Positions 1-64,000 of a stretch of DNA of 64,000 nucleotides are shown here, in pieces. The notes beneath the pieces were generated by a model, which searched no databases, was not told the DNA's origin, and worked only from the letters and a program-made list of their open reading frames with translations. Origin of the DNA: Halichondria panicea. Taxonomy: Eukaryota > Porifera > Demospongiae > Suberitida > Halichondriidae. The number at the start of each line of letters is the position of its first letter. Position 1 is the stretch's first letter. The translations under genes and the position numbers were made by a program. Location: the NCBI RefSeq assembly GCF_963675165.1, contig NC_087382.1, positions 4,131,963 through 4,195,962 of the forward strand, read 5' to 3'.

Positions 1-71
1 AGGTAACCACAGTTTATATTACTATTAGTGTTTGTGGCATATAATAACGAATTTATATGTTATATAGTTAG

Positions 72-175
72 AACATGGGCATGAGGTATCTATGTGTTAT
101 AGTGTCCCAAAGTTCGAGGGCTTTAGCCCGAGGGATGAGGGACACTATAACCATAGATACCGAATGCACATGTTC
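72..175. repeat. Hairpin: inverted repeat with arms of about 37 bp
   Basis: The left arm starts GAACATGGGCATGAGGTATC (72-109). The right arm (139-175) is its reverse complement with a few differences, and the centre is GC-rich (GAGGGCTTTAGCCCGAGGG). A half copy of the left arm and centre occurs at about 25586-25637, so this is a dispersed foldback element. Confidence 0.6.
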
Positions 176-414
176 TAAATCAGTTAGATCCCAAAACCTA
201 TTGGCTACTAGAAATGCACTAGCTTAGCAACAGTTAACCTATATAAACAGCCAACCTAGCAACTGCATCATTATTCTTTTGAAAACTAATATCTGAAGTT
301 GGCATCTCTGTGTCTCTACTAAATCTGTGGTCTCTATTCAAGTCAACCCTGTTCCTCCACCTCAGTTTGATGGACAAAATTATAGTCCTAGTTCCACCCA
401 CAAAATGGAAACAT

Positions 415-729
415 CCAGCTCCTCCCCCAGTTTTGCAGCAAACAAGCCCAGCACACTTCCCAAGAAACGAGCGGCTCGTACTACTCCTCACAAAGCGAAA
501 GGAAGACACCTAAGCTATAATTTGCAGCAAACAAGCCCAGCAAACGAGCGACTCCTATACTACTCTTGAACAAAGCGAAAGGAACTTTAGGAAGAAGCCA
601 AAGCTAGAATCCCAGCACTTCCATACATCCAGCTCCTCCCCCATGCAGCCTTGCAGCAAAAAAGCATAGCACACTGCCCAAAAAACGAGCGTCTCCTACT
701 ACTCTAGAACAAAGCCAAAAAAAGAAACT
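415..729. repeat. Imperfect tandem repeat, about three units
   Basis: Units of roughly 70-100 bp share the phrases TTGCAGCAAACAAGCCCAGC, AACGAGCG, CTACTACTC and ACAAAGCGAAAGG, at about 415-505, 521-589 and 629-729. No coding meaning is evident. Confidence 0.5.
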
Positions 730-1094
730 AGAACTTCTCTCTTTCATTCTATAGTTCTGTTATTATATTACTAGACTAGACAAAGCATCTAGCTACAATA
801 ATTTTTATTTTTATGTTATTACATGTGTATCTTCTTGTAAATCACAATACAATGTACAATGTTGTAGTTTGTAGCCCAGAGCAATCTATAGTACCGGTAC
901 TATATAGCTCATAGTTCCCTGCTAAATACACTCAAATGGGATCTAGTGTGTATAGTAGTTGCTTACTCCTCTTCGTGTACTCCTGATTAAGGCCATAGCT
1001 CAATAAGTGCATGTATTGTGGAATTCTGAGGGAGTCACCAATGTATTGATAAAGGGTCAAGGTTTATTACATTCATCAACTCTAGCTGGGGCAT

Positions 1095-1464
1095 CAGTGG
1101 CGGATCTAGGATTCTTGAAAGGGGGGGTTCCAGTAGCACAGTCAGTTGAGCGGGACAAAAACTCTAAATTTTACCTTAAAAAAAGGTCGTCACTTCTACT
1201 AAACAATCAGTATGCACAATACATTACCTGTCAGCACTGCAGTAATTTTAACAGTCTGCATTCAGCCTTTTAGTCACTAAAACTGCACAAACAAGCCTTC
1301 ACATGCAGGACTTGCAAGAACTAAAAGTAAGTGATAAGTGCATATAGAAAAACTAGCTATATAGCTAGTGCCTAGTCTATAGTAGTAGCTTCAGCCTCCC
1401 ACTCACTTATGTCTCAGAGGGGGGTTCAATTGAACCCAAAGAACCCCCTCTGGATCCGCCACTG
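1095..1464. mobile_element. Non-autonomous inverted-repeat element (CAGTGGCGGATC ends)
   Basis: Begins CAGTGGCGGATCTAG and ends CTGGATCCGCCACTG, about 370 bp, flanked by the 5-bp direct repeat GGCAT. The uninterrupted site is visible in paralogous introns near 3685 and 11728, which directly shows insertion. The ends resemble hAT-type elements; the 5-bp target duplication fits only the five-base subgroup. Confidence 0.7.
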
Positions 1465-1599
1465 GGCATATACTTTGCTGATTAATTATAGCCAGTGTGT
1501 CTATTTGTGGTTGCTAAGCTGTGCGTGTGCACGTCTACCTGCTGATTCAGTATCAGAGAGTTGAGTTTCAATCAGGATGGATTTATTGTATACACATAC

Positions 1600-2900
1600 C
1601 TTGTGGTCGGGGGTCAATAGACGCATCACTTGTGGGTATTTCTGCTTCAAGTTCCTGAATGTACTTTCCAGCTATAATGATGATAACAATTCTTACTTGA
1701 AATCTGGTATGCATGCACGCACCACTTACCTAGTTTTGGACAAAGAGATTTCGCCAGTAAATAATACTTCTCTTTACAAAGAATTTTGATAAATTGAGGG
1801 AAGTTTTGTGCCGGAAAAAGCTTGATTTGGGCCTCAACTGCCGATAGTAGTTGCAAGGCACGTTTGCACGATGGATGAAAGTCATTCGCTGCATTGTCCC
1901 GCACTTCAGCTGTTACCAGACCAACATCATGAAGTCTTTCACCAAACGTTGTAGGGTAAGTGATTCCTTGTGCTAAGTTGAAGAAGTTCCTCCGAAAAAC
2001 AGCAGCCTCATCATTATCATCTATACAAGATGACAAATATGGGCATTATCAACTAAAGCGCCACATGCAGAATCGATATTTCAACATAATTATTATATAA
2101 ACTACTGATTTTGAGGAAATTCAATTTTAAAAGGTTCTGTCCACTTACACGTAAGAATTTCAATTTTGAGACTAACTTTATAGGGTTGTTATCAGGGGCC
2201 CTGTAATTTACAACTTACGAGTCTTTTCTTCCCCCATAATTATATAAGTGTTTTTGACCGGCAAGACTTGTTTCCTTATTGTTATAGGTAACTGTAAATG
2301 TGACAATGAAAGCTGACAAAGAAAACTGACAAAGTGCTTAACCACTGAAAGTTTGTCTTTGCCGCTTTTTATCTTTGTATCAAGTTCTTCTTTAAACTCA
2401 AAGGTTAGTGTACGAAATTTGTCGTCAAATTCTTTTATCTGTAGTCTAATTTCCTCAAAACAGTGAGAAATCGAGCTGATAGTGGATCTATAATTATGTG
2501 GATGCATGGGGGTTGATAATAACAAGATGGGCCGGCAAAATGTCTGTGATGTAATTACCCTTATGTATAATAATTATATGCAAACTTTATGCTGCATTAA
2601 TTTACGGCTATATAATTAGAGTCCCAAAGACATTTATTTTTTCCATATGCATAGACTGTCACACAATTGTATCATGCATATGGTTGTTTTACTAAAGATT
2701 GAAGGCTTAAATTTGAAGTTTTATATACCTGCAGGCTTATACCATGCATGTAGCTGTCTGCTCGTGCACATCCATGCATAATTATGAGTATATTATTATA
2801 TATACTTAGTAAGCATCTTCATTGAGAGTAGTTATTGGGGCGAGCGTAGCGAGCCTTATCTTAGTGACCTCGGTAGACAATTTCTCTGTATGTATGTATG

Positions 2901-2931
<31 letters not shown>

Positions 2932-5311
2932 TGGTACGTACGGTACGGCCTGATAGCTGGTTTTTACACACGCAGTCCTTACCAATTTCTTGTATTTTGC
3001 ACAACTGGAGGCATAAGAAAAAGTTGCATAAAATGAATCCTGACAACGAACGCAAACAAGAAAGGCTTTGAATAAGGAGGGATCGAGAGAGACAAGCAAG
3101 AGCCCAAGAAACAGCTGACACAGAGACTCCTGAGGCCAGGCAGGCACGCCTACAGCAAATGGCTGCTTCCACCCAAACCAGCAGAGCTTCAGGTAAGTAC
3201 AGGCGGCGTAAAGGTGAGTGTAATTTTCATTACAGAGACTCCTGAGGCCAGACAGGCACGCCTACAGCAAATGGCTGCTTCAACTCAAACCAGCAGAGCC
3301 TCGGGTAAGTGCCACTTGTCAGTGGCGTTCATGATGATAAGCCAGTGTTTTTTTTTCTACAGAGACTCCTGAGGCCAGACAGGCATGCTTGGAACAAGAC
3401 AGGCATAGGTATTCACAACACATAGATGTGAACCACCTGTACTGCTAACACGCTCGCCCCATGACACCTTGTGTCACCCTAGTATAGCTGTCTGTAACCA
3501 TTATAATTGTCAGTTGAACTTATTATGGGAATTCCATGCACTATCGAGAAACCACTCGGCTGCCGTGTCAAACTACTGTAGCGTGTAAATCTATTATATA
3601 TTAAGGCCATAGCTCAACAATCTTGTATTGTGGAATTCTGAGTGAGTCACCATGCAGTGTATTGATAAAATGTCAAGGTTTACAACTCTATAGCTGGGGC
3701 ATATACCTTGCTGATTAATTATAGCCAGTGTGTCTATTTGATGGTTGCTAAGCTGTGCGCGTGCACGTCTACCTGCTGATTCAGCAGTATAAGAGAGTTG
3801 AGTTTCAATCAGGATGGATTTATTGTATGCACGTACCTTGTGGTCGGGGGTCAATAGACGTATCACTTGTGTGTATTTCTGCTCCCTGAATGTACTTTTC
3901 AGCTATAATATATAATGATGATAACAATTCTTACTTGAAATCTGGCATGCATGCATGCACTTACCTAGTTTTGAACAAAGAGATGTCGCCAGTAAATAAT
4001 AGCACTTCTCTTCACAAAGAATTTTGATAAATTGAGGGAAGTTTTGTGCCGGATAAAGCTTGATTTGGGCCTCAACTACCGATAGTAGTTGTAAGACACG
4101 TTTGCAAGGTGGATGAATCTCATTTGCTGCATTGTCCCGCACTTCAGCTGTTACCAGAAAAGCAGCATAAAGTCTGGCACCAAACACTCCAGGGTCAGTG
4201 ATTCCTTGTGCCAACTTGAAGAAGTTCCTCCGAAAAACAGCAGCCTCATCTTTATCATCTATACAAGATGACAAATATGGGCATTATATCAACTAATGTG
4301 CCACATGCTATTATGAGACATCAACATCTTTTGGATCCCCCTGTTTTACAGTATTCCTAAGGAAGCCAAACTAGTCTCTTCACTAACAACCATGGTCAAT
4401 AAGCTTTGCATGAAAGCAAAAAATTTCAAGTGAAAGTGTTTTGTTTGCAACTGATTTTAGTGATTGCGGTGGATGTTATGAGACAGGGGAGGTATTACGA
4501 GACACCATTGTAATTAACACTAATTGACTATGTCTGGCATATCTTGAAATACAGTCCTCCTTCTCCTACAAAAACAGTTACTCTTGTGGTAACAGATACC
4601 AATGAATTTACTATAAATTATTTCTCACCCACTTAAATACTTAATTGGAGAAAGCATTTTAATTGACCGTATACACTTCAATCATTGAGGCTGATAGTCA
4701 ACAAAAATTAAATCCGTGAATTCTTTTTATAATTCTATCATCATTGACAGTGACTAATCTGAGCATTTACGAATCTTTTTTTCGATCCCCTATAATTATA
4801 AATTATAAATCAGTTATTTTTTGACCGGCAAGACTTGTTTTTCCTTATTGTTATAGGTAACTGTAAATGTGACAATGAAAGCTGACATCAAGTCGTTTGT
4901 TATCACTGACAGGAATAGGGTTATTTATGAACTGTTTATTTAATAGTGTTAGTCACATTATTTTGTTGGAGTTATAATTAGTGGTTATTTATATAAATTA
5001 TATTCATGCATATAGCTATAATTATGCATGTATAGGCAGACCACAGTATAATTATTTATACCTTTGTTGGATACGAGCCTTAGTTGAATGATTGAGCCAT
5101 CGGACACAGCGTAGTTAGAAAGTTTCTTGTCATCTTTCATGAGTTGCCCGGTGTGCGTCAGCTCTTGTTGGTCCTCGGCAAATCCAACTTGAGAGAAGAT
5201 AAATTCTTTCACTTTCTTTACAGTGTCATCTTGTCGAACCTTCCAAGATATGGAGCACTGGAAGTCACAAGCAGACTCCAATACCACTGTTATATTACAC
5301 TTGATATCCAT
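1600..5311 (-). CDS. Copy A (partial): UBL-CARD-CARD part of the UBL/CARD/PITH gene family
   Basis: Only the 5' part of this copy lies in the window. Exons read by eye: UBL 5062-5311 (ATG at 5309-5311), CARD-like 3965-4258, linker 3837-3902, second CARD-like 1730-2020, second linker 1600-1671. The UBL exon ends in phase 1, and every CARD and linker exon begins and ends in phase 1, so all can be joined in frame. The UBL has the ubiquitin pattern DTVKKVKEFI, DQQELTHTG, KKLSNYAVSDGS and IQLRLV, and no C-terminal Gly-Gly. The CARD exons read as a helical death fold (AAVFRRNFFKLAQGITDP, then FPQFIKILCEEKCYYLLA). By comparison with copy B, the module and PITH exons should lie left of base 1; an extra stretch at about 60-940 pushes them out. 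All visible exons are open. Confidence 0.7.
2325..2487 (-). pseudogene. Truncated relic of the WSYINYSLL-module exon (copy A)
   Basis: This matches the first ~55 codons of the module exon at 7374-8119. It keeps the 3' splice site and the LTFEFKEELDTKIK stretch. An extra base just after the LTV codons shifts the frame early, and the homology stops at about VKHFVS, where it joins intron-like sequence also found near 4813-4887. It lies between the two CARD exons, as expected if CARD, linker and the start of the next exon were duplicated together. Probably skipped in splicing. Confidence 0.6.
2837..3461. mobile_element. Element bounded by GGGGCGAGCG inverted ends, with repeated exon-like units
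   Basis: Left end GGGGCGAGCG (2837), right end CGCTCGCCCC (to 3461). It contains a TATG microsatellite (about 2889-2930) and, on the plus strand, three tandem units starting AGACTCCTGAGGCCAGRCAG (near 3155, 3236 and 3361). Two have a clear 5' splice site (GGTAAGT) and two a 3' splice site (TTACAG, CTACAG). The units read TPEARQARLQQMAAS, a charged repeat style I know from transposon-encoded proteins. The matching intron sites near 8430 and 17915 lack the element. Confidence 0.55.
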
Positions 5312-6361
5312 GTACACTTTAAGCAGTGAATCTTAGCTGCATGCAACAGACAACTGAAAGCAGAGTTTGACCACCAACTATCTATGGTTTGGCTGATGGG
5401 GGCTGATATTTCTAATGCGCATGCGCCATGTCACACTTTGGATAGTGTGGGAGGAGCTCCTTTCCAGAGCTAGTAGAGTAGGTCGCCGAACTCTGTCAGA
5501 CATCAAATTGCGTCAGGTAAAAGGGCGTGTAACGCACAAACAAAACAAGACTGCTAATTACACACACTAACAGATGGCCATGGGCCTATTATCCAGCGAA
5601 AACTTGGATAGGCCAAGTCGCTTCCAGTCCTAGCAGTGATAACTTGAAAAAAACTACTGAATTTTTCGATTTTTGTCAGAACGTACCGATCCCCGTTTTT
5701 GCCAAACTACACAGCTAGAGCTAACTGACACAAGCTGAGTTGTTTACTAGTTTACTAGTTTTTTCCCGTATTAATTTTAACAAATATTTGTCTCCTGTGA
5801 AGCTGTGGCTTATGCTTTCTATTGCGTTGTCGAGAAGACTTGCTGGCTAGCTGTGGCCCTCTATGGTGTTGTCGAGAAGGCTTGCACACTAGTCTGAAGC
5901 CAGAAGAAGCTCTCATGCATTTGTAACAGAAACCAAGTTCAAAACATCACGACCATCCAACCATCATAGAGGTAGATGAGAGCCTCTTCTGGTTTCAGAC
6001 TAGTGTGCAAGCCTTCTCGACACACTAGCTAGCTAGCTTCATAATACATAGTAGTGGGCGTGTATGGACCACGCCTATGATTAATTACACATGCAATAAG
6101 GTACCCAGGCCGTATTTTAATCGGCCTGGTCTCGAGGCTAGGGTTAGATCAACTCTTCAATCTATGGTTAGATTCAGGTGATCTTTCCTATAGATCTACA
6201 ATAACCACTCTCACACACACTACAGATGATTCATGTGTTGGCTATAAAATGCAGTTTTTTCACAAAACTCAGTCAATACAACTGAGATAGTTACAGAAAA
6301 ATACGTAAAATGCAGAATAATTAATGCTATACTGAAACTGATTATTAAATGGTGCAACTGA
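5312..6361. other. Intergenic: copy A promoter and a foldback repeat
   Basis: About 5312-5460 matches the upstream regions of copies B and C, including TGCGCATGCGCC at 5416-5427, an 11-of-12 match to the NRF1 consensus. The plus-strand small gene that faces copies B and C is absent; the sequence diverges after about 5465. A foldback repeat occupies about 5866-6030. Around 6170-6240 begins the duplicated 3' flank of the PITH exons (matches 15625-15700). No exon recognised. Confidence 0.55.
5866..6030. repeat. Foldback repeat, arms of about 50 bp
   Basis: The arm at 5869-5919 (GTTGTCGAGAAGGCTTGCAC...) is the near-perfect reverse complement of 5976-6026, with a spacer of about 55 bp. A third, weaker copy of the phrase GTTGTCGAGAAG lies just upstream at about 5827. 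No open frame. Confidence 0.65.
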
Positions 6362-9300
6362 TTATTGGTAGCGACTCCAAGGACATGATGGCACCTCTTT
6401 AAACTCTGACATGTCCAGCCATTCCACTGGGTTTCCATAGAGACCAATATGGTTGATCACTGTGGTGGCCTTGTTACCTTGATTGTCCTTGACAAAGATC
6501 TGCGTTGGCATTTGTATGTATGTATGCATGTATGATCAGTGTGTGCTTAGAACGTAAACTTATGCAGACAACAGTATAACAAAGCAGGCTACATAATTAC
6601 CGTTAGATTCTTGACATTCTGATACTTGACAAAGTTTAGCTGGATTGATGAATCGTGAGCAACATCCTCTTCGGAAAGTCTGAGAGAGCAGAAGCGATTA
6701 AGAGTGTATAATTATGCATGGATAATAATTGCTATAGGCTTACTCAAGCTCTTCCACTGGAGTTCTTTGTTGTGCTTGGGCAAAGTCCAGTGTGATTGGC
6801 TATAATACATACATTTTTATGTTAGGATAATTATACGCCGATCAATGCTATTGTAATTGTAAGCTTAATTTAGCCAACAATGCATGGCTTTTGCATGTTC
6901 ATGACAGCTGTAATAAGAAATTGACTATAGTTACATATACCTGATTGATAAAGAGCCTCAGAGTCTTTGGAGCACATCCATCCAAGGGTCCTGTCAGCTG
7001 AATTGAGTGGAGCTTCACTGGGCTTTGAAATTCAAAGGAGATGATCAGCTGTTCATTGCAATCTGACTCGAGATACTGCAACGGTCCAGGTTTAAGTGCG
7101 TGTGTGAAAGGGTGATCATCCATTTCATTCAAGCATTCGCATTTTCTGCAGTCCAGAAAGTTTTTCAGGTTTTGCTGCAGTTAATGACAAAAGTAAACTA
7201 AAGAAGCTGTCACTCTTGAAAGCTATATATATAGCTTTACAGATATCATTCAGTATAATGATGATATAAACTCACTTGCTCTGGAATACTGATTTCATCA
7301 AGTACCTGTATATGACAAATTAAGTAACACAATTATTTTACTACCATGCATTATAAGAACATGAATTGCGTACATTTTCATCATAAATTCTTTCTCCTCC
7401 AATATCCAGTCGTTCAATGTTGCGAGTGTGGCAAAAGATCTCAATAGGCTCCCGCTTGATCAAAGACAGTAAACCTACTTCAAATTGTACTGGGAGCCAC
7501 CATTCAATAAAGATCGATCCTGTCTCAAGATTATGGAGCAATAGAGCACAATCAGACAAGTGATAAGCAGAGCAGAAGTCCTTGCGTAACAGGTGCAGGT
7601 CTTCAAGAGTGCAATGAGAAGCATCTTTGTCAAGCTTTGCCCTAACTCTAACGAATTTACTTTCTGCTTCCGACATTACTTTTTCGTCACAATCAGCCCC
7701 CCGTATCTCAACAAATTTACTCACAGTTGTTCGCTCCCGAAACGATTTCATGTCTTCATCGTATCGTTCCATTTTTAACTTAAGCGCATCACTGGCTAAC
7801 TTCCTTATCAAATAGAGCAACAAGCTGTAATTGATATATGACCAGTAGGTGTTTAATTTATAGAAAAGTTCTTCGATATCCTTATCTTTGAACTTTTTAT
7901 CCTCAACAATCGCTTCCACAAATGTTTTATGCTCAGGCTTAATATCCTCAGGCAAGATACTGACAAAGTGCTTAACCTTTGAAAGTTTTTCTTTGCCGCC
8001 TTTTATCTTTGTATCAAGCTCTTCTTTAAACTCAAAGGTTAGTGTACGAAATTCGTCGTCAAGTTTTTCTATCTGTAGTCTAATTTTCTCAACAGTGAGA
8101 AATTGAGCTGATAGTGGATCTATATGTGGATGCATGGGGGTTGATTGTAACAAGATAGGCCGGCAAAAATTAATGCCTGTGATGTAATTACCCTTATCTA
8201 TATAAGCGTAATAATTATATGCAAACTTTACGCTGCATTAATTTACGGCTAATTAGAGTCCCAAAGACATCGATATTTTTCCTATGCATGGACTGTCACA
8301 CAATTGTATCATGGTTGCTTCACTAAAGATGGAAGGCTTAAATTTGAAGTTTTATGCAACTATTACCAGGCTTACCATGCTGTCTGCCCGTGCACATCCA
8401 TGCATAATTATGAGTATAATCTTTATTGAGAGTAGCTATAGGAACCAGTGTGACGTATATTAAATGGTATTCATAGCTGTTTGTAACCAATTATCAGTTG
8501 AACTATAAGTGTGTCCTTGTGCAATTCCACTATCGAGAAACCATGCACTTGGCTGCCATGTCAAACTACTGCTACATGTACATGTGTAAAACGCCCACAT
8601 CTCAAGTGGCCTATACAACCGCAATCAAAACAGTGTGGTTAATTACATGCATTGACTAGCTCTTGCACAACAAGGCCTAAGCAAAGCAAAAGTGTGGCTA
8701 TAGCTCTTGCCAAGAGTGCATTCATGCGTTCCTGCTCTTGCACAATGCCTAAGCAAAGTAAAAAAAGAAACACAGCAAAGCAACTGCATGTGTAGAAGTC
8801 GCCAAAAAGCTTGCCACTGAAAATAATACATTTATAAAATTAACTGAAGAAGTACAGAAGTACCACAACTATAGAGATGTACTGAGAGAAAACAGGCTTG
8901 TAATTATGGTTTGGTGAAGCTAGGTAACCACAGTTTACATTACTATTAGTGTTTGTGGCATATAGTAACGAATTTATATGGTGTGTATAGTAGTTGCTTA
9001 CTCCTCTTCATGTACTCCTGATTAAGGCCATAGCTCAATAAGTGTATTGTGGAATTCTGAGGGAGTCACCAGTGTATTGATAAAGGGTCAAGGTTTATTA
9101 CATTCATCAACTCTAGCTGGGGCATCATTGGCGGATCTAGGATTCTTGAAAGGGGGAGTTCCAGTAGCACAGTCAGTTGAGCGGGACAAAAACTCTAAAT
9201 TTTACCTAAAAAAAAGCTCGTCACTTCTACTAAACAATCAGTATGCGCAATACATTACCTGTCAGCACTGCAGTAATTTTAACAGTCTGCATTCAGCCTT

Positions 9301-10932
9301 TTAGTCACTAAAACTGCACAAACAAGCCTTCACAGGACTTGCAAGAACTAAAAGTAAGTGATAAGTGCATATAAAAGTAGAAAGAAAAACTAGCTATATA
9401 GCTATAGTGCCATAGTCTAGTGTAGTGGCTTCAGCCTCCCACTCACTTATGTCTCAGAGGGGGGTTCAATTGAACCCAAATAACCCCCTCTGGATCCGCC
9501 ACTGGGCATATACCTTGCTGATTAATTGTAGCCAGTGTGTCTATTTGATGGGTGCTAAGCTGTGCGCGTGCACGTCTACCTGGTGATTCAGTATCAGATA
9601 GTTAGTTTCAATCAGGATGGATTTATTGTATGCACGTACCTTGTGGTCGGGGGTCAATAGACATATCACTTGTGGGTATTTCTGCTTCAAGTTCCTGAAT
9701 GTACTGTTCAGCTATAATGATGATAACAATTCTTAGTTGAAATCTGGTATGCATGCACGCACCACTTACCTAGTTTTGGACAAAGAGATTTCGCCAGTAA
9801 ATAATACTTCTCTTTACAAAGAATTTTGATAAATTGAGGGAAGTTTTGTGCCGGAAAAAGCTTGATTTGGGCCTCAACTGCCGATAGTAGTTGTAAGACA
9901 CTGACACGTCTGCACGATGGATGAATGTTTTCCGCTGCCTTGTCCCGCAATTCAGCTGTTATCAGAGAAGCAGCATAAAGTCTGGCACCAAACACTCCAG
10001 GGTTAGTGATTCCTTGTGCCAAGTTGAAGAAGTTCCTCCGAAAAACAGCAGCCTTATCTTTATCATCTATACAAGATGACAAATATGGGCATTATTAACT
10101 AAAGCGCCACATGCAGAATCGATATTTCAACATAATTATTATATAAACTACTGATTTTGAGGAAATTCAATTTTAAAAGGTTCTGTCCACTTACACGTAA
10201 GAATTTCAATTTTGAGACTAACTTTATAGGGTTGTTATCAGGGGCCCTGTAATTTACAACTTACGAGTCTTTTCTTCCCCCATAATTATATAAGTGTTTT
10301 TGACCGGCAAGACTTGTTTCCTTATTGTTATAGGTAACTGTAAATGTGACAATGAAAGCTGACAAAGAAAACTGACAAAGTGCTTAACCACTGAAAGTTT
10401 GTCTTTGCTGCTTTTTATCTTTGTATCAAGTTCTTTTTTAAACTCAAAGGTTAGTGTACGAAATTTGTCGTCAAATTCTTTTATCTGTAGTCTAATTTCC
10501 TCAAAACAGTGAGAAATCGAGCTGATAGTGGATCTATAATTATGTGGATGCATGGGGGTTGATAATAACAAGATGGGCCGGCAAAATGTCTGTGATGTAA
10601 TTACCCTTATGTAATAATTATATGCAAACTTTATGCTGCATTAATTTACGGCTATATAATTAGAGTCCCAAAGACATTTATTTTTTCCATATGCATAGAC
10701 TGTCACACAATTGTATCATGCATATGGTTGTTTTACTAAAGATTGAAGGCTTAAATTTGAAGTTTTATATACCTGCAGGCTTATACCATGCATGTAGCTG
10801 TCTGCTCGTGCACATCCATGCATAATTATGAGTATATTATTATATATACTTAGTAAGCATCTTCATTGAGAGTAGTTATTGGGGCGAGCGTAGCGAGCCT
10901 TATCTTAGTGACCTCGGTAGACAATTTCTCTG

Positions 10933-10963
<31 letters not shown>

Positions 10964-13332
10964 TGGTACGTACGGTACGGCCTGATAGCTGGTTTTTACA
11001 CACGCAGTCCTTACCAATTTCTTGTATTTTGCACAACTGGAGGCATAAGAAAAAGTTGCATAAAATGAATCCTGACAACGAACGCAAACAAGAAAAGCTT
11101 TGAATAAGGAGGGATCGAGAGAGACAAGCAAGAGCCCAAGAAACAGCTGACACAGAGACTCCTGAGGCCAGGCAGGCACGCCTACAGCAAATGGCTGCTT
11201 CCACCCAAACCAGCAGAGCTTCAGGTAAGTACAGGCGGCGTAAAGGTGAGTGTAATTTTCATTACAGAGACTCCTGAGGCCAGACAGGCACGCCTACAGC
11301 AAATGGCTGCTTCAACTCAAACCAGCAGAGCCTCGGGTAAGTGCCACTTGTCAGTGGCGTTCATGATGATAAGCCAGTGTTTTTTTTTCTACAGAGACTC
11401 CTGAGGCCAGACAGGCATGCTTGGAACAAGACAGGCATAGGTATTCACAACACATAGATGTGAACCACCTGTACTGCTAACACGCTCGCCCCATGACACC
11501 TTGTGTCACCCTAGTATAGCTGTCTGTAACCATTATAATTGTCAGTTGAACTTATTATGGGAATTCCATGCACTATCGAGAAACCACTCGGCTGCCGTGT
11601 CAAACTACTGTAGCGTGTAAATCTATTATATATTAAGGCCATAGCTCAACAATCTTGTATTGTGGAATTCTGAGTGAGTCACCATGCAGTGTATTGATAA
11701 AATGTCAAGGTTTACAACTCTATAGCTGGGGCATATACCTTGCTGATTAATTATAGCCAGTGTGTCTATTTGATGGTTGCTAAGCTGTGCGCGTGCACGT
11801 CTACCTGCTGATTCAGCAGTATAAGAGAGTTGAGTTTCAATCAGGATGGATTTATTGTATGCACGTACCTTGTGGTCGGGGGTCAATAGACGTATCACTT
11901 GTGTGTATTTCTGCTCCCTGAATGTACTTTTCAGCTATATAATGATGATAACAATTCTTACTTGAAATCTGGCATGCATGCATGCATGCACTTACCTAGT
12001 TTTGGACAAAGAGATTTCGCCAGTAAATAATAGCACTTCTCTTCACAAAGAATTTTGATAAATTGAGGGAAGTTTTGTGCCGGATAAAGCTTGATTTGGG
12101 CCTCAACTACCGATAGTAGTTGTAAGACACGTTTGCAAGGTGGATGAATCTCATTTGCTGCATTGTCCCGCACTTCAGCTGTTACCAGAAAAGCAGCATA
12201 AAGTCTGGCACCAAACACTCCAGGGTCAGTGATTCCTTGTGCCAACTTGAAGAAGTTCCTCCGAAAAACAGCAGCCTCATCTTTATCATCTATACAAGAT
12301 GACAAATATGGGCATTATATCAACTAATGCGCCACATGCTATTATGAGATATCAACATCTTTTGGATCCCCCTGTTTTACAGTATTCCTAAGGAAGCCAA
12401 ACTAGTCTCTTCACTAACAACCATGGTCAATAAGCTTTGCATGAAAGCAAAAAATTTCAAGTGAAAGTGTTTTGTTTGCAACTGATTTTAGTGATTGCGG
12501 TGGATGTTATGAGACAGGGGAGGTATTACGAGACACCATTGTAATTAACACTAATTGACTATGTCTGGCATATCTTGAAATACAGTCCTCCTTCTCCTAC
12601 AAAAACAGTTACTCTTGTGGTAACAGATACCAATGAATTTACTATAAATTATTTCTCACCCACTTAAATACTTAATTGGAGAAAGCATTTTAATTGACCG
12701 TATACACTTCAATCATTGAGGCTGATAGTCAACAAAAATTAAATCCGTGAATTCTTTTTATAATTCTATCATCATTGACAGTGACTAATCTGAGCATTTA
12801 CGAATCTTTTTTTCGATCCCCTATAATTATAAATTATAAATCAGTTATTTTTTGACCGGCAAGACTTGTTTCCTTATTGTTATAGGTAACTGTAAATGTG
12901 ACAATGAAAGCTGACATCAAGTCGTTTGTTATCACTGACAGGAATAGGGTTATTTATGAACTGTTTATTTAATAGTGTTAGTCACATTATTTTGTTGGAG
13001 TTATAATTAGTGGTTATTTATAAAATTATGTTCATGCATATAGCTATAATTATGCATGTATAGGCAGACAGTTAATTTATACCTTTGTTGTGTACGAGCC
13101 TTAGTTGAATGTTTGAGCCATCTAACACAGCGTAGTTAGAGAGTTTCTTGTCATCTTCCATAAGTCGTCCAATGTACGTCAGCTCTTGTTGGTCCTCGGC
13201 AATTCCAACTTGAGAGAAGATAAATTCTTTCACTTTCTTTACAGTGTCATCTTGTCGAACCTTCCAAGATATGGAGCACTGGAAGTCACAATCAGACTCC
13301 AATACCACTGTTATATTACACTGGATATCCAT
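6362..13332 (-). CDS. Copy B (complete): UBL-CARD(-CARD)-WSYINYSLL module-PITH protein
   Basis: Exons: UBL 13083-13332; CARD-like 11996-12289; linker 11869-11934; CARD-like 9770-10066; linker 9640-9711; module 7374-8119; 30-nt exon 7276-7305; PITH exons 6941-7174, 6744-6799, 6601-6679 and 6362-6499, with TAA at 6362-6364. Phases agree at every join. The protein would be about 753 residues with both CARD units or about 630 with one. The module contains LNTYWSYINYSLL and TGSIFIEWWLP, a pattern I associate with sponge and cnidarian death-fold proteins. The PITH domain is clear: CECLNEMDDHPF, QYLESDCNEQLIISFEF, LRLFINQ, LDFAQAQQRTPVEELE, VKDNQGNKATTVINHIG, and a C-terminal PSCPWSRYQ. In TXNL1 this domain binds the 26S proteasome; here the thioredoxin domain is replaced by UBL and CARD. 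There is no signal peptide, so it is probably cytosolic. The role is inferred. Confidence 0.8.
8120..9639. other. Copy B intron between linker and module exons
   Basis: It contains the inverted-repeat element at 9126-9504 and an imperfect direct repeat at about 8655-8765 (phrases GCTCTTGCACAA and CCTAAGCAAAG). The stretch 8160-8580 matches 17620-18010 in copy C. I see no further exon. Confidence 0.5.
9126..9504. mobile_element. Same inverted-repeat element in copy B
   Basis: Orthologous to the element at 1095-1464, at the same site with the same GGCAT flanks. It was therefore present before copies A and B were duplicated. The left end has one change (CATTGGCGG). Confidence 0.7.
10371..10533 (-). 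pseudogene. Truncated relic of the WSYINYSLL-module exon (copy B)
   Basis: Near-identical twin of the relic at 2325-2487, with the same 3' splice site, early frameshift and break after VKHFVS. It lies between the two CARD-linker pairs of copy B. If spliced in, it would end the protein after about 17 residues, giving a UBL-CARD short form; otherwise it is skipped. The shared damage shows that the internal duplication predates the duplication that made copies A and B. Confidence 0.6.
10881..11505. mobile_element. Second copy of the GGGGCGAGCG-bounded element
   Basis: Near-identical to 2837-3461 and carried along in the A/B duplication. The TATG microsatellite is shorter here, consistent with slippage after duplication. 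The three plus-strand exon-like units are preserved. Confidence 0.55.
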
Positions 13333-13514
13333 GTACACTTTAAGCAGTGAATCTTAGCTGCATGCAACAGACAACTGAAAGCAGAGTTTGGCTAATGGGG
13401 CTTATATTTCTAATGCGCATGCGCCATGTCACACTTGGATAGTGTGGGAGGAGCTCCTTTCCTCAGAGCTAGTCTAGCGTGTACCGGTAGACCATCTTTC
13501 ATGATATTTACAAG
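13333..13514. promoter_or_regulatory. Head-to-head promoter, copy B and small gene copy 1
   Basis: About 180 bp separate the ATG of copy B (minus) from the ATG of the small plus-strand gene. The block includes TGCGCATGCGCC (13414-13425), close to the NRF1 palindrome, and GTGGGAGGAGCTCCTTTCC. The same block occurs at copies A and C, with the GCGC core changed to GCATGTGCC in C. A bidirectional promoter is inferred. Confidence 0.45.
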
Positions 13515-13935
13515 ATGTCTACCTACCACAATGAGGCCCTGAGGAAGCAAAGATCGCTAGACAGACAAAGAGAGTATCTAAACTCGAGGGAGGGCAGAGC
13601 CATTCATCTGTGCCCCTCCAAAGATGTTGTCAATGTGAGCCACAGAGCTAGTCTAGTTCAATGTCAGCTAGCTCATGCTTCAATAATTTATGTCATTAGC
13701 TAAGTACTTAGATAGTTAACCATACCTGCTATCAATACATAAAGGACACTCTACAGTTATATTGTATCCCATATAAAAAAATTCATCCCTTCTCTTTATT
13801 TATTAGAGTTCCATAGCAATGCATGCATCATTAAGCTATGTACCCCCACCCCTCCCACACACGTGCTACAGATGCCCCGTGCTAGAGAGGCTGTTGGAGT
13901 GAGAGATAAAGTTGTTGATGCAGACCCACAACACA
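13515..13935 (+). pseudogene. Truncated copy of the small two-headed gene (see 22905-23606)
   Basis: Exon 1 (13515-13634) is intact and starts MSTYHNEALRKQRS. Exon 2 begins at 13872 after a CTACAG splice site and follows the second copy until about 13935 (through the codons for ADPQH). There the homology stops and the sequence switches to an unrelated unique region. The end of exon 2 and all of exon 3 are missing, so this copy cannot make the full protein. Confidence 0.6.
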
Positions 13936-14974
<1,039 letters not shown>

Positions 14975-15470
14975 CTCCATAACAATCCATAACTGATCAT
15001 CTGCTATGGAATCTTTTTTCACAAAGGCACCATAGAAATTGACAATGTTGGGGTGGTGGGAATGGTTCTCAAAAACATTCAACTCTGCTCTAATATCGTC
15101 CTCTTTGTCTAGTATGGCCTCCATCACTTTCACTGCAGCAACCACCCCCGTCTGCACGTTGCGAGCTTTGAACACTTCTCCATAGTTGCCTTCTCCTGTG
15201 TGAGAAGTACAGTAGTGTATAGTAGAAATGATGGCCACAGTTAGTATAGATCTACTACTATAGTCTAGCTATTATATATATATGCTTTTCACTCATGCTA
15301 GATCTAGTTTAATAGTCTACACAGTACAGGCTAAGATCAATCACCACTTTTTTGCAAGGGAAAACTTTGAAGCTAGATCTAGCTCAGTAGAGCTACCAAC
15401 CTGAACCAATCTTACCAATGACTTCTACTAGTTCCCATTTCCCCGTAGTCCTTGAGTACTTGCAAATTAT
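14975..15470 (-). pseudogene. 5' fragment of a serine/threonine kinase gene (GCK / myosin-III-like)
   Basis: Exon 14975-15195 encodes the kinase N-lobe: EGNYGEVFKARNVQTG (glycine loop), VAAVKVMEAI (catalytic Lys), a helix C Glu, HHPNIVNFYGAF, and DDQLWIVME at the hinge. It ends in phase 0 at a GTGAGA donor. The exon upstream (about 15401-15470) encodes KWELVEVIGKIGSG and joins in phase 1. In that exon the reading frame upstream (LQVLKDYG) is one base out from KWELVEV, because of a GGGG run. The pattern fits germinal-centre kinases or class III myosin kinases. No C-lobe exon appears to the left; the sequence runs into a microsatellite. It appears to be a stranded fragment, unless later exons lie far away. 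Confidence 0.6.
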
Positions 15471-18400
15471 CCCCAAACATCTTTGACAAAGAACTTTGCT
15501 GCGAGCATGAAGAGGGTGTGTGTGCTATGCTGCAGAATTTGAGGGGGTGGGGCTGCTCCAGTTAGCTTCGATTTTTTTCTAATAGAACGCTTTGCTGTCA
15601 GCCTGGGTTTAGATTCACACACTGAAATCAGGTGATCTTTCCTATAGATCTACAATAACCACTCTCACACACACTACAGATGATTCATGTGTTGGCTATA
15701 AAATGCAGTTTCACAAAACTCAGTCAATACAACTGAGATAGTTACAGAAAAATACGTAAAATGCAGAATAATAATTATTAATGCTATACTGAATTATACA
15801 AAAACTGATTATTAAATGGTGCAATTGATTATTGGTAGCGACTCCAAGGACATGATGGCACCTCTTTAAACTCTGACATGTCCAGCCTTTCCACTGGGTT
15901 TCCATAAAGACCAATATGGTTGATCACTGTGGTGGCCTTGTTACCTTGATTGTCCTTGACAAAGATCTGCGTTGGCATTTGTATGTATGTATGTATGTAT
16001 GATCAGTGTGTGCTTAGAACGTAAACTTATGTAGACAACAGTATAACAAAGCAGGCTACATAATTACCGTTAGATTCTTGACATTCTGATACTTGACAAA
16101 GTTTAGCTGGATTGATGAACCGTGAGCAACATCCTCTTCGGAAAGTCTGAGAGAGCAGAAGCGATTAAGAGTGTATAATTATGCATGGATAATAATTGCT
16201 ATAGGCTTACTCAAGCTCTTCCACTGGAGCTCTTTGTTGTGCTTGGTCAAAGTCCAGTGTGATTGGCTATAATACATATATTTTTATGTTAGGATAATTA
16301 TATGCCGATCAATGCTATCATTGTAAGCCTAATTTACCCAACAATGCATGGCTTTTGCATGTTCATGACAGCTGTAATAAGAAATTGACTATAGTTACAT
16401 ATACCTGGTTAATAAAGAGCCTCAGAGTCTTTGGAGCACATCCATCCAAGGGCCCTGTCAGCTGAATTGAGTGGAGCTTTACTGTGCTTTGAAATTCAAA
16501 GGAGACGATCAGCTGTTCATCGCAATCTGACTCGAGATACTGCAATGGTCCAGGTTTAAGTGCGTGTGTGAAAGGGTGATCATCCATTTCATTCAAGCAT
16601 TCGCATTTTCTGCAGTCCAGAAAGTTTTTCAGGTTTTGCTGCAGTTAATGACAAAAGTAAACACATTCCGTATAAAGAAGCTGTCACTCTTGCAAGACAG
16701 ATATATATATATCAGCATAATGATGATAAACTCACTTGCTCTGGAATACTGATTTCATCAAGTATCTGTGTAATTAGTAACACAATTATTTTTACTTTAC
16801 TACTACATTATAAGAACATGAATTGTAAAAATTAATTACAATTTCGTCGTGAATTATTTCTCCTCCAATATCCAGTCGTTCAATGTTGCGAGAGATACAA
16901 AAGACCTCAATAGGCATTCGCTTGATCAAAGACAGTAAACCTACTTCAAATTGCACTGGGAGCCACCATTCAATAAGGATCGACCCCGTCTCAACATTAT
17001 AGAGCAATAGGGCGCAATCAGACAAGTGATAAGCTGCGCAGAAGTCCTTGCGTAACAAGTGAAGGTTTTCAAGAGTGCAATGAGAAGTATCTTTGTTAAG
17101 CTTTGCCCTAACTCTAACGAATTTATTTTCAGCTTTCGACATTAAATCCTCATCACAATCAGCCCCTCGTATCTCAACAAATCTACTCACAGTCGTTCGC
17201 TGCCGAAATGATTTCATGTCTTCATCGTATCGTTCCATTTTTAACTTAAGCTTATCACTGGCTAACTTCTTTATCAAATAGAGCAACAAGCTGTAATTGA
17301 TATATGACCAGTAAGTGTTTAATTTATAGAAAAGTTCTTCGATATCAGTATCTTGAACATTTTATCCGTAACAATCGCTGTCACAAATCTTTTATGCTCA
17401 GGCTTAATATCCTCAGGCAAGACACTGACAAAGTGTTTAACCTTTGAAAGTTTTTCTTTGCCGCCTTTTATCTTTGTATCAAGCTCTTCTTTAAACTCAA
17501 AGGTTAGTGTACGAAATTCGTCGTCAAGTTCTTCTATCTGTAGTCTAATTTTCTCAACAGTGAGAAATTGAGCTGATGGTGGATCTATATGTGGATGCAT
17601 GGGGGTTGATTGTAACAATTAAGATGGGCCGGCAAAATGTCTGTGATGTAATTATACCCTTATCTATATAAGCGTATAATAATTATATGCAAACTTTACG
17701 CTCCATTAATTTACGGCTAATTAGAGTCCCCAAAACATTGATTTTTTTTCTGCATGGACTGTCACACAATTGTATCATGCATGCATGGTTGCTTCACTAT
17801 AAAGATTGAAGGCTTAAATTTGAAGTTTTTAAAACTGTTACCAGGCTTACCATGCATGCATGCTGTCTGCCCATGCACATCCATGCATAATTATGAGTAT
17901 AATCTTTATTGAGAGTAGCTATAGGAACCAGTGACGTATCAAATGGTATATTCATAGCTGTCTGTAACCAGTTGAACTATAAGTGTTCTTGTGCAATTCC
18001 ACTATCTTATACTAAGTGTATTATGGAATTCTGAGGGAGTCACCAGTGTATTGATAAAGGGTCAATGTTTATTACTCTAGCTGGGGTATATACCTTGCAT
18101 GCTGATTAATTGTAGCCAGTGTGTCTAGTAGCATTGTTTGATGGTTGCTAAGCTGTGCGCATGCACATCTACCTACTGATTCAGTATCAGATAATTAGTT
18201 TCAATCAGGATGGATTTATTGTATGCACATACCTTGTGGTTGGGGGTCAATAGATGTATCACTTGTGGGTATTTCTGCTTCCCGAATGTACTTTTCAGCT
18301 ATATTATAATGATGATAACAATTCTTACTTGAAAAATCTGGTGTGCATGCATGCACTTACCTAGTTTTGGACAAAGAGATTTCGCCAGTAAATAATAGCA

Positions 18401-18958
18401 CTTCTCTTCACAAAGAATTTTGATAAATTGAGGGAAGTTTTGTGCCGGATAAAGCTTGATTTGGCCCTCAACTACCGATAGTAGTTTTAAGACACGTGTG
18501 CAAGGTGGATGAAAGTCATTCGCTGCAATGTCCCGCACTTCAGCTGTTATCAGACAAGCAGCATAAAGTCTGGCACCAAATGTTGTTGGGTCAGTGATTC
18601 CTTGTGCTAAGTTGCAGTAGTTCCTCCGAAATGCAGCAGCCTCATCATTATCATCTATACAATTATATACAAGATGACAAATATGGGCATTATCAACACA
18701 ACATTAAAAGTGCCACAGAATCAATATTTCAACATAATTATCAACTACTGATTTTGAGGAAATTCAGGTTCTATCCACTTACACGTAGGAATTTCAATTT
18801 TGGAACTACTTATTTGTAGAGTTGTTATGAGAGGTCCAGTCATTGACAGTGACTAATTTGAGCATTTACGAGTCTTTTCTTCCCCCCATAATTATAGGAA
18901 TTGACTGGCAAGACTTGTTATGCCTCGGTGCGCATGCGCAAGCGAGGTATATACGGTA

Positions 18959-21793
18959 CACTGCAAAAACACTTTTGTTAATTTAACAAACAAAAGTTTG
19001 TCCCGGTGATGAATCTCACATGACAGAATAATATTTGTTAGAATGACAAAGGTAAAACAATCTACAATGTTTTGTCATTCAAGCAAAGAAATTATGCCAA
19101 AACAACAAAGTATTATGTCATCTGAATTTCACCAATTTATTGTACTTCTATGTCAAAATAGCAAAGTGAATGCTGAATTAACACTGCTATAAAGTGAATT
19201 TCTTTGTTAAATTAACACCATACCTTTGTCATTTAATTAGTTGTTTTCTCGCGCACGTACGCACATGCAGAAGGTCAAACGGTATTAGAACAATGAGTTT
19301 ATGATAGAATAAGATCACTGGATCACATGACATGCAGCACAATACATTTCTTCTGTCAGTAAATTGTTTTTAGTGTTCATCACTTAGCGTTTCTTGAAAT
19401 TCCAGTACAGTGAACTGCAGGCGTTTCGTTTGGTTTCATGAACGCTACATCCCTCAGATCATTTTCGTCACAATAAGCCCCTACAGAACAAAAGATTGAA
19501 GTCACTATAGTTACCAACACATATGTAGTGCAAAATGTAAATAGTATAAGCTATCACCCCCATGGACGAAGTTGACCAGTGTAACTGACACGTGAGGACA
19601 CATATACACACAAACTCGTAAATCAGTATGCTATAGCTATCACCCCATGGACGAAGTTGACCAGTCGAAACCAGTGTAACTGACACGTGAGGACACATAC
19701 ACACAAAATCGTAAATCAGTATGCTAGCTATCACCCCATGGACAAAGTTGACCAGTCGAAACCAGTGTAACTGACACATGAGGACACATACACACAAACT
19801 CGTAAATCAGTATGCTAGCTATCACCCCATGGACGAAGTTGACCAGTCGAAACCAGTGTAACTGACACGTGAGGACACATACACACAAACTCGTAAATTA
19901 CAATGCTAACTATCACCCCATGGACGAAGTTGACCAGTCGAAACCAGTGTAACTGACGCATGAGGACACATACACACAAACTGGTAAATTACAATGCTAG
20001 CTATCACCCCATGGACGAAGTTGACCAGTCGAAACCAGTGTAACTGACGCATGAGGACACATACACACAAACTCGTAAATTACAATGTTAGCTATCACCC
20101 CATGGACGAAGTTGACCAGTCGAAACCAGTGTAACTGACGCATGAGGACACGTACACACAAACTGGTAAATTACAATGCTAGCTATCACCCCATGGACGA
20201 AGTTGACCAGTCGAAACCAGTGTAACTGACACGTGAGGACACATACACACAAACTCGTAAATCAGTATGCTAGCTATCACCCCATGGACGAAGTTGACCA
20301 GTCGAAACCAGTGTAACTGACACATACACACAAACTCGTAAATCAGTATACTAGCTATCACCCCATGGACGAAGTTGACCAGTCGAAACCAGTGTAACTG
20401 ACACATGAAGACACAAACTCGTAAATCAGTATGCTACAGATGAAGGTCGAAACCAGGGACAGTTGCCCTCTAGCTAGCTATATAGTTTTATGGATGACAT
20501 AACTTGCAAGTCGTTTCTTTGAAGTCGATGAAGGTGGTTAAGTAGACTCCTAGCTGGTACACATTGTGGGGCCGAGGTACGGTAAAATCTGCAGCTGGAA
20601 GAAACACGTAAACACATTTATTTAGCAATGAGCAACATAACTTAAATCCTTTTTCTTTGAAGCTGGTACATGGTGGAGTTATACGCCGATACGGTATAGC
20701 AGTGATTTGTAAACTGTGAATTCAGAGAGTTTTGGGATCATGTACATGCCATGCGCCAACAGCATGCAATGGAACTTAACTTTTTTCTTTGAGATGGTGG
20801 TACTATCTACTCTTTAAGAAAATCTGAAAGAGAGTATTGGGCAATAAGTTGAGTTTAGCAATGAGCACTGACTAACTTGCAATTATCTTTTCTTTCAAGC
20901 TGCAGATGCAGGTGACTCTTGACTCCTAGATCCTAGCTGGTGTACATGGAACATGGTAGCCCACTGCCAGGGCCAGGGGTACAGGCATGCAGTCAGTGAT
21001 GGTATAAAGCTGCATGAGCAGCTGCAGTCTGGTGCAGCTGCAAGCACCATGTGCTAAGTATGTTTGAGGCCTTGCCCTATTATTCCTGAACGCCCCCTCA
21101 TGCCACACCTATAGTTCCAGCTTATAATTATAGTCTAGAGGCCAAACTCTCCTTATCAGAATCTGGCCTCGAGACTAGCTAGAGTTAGAGGCTAGAGAGA
21201 AGGTAGCCTCGATCCCAGGCCGCTCTTCAGGCCAGGCCTTGTGAAGGAGGTTAGAGAGAAGGCTGCCTGCACTGCACTGCACTGAAGGACTCTGGAGGCT
21301 CCTGACTTCTTCACTGCCACTGTAACTTACCATGCCCAGTCACAAGTCTCCAATTGCTACATACACAATTGAACATGAGCATGCAAAGATATAAGCATCA
21401 GGGCAACTGAGATGTTTCAGTGTAGACAATTTATTACGAGCTAGGGTAATCGAAAAATCAGCAATGCAAACTTGCACGTATCTTTTAGTAGAGTTCTAGC
21501 TGTAACTTTATAATTTGTTATTGTCACACATTAATGTTAATTTGACAATGAACGATAACTTCCACTAAATGTGAGATCAACAACGCTTCGACAAAATGAC
21601 AACACATGTGTTCAAATAACAATCTACCATTATAATAACAAATATTAATAGTTAGATAAACTATATTAATAGTTAAATAAACTATGATTTGTCGTTACAA
21701 CAATAATTGCAGGAAATTGACAAACGTTTTGTCAAGATAACATTTTGTGCCGGTAGCAAACTGTGTCACAATAACAAAAGTGTTTTTGCAGTG
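18959..21793. mobile_element. Inner inverted-repeat element with TA target site
   Basis: The ends CACTGCAAAAACACTTTTGT and its reverse complement are near-perfect, each flanked by TA (18957-18958 and 21794-21795). The subterminal 200-300 bp at both ends are rich in TTGTNA/TAACAAA words. It contains the minisatellite at 19551-20445. No transposase is visible, so it is non-autonomous. The TA duplication fits the Tc1/mariner-like group but does not prove it. Confidence 0.6.
19551..20445. repeat. Minisatellite, about ten units of roughly 90 bp
   Basis: Each unit includes CTATCACCCCATGGACGAAG, TTGACCAGTCGAAACCAGTG, TAACTGACACGTGAGGACAC and ACACACAAACTCGTAAAT. Units are 84-92 bp with occasional deletions (for example near 20320). 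Because 90 is a multiple of three, long open frames appear by chance on the minus strand. There are no unique spacers, so this is not a CRISPR. Confidence 0.85.
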
Positions 21794-21794
21794 T

Positions 21795-21866
<72 letters not shown>

Positions 21867-22240
21867 CTATTTCAGCTGCTCAAGGATCAATAAAGTGCAA
21901 GTAAGAGTTTCTATAGGCTTCTAGTCATGTTTTTTTGGCATGCTATTTGTGGATTTGCAAAATAAAGCTTCGTTCTCGAGTTATGCCTAGTTTTGCTTAC
22001 TTGGAATGCCATTGCAGCCTTTTCAGAAGAGTCCATAGCAAAACTTGTTCACCGAGTGTTGCTACTCTACTTAGTAGTTAGCTCTGCACTAGAACACTAG
22101 CTATTGGTAGCTGCAAGAGTGAGAAGAGAGCTGAAGGCTCTGCTGACTTGCAGCCATTAATTTTAGACTTTAACTTTTGGCATCGATCGTTTTTAACAAC
22201 AATCATGGTCGATAATTACCCACTATTTGCTAGCTAGTAG
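20446..22240. other. Non-coding remainder of the copy C nested insertion
   Basis: Between the minisatellite and the copy C UBL exon I see only element sequence, the (TG)n run and unique AT-rich DNA. No splice-consistent exon was found. Confidence 0.4.
21795..21862. repeat. (TG)n microsatellite
   Basis: A run of TG dinucleotides of nearly 70 bp directly abuts the right end of the inner element. Confidence 0.9.
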
Positions 22241-22743
22241 TTTTATGTTATGTAGCTTTGGCACCTCCACCGAGGCATCAGCACCCGCGGTGCTTTCATT
22301 TCCTTATTGTTATAGATAACTGTAAATGTGACAATGAAAGCTGCCACCAAGTCGTTTGTTATTACTGACAATAATATGGTTTTTTTTATGAACTGTTTAT
22401 TAGTCACATTATTTTGTTGGAGGTATAAAATTATGTTCATGCATATAGCTATATGCATGTATATAGGCAGACCACAGTATAATTGTTGGTTTATACCTTT
22501 GTTGGATACGAGCCTTAGTTGGATGGTTGAGCCATCTGACACAGCGTAGTTAGAAAGTTTCTTGTCATCTTTCATGAGTTGCCCGGTGTGCGTCAGCTCT
22601 TGTTGGTCCTCGGCAAATCCAACTTGAGAGAAGATAAATTCTTTCACTTTCTTTACAGTGTCATCTTGTCGAACCTTCAAAGATATGGAGCACTGGAAGT
22701 CACAAGACTCCAATACCACATCACATTTGATATCCATGTACAT

Positions 22744-22904
22744 GTTTTAGTTTTAAGCAGTGACAACAGCAACAGACAAACTGAAAGCAGTTGACCGATG
22801 AGGGCTGATATTTCTAATGCGCATGTGCCATGTCACACTTTGGATAATGTGGGAGGAGCTCCTTGCTAATGTAAATTTAGTCAAGTCTAGACCATTTTTC
22901 AAAG
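22744..22904. promoter_or_regulatory. Head-to-head promoter, copy C and small gene
   Basis: About 160 bp separate the two start codons. The GGGCTGATATTTCTAATGCG block and GTGGGAGGAGCTCCTT are shared with the A and B upstream regions. The NRF1-like core has one change (GCGCATGTGCC). Confidence 0.45.
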
Positions 22905-23606
22905 ATGTCTACCTACCACAATGAGGCCCTGAGGAAGCAGAGATCGCTAGACAGACGAAGAGAGTATCTAAACTCGAGGGAGGGCAGAGCCATCCATCTG
23001 TGCACCTCCAAAGATGTTGCCAATGTGAGCCACAGAGCTAGTCTAGTTCAATGTCAGCTAGCTCATAATTTGCTAAGTACTTAGATGGTTAACCATACTT
23101 GCTATCAATACATAAAGGACACTACATCCTATTGTATCCCATATAAAAAAATTCATCCCTTCTCTTTAGTTCCATAGCAATGCATGCAGCAACCATTAAG
23201 CAATGTACCAATGTGCCCCATGCACCACTCCCACACACGTGCTACAGATGCCCCGTGCTAGGGAGGCTGTTGGAGTGAGAGATAAAGTTGTTGAAGCAGA
23301 CTCACAACACAGGACAGCTTTCACTGACTTGCAGGCAAGGCTCAACAAGAGGCTTAATGTAAGTATCTTTATTAATTGGCCGGCTACATATCTTACATGC
23401 ACTGATAGGTTTAGTATCGATCGGTACGAGTTTATGATATAAGACGAAAAACATACGGGGCTGGGGTAGATCTATTGATGATAACATCCATCGTAAAATT
23501 TGTGATATCCCATTGAGAAAGTATGATTATTATAGACTGAGTAAAAGCGTTATTATACTCCTTCATCCATCACCTGCAGGAAGCAGAGTACATGCAACAG
23601 TGGTGA
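22905..23606 (+). CDS. Small three-exon gene, unrecognised 85-residue protein
   Basis: Exons 22905-23024 (ends AAT, donor GTGAGC), 23248-23358 (acceptor CTACAG, donor GTAAGT) and 23580-23606 (acceptor CCTGCAG, ends TGG TGA). All joins are phase 0. The product is 85 residues, highly charged and probably mostly helical: MSTYHNEALRKQRSLDRRR at the start, then AREAVGVRDKVVEADSQHR, ending EAEYMQQW. There is no signal peptide or membrane segment. AATAAA occurs near 23731. I do not recognise the family. It shares an upstream region with copy C in opposite orientation, and a truncated duplicate lies beside copy B, so it moved with the UBL/CARD/PITH duplication. Confidence 0.6.
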
Positions 23607-23890
23607 AGCTGAGCTAACTTAATGAACACCATATCTCTCAAGGGCTGTGAATATATTTCCCACATTGTGTGCAGTCTGTTTTTGTCTGATATTCATGATG
23701 AACAAAAAATGTAGCACATTTCTCAGATTAATAATAAAGCTCAATTGTTAGGATCATGAGACCAATATATAAAATAAGGGCAACACACCGAGAGGAAAGA
23801 CGCTCAGCTCACTAAAAGATACAGTAATAGTTCTTTAGCTATAAATGTCTAAACTAAGTTCTCTAAAAAGTTCAAATAAAGTCTTTTTAA
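23607..23890. other. Convergent 3' flanks
   Basis: AT-rich sequence between the plus-strand small gene and the end of the flavoprotein gene. AATAAA words at about 23731 and 23876 could serve the plus-strand transcript. No gene seen. Confidence 0.5.
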
Positions 23891-26800
23891 TTACTGCTTC
23901 TTCTTGTCATCGACTAGTCCTTTGGCAGCGCTTCCCCTGTCTCCAACTTTTATGCCCAGGAGGCGTTTGATTATCAGCACAATCAGCTCGTACGTGATCA
24001 CTATCACAAAGTCGGGGTAGAGGAGGTTGAATTTGGTCACTCTTCCAGTCATAATATCGGCCCAACGAGCAAGGAAACGGTCTCCCTTTCGTATCATGGC
24101 GGCTACGGCAGCGTCCATTAGGATCGGGTACTTGTAGCACATCTGGATCATGACCATGGACCTGTGTGGGCGGGAGGGTGTGAGGGTGTGGGAAGTGGGG
24201 GGTGGGAGATGGCAAGGTTGTTCGTACAGTAATAGTATGTGTTGATAGAGAGAGAGAGAGAGAGAGCATTACACTAATCGTGAATGTAGTTATTGTAAAT
24301 GCTCACACCCTAGAGGCATCGTAAAATTCACACTTGTCTGAGGTGAAAAATGCACACACTTTTAGTTAACAAAGCGATAGTAGCTTTAGAAGCTATCAAC
24401 ACCTCACTTTTATAATTAGCACTGTAACTGTTAATAATAAAACAGACTACGCCAATTAACCGTACACAATACACATATTACGCCCACACACACACTCACC
24501 AGTAGAAGTCAGTGCCCCAGGCATTCAACCATCTGTTCTGATACTCTTCCATAATAGGAGCATCAAAATTCCCAGCCTTGAGAGCCTCGTCCAGGACGTT
24601 GGCTGCCATTCGGGCGGAGTCCATTGCCGTGTGAATGCCCTCTCCCGTCATGGGGTCAGTGAAACCAGCGGCATCTCCGATAACAAGAACATGGTCTGCA
24701 AACGTCGTCTCTTCACCTCCAATACGAAGAGCAGCTGGAGAAAAAATTTATATATAGACGGCCAGAAAACTTTTCAACTTTCACTGGATTTAAAAATGGG
24801 ACAGTATGTAGTATAATTATGCCTTATCCAGACACGCATCTGTACACATGTTTTAAAATCTCGAAAAGCAATTAAATTAGGTATTAACTAGAGGACTTAG
24901 CGGCAGGCAACTCATATATAGGGTGTTGAAAACACAATCATATAACAGTATTAGTAGGTAGCAACTGCTTTTAGGGATTATTTCCAAAAATGACCCCCCA
25001 CACACTATATATAACTCCCATTTCACTTCAGTGTGCTTAGCGGGGAACTATGAGCTATCGTTATCGGTAATTATAGATTGCTTGGGGATACAAATAATGT
25101 TGCTAACTCTAGTTAGCCAATTAAAAGTGCGATCCAAATCCTATACCCCCCACCCACTCACCAGCCTTCATTCTCTCGGTCTTGATGTTATTTCCGAGGG
25201 CACGGCTGATGTTCGGGTCTTCCTTCATCATCTTCTCGTGCCAGAAAGCGAGGGTTTCAGCGGTCGCATCAGGGTTGCCCGGAATCAAGTAGATGCAGAA
25301 GTTGGCCTCGTCATTAGCGTGGCGAAACAGGCAAGAGTAACCTGTACAAAAGAAAGAACGTAAAGATAGAAGCAACTCTAGTCTCCAGTCCACACTCTCA
25401 CATCTATTTAATGTGGGTAACCGTGCTGTTTTTGGAAATTTATTTTCTTAAAATTGCTATCTAACCGCCTTGCTACCATATTGAACCAGGTACAAGTACA
25501 TTCATAATTACATACATATTACAATTATAAAAGCTGTCCCATGCAACTCAAGCTTTCACTACCTATCTTTGCTATAGTTATAGTACATGGGCATGAGGTA
25601 TCTATGTGTTATAGTGTCCCAAATCCCGAGGGCTTTCCTGTTACTTGATATCGGCTTAAAATTAATTGCTATCCTAAGCATCTACCATATTCAGGTACAG
25701 AATACATGCTACAGGTATAACTGATGCGATCTTTCCCCTACCTGGGAGCAGCTCCCTGTTGTAGAAGAGTACACCATCAGCCTTGAATTTGTGTGTGCCC
25801 CCCTCAATATAGCACCTGGAGCAGGATGTCTGTGGAGGCTGCTTGACCAGACCCAACTGTATGGCCAGCTTAGAGGGAGCACCGTCAGCACACACCAGGA
25901 CTCGGCACTGGGGGAGAGAAGGAGGAATAATTACTAGCGTGGTTAGAGGGAGAGAGATTACAATATATAATTATCAGGTTTCGGTCGTATAAATCGCAAT
26001 TGAAAGACAGTGAGCATGCACAGTCATACAATTTGCAATGCAATCAGGTTTGAATGCAGTGTCATAAGCATTTGCCTCGCATTCGAAACCCCCGATATAC
26101 GGTGAGCCATGCAATTAGTGGCTTAATTATAATTATCACGTTCATGCAGACGTAACAGCTTCTCACTTAATCTTGTATACTCAAGACAAAGTAATGGTTA
26201 GAGTGAGAGTGCCGCCTATCCTGTACCGTCTATTGAAAGGTGTAAGTAAACATGCATAGTGCATACAGTACACTGACTGTATGCACTGACTGTATGCATG
26301 CACTGTATATACAGTACAATGTATGCCTACAGTGTACACACTTACATACACACACACACAGTGCTGCATACAGTAAACACAGTACATACAGTGCACATGC
26401 AGTCTGACTAAATGCCGTCACTTACTGTGAAAGTTTCGTCTGAGTTCTCCAAGCTGATTGTCCAGAGTCCCTTGCTCTTGTCAAATGTGGCGGTCTTCAC
26501 AGCATGGTTCTCTCTCAACTCGGCGCCAGCCCTAAAGAAGGCAGAAAAAACAAAAAAGAAATCTGCATGTAATGTACTTTAACCGAATGACAGTGTAGCT
26601 ACAGTTACATTAGGACATGGTAAACTTTGCTTGCTCAGGGGATTACTAAATCATTTAGGCTGAGATTAATACGCTTTAATTGCTAGGTGATTTATTTGGC
26701 CCTAAATTTTCCATTTCCTATAAAAGAGTGGGCGAGAATGGCACTAAAGTGGGTGGTTTTTGTTTAAAATGGGCCTGTTTTATTACAGATTTGAGAGACC

Positions 26801-28284
26801 AAAACTTGACTTAAGAACGCCCAGTTTTATCAAAACTAAAAGATTAGTAGCTCTTTAAAAGTAACCAATAATAGTGTACCTATAGATCAAGTGTACCCAG
26901 TCATGAGACCAAAGAACGATAGATTAGAATATTGTGTTTGAATAACCTCATGCATGCATGCACGTTACTTACTTTGCAGAGTTAGATAATTAAACAATCT
27001 TGTTATCTTTGTCAATCCATTAATATCGTTTACACTAGTTGACTCACTTTTGGCAAGCACGAGCCAATTTCTCATCCAGATTGATCCTCTTGATGGCAAT
27101 GGCTCCGGGTATCTCTCCCAGGATCTCCTTGCTGCGGCCGATGTAACTGAGCCCGCCGGGACTGACCATACCCCCAGAGTCTGCCTGTGTGTGTGTGAGA
27201 GTGGAGGGGGCGGTGTGTGTGATGGTGTGTGAGGGGGTGGAGGGAAATTAGACATTCCATATGCAAAGTTAACATTGAAAACACACAGCCAAAAAACAGA
27301 CTGCATGTGGGCCTAATAATAAAAACGCATTATTAAAATTGAAGAATTTTAACTCAAGGGTGTTCAATGCCCGTAGTACTGGACTACTAAGAAAAGGTCA
27401 CCTCCAAACACTATCTAAGCTTCCAATCAGTGTATACAAACTAATTAAGCATAAACATTGTTTTAGGGCCTATTAAATACTAGGTAGTTGGAGGGAGGCA
27501 ATGACCTTTATAAGAGTCAAACTATCAATAGAGTTGAGGGTTGAACGATGATTAACGTTATTATAGAACGTATTTCAACTCTTAACGCTTTTTGTTGATG
27601 TTGAAAAAGATTCTGCAAAATCTTGTAAGAGGAAAAGTAATAACAACTTACGATATTCATTTTATTCTCTTTCTTTAGCTCTTCGTACACTCCCATTTCG
27701 TGAATAATCTCAATCCCAGTCTTGCACAGAGCGTCTCCGCAGATCTTATCTCTCGGGAACGTTGCTTTCTCGAGGAGTAAAATCTTACGTCCCATCTTGC
27801 TCATGTAGAAGCCGAGTGTTGCCCCGGCCGGACCAGCACCCACACAAACTACATCATAGTGAGGTCTGGACACACCCTGTAACAGTGGAGAAAGAACAAT
27901 CAACAAAAATGTGGGTATGATAATTTTCTATGTGCACTCACTGCATGCCAAAAATAGCTGGATACATAATATTGAACTTCCAGATTGTACAGATGCTGGT
28001 AGTGCTACATTAGTGCAAAAACAATCTAGACCTAGCGCCAGGCTACAAGCATTCATCGTAATTTCGGTGTTTCAGTGAATACAAAAGCATGTAATTCCGA
28101 TGAAACTTACAAGCAAAATACAAGCTAATATACAAGTACATAATAAAGGTACCTTTTCATCTGGGTACTTCCTTGGGAAGCTGCTGATGTTGACAGTGGG
28201 CCTCACTGATGCATACCACCATCTCCTCAGGTACAGCACAACTGCTCCGGTGATCACCAAAACAGCAATCAGCCAAGTATCCAT
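23891..28284 (-). CDS. Geranylgeranyl-reductase-family FAD-dependent oxidoreductase
   Basis: Eight exons: 28153-28284, 27652-27876, 27048-27184, 26426-26531, 25742-25907, 25162-25341, 24500-24734, 23891-24161. Phases agree throughout and give 483 residues. Residues ~5-19 (LIAVLVITGAVVLYL) form a membrane anchor followed by Arg-Arg. The FAD Rossmann motif GAGPAG is at 57-62. The segment FPRDKICGDAL is typical of the geranylgeranyl reductase family, as is the second flavin motif IGDAAGFTDPMTGEGI at about 334-349. The C-terminal third is hydrophobic in parts (FVIVITYELIVLII) and ends in a Lys-rich tail. Family members hydrogenate prenyl chains of chlorophyll, tocopherol or archaeal lipids. The animal substrate is unknown to me, so I give no symbol. 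Host-like introns rule out contamination by bacterial DNA. A 310-bp gap separates its start from a divergent gene. Confidence 0.85.
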
Positions 28285-28593
28285 AACTAGACTTTCTCGG
28301 GTTAAAGTGAGCCTCCTTAGTGTTCAAGTTGTTTTGAATGTATAGAAGAGACCCAGAGGGAGTTAAAGAATCATCTGATGTCCAATTGAGGCAGAGCTAG
28401 AGCTAGAGGTGAAGAAAATGATTAGGGGCGTATTTTTGACCTTTTTAAAAGGCTTTTAGGTGGGCGTTCGCACTAGCTAAAGGGGGAATTCCCCAGAATG
28501 TGGGAGGGCCTTGTAGTACTCTGCCAAAAGGGAATTCCCTAGAATGTGGAAGTAGTCTATTTCAAAACAGTAAATAAAGCTCCAGGAAGAGAG
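28285..28593. promoter_or_regulatory. Head-to-head promoter region, flavoprotein and small gene
   Basis: About 310 bp between two divergent ATGs. It contains a short direct repeat around GGGAATTCCCYAGAATGTGG (near 28482-28502 and 28530-28550). No clear TATA box. Shared regulation is inferred from orientation only. Confidence 0.35.
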
Positions 28594-28866
28594 ATGAGTG
28601 AAAAAATGGCTGCTTCTGAAGAGGACAATCCATTTGCATCACTGTTCAGTTCCCCTCACGTCGCTAAGGAGACTGCAGAGACTGCCAGGAGACAGAGAGA
28701 GTACATAAACCACACCCTCACTCGGATATTCCTCTTCACTGGTCAAGGTGAGTAATGCACTATATTAATGCCATAATTAACGTAGCGTATAAGGTCGCTG
28801 ATAATAGGATATTGTCTTAGTTTCAGCTCCTCCTTCCTTGTAGATATTGATGCACGGGGAAGATAA
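28594..28866 (+). CDS. Small two-exon gene, unrecognised 58-residue protein
   Basis: Exon 1 28594-28747 ends GGTCAAG with donor GTGAGT (phase 1). Exon 2 28844-28866 follows acceptor CTTGTAG and ends AGA TAA. An AATAAA lies about 15 bp downstream (28878-28883), supporting a real 3' end. The product begins MSEKMAASEEDNPFASLFSS and ends FTGQDIDARGR. It is acidic at the start and helical in the middle (KETAETARRQREYINHTL). An upstream in-frame ATG at 28546 would add 16 residues. I do not recognise it; exon 1 could also be the start of a longer gene. Confidence 0.45.
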
Positions 28867-28883
28867 GTAATTTTTCAATAAAT

Positions 28884-29203
28884 TGGCTTGTGTGAACTTT
28901 AGAAGCTCACATTACATTGAACATGGTATTTTATGTTACTGCGCGTGCGATATGCGCAGATGGCAAAAACCTCAAATTAGGGAAGTTGCAAATAATTATG
29001 CATGCGCACGTTAATTGCATGGCTAAGTATTGACTTGTCGTGGAACAATCTGAGTAGAATATATCCATACATTAATGGTAGTGATATTAAAAATGAGGTC
29101 TAAACATTTTTCTACACTATTACACTACTATAAATACAAACAGTCCAAGTTTAACTTTTTCTAGTGGTGTAATTTCTATAAATTCTTGCTGGCATCTGTT
29201 CTA
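28884..29203. other. Spacer between the small gene and the FReD array
   Basis: AT-rich, with GCGCGTGCGATATGCGCA near 28942-28960. Nothing coding recognised. Confidence 0.4.
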
Positions 29204-30095
29204 TTAGTCACAAGTACGTGGTAGATTTGCATTGCATAATTTTGGACGCACCCTTAACTCTGCATAGTGATAGGTAACAGGAGACGTTGTGTGGAGCTCT
29301 GGATGTGGCATATGAGTTAGTAACGTTAGGTCACAATTTTTGAACCACCATCCAACTTTTCCGTGGCTAGTAGCACAGTTTGAAGAAGTTCCACTGTCAT
29401 TATCGTTGTCAAATGTTGTGAATTTCATACCATTGTGATATCCTAGGTAATCGTAAGCCTCTTCATGTTGTTTGTCCGACACATGCAGTGTGTAGCTTGT
29501 ACTGAGTCCATTCACTCGAAAGTTACCATAGGGAAGAACTACCTTTGTACCGTCGGTTTTACTCACTTCAACTTCGACCTCCATTGGCTCTCGACTCGTA
29601 AGACAGTGCATGTTTTTTAGTCCGTACCAGAACTCGCCACTCAGGTTCCCAAATCCATTCTCATATTCCACCCATGTTCTGTTGAAAAGCTCTCTCTGTT
29701 CCACGTCTGGTGTCCTCTTCACTAGCACTGTCCATCCACCATCACCACTCTCCATGTTGCACCGAGCTTGCATTGGTGAAATATCTTGAATGAAAGGTGA
29801 CTCATGCCCACAAGCATTGTTAATGTAGAAGACGCCACTTTTAATTGGATAGTCAAAAAGTGATGCTTTTGCCACCTGCATGAGTTTACAGCGATGAGAC
29901 GTGCTTGTTATACTAACAATATACCTGGCAGCAATCTCTGTAGCGTGCTTCTTGACAAGTTTTCTTCAATTTTACGGCCTCTTCAAAAGCCTCCTGGAAT
30001 TTCAGTGAGCAATGTTGTTCTGGTGCTTGAGCTGCGATGAGAGATGACGTGAAAATAATAATACCAGCTATCAGTTCTCTCCAAAACAGTCCCAT
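29204..30095 (-). CDS. FReD locus 1: secreted fibrinogen-related protein
   Basis: Exon 1 29925-30095 (signal peptide to DCCQ), exon 2 29204-29875, both phase 0, 280 residues. After the signal peptide comes the stalk CSLKFQEAFEEAVKLKKTC and then DCCQ. The FReD has RCNMESGDGGWTVLVKRTPD, a central GFGNLSGEFWYGLKNMHC, TTFDNDNDSGTSSNCA (calcium-loop-like) and GWWFKNC. It ends YAELRVRPKLC. It is the most divergent member, with a TTCD-like tail and TATATAAG at about 30134-30141. FReD proteins bind carbohydrates or acetylated groups in ficolins, tachylectins and FREPs; the ligand here is unknown. Confidence 0.85.
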
Positions 30096-31084
30096 CTTTG
30101 TTGAATTTACTATAAACGTACACTTTTGTCCTTGCTTATATAGACAGTAATCATGAACTTTGGACGTAGGAAGTATATTGTGTGTAAACCAGCTTGTATG
30201 TTTTTGTTTTTACACACACTTGTCGTGAGAGTAGTTTCTGTATAGTTTTGTTATGGTGCATGGGTTATGCTTCAATCTATGATATAGGGTACTTTTAACA
30301 TGTGTATATAATAGCGAAGTATATCTCTTAGCAAAGCCTGTGTGGGTGGCTCCATTTTCAATAAGGAAATCAGCGTAATACATCATGTGCATGGTGTGTC
30401 ATTTTCTACATACATTACATTATGTATTTGTGGGTACAGTAATGTATCGTTTATATAAAAATGGAAAGCAATGACATGAAGTTATTTCTGATTGTGCTGA
30501 TGCTTGGCAACTACTTTTCTTGTGCTTTGCAAAAATGTGTGAGCAATTTGGCGAATTTACCCTAGATCGCCAAATTAAAACCACCAATATTAAAGCTATA
30601 CACAGGGGCGGATCCAGTGGGGGGCTTTGGGGGCTTGAGCACCCCCCTGGCCTTAATGACAAGCCTGAAGAATAGAATCTAGAGCTAGCTATCAACACAC
30701 TGCATGTACTGGATAGCACGTAGCTACGGTTACATTATCATGGCCACACCCAATTTATTACTGAGCAGAACAATTATTGATGAGTCATGCAGGAAACACA
30801 TTGTACGTGAGTTAAAATATTTTTAGCTCCCCCCTATCAAGAATCCTAGATCCACCCCTGATACACGTATATATAATTATACCCACAGTTTGTGGGCCGA
30901 CTAACCAAAATTTGTTATTCTGTGATTTATACTGGTTTAGCTTATAGATTCATGCATTCATGTGGTAGTTGTTAATTATTAGTAAACATCTTCTTTGAAT
31001 TTCAAATATTCCATGCATACACTTATTTTTGGTGTGATTCATAGTATACGTACATAATATATCAAGTTCGGCTCTCCTTTTTTC
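30096..31084. other. Intergenic FReD 1-2, with one inverted-repeat element
   Basis: Contains the promoter of locus 1 near 30134, the element at 30603-30860, and the phrase ACCCACAGTTTGTGGG (about 30888), which recurs in most other FReD intergenic regions. No exon seen. Confidence 0.5.
30603..30860. mobile_element. CAGGGGCGGATCCAG inverted-repeat element
   Basis: Begins CAGGGGCGGATCCAG and ends CTAGATCCACCCCTG, 258 bp, flanked by the 5-bp direct repeat ATACA. Same family as the elements at 1095 and 9126. Non-autonomous. Confidence 0.7.
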
Positions 31085-32078
31085 TTACTCACAACTGTCA
31101 GGCTCGTCTCCGAAAGCTGCACAGCCTTTGGGACGTACTCGTAGTTCAGCATAGTCATAGACACTACTAAGTATGGGATTGGGCATGCCAGTGAGATGCA
31201 TGGTGTAGCAATTATTAAACCAGTTCCCCACCTTGTTGTATATTGCTGAACAACTACCGGGATTTTGGTCATTATCTCGATCAAGTGTGGAGAACTTAAT
31301 TCCATTATGATGTTGAGAGAAATCAAAACCTTCATCTTGTTTGTCTGACACATGCAGGGTGTAGCTTGTACTAGGTCCATCCACTCGAAAGTTACCATAC
31401 GAAAGAACTAGTTTTGTGCCGTCGGTTTTGCTGACTTCAACCTCGACCTCCATTGGCTCTCGACTCGTAAGACAGTGCATGTTCTTTAGTCCGTACCAGA
31501 ACTCGCCACTCAGGTTCCCGAATCCATTTTCATATTCCACCCAAGGCCTTTTGAATGAAACTCTCTCATCAACGTCTGGTGTCCTCTTCACTAGCACTGT
31601 CCATCCACCATCACCACTCTCCATGTTGCATCGAGCTTGCATAGAGGGGAAGATGTCTTGAGTGAAGGCTGCTGTACTTCGACAAACATTACTGATATCG
31701 TAGATTCCCGATCCTGGAGTGTAGTTGTCATTATCAATTATCTTGGATGCTTCTGCAATCTACAAAAATGTTTATATGTAATCTCACAATTAATTATTAG
31801 TATAGCTATAATTATTCCCAGTTGTATAGATATATAATATTAAGTAGTGTACAGACAGTCATATTGTAGCATTCATATGCCAATGGTAAATATTACATGA
31901 ATATCTAATATCTTACTTGGCAGCAGTCTTTAAGGTTAGCTTCCTCGCAGCTTCTTCTGAGAGCCATAGTCTCCTTGAGTGAGTCCTCAAACTTTATCAG
32001 GCAGTGGTCAACAGCTGGCATTGCTATAGACTCTCTCAACAATGCAGATATGAAGAGAACTGCCAGTTGTAGCTTCAT
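31085..32078 (-). CDS. FReD locus 2: secreted fibrinogen-related protein (MKLQL type)
   Basis: Exon 1 31917-32078, exon 2 31085-31759, 278 residues, phase 0. The signal peptide starts MKLQLAVLFISALL and the stalk is CLIKFEDSLKETMALRRSC, then DCCQ. Exon 2 opens IAEASKII and keeps a calcium-type loop (STLDRDNDQNPGSC), with NWFNNCYTMHL downstream. It ends YAELRVRPKGC and DSCE. TATAAAAG lies 80 bp upstream (32158-32165). Loci 4 and 6 are its closest relatives. Confidence 0.85.
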
Positions 32079-33025
32079 CTTCTTTATTTGTAGTTGATAT
32101 GTTGACATTGACGTTTTGTTGTTGGAATGGGCATGTATGTGTGTAAGACGAAATGTCCTTTTATAGAAGCACGCATGCATGCATGCAAATTGAATATGTG
32201 TATTAGCCATCTTTTGTTTACCACCAGCTGTCTCACTGTTAACGCCAGTGTGGCTACTCTATGGTATACTACTACACTGGATCATTGTTGAAAACTGATT
32301 CCACTTTTATTGCTGGATCCTATTACAAAGCTGGTAGAGCAGTTGATGTCTTTTGAACCTTGTATGGTATTGTGTATACCCTATACGATGTATGTTACCC
32401 ACCACCATCTATCTTAATTTGTAATGCTTTACAGTGGCTACTGGTATGTGTACTACTATCATGGATAATTGTAAAAAGTCCTTTATTGCTGCCCTACACA
32501 GCTGGTGGAGCGTTTGATGTGTTGTTAATTGTATGTCATTGTTACCCACCACCATCTGCCACATGATGTCCTGTAGTATAACATATTAAAAAAACATTCC
32601 ATTTCCATGTCAACAAGTGTGTGACCCCCCCCCCCTAGCTCTGGTCAACTACAATATAGTCTAACACGTACATAAATGTATACCCATAGTTTGTGGACAA
32701 TTTTCAAATAATAATTATAATTATATCCCTCTAACGCTTATATATAGTTGGTCCAATGTACATTTAATATAATGATTTCTGTGTACTTGTTCACCATGCA
32801 CTTGCTGTCTCCCCAACTCTTATAATTTCATCCCATTAACTTATTAATAAGAGCTAGATTATTTCTTAGACTGCCTACTCTAGCCTCTCGATCAGCATTT
32901 AGCTGGTACTATACATGCACTGGATCATTGTTAAAAGTCCTTGATTGCTCAACCCTACAGCTGATATACTATTTAAATGAGTGTGCATGTGATGTCTTGT
33001 GAACTTTGTATATAGCATTATATAT

Positions 33026-34141
33026 ACCGTATATAGCGGGTATATTTTGAGGGTATGACATGTTCGCGGAAATATGCCTTTAGAAAGGTTTTCGCGGATT
33101 TAACCCTTTCCCGGCTTTGGACGACATATGTCGTCCAGCGGACCGAGATTTAAAAAAAATTTGCTGTGCTGGCTGTGTTGGAGCTATGCACACACTGTAG
33201 GTACCAGCACATGCATTGAGCTGCTCTTTCACATGGTATTTTCAACATCTTGCTTTGAGGTACACTTTGTGCAGTACTGTCGAAAGAAAAGTGACCGTTT
33301 GATGATGACTTCAAGATTTTCGTAGTACAACCTCAGTGGGGTTCTAGAGCTGCTAGACAGTGAGAATATCGATGCTTATGGCCTTGTAGAGTGAGAGGAC
33401 AGTGACTGGGATCATAGCTAGGTAGGAAGATACCTCAACCTAAAAAATAAAGAGCCTGAGGAGCCTGAAGGAGCTGGACCAAGTTTCTGGATCTGGTAAG
33501 TCTAGAGTAGCATTTGTACAACATACTGTATTCTGATAGCTTCAGGATAGCTTCAGTATTAGGTTTGCTTAGGCTAGTTAGTACAGCAGTGGATATCATG
33601 AGCCACCATTGAACTTGTAAACGTGTGTGTAGGTGAAGAACGTTTCCCGGGGAAAGGGCGTCTGCTGATACGACCTCGCAGAGAAGTTTCGGCAGATCCT
33701 AATCGAACTATGTCACCGTGAGAACATTGAGAACACTTACTTAGTGTCTATAGTCACTTTGTGCCTTCGTATAATATTGTTTGTGTACATAATTGTGAAT
33801 GTTTGTAAACAATCGCTAATTAGTTGGGGGTGGTCAGTTGCTAGGTAACGATGATGATGTCATGGTACCCCCGGGGTCTGGGCTACCTGTAGGAAATAGT
33901 TACGAGTGATTTCAATGTATGGTTCATAAGATATGGATTTTTAAAGAAAAACATGTATTTATTCTGTATTATTTTGTTTTAATTAAAGCCGGGAAAGGGT
34001 TAATTTTCCTGAAATAGCAGCGTATTTGCAGCATGCATGCATGCGATATTAAAATTCATGGTTATAAATGTTCGCGGTACATGCTTAATCTGCAAAGACC
34101 ACAAACATTTATATACCCTCGAAGTATACCTGCTATACGGT
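33026..34141. mobile_element. Outer inverted-repeat element (ACCGTATATAGCGGGTAT)
   Basis: The left end ACCGTATATAGCGGGTATAT matches the reverse complement of the right end (CGAAGTATACCTGCTATACGG). It is interrupted by the piggyBac-like element at 33104-33999. A shorter uninterrupted relative lies at 45947-46092. Confidence 0.65.
33104..33999. mobile_element. piggyBac-like non-autonomous element
   Basis: Perfect 15-bp inverted ends (CCCTTTCCCGGCTTT and AAAGCCGGGAAAGGG) sit directly inside TTAA on both sides (33100-33103 and 34000-34003), the hallmark target site of piggyBac. About 896 bp; no transposase recognised. Nested in the element at 33026-34141. Confidence 0.75.
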
Positions 34142-34364
34142 ATTTGACTTCATGTGTGCATATACACCAGTAAACTATTGCTTATAAGTACCATCATGCC
34201 CATCCCCCTTATGCTTTACTTATACTATATCTAATATCCACACCATTTTTGAAATCAAAGGACTGCACTAAATGCTAAGCACACCTATGACTCTAACTAT
34301 ATAAATCAGCTAAAATTTTAGTTTTCTGTCTGTTCACAGTTTTCACAATGAGAGCACAATTAAG

Positions 34365-35341
34365 TTACTCGCATGTTGGTGGAGCTGCCTTTGCTGTACA
34401 TGACTTAGCACGCACCCTCAACTCAGCATAATCAAATGGCATGTAAGCTCCAGTGCTTCTTTGAAAGAGCTGTGGAAAACTGTCTAAAGTTAGATCAATG
34501 TTGTAGCAGGCACTGAACCACCAGCCTCCATTTGTTTGTGCAGCACATGTGTTTCCGCTGGTCCTATCCTTTGCAATAAATTTCTTTCCAGTGTGATAGT
34601 ATCCAAGGAAGTCGAATCCAGTGTGTTGTTGATCAGAAACTTGCAGTGTGTAACTTGTACTGGGCCCTTCAACTTGAAATTGACCATAGGATAATATCAA
34701 TTTTGTGCCATCAGTTTTTCTGACTTCAACTTCGACCTCCATTGGCTCTGGATTTGTAAGACAGTGCATGTTCTTTAGTCCATACCAGAACTCGCCACTC
34801 AGGTTCCCAAATCCTTGTTCGTATTCCACCCAATTCCTGTCGAAAGACAATCGCTCAGCAACATCTGGTGTCCTTCGAACGAGAACGGTCCATCCACCAT
34901 CACCACTCTCCATGTTACAGCGTGCTTGCACTGGGGAGAAGTTCAGGCCAAATGGCGTAGTTGTATGGCAGACATCGTTGATGTCATAGATCCCAGACTC
35001 CAGGTTGTGATCAAATGTTTTGGACATTTGTGCTATCTGTGTGAAGTTGTATTTGTTAAGAGCATTGTATCATATACTTGTAAATTTGCCTAACTATAAT
35101 AATTATTACTGCTATCTGTTTCATGCACATAATTATGTACAATTATAACTTTTGTATGACTTGTATTGACATCTGTTGTTACCTGGCAACAGTCCTTGTA
35201 CATAGCTGTGGCACATGTTTTCTTCAGCTGTAGCACTTCCGTAAGAGATTGCTGAAAACGAGCGGAGCAATCACTGATTGGAGTACCAGTTGCAGTTGCC
35301 ATGACACCAGCAACGACTATCACCACTGCTTTCCACTCCAT
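34365..35341 (-). CDS. FReD locus 3: secreted fibrinogen-related protein (MEWK type)
   Basis: Exon 1 35183-35341, exon 2 34365-35036, phase 0, 276 residues. Signal peptide MEWKAVVIVVAGVMATATG, stalk CSARFQQSLTEVLQLKKTC then DCCQ. The FReD has RCNMESGDGGWTVLVRRTPD and a WWFSACYNIDL segment, and ends YAELRVRAKSC. The loop that is DRDND in other members reads AKDRTSGNTCAA, so the calcium site is altered. TATAAAAG at 35421-35428. Closest relative is locus 8. Confidence 0.85.
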
Positions 35342-37489
35342 GGTTAAAATTCTTGAATGAAGATTTATTGATGTGAAGATTTCTTTCGTCAATGGCAATT
35401 ATTTTTTGCCTTGCAAACTTCTTTTATACTGCCTGCATGACATTCGAACCCTTCAATGCTAAATTACAACTTGCATGGCATAGCTAAATTGATATGATCT
35501 ATAGCCATCTGTTGTTCACCACAAAGTCTCACTTTTAGCGCCAGTGTGGCTACTAGTAAGTGTATGTAATATTATACACGGGAAAAGTCCTTTAATGGTG
35601 GACCCTGTATAATATCAGTGCATGCATGGTAGAGTGTTTGATGTCTTGTGAACTTTTTATGGCATTGTTTCAAGTGTGTAATAGCCATCTGTTGTTTACC
35701 ACTTAATGTCTTGCTCTTAGCGTCGGTGTGGCTACTGGTACCATGTACACTATAGATCATTTTTATTGCTGGACCCTACACAGCTGGTGGTGGAGCGTTT
35801 GATGTCTTGTGAATTTTGTATGGCATTGTTACCCACCACCATCTGCCATATTATATGCATGTCCTGTACAGCTTCACATGGCTCCTTGGGTGATGCATAC
35901 ACAACTTTTTTAAGAGTTCCCTTGTTTTTATTCACGTACCACAATTAAGAACTGTATACATGCAGTACTGGATGCTATACATGTAAGTATATACACAACC
36001 TCAGCTTGCTATAACTATAAATGTACTAAGTTCAGCTCTTGCGTGTCTGTTTCATTTTACACAATGAGTATTACTCAAGAGTATAATTATAATAGAGAGG
36101 GAATATCAAATGTGGGCTTGGAATTTGCAGTGTTTGTGATGCAATCTACTTTTTGATGGCTGATACAGGAAGTCACGTTACTCTCCGCATACATCTGATG
36201 CATGTACACTTTGCCTATATTGATACTCTCTCTCTGTTATTTTTTCTATGCCTTTTTTCATCTATATCTGACTCCAAACTTTCCATTCAACCTTAAAACT
36301 CATACTTATGCATCTTGTTAATATGCACATAATTATTGTCGTTGCAAATCCGCCAAAATTAGTAGACTAAGTCCCTAAAAACAGAGAAAATTTTAAAAAC
36401 GCTAAAATTACTACCCGTTTATAATAGTAAAGGTCATGATTCCGTTCCGATATCAACAAGTATGTTATCTCCCCAGGATCACTGGACCCCCCCCCCTTTG
36501 GTAGTCTAAATTCACGTACTGTAGTTAACCGTCGAACCGGCCATATCAAATAACCGCCCACCCCCTATACAGTAGGCCTAATTTCAATCGTAGAAGCGCC
36601 CACTGTTGTGCATGCTTATAATTGGGTCAAAGGGCAAGATTTTCATTGTGCAACTATTTAGCTCAGAAACGTGCACAAAACAAGACTTTAGTACTAGTTT
36701 AGACCTATACGACATTGTTAGATCTATCCTAGAGTAGACATCAAGCGTTCATGATTGATGAGACTGTTTCCTCTGAAAACCTCTATACTTCTAGCTCAGG
36801 CCCCTTTCTCTCTGAAGATAAAGCATGTCGTTTTCACAGAAAATACCTGTTGGATGGGTGTTTGCACGGTTCAGTTGCCACATAATAAAACATTTGCAAC
36901 TATCAAAACAGGTGAGCGGTTCAACGGTTAACTATGGTACATGTGGGAATACCCACAGTTTGTGGGACGTATGCGACTCAGTGGCATAGGCAGAAGGGGG
37001 CTGACGGGGCTAGAGCCCCCCCTTTTTTGCTCCATCAACTCCAACTCAGCTTGAATCACCGTGATCTGTCAATACTATTTTGCACTGTACAGCATGCATA
37101 GTTACTAGAATTATGTCATTCAATGGAAATGTGGGCAGGGCCATCTAATGTGCATGCTGACTGCTGAGGAAAAGTGATGACATTTTTTTAGGTAGTATTC
37201 CATGTTATTCAGCGCCTGCTCTGGCCCTGCTCAACCAATTTGAGCCCTGCCCTTCCCAAAATCCTGGCTACGCCACTGCAACTATATCCATAATAAGTTT
37301 ATTTTGGCTTAGGACGTTTAATTCATGTGATAATTGATTCATTATTATACCATGCAATTACACATCTTCTTTGAATGTTCAATACACTAATTTATATAAT
37401 TATAATGTGCATGGTTCAGTAACTATACAACATTATTTCAGGCACAAAATTGTAATGTAAATCATTTTCAGCTCTATTCCCCATTTTTC
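35342..37489. other. Intergenic FReD 3-4
   Basis: Two copies of the GCGCCAGTGTGGCTACT / TCTGCCATATTATATG cassette (about 35510-35660 and 35690-35880) are followed by unique AT-rich DNA and a poly-C tract near 36488. An inverted-repeat element sits at 36979-37278. No exon recognised. Confidence 0.45.
36979..37278. mobile_element. CAGTGGCATAGGCAG inverted-repeat element
   Basis: Begins CAGTGGCATAGGCAG and ends CTGGCTACGCCACTG, 300 bp, flanked by CGACT and CAACT (four of five bases match). Its GC-rich subterminal blocks (GGGGCTAGAGCCCCCCC) resemble those of 30603-30860. Confidence 0.6.
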
Positions 37490-38520
37490 TTACTCACAAC
37501 TATCAGGAGCCTCACTGAGAGCTATGCAACCTTTGGGACGCACTCTTAGCTCAGCATAATCGTAGGGAAGAAAGCCACCATTGTAAAGCTGAGGTTTAGG
37601 CATGTCAGTTATATGCATACTATAGCAGTTACCAAACCAGTTTCCACCTTTGTTATGTGATATTGAACAACTACCAACTGGTCTCTTGTCATTGTCTTGG
37701 TCTAGTGTGGAGAACTTCATTCCATTATGGCCTCCAAAGTAATCATAACCTTCGTGTTGTTTGCTCGACACACGCAGTGTGTAGCTTGTACTAGGTCCAT
37801 CCACTTGAAAGTTACCATACGAAAGAACTAGTTTTGTGCCATCAGTCTTTCTCAATTCAACTTCGACCTCCATTGGCTCTCGACTCGTAAGACAGTGCAT
37901 GTTCTTTAGTCCGTACCAGAACTCGCCACTCAGGTTCCCAAATCCATTCTCATATTCCACCCACGGCCTTTTGAATGAAACTCACTCATCAACGTCTGGT
38001 GTCCTCTTCACTAGCACTGTCCATCCACCATCACCACTTTTCATGTTACACCGAACTTGCATTGGAGGGAAGATGTCTTGAGTGAAGGCTGCTGTTCTTT
38101 GACAAACATTACTGATATCGTAGATTCCCGATCCTGGAGTGTAGTTGTCATTATCAATTATCTTGGATGCTTCTGAAATCTACAAAAATGTTTATATGTA
38201 ATCTCACAACTAGATGTATATAGCTATAATTATTCCCAGTTGTATAGATCCGTATTAAGTAGTGTACAGCAAACGATATTGTAGAATTCATAAGCCGATA
38301 ATTTTACACGAATAATAATTATAGCTATAGTTATCAGTGGATAGTCAGTAATATCTTACTTGACAGCAGTCTTTAAGGTTAGCTTCATCGCAGCTTTTTC
38401 TGAGAGCCATAGTCTCCTTGAGTGATTCTTCGAACTTCGTCAAGCAGTGGTCAACAGCTGGCATTCTATAGACCCTCTTAACAATACAGAGATGAGGAGA
38501 ACTGCCAGTTGTAGCTTCAT
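37490..38520 (-). pseudogene. FReD locus 4: broken MKLQL-type gene
   Basis: Exon 1 38360-38520 has lost one base near the end of the signal peptide (TCTATAGAATGCC against TCTATAGCAATGCC in locus 2), so MKLQLAVLLIS is out of frame with the stalk. Exon 2 37490-38179 carries an in-frame TGA just after the TPDVDE codons, where locus 2 has AGA. Splice sites, the rest of the FReD and TATAAAAG (38594-38601) are kept. Two independent lesions make a sequencing error unlikely. It was duplicated together with locus 5; loci 6-7 are the sister pair. Confidence 0.8.
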
Positions 38521-39377
38521 CTTCTTTGTACACTTTTAGTTGATATGGTATAGTTTTAGTGTGTGTGCATGTGTATGTGTGTGTATGCTGGTCCTTTTAT
38601 AGAAGTGTGCACAACAAGCCCAATTGAGATTTCTGTGTACTAAGCCATCTGTTGTTTACCTGACTTGTTGCCTCACTGATAGTGTCAGTGTGGCTACTGG
38701 TATGTGTAATACTGCACTGCTTCATCGATAAGAGTCCTTAATTGCTGAACCCTACAGCTGATAATATCGTATAATAACGTTTGATGTGTTGTGAACTTGG
38801 TAGCATTTTGTACCCTATAGTGTATGTTATCCATCATCTGCCATATTATTGTGTACTGTAAATTAAGCCCTTCCATGACTCCATGCATGTGTTTGCGTAC
38901 AGCAATGAGGGTATAGCGTGTGATGTCTTGTGAATTTTTGTAATCCTGCGGTGCATGTTATCCACTATCTGCCACGTGTGTACTGTAAAGCCTCAATATG
39001 TATGCGTATATAGCAATAAACTTGTTAATAATTATGCTAACCTGTGACTCTCTAAAAGTTTGTACATCCTGTTTGTTTAATGAGGGAATTTTTTTTTATC
39101 AACTCCATACTTACTTATGCATGTAGAATACAACAATGAACAATTGCCTTTGTATTAACTTTTTTGCTTACATACGTATGTGTATATTCAGTAAAAATTG
39201 CACTAAATGCTAAGCATAATTATAACTATATAATTATACAGAACCCTATGATTCTCATTGCAGCTATAACCTAACAGTCTATAATTTCAGTTTCTCTAGT
39301 CGTTTCCATTTATATAAGTATGTACATACGTATAGTTCCAAAACTGTGATTCGAAAGTCTCTTTCCTTTTTTCTTAC
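38521..39377. other. Intergenic FReD 4-5
   Basis: Holds the intergenic cassette (38640-38780) followed by two imperfect repeats of the TGTGATGTCTTGTGAAC...TTATCCAYCATCTGCCA phrase. Closely matches 42940-43560, as part of the pair duplication. Confidence 0.5.
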
Positions 39378-40367
39378 TCACTGAGAAGCTATACAACCTT
39401 TGGGACGCACTCGTAGCTCAGCGTAGTCGTAGAAATCAGAGATACCATTATGAAGCTGAGGTTTCGGCATGTCAGTGAGATACATATCGAAGCAATTACT
39501 AAACCAGTTCCCATGCACCTCCGTTGAATTATATTGAACAACTGCTGTTGTATTGGTCATTGTCTCTGTCAAGAGTCGAGAATTTATTTCCGTTGTGACG
39601 CCGAACGAAATCATAACCTTCATACTGTTTGTCCGACACATGCAGTGTGTAGCTTGTATTAGGTCCATCCACTCGAAAGTTACCATACGAAAGAACTAGT
39701 TTTGTGCTATCGGTTTTGCTCAATTCAATTTTGACCTCCATTGGCTCTCGACTCGTAAGACAGTGAATGTTCTTTAGTCTGTACCAGAACTCGCCACTCA
39801 TGCAGGCTCCCAAATCCTTGTTCGTATTCCACCCAATTCCTGTCGAAAGATAATTGCTCAGCAACATCCGGTGTCCTCTTCACTAGCACTGTCCATCCAC
39901 CATCATCACCACTCTCCATGTTACAGCGAGCTTGCATTGGGGGGAAATTCAGGCCAAATGGCATAGAGGTATTGCAGGAGATGTCATAGATCTCAGACTC
40001 CAGTGTTTTGGACACTTGTGCTATCTGCAAATTTGTAGACAGCATCGCTTAATTTTGCCTATCTATATATAATTATGTCTAGTGCTAACCTGTTGCATGT
40101 GTTCTTATTGTCTATGCACGGTATATGACATGAATTAATTATTGGTTATTGCGTATATTCTTTTACTCTGTATGCATATAACATGTGCATCATGTATGTT
40201 GTTACCTGGCAACAGTCCTTGTACATAGCGGTGGCACCTGTTTGCTTTAGCTGTGTATAGCACTGTTGTAAGAGATTGCTGGAAACGATTGGAGTAATCA
40301 CTGATTGGAGTACAATTACAGTTGCCATGAGACAAACAACAACTATCACCACTGCTTTCCACTCCAT
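39378..40367 (-). pseudogene. FReD locus 5: broken gene with TGCA insertions
   Basis: Exon 1 40206-40367 is open but its middle is read in another frame (one base lost, four gained), so the stalk cysteines are gone. Exon 2 39378-40024 has two 4-bp TGCA insertions (near 39808 and 39512) relative to locus 7, and a TAA near 39529 where locus 7 has CAA. The promoter has also lost its TATA box: TTCTTTTACTGATT stands where others have CTTTTATACTG. The FReD ends GCIASQ without the usual terminal Cys. Confidence 0.8.
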
Positions 40368-41779
40368 GATGAAGAATTCTTGAATGAAGGAATTGTTTTC
40401 TTAATATAAGTGAAGTTTTCTTTTAAAGTGTCGATTGCAACTAATTTTTTGCTTCCTGCAAACTTCTTTTACTGATTTCGGATCTTTTTATTTTTAAGTA
40501 TTCATGCATACGTGACTATATACTGATTTGTTTGTACCCGATGGCATGCACATTGTTTACATTCATTGAAGTATGGCTTCTGAAAAATTATGCCATACAC
40601 TCGTTGTCATGGGAATGGAATGTTTTTTTAATATGTTATGCTAACTGAAACTTTAACATTTGCAATATTTGTAAACATTGTTAATAAAATAACATTCCAT
40701 GTCTATGTCAACAATTAAGTGTGTGATCCTCTCCTGGTCGACTACATGTAATATGTTATAGTCTAACACGGACAAAATGTATATATATATATATATATAT
40801 ATATACCCATGTACAGTGTAAAAGATCCACTTCTAGACTATTAAGTTCTCACAATTCAATTCAACAATCTTCATTTAACAACATCAATTCCACAACATCG
40901 CATAAACTTTAACATCACAAAAACAACTAAAACTCAAAATCTAACACACTGTCCTTTTATACACTCCTGAACACTTTCTGTTTGTCAGGTTCTAAAACTG
41001 GTTTGACGGGATCTTACAGGGCAGGAGAGAGGGATTAACACCTTGGGTGTACAGTCATATACTATTGCACAACATACCAAATAAGTGAATGTAGTCTATT
41101 TAACACTATAACAGCTATAATCAAGCTAAGGCAAGAATCCTTGCCTGGCATACATGAACAGTAACCCTATACAATAACGAACAAAAGCACAAACAATAAC
41201 CAACTAAGAAACATAGTCTTTCACATACAGTTTGTATGACGATTATCATATCTTTCTAGCGCTTATAATTGGCTATGTACTTACAGCATCTATATGTTGT
41301 TTACCACTTGCTGACTCACTAACTCTTATAGCGCCAGTTTAGCTGGCACTATGCTATAAATACACTGGATCATTGTTAATTGCTGAACCGTACAGCTGAT
41401 TTACTATTGAAAAGCGTGTGATGTTTTTATATAGCATTGTATATATATTCCACCATCTGCCTCCTTTATATATGTCCTGTAATACTTCTTCATGCATGTG
41501 TATATGCATATACAGCAGCAATGTAAATATACAGTCGTGCACCCGCCTTTGTGTTTACTTCTTTGCATATAAGTATATATGTACATGCATGCATGCATGT
41601 GTATTATATTTTTTCATGCAAATGCTAAACACACGTAACTATAATAACAGAACCCTGTGATTTTCTAATGAATTACAGCTAATATATAAAAGTCTATTTT
41701 CTATAGTCATCTATACCATGTTTTCATCTATAAGTATGTACATAATACTTCCAAAATTGTGATGCGAAAGTCTTTTTTC
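40368..41779. other. Intergenic FReD 5-6, with a likely solo LTR
   Basis: About 40565-40735 is the reverse complement of 50275-50435. A (TA)n run lies at 40780-40805, then the solo LTR candidate at 40817-41225, then the intergenic cassette (41285-41420). No exon recognised. Confidence 0.5.
40817..41225. mobile_element. Likely solo LTR of a retroelement (fossil)
   Basis: A 409-bp block begins TGTAAAAGATCC and ends GTCTTTCACA, that is TG...CA, flanked on both sides by the 5-bp direct repeat TACAG (40812-40816 and 41226-41230). Other intergenic copies read straight through (for example CCCATAGTTTGTAGACG near 45596), showing the site before insertion. No internal region is present. Superfamily not determined. 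Confidence 0.6.
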
Positions 41780-42820
41780 TTACTCACAATTACCAGGACT
41801 GTCACTGAGAGCTATACAACCTTTGGGACGCACTCGTAGCTCAGCGTAGTCATAGGGAAGAAAGCGTTCACTATTATGAAGCTGCGGTTTTGGCATGTCA
41901 GTGAGATGCATGTTGTAGCAGTTACCAAACCAGTTTCCTCCTTTGTTGTATATTGCTGAACAACTACCGGGATTTTGGTCATTATCTCGATCAAATGTGG
42001 AGAATTTAGCTCCATTATGATGTAGAGAGAAATCAAAACCTTCATAATGTTTGTCCGACACATGCAGTGTGTAGCTTGTACTAGGTCCATCCACTTTAAA
42101 GTTACCATACGAAAGAACTAGTTTTGTGCCATCAGTTTTGCTGACTTCAACTTCGACCTCCATTGGCTCTTGACTCGTAAGACAGTGCATGTTCTTTAGT
42201 CCGTACCAGAACTCGCCACTCAGGTTCCCGAATCCATTTTCATATTCCACCCAAGGCCTTTTGAATGAAACTCTCTCATCAACGTCTGGTGTCCTCTTCA
42301 CTAGCACCGTCCATCCACCATCACTACTCTCCATGTTGCACCGAGCTTTCATAGGGGGGAAGATGTCTTGAGTGAAGGCTGCTGTACTTTGACAAACATT
42401 ACTGATATCGTAGATCCCCGATCCTGGAGTGTAGTTGTCATTATCAATTATCTTGGATGCTTCTGCAATCTACAAACATTTAAAAATGAATCTTACAACT
42501 GTTTCCATGCAGTACATGTAATTGTTAGTAGATATATATTTATTCCCAGTTGCATAGATCTGTATTAACTAGTGCTATATTGTAGCATTCGCCATAATAC
42601 GCTGATGGTAAATATTACGTGAATATAATTATTATGGTGCATGGATAAAATATCTTACTTGACAGCAGTCTTTAAGGTGAGCTTCCTCGCAGCTTCTTCT
42701 GAGAGCCATAGTCTCCTTGAGTGATTCTTCGAACTTCGTCAAGCAGTGGTTAACAGCTGGCAGTGCTACAGATCCCTCCAACAATACAGAGATGAGGAGA
42801 ACTGCCAGTTGTAGCTTCAT
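41780..42820 (-). CDS. FReD locus 6: secreted fibrinogen-related protein (MKLQL type)
   Basis: Exon 1 42659-42820, exon 2 41780-42469, phase 0, 283 residues. Signal peptide MKLQLAVLLISVLLEGSVA, stalk CLTKFEESLKETMALRRSC then DCCQ. The calcium-type loop STFDRDNDQNPGSC and GGNWFGNCYNMHL are intact, and it ends YAELRVRPKGC and GNCE. TATAAAAG at 42896-42903. This is the intact sister of broken locus 4. Confidence 0.85.
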
Positions 42821-44058
42821 CTTCTTTGTATACTTTTAGTTGATATGGTATAGTTTTGGTGTGTTTGCATGTGTATATGTGTGTGTATGCTGGTCCTTTT
42901 ATAGAAGCATGCACAACAAGCCCAATTGAGATTTATGTGTACTAAGCCATCTGTTGTTTACCTGACTTGTTGCCTCACTGATAGCGTCAGTGTGGCTACT
43001 GGTATGTGTAATACTGCACTGCTTCATCGATAAAAGTCCTTAATTACTGAACCCTACAGCTGATAATAACGTTTGATGTGTTTTGAACTTGGTAGCATTT
43101 TGTACCCTATAGTGTATGTTATCCATCATCTGCCACATTGTGTACTGTAAATTAAGCCTTCCATGGCTCCATGCATGTGTTTGCGTACAGCAATGAGGGT
43201 ATAGCGTGTGATGTCTTGTGAATTTTTGGAATCCTGCGGTGCATGTTATCCACCATCTGCCATGTGTGTACTGTAAAGCCTCAATGTGTATGCGTATATA
43301 GCAATAAACTTGTTAATAATTATGCTGCCTGTGACTCTCTAAAAGTTTATACATCCTGTTTGTTTAATGAGGGAATTTTTTTATCAACTCCATACTTACT
43401 TATGCATGTAGAATACAACAGTAAACAATTGCCTTTGTATTAACTTTTTTGCTTACATACATATGTGTATATTCAGTACTAAATGCTAAGCACATAACTA
43501 TAATATTATAATTATACAGAACCCTATGATTCTCATTGCAGCTATAACCTAACAGTCTATAATTTCAGTTTCTCTAGTCGTTTCCATCTATATAAGTGCC
43601 GTATATCTTCTAATTTATCGGACAGCAAAAAATAATTATTTTGGAAATTGTCCGGGTATAATTGGAACAGATTTTTATAGAGCATGCGAAGTGTCCGGAA
43701 TAATTAGAACAAGCAAGCAGCTGCATGCGAGCTAGCTAAGTTTAATAGAACAGTGTGCGACTGAATAGTTGCACTAACTATCTAAAACTAGCTAATCAAA
43801 GCTATCTAACTGCAGTGCTGTAAGTCTTACTTGCCGTCTATGAATGATAACTCAACTTTTCAAGGTATTGTCCGGATATTTAGAACAAATGTAATATTAA
43901 AGTACTGGAGTGTCCGTTGTATTAGAACAACGAAAATTGCCCAAAAGAGTGTCCGGGGTAATTAGAAGTGTCCGATAAATTAGAAGATATACGGTATGTA
44001 CATATGTATAGTTCCAAAACTGTGATTCGAATCAAAGTCTCTTTTCCTTTTTTCTTAC
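42821..44058. other. Intergenic FReD 6-7
   Basis: Matches 38521-39377 closely (cassette 42955-43070), apart from the element inserted at 43599-43994. No exon recognised. Confidence 0.5.
43599..43994. mobile_element. Inverted-repeat element with perfect 26-bp ends
   Basis: The first 26 bp (CCGTATATCTTCTAATTTAT...) are the exact reverse complement of the last 26. The paralogous spacer near 39317-39330 (ATAAGTATGTAC) lacks it, so the insertion came after the loci 4-5 / 6-7 duplication. The interior repeats the word GTCCGG next to AATTRGAAC. Likely target TA. Confidence 0.75.
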
Positions 44059-45015
44059 TCACTGAGAAGCTATATAACCTTTGGGACGCACTCGTAGCTC
44101 AGCGTAGTCGTAGACATCAGAGCTTTCATAATGAAGCTGAGGTTTCGGTATGTCAGTGAGATACATATCGAAGCAGCTACTAAACCAGTTCCCACCTCCG
44201 TTGAATTGTATTGAACAACTGGTGTTGTATTCGTCATTGTCTCTGTCAAGAGTCGAGAATTTATTTCCGTTGTGACGCCGAACGAAATCATAACCTCCAT
44301 ACTGTTTGTCCGACACATGCAGTGTGTAGCTTGTATTAGGTCCATCCACTTGAAAGTTACCATACGAAAGATCTAGTTTTGTGCTATCGGTTTTGCTGAC
44401 TTCAACTTCGACCTCCATTGGCTCTCGACTCGTAAGACAGTACATGTTCTTTAGTCCGTACCAGAACTCGCCACTCAGGTTCCCAAAACCTTGCTCGTAT
44501 TCCACCCAATTCCTGTCGAAAGATAATCGCTCAGCAACATTCGGTGTCCTTCGAACGAGAACGATCCATCCACCATCACCACTCTCCATGTTGCAGCGTG
44601 CTTGCACTGGGGATAAGTTCAGGCCGAATGGTGTAGAGGTGTTGCAAGAGATGTCATAGAACCCAGACTCCAGTTTGTGGTCAAATGTTTGTGCTATCTG
44701 CAAATGTGTAGAACATTGTGAACATGCAGCATTGCTTAATTTTGCCTATCTAGTGCTAACCTGTTGCATGTGTTCTTATTGTCTATGCACGCATGATTAT
44801 TGCCAAAAAATTATGACTATTGTATGCATGTGTATCATGTATGATGTTACCTGGCAGCAGTCCTTGTACATAGCGGTGGCACCTGTTTGCTTTAGCTGTG
44901 TATAGCACTGTTGTAAGAGATGGCTGGAAACAATCGGAGTAATCACTGATTGGAGTACAATTACAGTTGCCATGAGACAATCAACGACTATCACCACTGC
45001 TAATTTCTACTCCAT
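44059..45015 (-). pseudogene. FReD locus 7: probably broken start, intact FReD exon
   Basis: Exon 1 44851-45015 has TAG at codon 3 (TGG in relatives) plus a 3-base insertion, so the signal peptide lacks its normal start. As in locus 5, the stalk is read in a shifted frame and lacks the conserved cysteines. Exon 2 44059-44697 is fully open (QTFDHKLESGFYD to GYIASQ), with STLDRDNDEYNTSC. The next in-frame ATG in exon 1 lies past most of the hydrophobic stretch. A new start is possible but unproved. TATAAAAA lies near 45108-45115. Confidence 0.6.
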
Positions 45016-46380
45016 GATGAAGAATTCTTGAATGAAAGGAACTTAATTGATGTGAAGTTTTCTTTTTAAAGTGTCGATTGCAACTAATTTTTGCCTTCTG
45101 CAAACTTCTTTTTATACTGATTTCGGACCTTTTCACATTCATATACGTGACTATAACTATACTGATTTGTTTGTACCTGATGACGTGCACGTTTACATTC
45201 ATTGTGGCATGGTTTCTTCCAAATCTTTATTGTAAGCACTGCCATATGCCTTGAACAATAATTATAGGATGGTATTTAAACTCCATACAAGGATTGCATG
45301 ACATTTTGTTGCATTTGAATGTATGAGCTTTAGATCCTCTATAGCCATAGCTATAGTTTCCTCTGAATTGTCATGTGGTGTTACAGATCTTACCACAATG
45401 GGGAAAGCTTTCACACAAACTTTCACATTTGCAATATTTGTAAACATTGTTAGTATAACATTATTAAAAAAACATTCCATTTCCACGTCAACAAGTGTGT
45501 GACCCCCCCCCCAGAATCACTGGACCCCCCCCTCTGGTCAACTACAATAATAATTTAATAATTATAGTCTAACACGTACATAAATGTATACCCATAGTTT
45601 GTAGACGATTTTCAAATAATAATTATATATCCCTCTAACGCTAATAATTATATAATTGGCCCAATGTACATTTAATATAATGATTTCTGTGTACTTGTTC
45701 ACCACTTGCTGTCTCCCCAACTCTTATATCAGCTGATTATTATTAATAAGAGCTATAGATTATTTCTTATAGACTGCCTACTCTAGCCTCTCAACATTTA
45801 GCTGGTACTATATACTATACACTGGATCAATTGTTAAAAGTCTTTTATTAATTGCTGAACCCTATACAGCTGATATACTATTTAAATGAGCGTGCATGTG
45901 ATGTCTTGTGAACTTTGTATATATAGCATTATATATACCGTATATAGTGGGTATATTTCGGAATAGCAGTCTTTTGCAGCATGCATGCATGCAATATTAA
46001 ATTCATGGTTATAAATGTTCGCGGTACATGCTTAATCCGCAAAGACCACGAACATTTATACCCTCGAAATATACCGGCTATATATATACGGTATTTCCCC
46101 GCCTGCCTCCTTTATATGTCCTGTAATATTTTATACATGACTTCATGTGTGCATATACACCAGTAAACTATTGCTTATTATCGTGCCCCTCCCCCTTATG
46201 CTTTACTTATACTATATTTAACAATTTTTTTCACAAAGGACTGCACTAAATGCTAAGCACACACACGTAAATACAGAATCCTATAAAGTATACAGCTATA
46301 TAATTATAGCTAACTATAGATCAGCTAAAATTCTAGTTTTCTGTCTGTTCACAGTTTTTCACAATGAGAGCACAATTAAG
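45016..46380. other. Intergenic FReD 7-8
   Basis: Contains the 45415-45505 segment found inverted near 50290, a poly-C tract at about 45504, the ACCCATAGTTTGTAG phrase, the cassette in shortened form and an inverted-repeat element at 45947-46092. No exon recognised. Confidence 0.5.
45947..46092. mobile_element. Short relative of the ACCGTATATAG element
   Basis: Ends ACCGTATATAGTGGGTATAT and TATACCGGCTATATATATACGGT; the interior matches 34010-34120 (GTTCGCGGTACATGCTTAAT). It lacks the piggyBac-like insertion and has lost part of its left half. Confidence 0.6.
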
Positions 46381-47382
46381 TTACTCGCACGTTGGTGGAG
46401 CTGCCTTTACTGTACATGTCTTAGCACGCACTCTCAACTCAGCATAATCAAATGGCATGTAAGCTCCAGTACTTCTTTGAAAGAGCTGTGGATGAGGGTC
46501 TAAAGTTAGATCAATGTTATAGCAGGCACTGAACCACCAGCCTCCCTTGGCTCGTGCAGCACATGTGTTTCCGCCGTTTATATCTTTTGTAGTAAACTTC
46601 AATCCAGTGTGATAGTATCCAAGAAAGTCAAATCCAGTGTGTTGTTGATCAGAAACTTGCAATTTGTAGCTAGTGCCGGGTCCTTCAACTTGAAATTGAC
46701 CATAGGATAATATCAATTTTGTGCCGTCAGTTTTTCTGACTTCAACTTCAACCTCCATTGGCTCTGGATTTGTAAGACAGTGCATGTTCTTTAGTCCGTA
46801 CCAGAACTCGCCACTCAGGTTCCCGAATCCATTCTCATATTCCACCCAATTCCTGTCAAAAGATAATCGTTCAGCAACATCCGGTGTCCTTCGAATGAGA
46901 ACGGTCCATCCACCATCACCACTCTCCATGTTACAGCGTACTTGCACTGGGGAGAAGTCCAGGCCGAATGGTGTAGTTGTGTGGCAGACATCGTTGATGT
47001 CATAGACTCCAGACTCCAGGTTGTGGTCAAATGTTTTGGACATTTGTGCTATCTGCAAATTTGTAGAACAACGTTAAGAGCATTAATCTGTTGCATGCGT
47101 TCTTATATAATAATTATATAGTCTATATACATACATAATTATATATGTGCGTATATGTATGACGTGCCAAAATATGACTATACTTGTACATGTAATATAA
47201 TTATGTGCATATGTGCATGTTACCTGGCAACAGTCCTTGTACATAGCCGTGGCACATGTTTTCTTTAGCTGTAGCACTTCCGTAAGAGATTGCTGGAAAC
47301 GAGCGGAGCAATCGCTGATTGGAGTCCCAGTTGCAGTTGCCATGAGACCAGCAACTACTATCACCACTGCTTTCCACTCCAT
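46381..47382 (-). CDS. FReD locus 8: secreted fibrinogen-related protein (MEWK type)
   Basis: Exon 1 47224-47382, exon 2 46381-47052, phase 0, 276 residues. Stalk CSARFQQSLTEVLQLKKTC then DCCQ. The FReD is near-identical to locus 3 but differs around the loop (TTKDINGGNTCAARAKGGWW) and ends AKTC and PPTCE. The acidic calcium loop is again absent. TATAAAAG at 47472-47479. It is separated from locus 3 by the duplicated 4-5 / 6-7 block. Confidence 0.85.
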
Positions 47383-48348
47383 GATTAAATGAAGAAATTG
47401 ATTTCTTGATATGAAGCTTTCTTCTTATAGCGTCGATCACAATTATTAATTTTGTTTGCCTTCCCAAACTTCTTTTATACTAAAATTCGGTTATGTTAAG
47501 CATGCATAATAATTGTATATGTACTGTACTTGCTGTATGTTGTCTGTGTACCAATACCATGCATATGTTGTTTACCACTTGTTGTCTCCACTGATAGCAT
47601 CAGTGTGGCTATATTGGTACTACACAGGTTCATCGTTAAGAGGACTTAATTGCTATCGTGTGTGAACTCTATGAGACTGATTTTATTGAAGTAGTGTTTG
47701 ATGTCTAGTGAAATTTGTAGCATTCTGTACCCAGCGGTGTATGTTATCCATCATCTGCCACATTGTGTACTGTAAAGCCCTGCATGGCTCCATGTGTTTG
47801 TGTATACAGCTATGCATGAGTTGGTATAGCGTGAGATGTCTTGTGAACTTTGTAGCGCCCTGCGGTGCATGTTATCCACCATCTACCACATACTGTATGC
47901 ATGACTCTAGCGTACAGCAATAAGCAATAAGTTGGTATAATTATAGTGTGAGATGTCTAGTGAACTTTGTAGCCCTCTATACAGTGCATTTTCCACCATC
48001 GACCACTTTTGTGTACTGTATAAAGCCTTGCATGCATGACTCATATATATACAGCAATAAGTTGCTCTTGTGATGTGTAGCCCTATTTTCACTAATTCAT
48101 TATATTAATGACTGCACAAAATGCTAACTCGTGATTCTCTCTTCCTATTTGTTAAACGAGTGCATTTTTTTAATAAACTCCAACTTTATTTTGTTATAAA
48201 TGCTATATAATTATAAGCACACGTAAATACAGAACCATGTGATGCTCTATACTATAAAGTATACAGCTATACACCTAATTATAAAAATGATAAAATTCCA
48301 GCTTTTTGTCTGTTCAGCTTAATTCTCACAGATGAGTACCCATTTAAG
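47383..48348. repeat. Intergenic FReD 8-9, with a triple tandem repeat
   Basis: About 47691-48065 contains three imperfect units of about 130 bp, each with GATGTCTWGTGAA, TGTAGC, TCCAYCATC and GTACTGTA. The cassette GTTTACCACTTGTTGTCTCC lies upstream at about 47568. No exon recognised. Confidence 0.55.
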
Positions 48349-49307
48349 TTACTCGCATGTTGGTGCCATACATGACTTAGCACGAACTCTCATCTCAGCA
48401 TAATCGAAGGCCATGAAACCTCCAGCGCTTCTTTGATGGAGCTGTGGACGAGGGTCTAATGATATACCAACGTTGTAGCAGTCGTCGACGTTGAACCACC
48501 ACCCTCCATTTCTACGTGCAGCACATGGGTTTTCGTTGTTTCTATCATCTGTAGTAAATTTCAATGCATTGTGATAACCAAAGAAGTCGAATCCAGTGTG
48601 CTGTTGGTCAGAAACATGCAGTGTGTAGCTTGTGCCGGGTCCTTCAACTTGAAATTGACCATATGACAATATCAATTTTGTGCCGTTAATTTTCCTCACT
48701 TCAATTTCTACCTCCATTGGCTGTGCATTTGTAAGACAGTGCATGTTCTTTAGTCCGTACCAGAACTCGCCACTCAGGTTTCCGAATCCATTCTCATAAT
48801 CGACCCAATTTCTGTCGAAATATATTCTCTCAGCAACGTCTGGTGTCCTTCGAACGAGAACGATCCATCCACCATCACCACTCTCCATGTTACAGCGTGC
48901 TTGCACTGGGGATAAGTCCAGGCCAAATGGCGTAGTTGGGCAGAAATCTTTGATGTTATAGATACCAGATTCCAGGTTTTGGTCCAGTAATGTATTGGAG
49001 ACTTGTGCTATCTGCGAATGTGTACGGTGGTTAAGGCATTGTATACATGTATTTAATTTAATTTTGTTATCTATTTGCTTGCTATGTACATATCCATGTA
49101 TATATGTGAATAGCTTTATTTCACTTGTACAAAATGTATATGTATTACCTGGCAACAGTCCTTGTGCATAGCCGTGGCACATGTTTTCTTTAGCTGTAGT
49201 GCTTCCGTAAGAGATTGTTGGAAACGATCGGAGCAATCGCTGATTGGAGTACCAGTTGCAGTTGCCATGAGACCAGCAACTACTATCACCACTGCTTTCC
49301 ACTCCAT
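48349..49307 (-). CDS. FReD locus 9: first gene of the tandem two-gene unit
   Basis: Exon 1 49149-49307, exon 2 48349-49011, phase 0, 273 residues. Stalk CSDRFQQSLTEALQLKKTC then DCCQ. Exon 2 opens IAQVSNTLLDQNLESG and contains TTDDRNNENPCAARRNGGWW, so the loop keeps some acidic residues but not DRDND. It ends YAEMRVRAKSCMAPTCE. TATAAAAG at 49395-49402. Loci 11, 13 and 15 are near-identical. Confidence 0.85.
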
Positions 49308-49596
49308 GATTAAAATTCTTGAATGAAGATTTATTGATGTGAAGATTTCTTCTTAAGCGTTGATTGTAATTATTTTTTGCCTCTCGCAAAACTCCTTTTA
49401 TACTGTCTGATAGTCGATATGAAAAACATGCATAATTTTAACACTATATCACTGTTAGCATCCTCAGTGACTATACTCTATATGGTATCTCACTACATTG
49501 TCATTGTTCATAAAACTGCTGAGTCTACATGTCCTGTGAAGCCTTACAGGAATACAACAATGAGCTCGTTTAAGCGTGTGATGTCTTGTGAACTTT

Positions 49597-49812
49597 GTAC
49601 CGTTGCAAAGAAAAGTGTGTAACTTTACAAAAGGTTCGTAAAGTTAAGGCTTCGTGGTTTCATGATTATTAAACTCTGCCTTTCCAAACTTTTTTTTTTC
49701 GAAGCAGGCGAACTTTTTAATGAAGCTTATACAGCAGCCACATATGCGCCATCATGTGCAGTATTCCCAAATTACCCGAAGACTTCGCAAACTTTTTTTG
49801 CAACGTGTCGTA
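49597..49812. mobile_element. Short inverted-repeat element (GTACCGTTGCAAAG)
   Basis: The left end GTACCGTTGCAAAGAAAAGT pairs with the right end ACTTTTTTTGCAACGTGTCGTAC, allowing a small gap. The interior pairs TTCGTAAAGTTAAGG with similar words. Repeats follow at about 54256-54478, 58906-59130 and 63652-63890 as part of the tandem unit. Confidence 0.5.
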
Positions 49813-50170
49813 CACATTTATTGCTGATCATGTGACTATACTTTAAATGTCTTATTGCCCGTTATTGACTGGTTGACTAGTAATTATGGCTTATAACCAA
49901 CCTCAGCCTCGGGCGCACTAATTTCCTAATACCGTATATTATGCTCGATCAGAGGCCGCTCTTGCATAAAGGCCGCTCTTAAATACCTTATTGTTACTAT
50001 TATAAACGGGTACTAATTTTAGCGAATTTTAGCGAATTTGTAATTAACTCTAAATTAAGTACGTGCTAATAATAAAACGCAATTCTGTACAATTATAGTC
50101 TCTGATTCAGTAACTATATCTACAAAAAAGTTCACAAAATTGTTATGTTTAGTTCTTTTCTCTTCTTTTT

Positions 50171-50255
50171 GTACTCACAACTATCAGGATCATCATGCAC
50201 CGAGAGCTGGGCAACTTTTGGGACGCACTCGTAGCTCAGCATAATCATAGGGAAT
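50171..50255 (-). pseudogene. Stranded FReD 3' tail (unit 1)
   Basis: About 85 bp encode the end of a FReD (YDYAELRVRPKVAQLSVHDD and a final SCE). No matching upstream FReD sequence is present; the homology ends at GGGAATAT and is followed by an inverted upstream segment. A remnant of a deleted gene. Copies occur at 54843-54935 and 59494-59586. Confidence 0.65.
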
Positions 50256-50623
50256 ATAATAAAATAGGTCATTAAATCATGATCACACACTTAATTGTTG
50301 ACATAGAAATGGAATTTTATTTTAATAACAATGTTTACAAATATTGCAAATGTGAAAGTTTCAGTTAGCATAACAAGCATTCCATTCCCATGACAACGAG
50401 TGTATGGAGTGTATGGCATAATTTTTCAATAAAACTGCACTAAATTTAATGCTAAACACACGTAACTATAATACATCAGAACCCTGTGATAATGAATTAT
50501 AGCTATAACCTAACGATATAATTTCAGTTTCTCTAGTCATCTACCATGTTTCCATCTATCAGTATAAGTATGTACATAATATTGTTCACACAATTATCAT
50601 GTGAAGGCTCTTTTCCTTTTTTC

Positions 50624-51620
50624 TTAAACACAATTACCAGGACTGTCATCGAGAGCTATACAACCTTTGGGACGCACTCGTAGCTCAGCGTAGTCGTAGG
50701 GATCAAAGCCACTAATATGAAGCTGAGGTTTCGGCATGTCAGTGAGATGCATATCGTAGCAGTGATTAAACCAGTTTCCACCGTTGTTGTATGTTTTTGA
50801 ACAACTACCGGGATTATCTCGATCAAATGTGGAGAATTTCATTCCATTATGATACTGAAAGTAATCAGAACCTTTATATTGTTTGCCTGACACATGCAGT
50901 GTGTAGCTTGTATCAGGTCCATCCACTTTAAAGCTACTATACGAAAGAATTAGTTTTGTGCCACCAGTCTTTCTCAATTCAACTTCGACCTCCATTGGCT
51001 CTCGACTCGTAAGACAGTGCATGTTCTTTAGTCCGTACCAGAACTCGCCACTCAGGTTCCCGAATCCATTCTCATATTCCACCCACGACTTTTTGAATGA
51101 AACTCGCTCAGCAACGTCTGGTGTCCTTCGAATGAGAATGATCCATCCACCGTCACCACTCTCCATGTTACAGTGTGCTTGCATTGGGGAGAAGTTCAGG
51201 CCGAATGGCGTAGTTGTGTGGCAGACCTCGTTGATGTCATAGATCCCAGACTTTGGGTTGTGGTCAAACGTTTTAGACATTTGTGCTATCTGCGAATTTG
51301 TACAACATTGTTTAATCTATGGTGGTAACCTATATATACCTGCATGTTGCATGCATGCGTTTTTTCATTGTCTATATAATTATATGCACGGATATGGCAT
51401 AAATTATTGCACTATTCTTTTACTTGTTGTATATATGTGTGTCATGTTTCTACGTTGTTACCTGGCAACAGTCCTTGTACATAGCTGTGGCACATGTTTT
51501 CTTCAGCTGTAGCACTTCCGTAAGAGATTGCTGAAAACGAGCGGAGCAATCACTGATTGAAGTACCAGTTGCAGTTGCCATGAGACCAGCAACGACTATC
51601 ACCACTGCTTTCCACTCCAT
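50624..51620 (-). CDS. FReD locus 10: second gene of the tandem unit
   Basis: Exon 1 51462-51620, exon 2 50624-51289, phase 0, 274 residues. Stalk CSARFQQSLTEVLQLKKTC then DCCQ. Exon 2 opens IAQMSKTFDHNPKSG. The loop reads STFDRDNPGSCSKTYNNGG, shorter than in locus 14, where four extra residues (DLYS) restore DRDND. It ends GNCV. TATAAAAG at 51695-51702. Loci 12 and 14 are close copies. Confidence 0.85.
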
Positions 51621-53006
51621 GGTTAAAATTCTTGAATGAAGATTTATTGATGTGAAGATTTCTTTTGTCAATGGTAATTTTTTTTGCCTTGCTTCTTTTA
51701 TACTGCCTGCATGACATTCGAACTCTTCAATGCTAAATTACACCTTGCATGGCATATACGTGACTATAACTATACTGATTTGTTTGTATATACCTGATGA
51801 CATGCATGTTTACATTCATTGTGGCATGGCATGGTTTCTTCCAAATCTTTATTGTAAGCACTGCCATATGCCTTGAACAATAGGATGGTATTTAAACTCC
51901 ATACAAGGATTGACATTTTGTTATTTTTGAATGTATGAGCTTTAGATTCTCTATAGCTATAGTTTCCTCTGAATTGTCATGTGTGGTGTTACATATCTTA
52001 CCACAATGGGGAAAGCTTTTACACAAACTTTCACATTTGTAATTATTGTTGGTATAACATATTAAAAAAACATTCCATTTCCATGTCAACAAGTGTGTGA
52101 CCCCCCCCCCCCCCAGAATCCCTGGACCCCCCCTCTGGTCAACTACAATATAGTCTAACACGTACATAAAATAATGTATATAATGATACCCACAGTTTGT
52201 GGACGATTATCCAATAATTATATATATATCCCTCTATATATAACGCTTATAATTGGCCCATAACGATTTCTGTGTACTTGTTTACCACTGGCTGTCTCAC
52301 TAACTCTTATATAGCGTTAGTTTGACTAATTTCATCCCATTAACCAGCTGACTATTATTAATAAGAGCTAGATTATTTCTTAGACTGCCTACTCTAGCCT
52401 CTCGATCAGCATTTAACTGGTACTATACTATATACATGCACTGGATCATTTAAAAGTCCTTGATTGCTGAACCTTACACCTGATATACTATTTAAATAAG
52501 CATGTGAGGTCTTGTACCATATTACTAGATTATTTTGCGGGTGAAAAACCTTTGCGAATGAGCCAAATCAGCAGAAAATTTGATCATTTTTGCAATCTAA
52601 CTATTGCGTTCTGGCAAGGATCGTGTGTATTTACTAGTAATAATTGCGGACTTTATTGTTGCGAATTGATCAACCATCGCAAAGTTTGCAAATGTTTAAT
52701 GCTCGCAAAACATTCTAGCATTGTATATATTCTACCATATCTGCCTTCCTGTAATAATTATACTGTGTGCATATTATTGTACAACAATTAACTATTGCTT
52801 ATAAAGTACCCTCATGCCCCTCCCCCTTACTTATTTATCCACACAATTTCTCTTCACAAATGACTGCACCAAATAAGTACACATAATACAGAAACATGTG
52901 ACAATCTACTACTTATACATGCACCTAACTATAAATGTGATAAAATTCCAGCTTTCAGTTTCTCACAGATATGAGCTCCTATTTAAGTTACTCGCTCCTA
53001 TTTAAG
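51621..53006. other. Intergenic FReD 10-11
   Basis: Contains a poly-C tract (about 52100-52114), the ACCCACAGTTTGTGG phrase (52190), the intergenic cassette, and an element at about 52515-52728. No exon recognised; the sequence repeats at 56288-57656 and 60934-62317. Confidence 0.5.
52515..52728. mobile_element. TTTTGCGGGTGAAAAACC inverted-repeat element
   Basis: The left end TTTTGCGGGTGAAAAACCTT pairs with the right end ending ATGCTCGCAAAA. Inside, words such as TTGCGAAT and CGCAAAGTTTGCAAAT form inverted matches. Copies at about 57182-57365 and 61830-62005 belong to the tandem unit. Confidence 0.5.
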
Positions 53007-53965
53007 TTACTCGCACGTTGGTGCCATACATGACTTAGCACGAACTCTCATCTCAGCATAATCGAAGGCCATGAAACCTCCAGCGCTTCTTTGATGGAGC
53101 TGTGGACGAGGGTCTAATGATATACCAACGTTGTAGCAGTCGTCGATGTTGAACCACCAGCCTCCATTTCTACGTGCAGCACATGGGTTTTCGTTGTTTC
53201 TATCTTCTGTAGTAAATTTCAATCCATTGTGATAACCAAAGAAGTCGAATCCAGTGTGCTGTTGGTCAGAAACTTGCAGTGTGTAGCTTGTGCCAGGTCC
53301 TTCAACTTGAAATTGACCATACGACAGTATCAATTTTGTGCCGTTAATTTTGCTCACTTCAATTTCGACCTCCATTGGCTGTGCATTTGTAAGACAGTGC
53401 ATGTTCTTTAGTCCGTACCAGAACTCGCCACTCAGGTTTCCGAATCCATTCTCATAATCGACCCAATTTCTGTCGAAATATATTCGCTCAGCAACGTTTG
53501 GTGTCCTTCTAACGAGAACGATCCATCCACCATCACCACTCTCCATGTTACAGCGTGCTTGCACTGGGGATAAGTCCAGGCCAAATGGCGTAGTTGGGCA
53601 GAAATCTTTGATGTTATAGATACCAGATTCCAGGTTTTGGTCCAGTAATGTTTTGGAAACTTGTGCTATCTGCGAATGTGTACGGTGGTTAAGGCATTGT
53701 ATACATGTATTTAATTTAATTTTGTTATCTATTTGCTTGCTATGTACATATCCATGTATATATGTGAATAGCTTTATTTCACTTGTACAAAATGTATATG
53801 TATTACCTGGCAACAGTCCTTGTGCATAGCCGTGGCACATGTTTTCTTTAGCTGTAGTGCTTCCGTAAGAGATTGTTGGAAACGATCGGAGCAATCGCTG
53901 ATTGGAGTACCAGTTGCAGTTGCCATGAGACCAGCAACTACTATCACCACTGCTTTCCACTCCAT
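53007..53965 (-). CDS. FReD locus 11: tandem unit 2, first gene
   Basis: Exon 1 53807-53965, exon 2 53007-53669, phase 0, 273 residues. Nearly identical to locus 9. Differences include KTLLDQNLESG for NTLLDQ, EVSKINGT for EVRKINGT and NGLKFTTEDRN for NALKFTTDDRN, that is mostly in the second half of the FReD. TATAAAAG at 54053-54060. Confidence 0.85.
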
Positions 53966-55299
53966 GATTAAAATTCTTGAATGAAGATTTATTGATGTGA
54001 AGACTTCTTCTTAAGCGTTGATTGTAATTATTTTTTGCCTCTCGCAAAACTCCTTTTATACTGTCTGATAGTCGATATGAAAAACATGCATAATTTTAAC
54101 ACTATATCACTGTTAGCATCCTCAGTGACTATACTCTATATGGTATCTCACTACATTGTCATTGTTCATAAAACTGCTGAGTCTACATGTCCTGTGAAGC
54201 CTTACAGGAATACAACAATGAGCTCGTTTGGCATGTGATGTCTTGTGAACTTTGTACCGTTGCGAAGAAAAGTGTGTAACTTTGCAAAGGTTCGTAAAGT
54301 TAAGGCTTCGTGGTTTCATAATTATTAAACTCTTCAGGAAGGCCTTTCCAAACTTTTTTTTTCGAAGCAGGCAAACTTTTTAATGAAGCTTATACAGCAG
54401 CCACATATGCACCAGCATGTGCAGTATTCCCAAATTACCCGAAGACTTCGCAAATTTTTTTTTGCAACGTGTCGTACACATATAATTATTGCTGATCATG
54501 TGACTATACTTTAAATGTCTTATTGCCCGTTATTGACTGGTTGACTAGTAATTATGGCTTATAACCAACCTCAGCCTCGGACGCACTAATTTCCTAATAT
54601 ACCGTATATTATGCTCGATCAGAGGCCGCTCTTGTATAAAGGCCGCTCTCAATATCCTTATTGTTACTATTATAAACGAGTACTAATTTTAGCGAATTTT
54701 AGCGAATTTGTAATTAACTCTAAATTAAGTACGCACTAATAATAAAACGCAATTCTGTACAATTATAGTCTCTGATTCAGTAACTATATCTACAAAAAAG
54801 TTCACACAATTGTCATGTTCAGTTCTTTTCCCTTCTTTTCGTACTCAGAACTATCAGGATAATCATGCACCGAGAGCTGGGCAACTTTTGGGACGCACTC
54901 GTAGCTCAGCATAATCATAGGGAATATAGTAAAATAGGTCATTAAATCATGATCACACACTTAATTGTTGACATAGAAATGGAATTTTATTTTAATAACA
55001 ATATTGTTTACAAATAATTATTGCAAATGTGAAAGTTTCAGTTAGCATAACAAGCATTCCATTCCCATGACAACGAGTGTATGAAGTGTATGGCATAATT
55101 TTTCAATAAAACTGCACTAAATTTAATGCTAAACACACGTAACTATAATACATCAGAACCCTGGATAATGAATTATAGCTATAACCTAACGATATAATTT
55201 CAGTTTCTCTAGTCATCTACCATGTTTCCATCTATCAGTATAAGTATGTACATAATATTGTTCACACAATTATCATGTGAAGGCTCTTTTCCTTTTTTC
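53966..55299. other. Intergenic FReD 11-12
   Basis: Same layout as 49308-50623: element (about 54256-54478), AGGCCGCTCT repeats, FReD tail (54843-54935), inverted segment (about 54948-55110). Differs by short AATTAT-type insertions. Confidence 0.5.
54843..54935 (-). pseudogene. Stranded FReD 3' tail (unit 2)
   Basis: Same remnant as 50171-50255, with minor base changes. Keeps YAELRVRPK and a terminal Cys-region match. Confidence 0.6.
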
Positions 55300-56287
55300 T
55301 TAAACACAATTACCAGGACTGTCATCGAGAGCTATACAACCTTTGGGACGCACTCGTAGCTCAGCGTAGTCGTAGGGATCAAAGCCACTAATATGAAGCT
55401 GAGGTTTCGGCATGTCAGTGAGATGCATATCGTAGCAGTGATTAAACCAGTTTCCACCGTTGTTGTATGTTTTTGAACAACTACCGGGATTATCTCGATC
55501 AAATGTGGAGAATTTCATTCCATTATGATACTGAAAGTAATCAGAACCTTTATATTGTTTGCCTGACACATGCAGTGTGTAGCTTGTATCAGGTCCATCC
55601 ACTTTAAAGCTACTATACGAAAGAACTAGTTTTGTGCCACCAGTCTTTCTCAATTCAACTTCGACCTCCATTGGCTCTCGACTCGTAAGACAGTGCATGT
55701 TCTTTAGTCCGTACCAGAACTCGCCACTCAGGTTCCCGAATCCATTCTCATATTCCACCCACGACTTTTTGAATGAAACTCGCTCAGCAACGTCTGGTGT
55801 CCTTTGAACGAGAATGATCCATCCACCATCACCACTCTCCATGTTACAGCGTGCTTGCACTGGGGAGAAGTTCAGGCCAAATGGTGTAGTTGGGCAGACC
55901 TCGTTGATGTCATAGATCCCAGACTTTGGGTTGTGGTCAAATGTTTTAGACATTTGTGCTATCTGCGAATTTGTACAACATTGTTTAATCTATGGTGGTA
56001 ACCTACCTGCATGTTGCATGCATGCGTTTTTTCATTGTCTATATAATTATATGCACGGATATGGCATAAATTATTGCACTATTCTTTTACTTGTTGTATA
56101 TATGTGTGTCATGTTTCTACGTTGTTACCTGGCAACAGTCCTTGTACATAGCTCTGGCACATGTTTTCTTCAGCTGTAGCACTTCCGTAAGAGATTGCTG
56201 AAAATGAGCGGAGCAATCACTGATTGGAGTACCAGTTGCAGTTGCCATGAGACCAGCAATGACTATCACCACTGCTTTCCACTCCAT
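55300..56287 (-). CDS. FReD locus 12: tandem unit 2, second gene
   Basis: Exon 1 56129-56287, exon 2 55300-55962, phase 0, 273 residues. Like locus 10 but one residue shorter at the start of the FReD (EVCPTTPFG against EVCHTTTPFG), and it has VQARCNMES where locus 10 has MQAHCNMES. That VQARC version matches the odd-numbered loci, hinting at conversion. Stalk CSAHFQQSLTEVLQLKKTC. TATAAAAG at 56367-56374. Confidence 0.85.
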
Positions 56288-57656
56288 GGTTAAAATTCTT
56301 GAATGAAGATTTATTGATGTGAAGATTTCTTTTGTCAATGGTAATTATTTTTTGCCTTGCACACTTCTTTTATACTGCCTGCATGACATTTGAACCCTTC
56401 AATGCTAAATTACACCTTGCATGGCATATACGTGACTATAACTATACTGTTTTGTTTGTATATACCTGATGACATGCATGTTTACATTCATTGTGGCATG
56501 GTTTCTTCCAAATCTTTATTGTAAGCACTGTCATATGCCTTGAACAATAATTATATAGGATGGTATTTAAATTCCATACAAGGATTGACATTTTGTTACT
56601 TTTGAATGTATGAGCTTTAGATTCTCTATAGCTATAGTTTCCTCTGAATTGTGATGTAGATCTTACCACAATGGGGAAAGCTTTTACACAAACTTTCACA
56701 TTTGCAATTATTGTTGGTATAACATATTAAAAAAACATTCCATTTCCATGTCAACAAGTGTGTGACCCCCCCCCCCAGAATCCCTGGACCCCCTCAACTA
56801 CAATATAGTCTAACACGTACATAAAATAATGTATATAATTATACCCACAGTTTGTGGACGATCATCCAATAATTATATATATATCCCTCTATAACGCTTA
56901 TAATTGGCCCATAACGATTTCTGTGTACTTGTTTACCACTGGCTGTCTCACTAACTCTTATATAGCGCCAGTTTGACTAATTTCATCCCATTAACCAGCT
57001 GACTATTATTAATAAGAGCTAGATTATTTCTTAGACTGCCTACTCTAGCCTCTCGATCAGCATTTAACTGGTACTATACTATATACATGCACTGGATCAT
57101 TTAAAAGTCCTTGATTGCTGAACCTTACACCTGATATACTATTTAAATAAGCGTGTGAGGTCTTGTACCATATTACTAGATTATTTTGCGGGTGAAAAAC
57201 CTTTGCGAATGAGCCAAATCAGCAGAAAATTTGATTATTTTTGCAATCTAACTATTGCGTTCTGGCAAGGATCGTGTGTATTTACTAGTAATAATTGCGG
57301 ACTTTATTGTTGCGAATTGATCAACCATCGCAAAGTTTGCAAATGTTTAATGCTCGCAAAACATTCTAGCATTGTATATATTCTACCATATCTGCCTTCC
57401 TGTAATAATTATACTATGTGCATATTATTGTACAACAATTAACTATTGCTTATAAAGTACCCTCATGCCCCTCCCCCTTACTTATTTATCCACACAATTT
57501 CTCTTCACAAATGACTGCACCAAATAAGTACACATAATACAGAAACATGTGACAATCTACTACTATACATGCACCTAACTATAAATGTGATAAAATTCCA
57601 GCTTTCAGTTTCTCACGGATATGAGCTCCTATTTAAGTTACTCGCTCCTATTTAAG
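56288..57656. other. Intergenic FReD 12-13
   Basis: Same layout as 51621-53006: poly-C tract near 56767, ACCCACAGTTTGTGG phrase, cassette, and the TTTTGCGGGTG element at about 57182-57365. No exon recognised. Confidence 0.5.
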
Positions 57657-58615
57657 TTACTCGCACGTTGATGCCATACATGACTTAGCACGAACTCTCA
57701 TCTCAGCATAATCGAAGGCCATGAAACCTCCAGCGCTTCTTTGATGGAGCTGTGGACGAGGGTCTAATGATATACCAACGTTGTAGCAGTCGTCGACGTT
57801 GAACCACCAGCCTCCATTTCTACGTGCAGCACATGGGTTTTCGTTGTTTCTATCTTCTGTAGTAAATTTCAATCCATTGTGATAACCAAAGAAGTCGAAT
57901 CCAGTGTGCTGTTGGTCAGAAACTTGCAGTGTGTAGCTTGTGCCAGGTCCTTCAACTTGAAATTGACCATACGACAATATCAATTTTGTGCCGTTAATTT
58001 TGCTCACTTCAATTTCTACCTCCATTGGCTGTGCATTTGTAAGACAGTGCATGTTCTTTAGTCCGTACCAGAACTCGCCACTCAGGTTTCCGAATCCATT
58101 CTCATAATCGACCCAATTTCTGTCGAAATATATTCGCTCAGCAACGTTTGGTGTCCTTCAAACGAGAACGATCCATCCACCATCACCACTCTCCATGTTA
58201 CAGCGTGCTTGCACTGGGGATAAGTCCAGGCCAAATGGCGTAGTTGGGCAGAAATCTTTGATGTTATAGATACCAGATTCCAGGTTTTGGTCCAGTAATG
58301 TTTTGGAGACTTGTGCTATCTGCGAATGTGTACGGTGGTTAAGGCATTGTATACATGTATTTAATTTAATTTTGTTATCTATTTGCTTGCTATGTACATA
58401 TCCATGTATATATGTGAATAGCTTTATTTCACTTGTACAAAATGTATATGTATTACCTGGCAACAGTCCTTGTGCATAGCCGTGGCACATGTTTTCTTTA
58501 GCTGTAGTGTTTCCGTAAGAGATTGTTGGAAACGATCGGAGCAATCGCTGATTGGAGTACCAGTTGCAGTTGCCATGAGACCAGCAACTACTATCACCAC
58601 TGCTTTCCACTCCAT
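57657..58615 (-). pseudogene. FReD locus 13: tandem unit 3, first gene, one nonsense codon
   Basis: Exon 1 58457-58615, exon 2 57657-58319, same lengths and splice sites as loci 9, 11 and 15. A single TGA (58158-58160) replaces the CGA of VLVRRTP in the FReD; everything after it is otherwise open and near-identical to the intact copies. TATAAAAG at 58703-58710. It is a very young pseudogene, or a sequencing or allelic variant. Readthrough cannot be judged from sequence. Confidence 0.8.
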
Positions 58616-59933
58616 GATTAAAATTCTTGAATGAAGATTTATTGATGTGAAGATTTCTTCTTAAGCGTTGATTGTAATTATTTTTTGCCTCTCGCAAAAC
58701 TCCTTTTATACTGTCGGATAGTCGATATGAAAAACATGCATAATTTTAACACTATATCACTGTTAGCATCCTCAGTGACTATACTCTATATGGTATCTCA
58801 CTACATTGTCATTGTTCATAAAACTGCTGAGTCTACATGTCCTGTGAAGCCTTACAGGAATACAACAATGAGCTCGTTTGGCATGTGATGTCTTGTGAAC
58901 TTTGTACCGTTGCAAAGAAAAGTGTGTAACTTTGCAAAGGTTCGTAAAGTTAAGGCTTCGTGGTTTCATAATTATTAAACTCTTCAGGAAGGCCTTTCCA
59001 AACTTTTTTTTTCGAAGCAGGCGAACTTTTTAATGAAGCTTATACAGCAGCCACATATGCACCAGCATGTGCAGTATTCCCAAATTACCCGAAGACTTCG
59101 CAAACTTTTTTTTGCAACGTGTCGTACACATATAATTATTGCTGATCATGTGACTATACTTTAAATGTCTTATTGCCCGTTATTGACTGGTTGACTAGTA
59201 ATTATGGCTTATAACCAACCTCAGCCTCGGGCGCACTAATTTCCTAATATACCGTATATTATGCTCGATCAGAGGCCGCTCTTGTATAAAGGCCGCTCTC
59301 AATATCCTTATTGTTACTATTATAAACGAGTACTAATTTTAGCGAATTTTAGCGAATTTGTAATTAACTCTAAATTAAGTACGCACTAGTAATAAAACGC
59401 AATTCTGTACAATTATAGTCTCTGATTCAGTAACTATATCTACAAAAAAGTTTACACAATTGTCATGTTCAGTTCTTTTCCCTTCTTTTCGTACTCAGAA
59501 CTATCAGGATAATCATGCACCGAGAGCTGGGCAACTTTTGGGACGCACTCGTAGCTCAGCATAATCATAGGGAATATAGTAAAATAGGTCATTAAATCAT
59601 GATCACACACTTAATTGTTGACATAGAAATGGAATTTTATTTTAATAACAATGTTTACAGATATTGCAAATGTGAAAGTTTCAGTTAGCATAACAAGCAT
59701 TCCATTCCCATGACAACGAGTGTATGGCATAATTTTTCAATAAAACTGCACTAAATTTAATGCTAAACACACGTAACTATAATACATCAGAACCCTGTGA
59801 TAATGAATTACAGCTATAACCTAACAATATAATTTCAGTTTCTCTAGTCATCTACCATGTTTCCATCTATCAGTATAAGTATGTACATAATATAGTTCAT
59901 ACAATTATCATGTGAAGGCTCTTTTCCTTTTTC
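58616..59933. other. Intergenic FReD 13-14
   Basis: Same layout as 49308-50623, including the element (about 58906-59130), FReD tail (59494-59586) and inverted segment (about 59600-59745). Confidence 0.5.
59494..59586 (-). pseudogene. Stranded FReD 3' tail (unit 3)
   Basis: Third copy of the remnant described at 50171-50255, almost identical to the unit 2 copy. Confidence 0.6.
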
Positions 59934-60933
59934 TTAATCACAACTACCAGAACTGTCATTGAGAGTTATACAACCTTTGGGACGCACTCGTAGCTCAGCG
60001 TAGTCGTAGGGATCAAAGCCACTAATATGAAGCTGAGGTTTCGGCATGTCAGTGAGATGCATATCGTAGCAACTCTTAAACCAGAACCCACCGTTGTTGT
60101 ATGCTGTTGAACAACTACCGGAGTATAGGTCATTATCTCGATCAAATGTGGAGAATTTCATTCCATTATGATACTGAAAGTAATCAGAACCTTTATATTG
60201 TTTGCCTGACACATGCAGTGTGTAGCTTGTATCAGGTCCATCCACTTTAAAGCTACCATACGAAAGAACTAGTTTTGTGCCACCAGTCTTTCTCAATTCA
60301 ACTTCGACCTCCATTGGCTCTCGACTCGTAAGACAGTGCATGTTCTTTAGTCCGTACCAGAACTCGCCACTCAGGTTCCCGAATCCATTCTCATATTCCA
60401 CCCACGACTTTTTGAATGAAACTCGCTCAGCAACGTCTGGTGTCCTTCGAACGAGAATGATCCATCCACCGTCACCACTCTCCATGTTACAGTGTGCTTG
60501 CATTGGGGAGAAGTTCAGGCCGAATGGCGTAGTTGTGTGGCAGACCTCGTTGATGTCATAGATCCCAGACTTTGGGTTGTGGTCAAACGTTTTAGACATT
60601 TGTGCTATCTGCAAATTTGTACAACATTGTTTAATCTATGGTGGTAACCTACCTGCATGTTGCATGCATGCGTTTTTTCATTGTCTATATAATTATATGC
60701 ACGGATATGGCATAAATTATTGCATTATTCTTTTACTGGTTGTATATATGTGTGTCATGTTTCTACGTTGTTACCTGGCAACAGTCCTTGTACATAGCTC
60801 TGGCACATGTTTTCTTCAGCTGTAGCACTTCCGTAAGAGATTGCTGAAAACGAGCGGAGCAATCACTGATTGGAGTACCAGTTGCAGTTGCCATGAGACC
60901 AGCAACGACTATCACCACTGCTTTCCACTCCAT
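59934..60933 (-). CDS. FReD locus 14: tandem unit 3, second gene
   Basis: Exon 1 60775-60933, exon 2 59934-60608, phase 0, 277 residues. It differs from loci 10 and 12 in one compact block: loop STFDRDNDLYSGSCSTAYNN and FWFKSCYDMHL, and tail CITLNDSSGSCD. The full DRDND calcium-type loop is present, unlike loci 10 and 12. TATAAAAG at 61013-61020. Confidence 0.85.
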
Positions 60934-62317
60934 GGTTAAAATTCTTGAATGAAAATTTATTGATGTGAAGATTTCTTTTGTCAATGGCAATTATTTTTTG
61001 CCTTGCACACTTCTTTTATACTGCCTGCATGACATTTGAACCCTTCAATGCTAAATTACAACTTGCATGGCATATACGTGACTATAACTATACTGTTTTG
61101 TTTGTATATACCTGATGACATGCATGTTTACATTCATTGTGGCATGGTTTCTTCCAAATCTTTATTGTAAGCACTGCCATATGCCTTGAACAATAACTAT
61201 AGGATGGTATTTAAATTCCATACAAGGATTGACATTTTGTTACTTTTGAATGTATGAGCTTTAGATTCTCTATAGCTATATAGTTTCCTCTGAATTGTGA
61301 TGTGGTGTTACAGATCTTACCACAATGGGGAAAGCTTTTACACAAACTTTCACATTTGCAATTATTGTTGGTATAACATATTAAAAAAACATTCCATTTC
61401 CATGTCAACAAGTGTGTGACCCCCCCCCCCCCAGAATCCCTGGACCCCCTCAACTACAATATAGTCTAACACGTACATAAAATAATGTATATAATTATAC
61501 CACAGTTTGTGGACGATTATCCAATAATTATATATCCCTCTATAACGCTTATAATGGGCCCATAACGATTTCTGTGTACTTGTTTACCACTGGCTGTCTC
61601 ACTAACTCTTATATAACGCCAGTTTGACTAATTTCCCATTAACCAGCTGACTATTATTAATAAGAGCTAGATTATTTCTTAGACTGCCTACTCTAGCCTC
61701 TCGATCAGCATTTAACTGGTACTATACTATACATGTACTGGATCATTGTTAAAAGTCCTTGATTGCTCAACCCTACAGCTGATATACTGTTTAAATAAGC
61801 GTGTGAGGTCTTGTACCGTATTACTAGATTATTTTTCGGGTGAAAAACCTTTGCGAATGAGCCAAATCAGCAGAAAATTTGATCATTTTGCAATCTAACT
61901 ATTGCGTTCTGGCAAGGATCGTGTGTATTTACTAAATTTAGATTTTGCGGATTTTATTGTTGCGAATTGATCAACCATCGCAAAGTTTGCAAATGTTTGA
62001 TGCTCGCAAAACATTCTAGCATTGTATATATTCTACCATATCTGCCTTCCTGTAATAATTATACTATGTGCATATTATTACCAATTAACTATTGCTTATA
62101 AAATACCATCATGCCCCTCCCTCTTGCCCCTCCCTCTTACTTATTTCTCCACACAATTTCTTCACAAAATAACGACTGCACTAAATAAGCACATGCAATA
62201 CAGAACCATGTGATTATCTATTATAAAGTACAGCTATATACACCTAACTATAAAAATGATAAAATTCCAGCTTTCTGTCTGTTCAGCTTAATTCTCACGG
62301 ATGAGCTCCTATTTAAG
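60934..62317. other. Intergenic FReD 14-15
   Basis: Same layout as 51621-53006 with small differences: poly-C tract near 61421, cassette, TTTTTCGGGTG element at about 61830-62005 and a CCCCTCCCTCTT repeat near 62113. Confidence 0.5.
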
Positions 62318-63281
62318 TTACTCGCACGTTGGTGCCATACATGACTTAGCACGAACTCTCATCTCAGCATAATCGAAGGCCATGAAACCTCCAGCGCTTC
62401 TTTGATGGAGCTGTGGACGAGGGTCTAATGATATACCAACGTTGTAGCAGTCGTCGACGTTGAACCACCACCCTCCATTTCTACGTGCAGCACATGGGTT
62501 TTCGTTGTTTCTATCTTCTGTAGTAAATTTCAATGCATTGTGATAACCAAAGAAGTCGAATCCAGTGTGCTGTTGGTCAGAAACTTGCAGTGTGTAGCTT
62601 GTGCCGGGTCCTTCAACTTGAAATTGACCATACGACAATATCAATTTTGTGCCGTTAATTTTGCTCACTTCAATTTCTACCTCCATTGGCTGTGCATTTG
62701 TAAGACAGTGCATGTTCTTTAGTCCGTACCAGAACTCGCCACTCAGGTTTCCGAATCCATTCTCATAATCGACCCAATTTCTGTCGAAATATATTCTCTC
62801 AGCAACGTTTGGTGTCCTTCGAACGAGAACGATCCATCCACCATCACCACTCTCCATGTTACAGCGTGCTTGCACTGGGGATAAGTCCAGGCCAAATGGC
62901 GTAGTTGGGCAGAAATCTTTGATGTTATAGATACCAGATTCCAGGTTTTGGTCCAGTAATGTTTTGGAGACTTGTGCTATCTGCGAATGTGTACGGTGGT
63001 TAAGGCATTGTATAATTATACATGTATTTAATTTAATTTTGTTATCTATTTGCTTGCTATGTACATATCCATGTATATGCAGTGAATAGCTTTATTTCAC
63101 TTGTACAAAATGTATGTATTACCTGGCAACAGTCCTTGTGCATAGCCGTGGTACATGTTTTCTTTAGCTGTAGCGCTTCCGTAAGAGATTGTTGGAAACG
63201 ATCGGAGCAATCGCTGATTGGAGTACCAGTTGCAGTTGCCATGAGACCAGCAACTACTATCACCACTGCTTTCCACTCCAT
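62318..63281 (-). CDS. FReD locus 15: tandem unit 4, first gene
   Basis: Exon 1 63123-63281, exon 2 62318-62980, phase 0, 273 residues. Nearly identical to loci 9 and 11, with KTCTTAMHKDCCQ in the stalk. The FReD mixes NALKFTTEDRN (locus 9-like start) with EVSKINGT (locus 11-like). TATAAAAG at 63370-63377. Confidence 0.85.
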
Positions 63282-64000
63282 GATTAAAATTCTTGACTAA
63301 AGATTTATTGATGTGAAGATTTCTTCTTAAAGCGTCTATTGTAATTATTTTTTGCCTCTCGCAAAACTCCTTTTATACTGTCTGATAGTCGATATGAAAA
63401 ACATGGCATAATTTTAACACTATATCACTGTTAGCATCCTCAGTGACTATACTCTATATGGTATCTCACTACATTGTCATTGTTCATAAAACTGCTGAGT
63501 CTACATGTCCTGTGAAGCCTTACAGGAATACAATGAGCTCGTTTAGCGTGTGATGTCTTGTGAACTTTGTATATATAGGCCTATACAGTGCATTATCTGT
63601 CACATCCTCTAAAGCCAACAACATGACTTCATCCATGTTGTGTACGGTAACGTACCGTTGCAAAGAAAAGTGTGTGACGGTTGACGAAGATTTTGTTTAA
63701 CTTTGCAAATTCGTAAAGTTAAGGCTTCGTGGTTTCATAATTATTAAACTCTTCAGGAAGGCCTTTCCAAACTTTTTTTTTCGAAGCAAGCGAACTTTTT
63801 CTTATGCAGCAGCCACATATGCGCCATCATGTGCAGTATTCCCAAATTACCCGAAGACTTCGCAAACTTTTTTTGCAACGTGTCGTACACATTTATTGCT
63901 GATGATGTGACTATACTTTAAATGTCTTATTGCCCGTTATTGACTGGTTGACTAGTAATTATGGCTTATAACCAACCTCAGCCTCGGGCGCACTAATTTC
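63282..64000. other. Right edge: start of the next tandem-unit spacer
   Basis: Matches 49308-49925, with an extra stretch (about 63568-63650) and the GTACCGTTGCAAAG element at about 63652-63890. The next FReD tail and gene would lie beyond the edge. Confidence 0.55.

What the first reader, a model, noticed from the sequence alone, without database searches (positions are those of the whole stretch)
6362..13332. New domain combination: UBL + CARD-like + WSYINYSLL module + PITH in one gene
Seen: compatible exon phases (1-1-1-1-0-0-0-2-0) and clean GT-AG sites join a ubiquitin-like exon, CARD-like exon(s), a linker, a module exon and a complete PITH domain. The same order recurs in copy C. Known: PITH of TXNL1 docks on the 26S proteasome, many UBL domains bind proteasome subunits, and CARD domains build signalling complexes. 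Inference: a death-fold adaptor with a proteasome-docking end, perhaps bringing immune or death complexes to the proteasome. I know of no described protein with this set of domains. This is my main candidate for an undescribed system.
Basis: partly seen in the sequence, partly recalled or inferred. Interest (0 to 1): 0.85.

Follow-up and report, generated by a model that had tools for sequence, protein, structure and literature searches.

The report
Death-fold-type gene with PITH tail
In an animal genome, three neighbouring gene copies, one with a fully open reading frame, appear to join a ubiquitin-like part, a CARD-like part, a module shared with immune-type genes, and a piece of the proteasome-binding protein TXNL1; neither a joined transcript nor a proteasome link is proven.

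Summary
In copy B (13332-6362, minus strand) the exons, GT-AG sites and phases 1-1-1-1-0-0-0-2-0 are there and join into an open frame of 652 aa, or 797 aa with a second CARD-like set. UBL and PITH pass Pfam cut-offs. The CARD-like exon has no significant sequence match; a low-confidence model leans to CARD/death folds. New here: the module exon belongs to a genome-wide family (49 hits, 43 outside this cluster) lying between a Death-like exon with a phase-1 donor and a changing partner such as NACHT or kinase. The PITH exons match the host TXNL1 gene (234/56/79 nt, same phases). So this looks like a domain-shuffled death-fold gene whose partner was replaced by the TXNL1 PITH. Module-PITH as one transcript is nearly forced (68-nt intron, no start codon before the PITH); UBL-CARD to module is likely, but an in-frame ATG before the module keeps two genes possible. 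Copy C is frame-broken, copy A damaged. The proteasome idea is weakened: TXNL1 R234 and terminal His, and ubiquitin's I44/V70, are lost. New combination in my searches; function unproven.

The parts
13083..13332 (-). copy B e1: start codon and UBL, donor phase 1
   Evidence: PF00240 E 1.8e-13; GT donor
11996..12289 (-). copy B e2: CARD-like six-helix exon, phases 1-1
   Evidence: no significant Pfam, NCBIfam or PDB sequence match; AF2 model pLDDT 58.8, best Foldseek hit a CARD at E 1.7; 5 matches in the genome, all in this cluster
11869..11934 (-). copy B e3 linker, phases 1-1
11739..11804 (-). copy B e4 linker, phases 1-1
9770..10066 (-). copy B e2': second CARD-like exon, phases 1-1
   Evidence: 85% identical to e2 as protein; long splice open
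9640..9711 (-). copy B e3' linker
9514..9579 (-). copy B e4' linker
7374..8119 (-). copy B e5: module exon, acceptor phase 1, donor phase 0
   Evidence: 49 genome hits, 6 of them in this cluster; phases as in most paralogs
7276..7305 (-). copy B e6: probable remnant of a TXNL1 linker exon (ends SIPEQ; host TXNL1 exon ends TIPGQ), phases 0-0
6941..7174 (-). copy B e7: PITH exon, 234 nt as in host TXNL1
6744..6799 (-). copy B e8: PITH exon, 56 nt as in host TXNL1
6601..6679 (-). copy B e9: PITH exon, 79 nt as in host TXNL1
6362..6499 (-). copy B e10: last PITH exon and stop, 138 nt (host TXNL1 135); tail ends SRYQ, no terminal His
10371..10533 (-). copy B: truncated copy of the 5' part of the module exon inside an intron; meets a stop if read in phase
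1474..5311 (-). copy A, the part inside the window: UBL 5311-5062, CARD-like 4258-3965 and 2020-1730, linkers, truncated module 2487-2325; its module and PITH lie left of the window
15829..22737 (-). copy C: UBL 22737-22497, CARD-like 18654-18361, e3 18298-18233, e4 18172-18094 (79 nt), module 17584-16840 (1-nt deletion), PITH 16765-15829; not intact

Best explanation
Copy B is one gene of a death-fold family of this animal whose members are built as Death-like exon, phase-1 linker, module exon, and an exchangeable C-terminal partner. In this small tandem subfamily the front is a UBL plus one or two CARD-like domains, and the partner is a PITH domain taken, introns included, from the 3' half of a TXNL1 gene at a phase-0 intron. 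Inferred mechanism: the CARD-like and UBL front assembles with other death-fold proteins, the module couples that state to the C-terminus, and the PITH is the binding arm, most likely still for the proteasome lid but more weakly than TXNL1. Shown: exon anatomy, domain matches, family phases, TXNL1-like exon structure. Inferred: the single transcript, the CARD fold, and all of the function.
For: Open splice with matching phases. Module paralogs, 22 loci examined: 20 of 20 located Death-like exon donors are phase 1; 15 of 20 located module acceptors are phase 1; 18 of 18 located module donors are phase 0 (sites located by patterns I wrote after reading, and many loci come from one tandem array, so they are not independent). 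Partners: NACHT E 4e-13 in the same open frame (L038); protein kinase E 9.5e-23 in the following exon (L018). PITH exons 234/56/79 nt with the phases of host TXNL1, 54% protein identity for copy B. PITH needs an upstream exon: the e5-e6 intron is 68 nt and the first Met of e6-e10 lies inside the domain match. Indels among copies in UBL and CARD-like exons are 3 or 6 nt. Purifying trends, uncorrected: PITH A-B 6 of 12 changes synonymous (expected 22%, P 0.029), module B-C 20 of 54 (P 0.008).
Against: No RNA. An in-frame ATG lies just upstream of the module exon in all three copies, and copy A lost the acceptor AG used in B while keeping that ATG frame. Five of 20 located module acceptors are not phase 1; they lie in copies whose frame is interrupted before the match. 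In L031 and L038 the module runs on into the partner without an intron. Between A and B the UBL and module exons (93.6 and 93.7%) are less conserved than 8 of the 9 introns compared. UBL and CARD-like exons show no purifying signal; linkers have 1 synonymous of 10 changes in A-C and in B-C; e2' between A and B has 2.5 of 25. None of the P values survives correction for the 14 comparisons. Copies A and C are damaged. R234 and the terminal His are lost in all three copies and D162 in B.
Confidence: 0.6

Rival explanations
1. Two genes: a UBL-CARD(-CARD) gene, and a separate module-PITH gene starting at the ATG that lies 16 nt before the module exon of copy B.
For: In-frame ATG present in A, B and C; the 6-nt loss in A removes the acceptor but keeps the ATG frame; the 300 nt before e5 are 98.0% (B-A) and 95.3% (B-C) identical; reading past e4 gives a stop after a short tail.
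Against: Most module paralogs have a phase-1 acceptor at this boundary and a Death-like exon with a phase-1 donor upstream, which fits splicing from e4 or e4'. In A another AG just downstream is in phase (648-aa frame).
Confidence: 0.25
2. One gene, but the PITH is a decoy or scaffold arm (bait for something that attacks TXNL1 or the proteasome) rather than a proteasome dock.
For: The zinc-binding terminal His and R234 are lost in all three copies while the PITH is otherwise kept; partners of the module differ among genes.
Against: E136, N139, M275 and F278 are kept in all three copies and D162 in two; nothing shows a decoy directly.
Confidence: 0.2
3. A decaying tandem cluster: only B is fully readable and may itself be losing function.
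For: C has two frame lesions; A has lost an acceptor and an e4' frame; the CARD-like exons look unconstrained.
Against: B is open in both splices; PITH and two of three module comparisons show purifying trends. Some 1-nt lesions could be assembly errors.
Confidence: 0.2

Closest known systems
TXNL1 (thioredoxin + PITH)
   Same: PITH domain; exon lengths 234/56/79 and phases shared with the host TXNL1 gene; E136, N139, M275, F278 kept
   Different: no thioredoxin domain found; preceded by the module; terminal His and R234 lost
PITHD1 (PITH alone)
   Same: PITH domain without thioredoxin
   Different: a separate host gene at C2, named PITHD1 by eye, with other exons and tail
DEATH/CARD-NACHT genes (NLRs) of sponges
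   Same: L038 of this genome has a module in one open frame with NACHT; the Dysidea avara NLR paper PMC12909245 (passages read) reports CARD and DEATH fronts and lists UBQ in a figure legend of NLR architectures
   Different: no NACHT in the pieces scanned here; PITH instead

Membership tests
PITH domain / TXNL1 family | PITH domain over curated cut-off | tested here: met
   158.4 bits against 23.7
PITH domain / TXNL1 family | N-terminal thioredoxin domain | tested here: not met
   a 68-nt intron separates PITH exons from the module; no thioredoxin match in the four pieces scanned; linkers e3 and e4 not scanned
PITH domain / TXNL1 family | residues named or mutated in the TXNL1-proteasome papers: E136, N139, D162, R234, M275, F278, H289 | tested here: inconclusive
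   A and C 5 of 7, B 4 of 7, host TXNL1 6 of 7
Ubiquitin-like domain | ubiquitin fold by profile | tested here: met
   PF00240 50.5 bits against 25.4
Ubiquitin-like domain | I44/V70 surface for proteasome receptors (role recalled, not from a call) | tested here: not met
   T and R at these positions in A, B and C, aligned with a host ubiquitin unit
CARD | CARD profile match | tested here: not met
   0 Pfam families at E <= 1
CARD | six-helix death fold | tested here: inconclusive
   six helices, pLDDT 58.8, pTM 0.52; 0 of 32 Foldseek matches at E <= 0.001; best is the CARD9 CARD at E 1.7; 16 of 32 titles are CARD or death-domain proteins, 16 are not
Death-like/module/partner family of this genome | module sequence with phase-1 acceptor and phase-0 donor | tested here: met
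Death-like/module/partner family of this genome | preceded by a death-fold exon with phase-1 donor | tested here: inconclusive
   phase met; the fold of the CARD-like exon is only weakly supported
NLR | NACHT domain | tested here: not met
   none in the four pieces scanned
One gene | one transcript over all domains | not testable with these tools
   no RNA data held

The most novel reading that the evidence does not exclude
A death-fold adaptor or receptor that, once assembled through its CARD-like and UBL front, brings the 26S proteasome to an immune or death complex through a PITH arm captured from TXNL1: a direct physical link between death-fold signalling and the proteasome lid that my searches did not find described.
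Probability: 0.2. Interest if true: 0.8.

Novelty: new variant of a known kind. Interest (0 to 1): 0.5.

Why it matters
It shows at exon level how a death-fold gene family of an animal can exchange its C-terminal partner for part of a housekeeping proteasome cofactor, apparently by recombination in introns of the same phase. It also points to a module with no Pfam match that links Death-like exons to NACHT, kinase and PITH partners. If the protein docks on the proteasome, it would be a new route from death-fold complexes to protein degradation.

Tried and rejected
Sequence searches of the CARD-like exon: Pfam 0 families at E <= 1, NCBIfam 0 at E <= 0.1, PDB 0 with e2+e3 and 2 unrelated profile hits at E 0.44 and 0.66. 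Of the module: Pfam 0, NCBIfam 0, PDB 0 and 1 unrelated profile hit at E 0.67. The module model is too poor to use (pLDDT 45.5) and was not compared with structures. Module relatives outside this genome: none confirmed among 111 pattern stretches in genome contigs and 112 in viral contigs; metagenome contigs were not open to me. I took the C-terminal exon of the C8 array for caspase-like by eye; the one I tested (L014) had no Pfam match over cut-off, so it is not used as evidence. A peptidase C1 search meant to test 'sponge' through silicatein gave 77 hits but no DNA to read, so I did not identify the animal. dN/dS between copies is of limited value because the copies look mosaic. In some searches the copy C module was taken 2 nt short at its 3' end; this lies after the stops that I report.

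Literature: searches 'PITH domain' with 'ubiquitin-like' (9 papers listed; two opened in passages), 'domain architecture' (1 listed, not opened), 'death domain' (1 listed, on a cyanotoxin, not opened) and 'sponge' (0), and 'TXNL1', 'proteasome', 'PITH' (9 listed), showed no listing of PITH on a death-fold protein. Two further searches on sponge death-fold genes listed 20 of 339 and 2 of 2; of these only PMC12909245 was opened, in passages. The library holds open-licence PMC papers only.
Full report
Observation. The window is C6:4131963-4195962 of a 131 Mb genome in 39 contigs. On the minus strand copy B has thirteen candidate exons between 13332 and 6362. All its junctions are GT-AG. They join with phases 1-1-1-1-0-0-0-2-0 into a 652-aa frame, or 797 aa with the second CARD-like set. 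Pfam finds ubiquitin in e1 (1.8e-13) and PITH in e6-e10 (1.8e-46); the CARD-like and module exons match no family at E <= 1. The linkers e3 and e4 were not scanned.

Three copies. Copy A (from 5311 leftwards past the window edge) and copy C (22737-15829) have the same exons in the same order. A and B have a second CARD-like set, with a truncated module exon between the sets; C has neither. Copy C is frame-broken in e4 (79 nt instead of 66) and e5 (1-nt deletion). Copy A needs a shifted acceptor for an open short splice with an AG (648 aa), and its e4' breaks the frame when included.

The module. It has 49 hits in the genome, 6 in this cluster and 43 elsewhere; aligned paralogs outside the cluster are 22-35% identical. 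I examined 22 paralog loci: located Death-like exon donors are phase 1 in 20 of 20, located module acceptors phase 1 in 15 of 20, located module donors phase 0 in 18 of 18. The five other acceptors (L022, L027, L029, L035, L036) lie in copies whose frame is interrupted before the match. Many of these loci come from one tandem array, and I wrote the search patterns after reading the sequences, so the counts describe a shared structure and are not independent trials. The front exon of L015 matches Death weakly (E 0.0023, below cut-off); the fronts of L018, L034 and L038 gave no match. Partners after the module: NACHT in the same open frame (L038, E 4e-13), a protein kinase in the next exon (L018, E 9.5e-23), a weak Death match (L034, E 0.0066, below cut-off). 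The genome has 102 scored NACHT matches out of 265 candidates. Copy B's e2 (donor phase 1), e3 and e4 (1-1) and e5 (1-0) fit this scheme.

The PITH. PITH matches lie at three places: this cluster, C5 and C2 (8 exon matches). C5 is TXNL1 (thioredoxin-like and PITH exons, tail ending GERH) and C2 looks like PITHD1, both named by eye. The TXNL1 PITH exons are 234, 56 and 79 nt with the phases of e7, e8 and e9; the last is 135 nt against 138. The short e6 ends like the TXNL1 linker exon (SIPEQ / TIPGQ). PITH of B is 54% identical to host TXNL1 and 43% to human TXNL1 residues 123-281. The simplest history is that the 3' half of a TXNL1 copy, introns included, was joined in phase 0 behind a module exon.

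One gene or two. Module and PITH almost certainly share a transcript: the intron between them is 68 nt and e6-e10 have no Met before the domain. UBL-CARD to module is inferred from phases and family precedent. Against it, an in-frame ATG sits just before the module exon in all copies, and A lost the acceptor AG used in B. I put one gene at about 0.75; this is a judgement.

Function. Two 2025 papers on TXNL1-bound proteasomes (PMC12700798, PMC12700817; passages read) name or mutate E136, N139, D162, R234, M275, F278 and H289. B has E, N, N, N, M, F and no terminal His; A and C keep D162; host TXNL1 differs only at R234. Four or five of seven at 43% background identity is weak evidence. The UBL has T and R at ubiquitin positions 44 and 70. 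Docking is possible, probably weaker than in TXNL1, and untested. The CARD-like exon gives six helices at low confidence; of 32 structure matches at E <= 10, none reaches 0.001, the best is the CARD9 CARD (E 1.7), and 16 of 32 titles are CARD or death-domain proteins.

Selection (uncorrected, 14 comparisons that are not independent; none survives correction). Synonymous changes: PITH A-B 6 of 12 (P 0.029), A-C 6 of 12 (0.029), B-C 6 of 14 (0.064); module A-B 12 of 47 (0.29), A-C 16 of 48 (0.041), B-C 20 of 54 (0.008); UBL 4 of 16, 3 of 6 and 6 of 18 (none below 0.1); CARD e2 A-C 5 of 24 and B-C 5 of 22 (as neutral); e2' A-B 2.5 of 25, a deficit at P 0.036 or 0.106 by rounding. Linkers: 1 of 10 in A-C and in B-C, in part through the indels of C e4. 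Between A and B, the UBL and module exons differ more than 8 of 9 introns compared, which points to mosaic copies. Between B and C, e1 is 92.5% identical and the first 300 nt of its intron 73.3%.

Verdict. A domain-shuffled death-fold-type gene: a new variant of a known kind and a new combination as far as my searches reach. The mechanism is inferred.

Noticed in passing
window 29207-63372, minus strand: Array of roughly 15 fibrinogen-C genes with short leader exons, counted by eye; two tested, PF00147 E 6.3e-36 and 5.1e-33.
   Followed up: partly
window 27927-24499, minus strand: Exons of a FAD enzyme resembling geranylgeranyl reductases (TIGR02032 E 2.4e-16 and 1.8e-12 per exon, below the whole-protein cut-off); to my knowledge (recalled) unexpected in an animal.
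   Followed up: partly
window 15268-14705, minus strand: Protein kinase N-terminal fragment (PF00069 E 6.1e-13 on 15268-14939; the rest by eye) between copies B and C.
   Followed up: partly
window 10533-10371 and 2487-2325, minus strand: Truncated module exons inside copies B and A; in B followed by sequence like intron 1 (by eye): probably the scar of the internal duplication.
   Followed up: partly
C8:6715024-6756438 (loci L014-L017, L019-L022, L024-L026, L029, L035): Tandem array of Death-like/module genes with a C-terminal exon; one such exon tested (L014), no Pfam match over cut-off.
   Followed up: partly
window 10066-9770 and 2020-1730, minus strand: Second CARD-like exons of B and A differ by about 22.5 nonsynonymous and 2.5 synonymous changes: possibly diversifying selection, not significant after correction.
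   Followed up: partly
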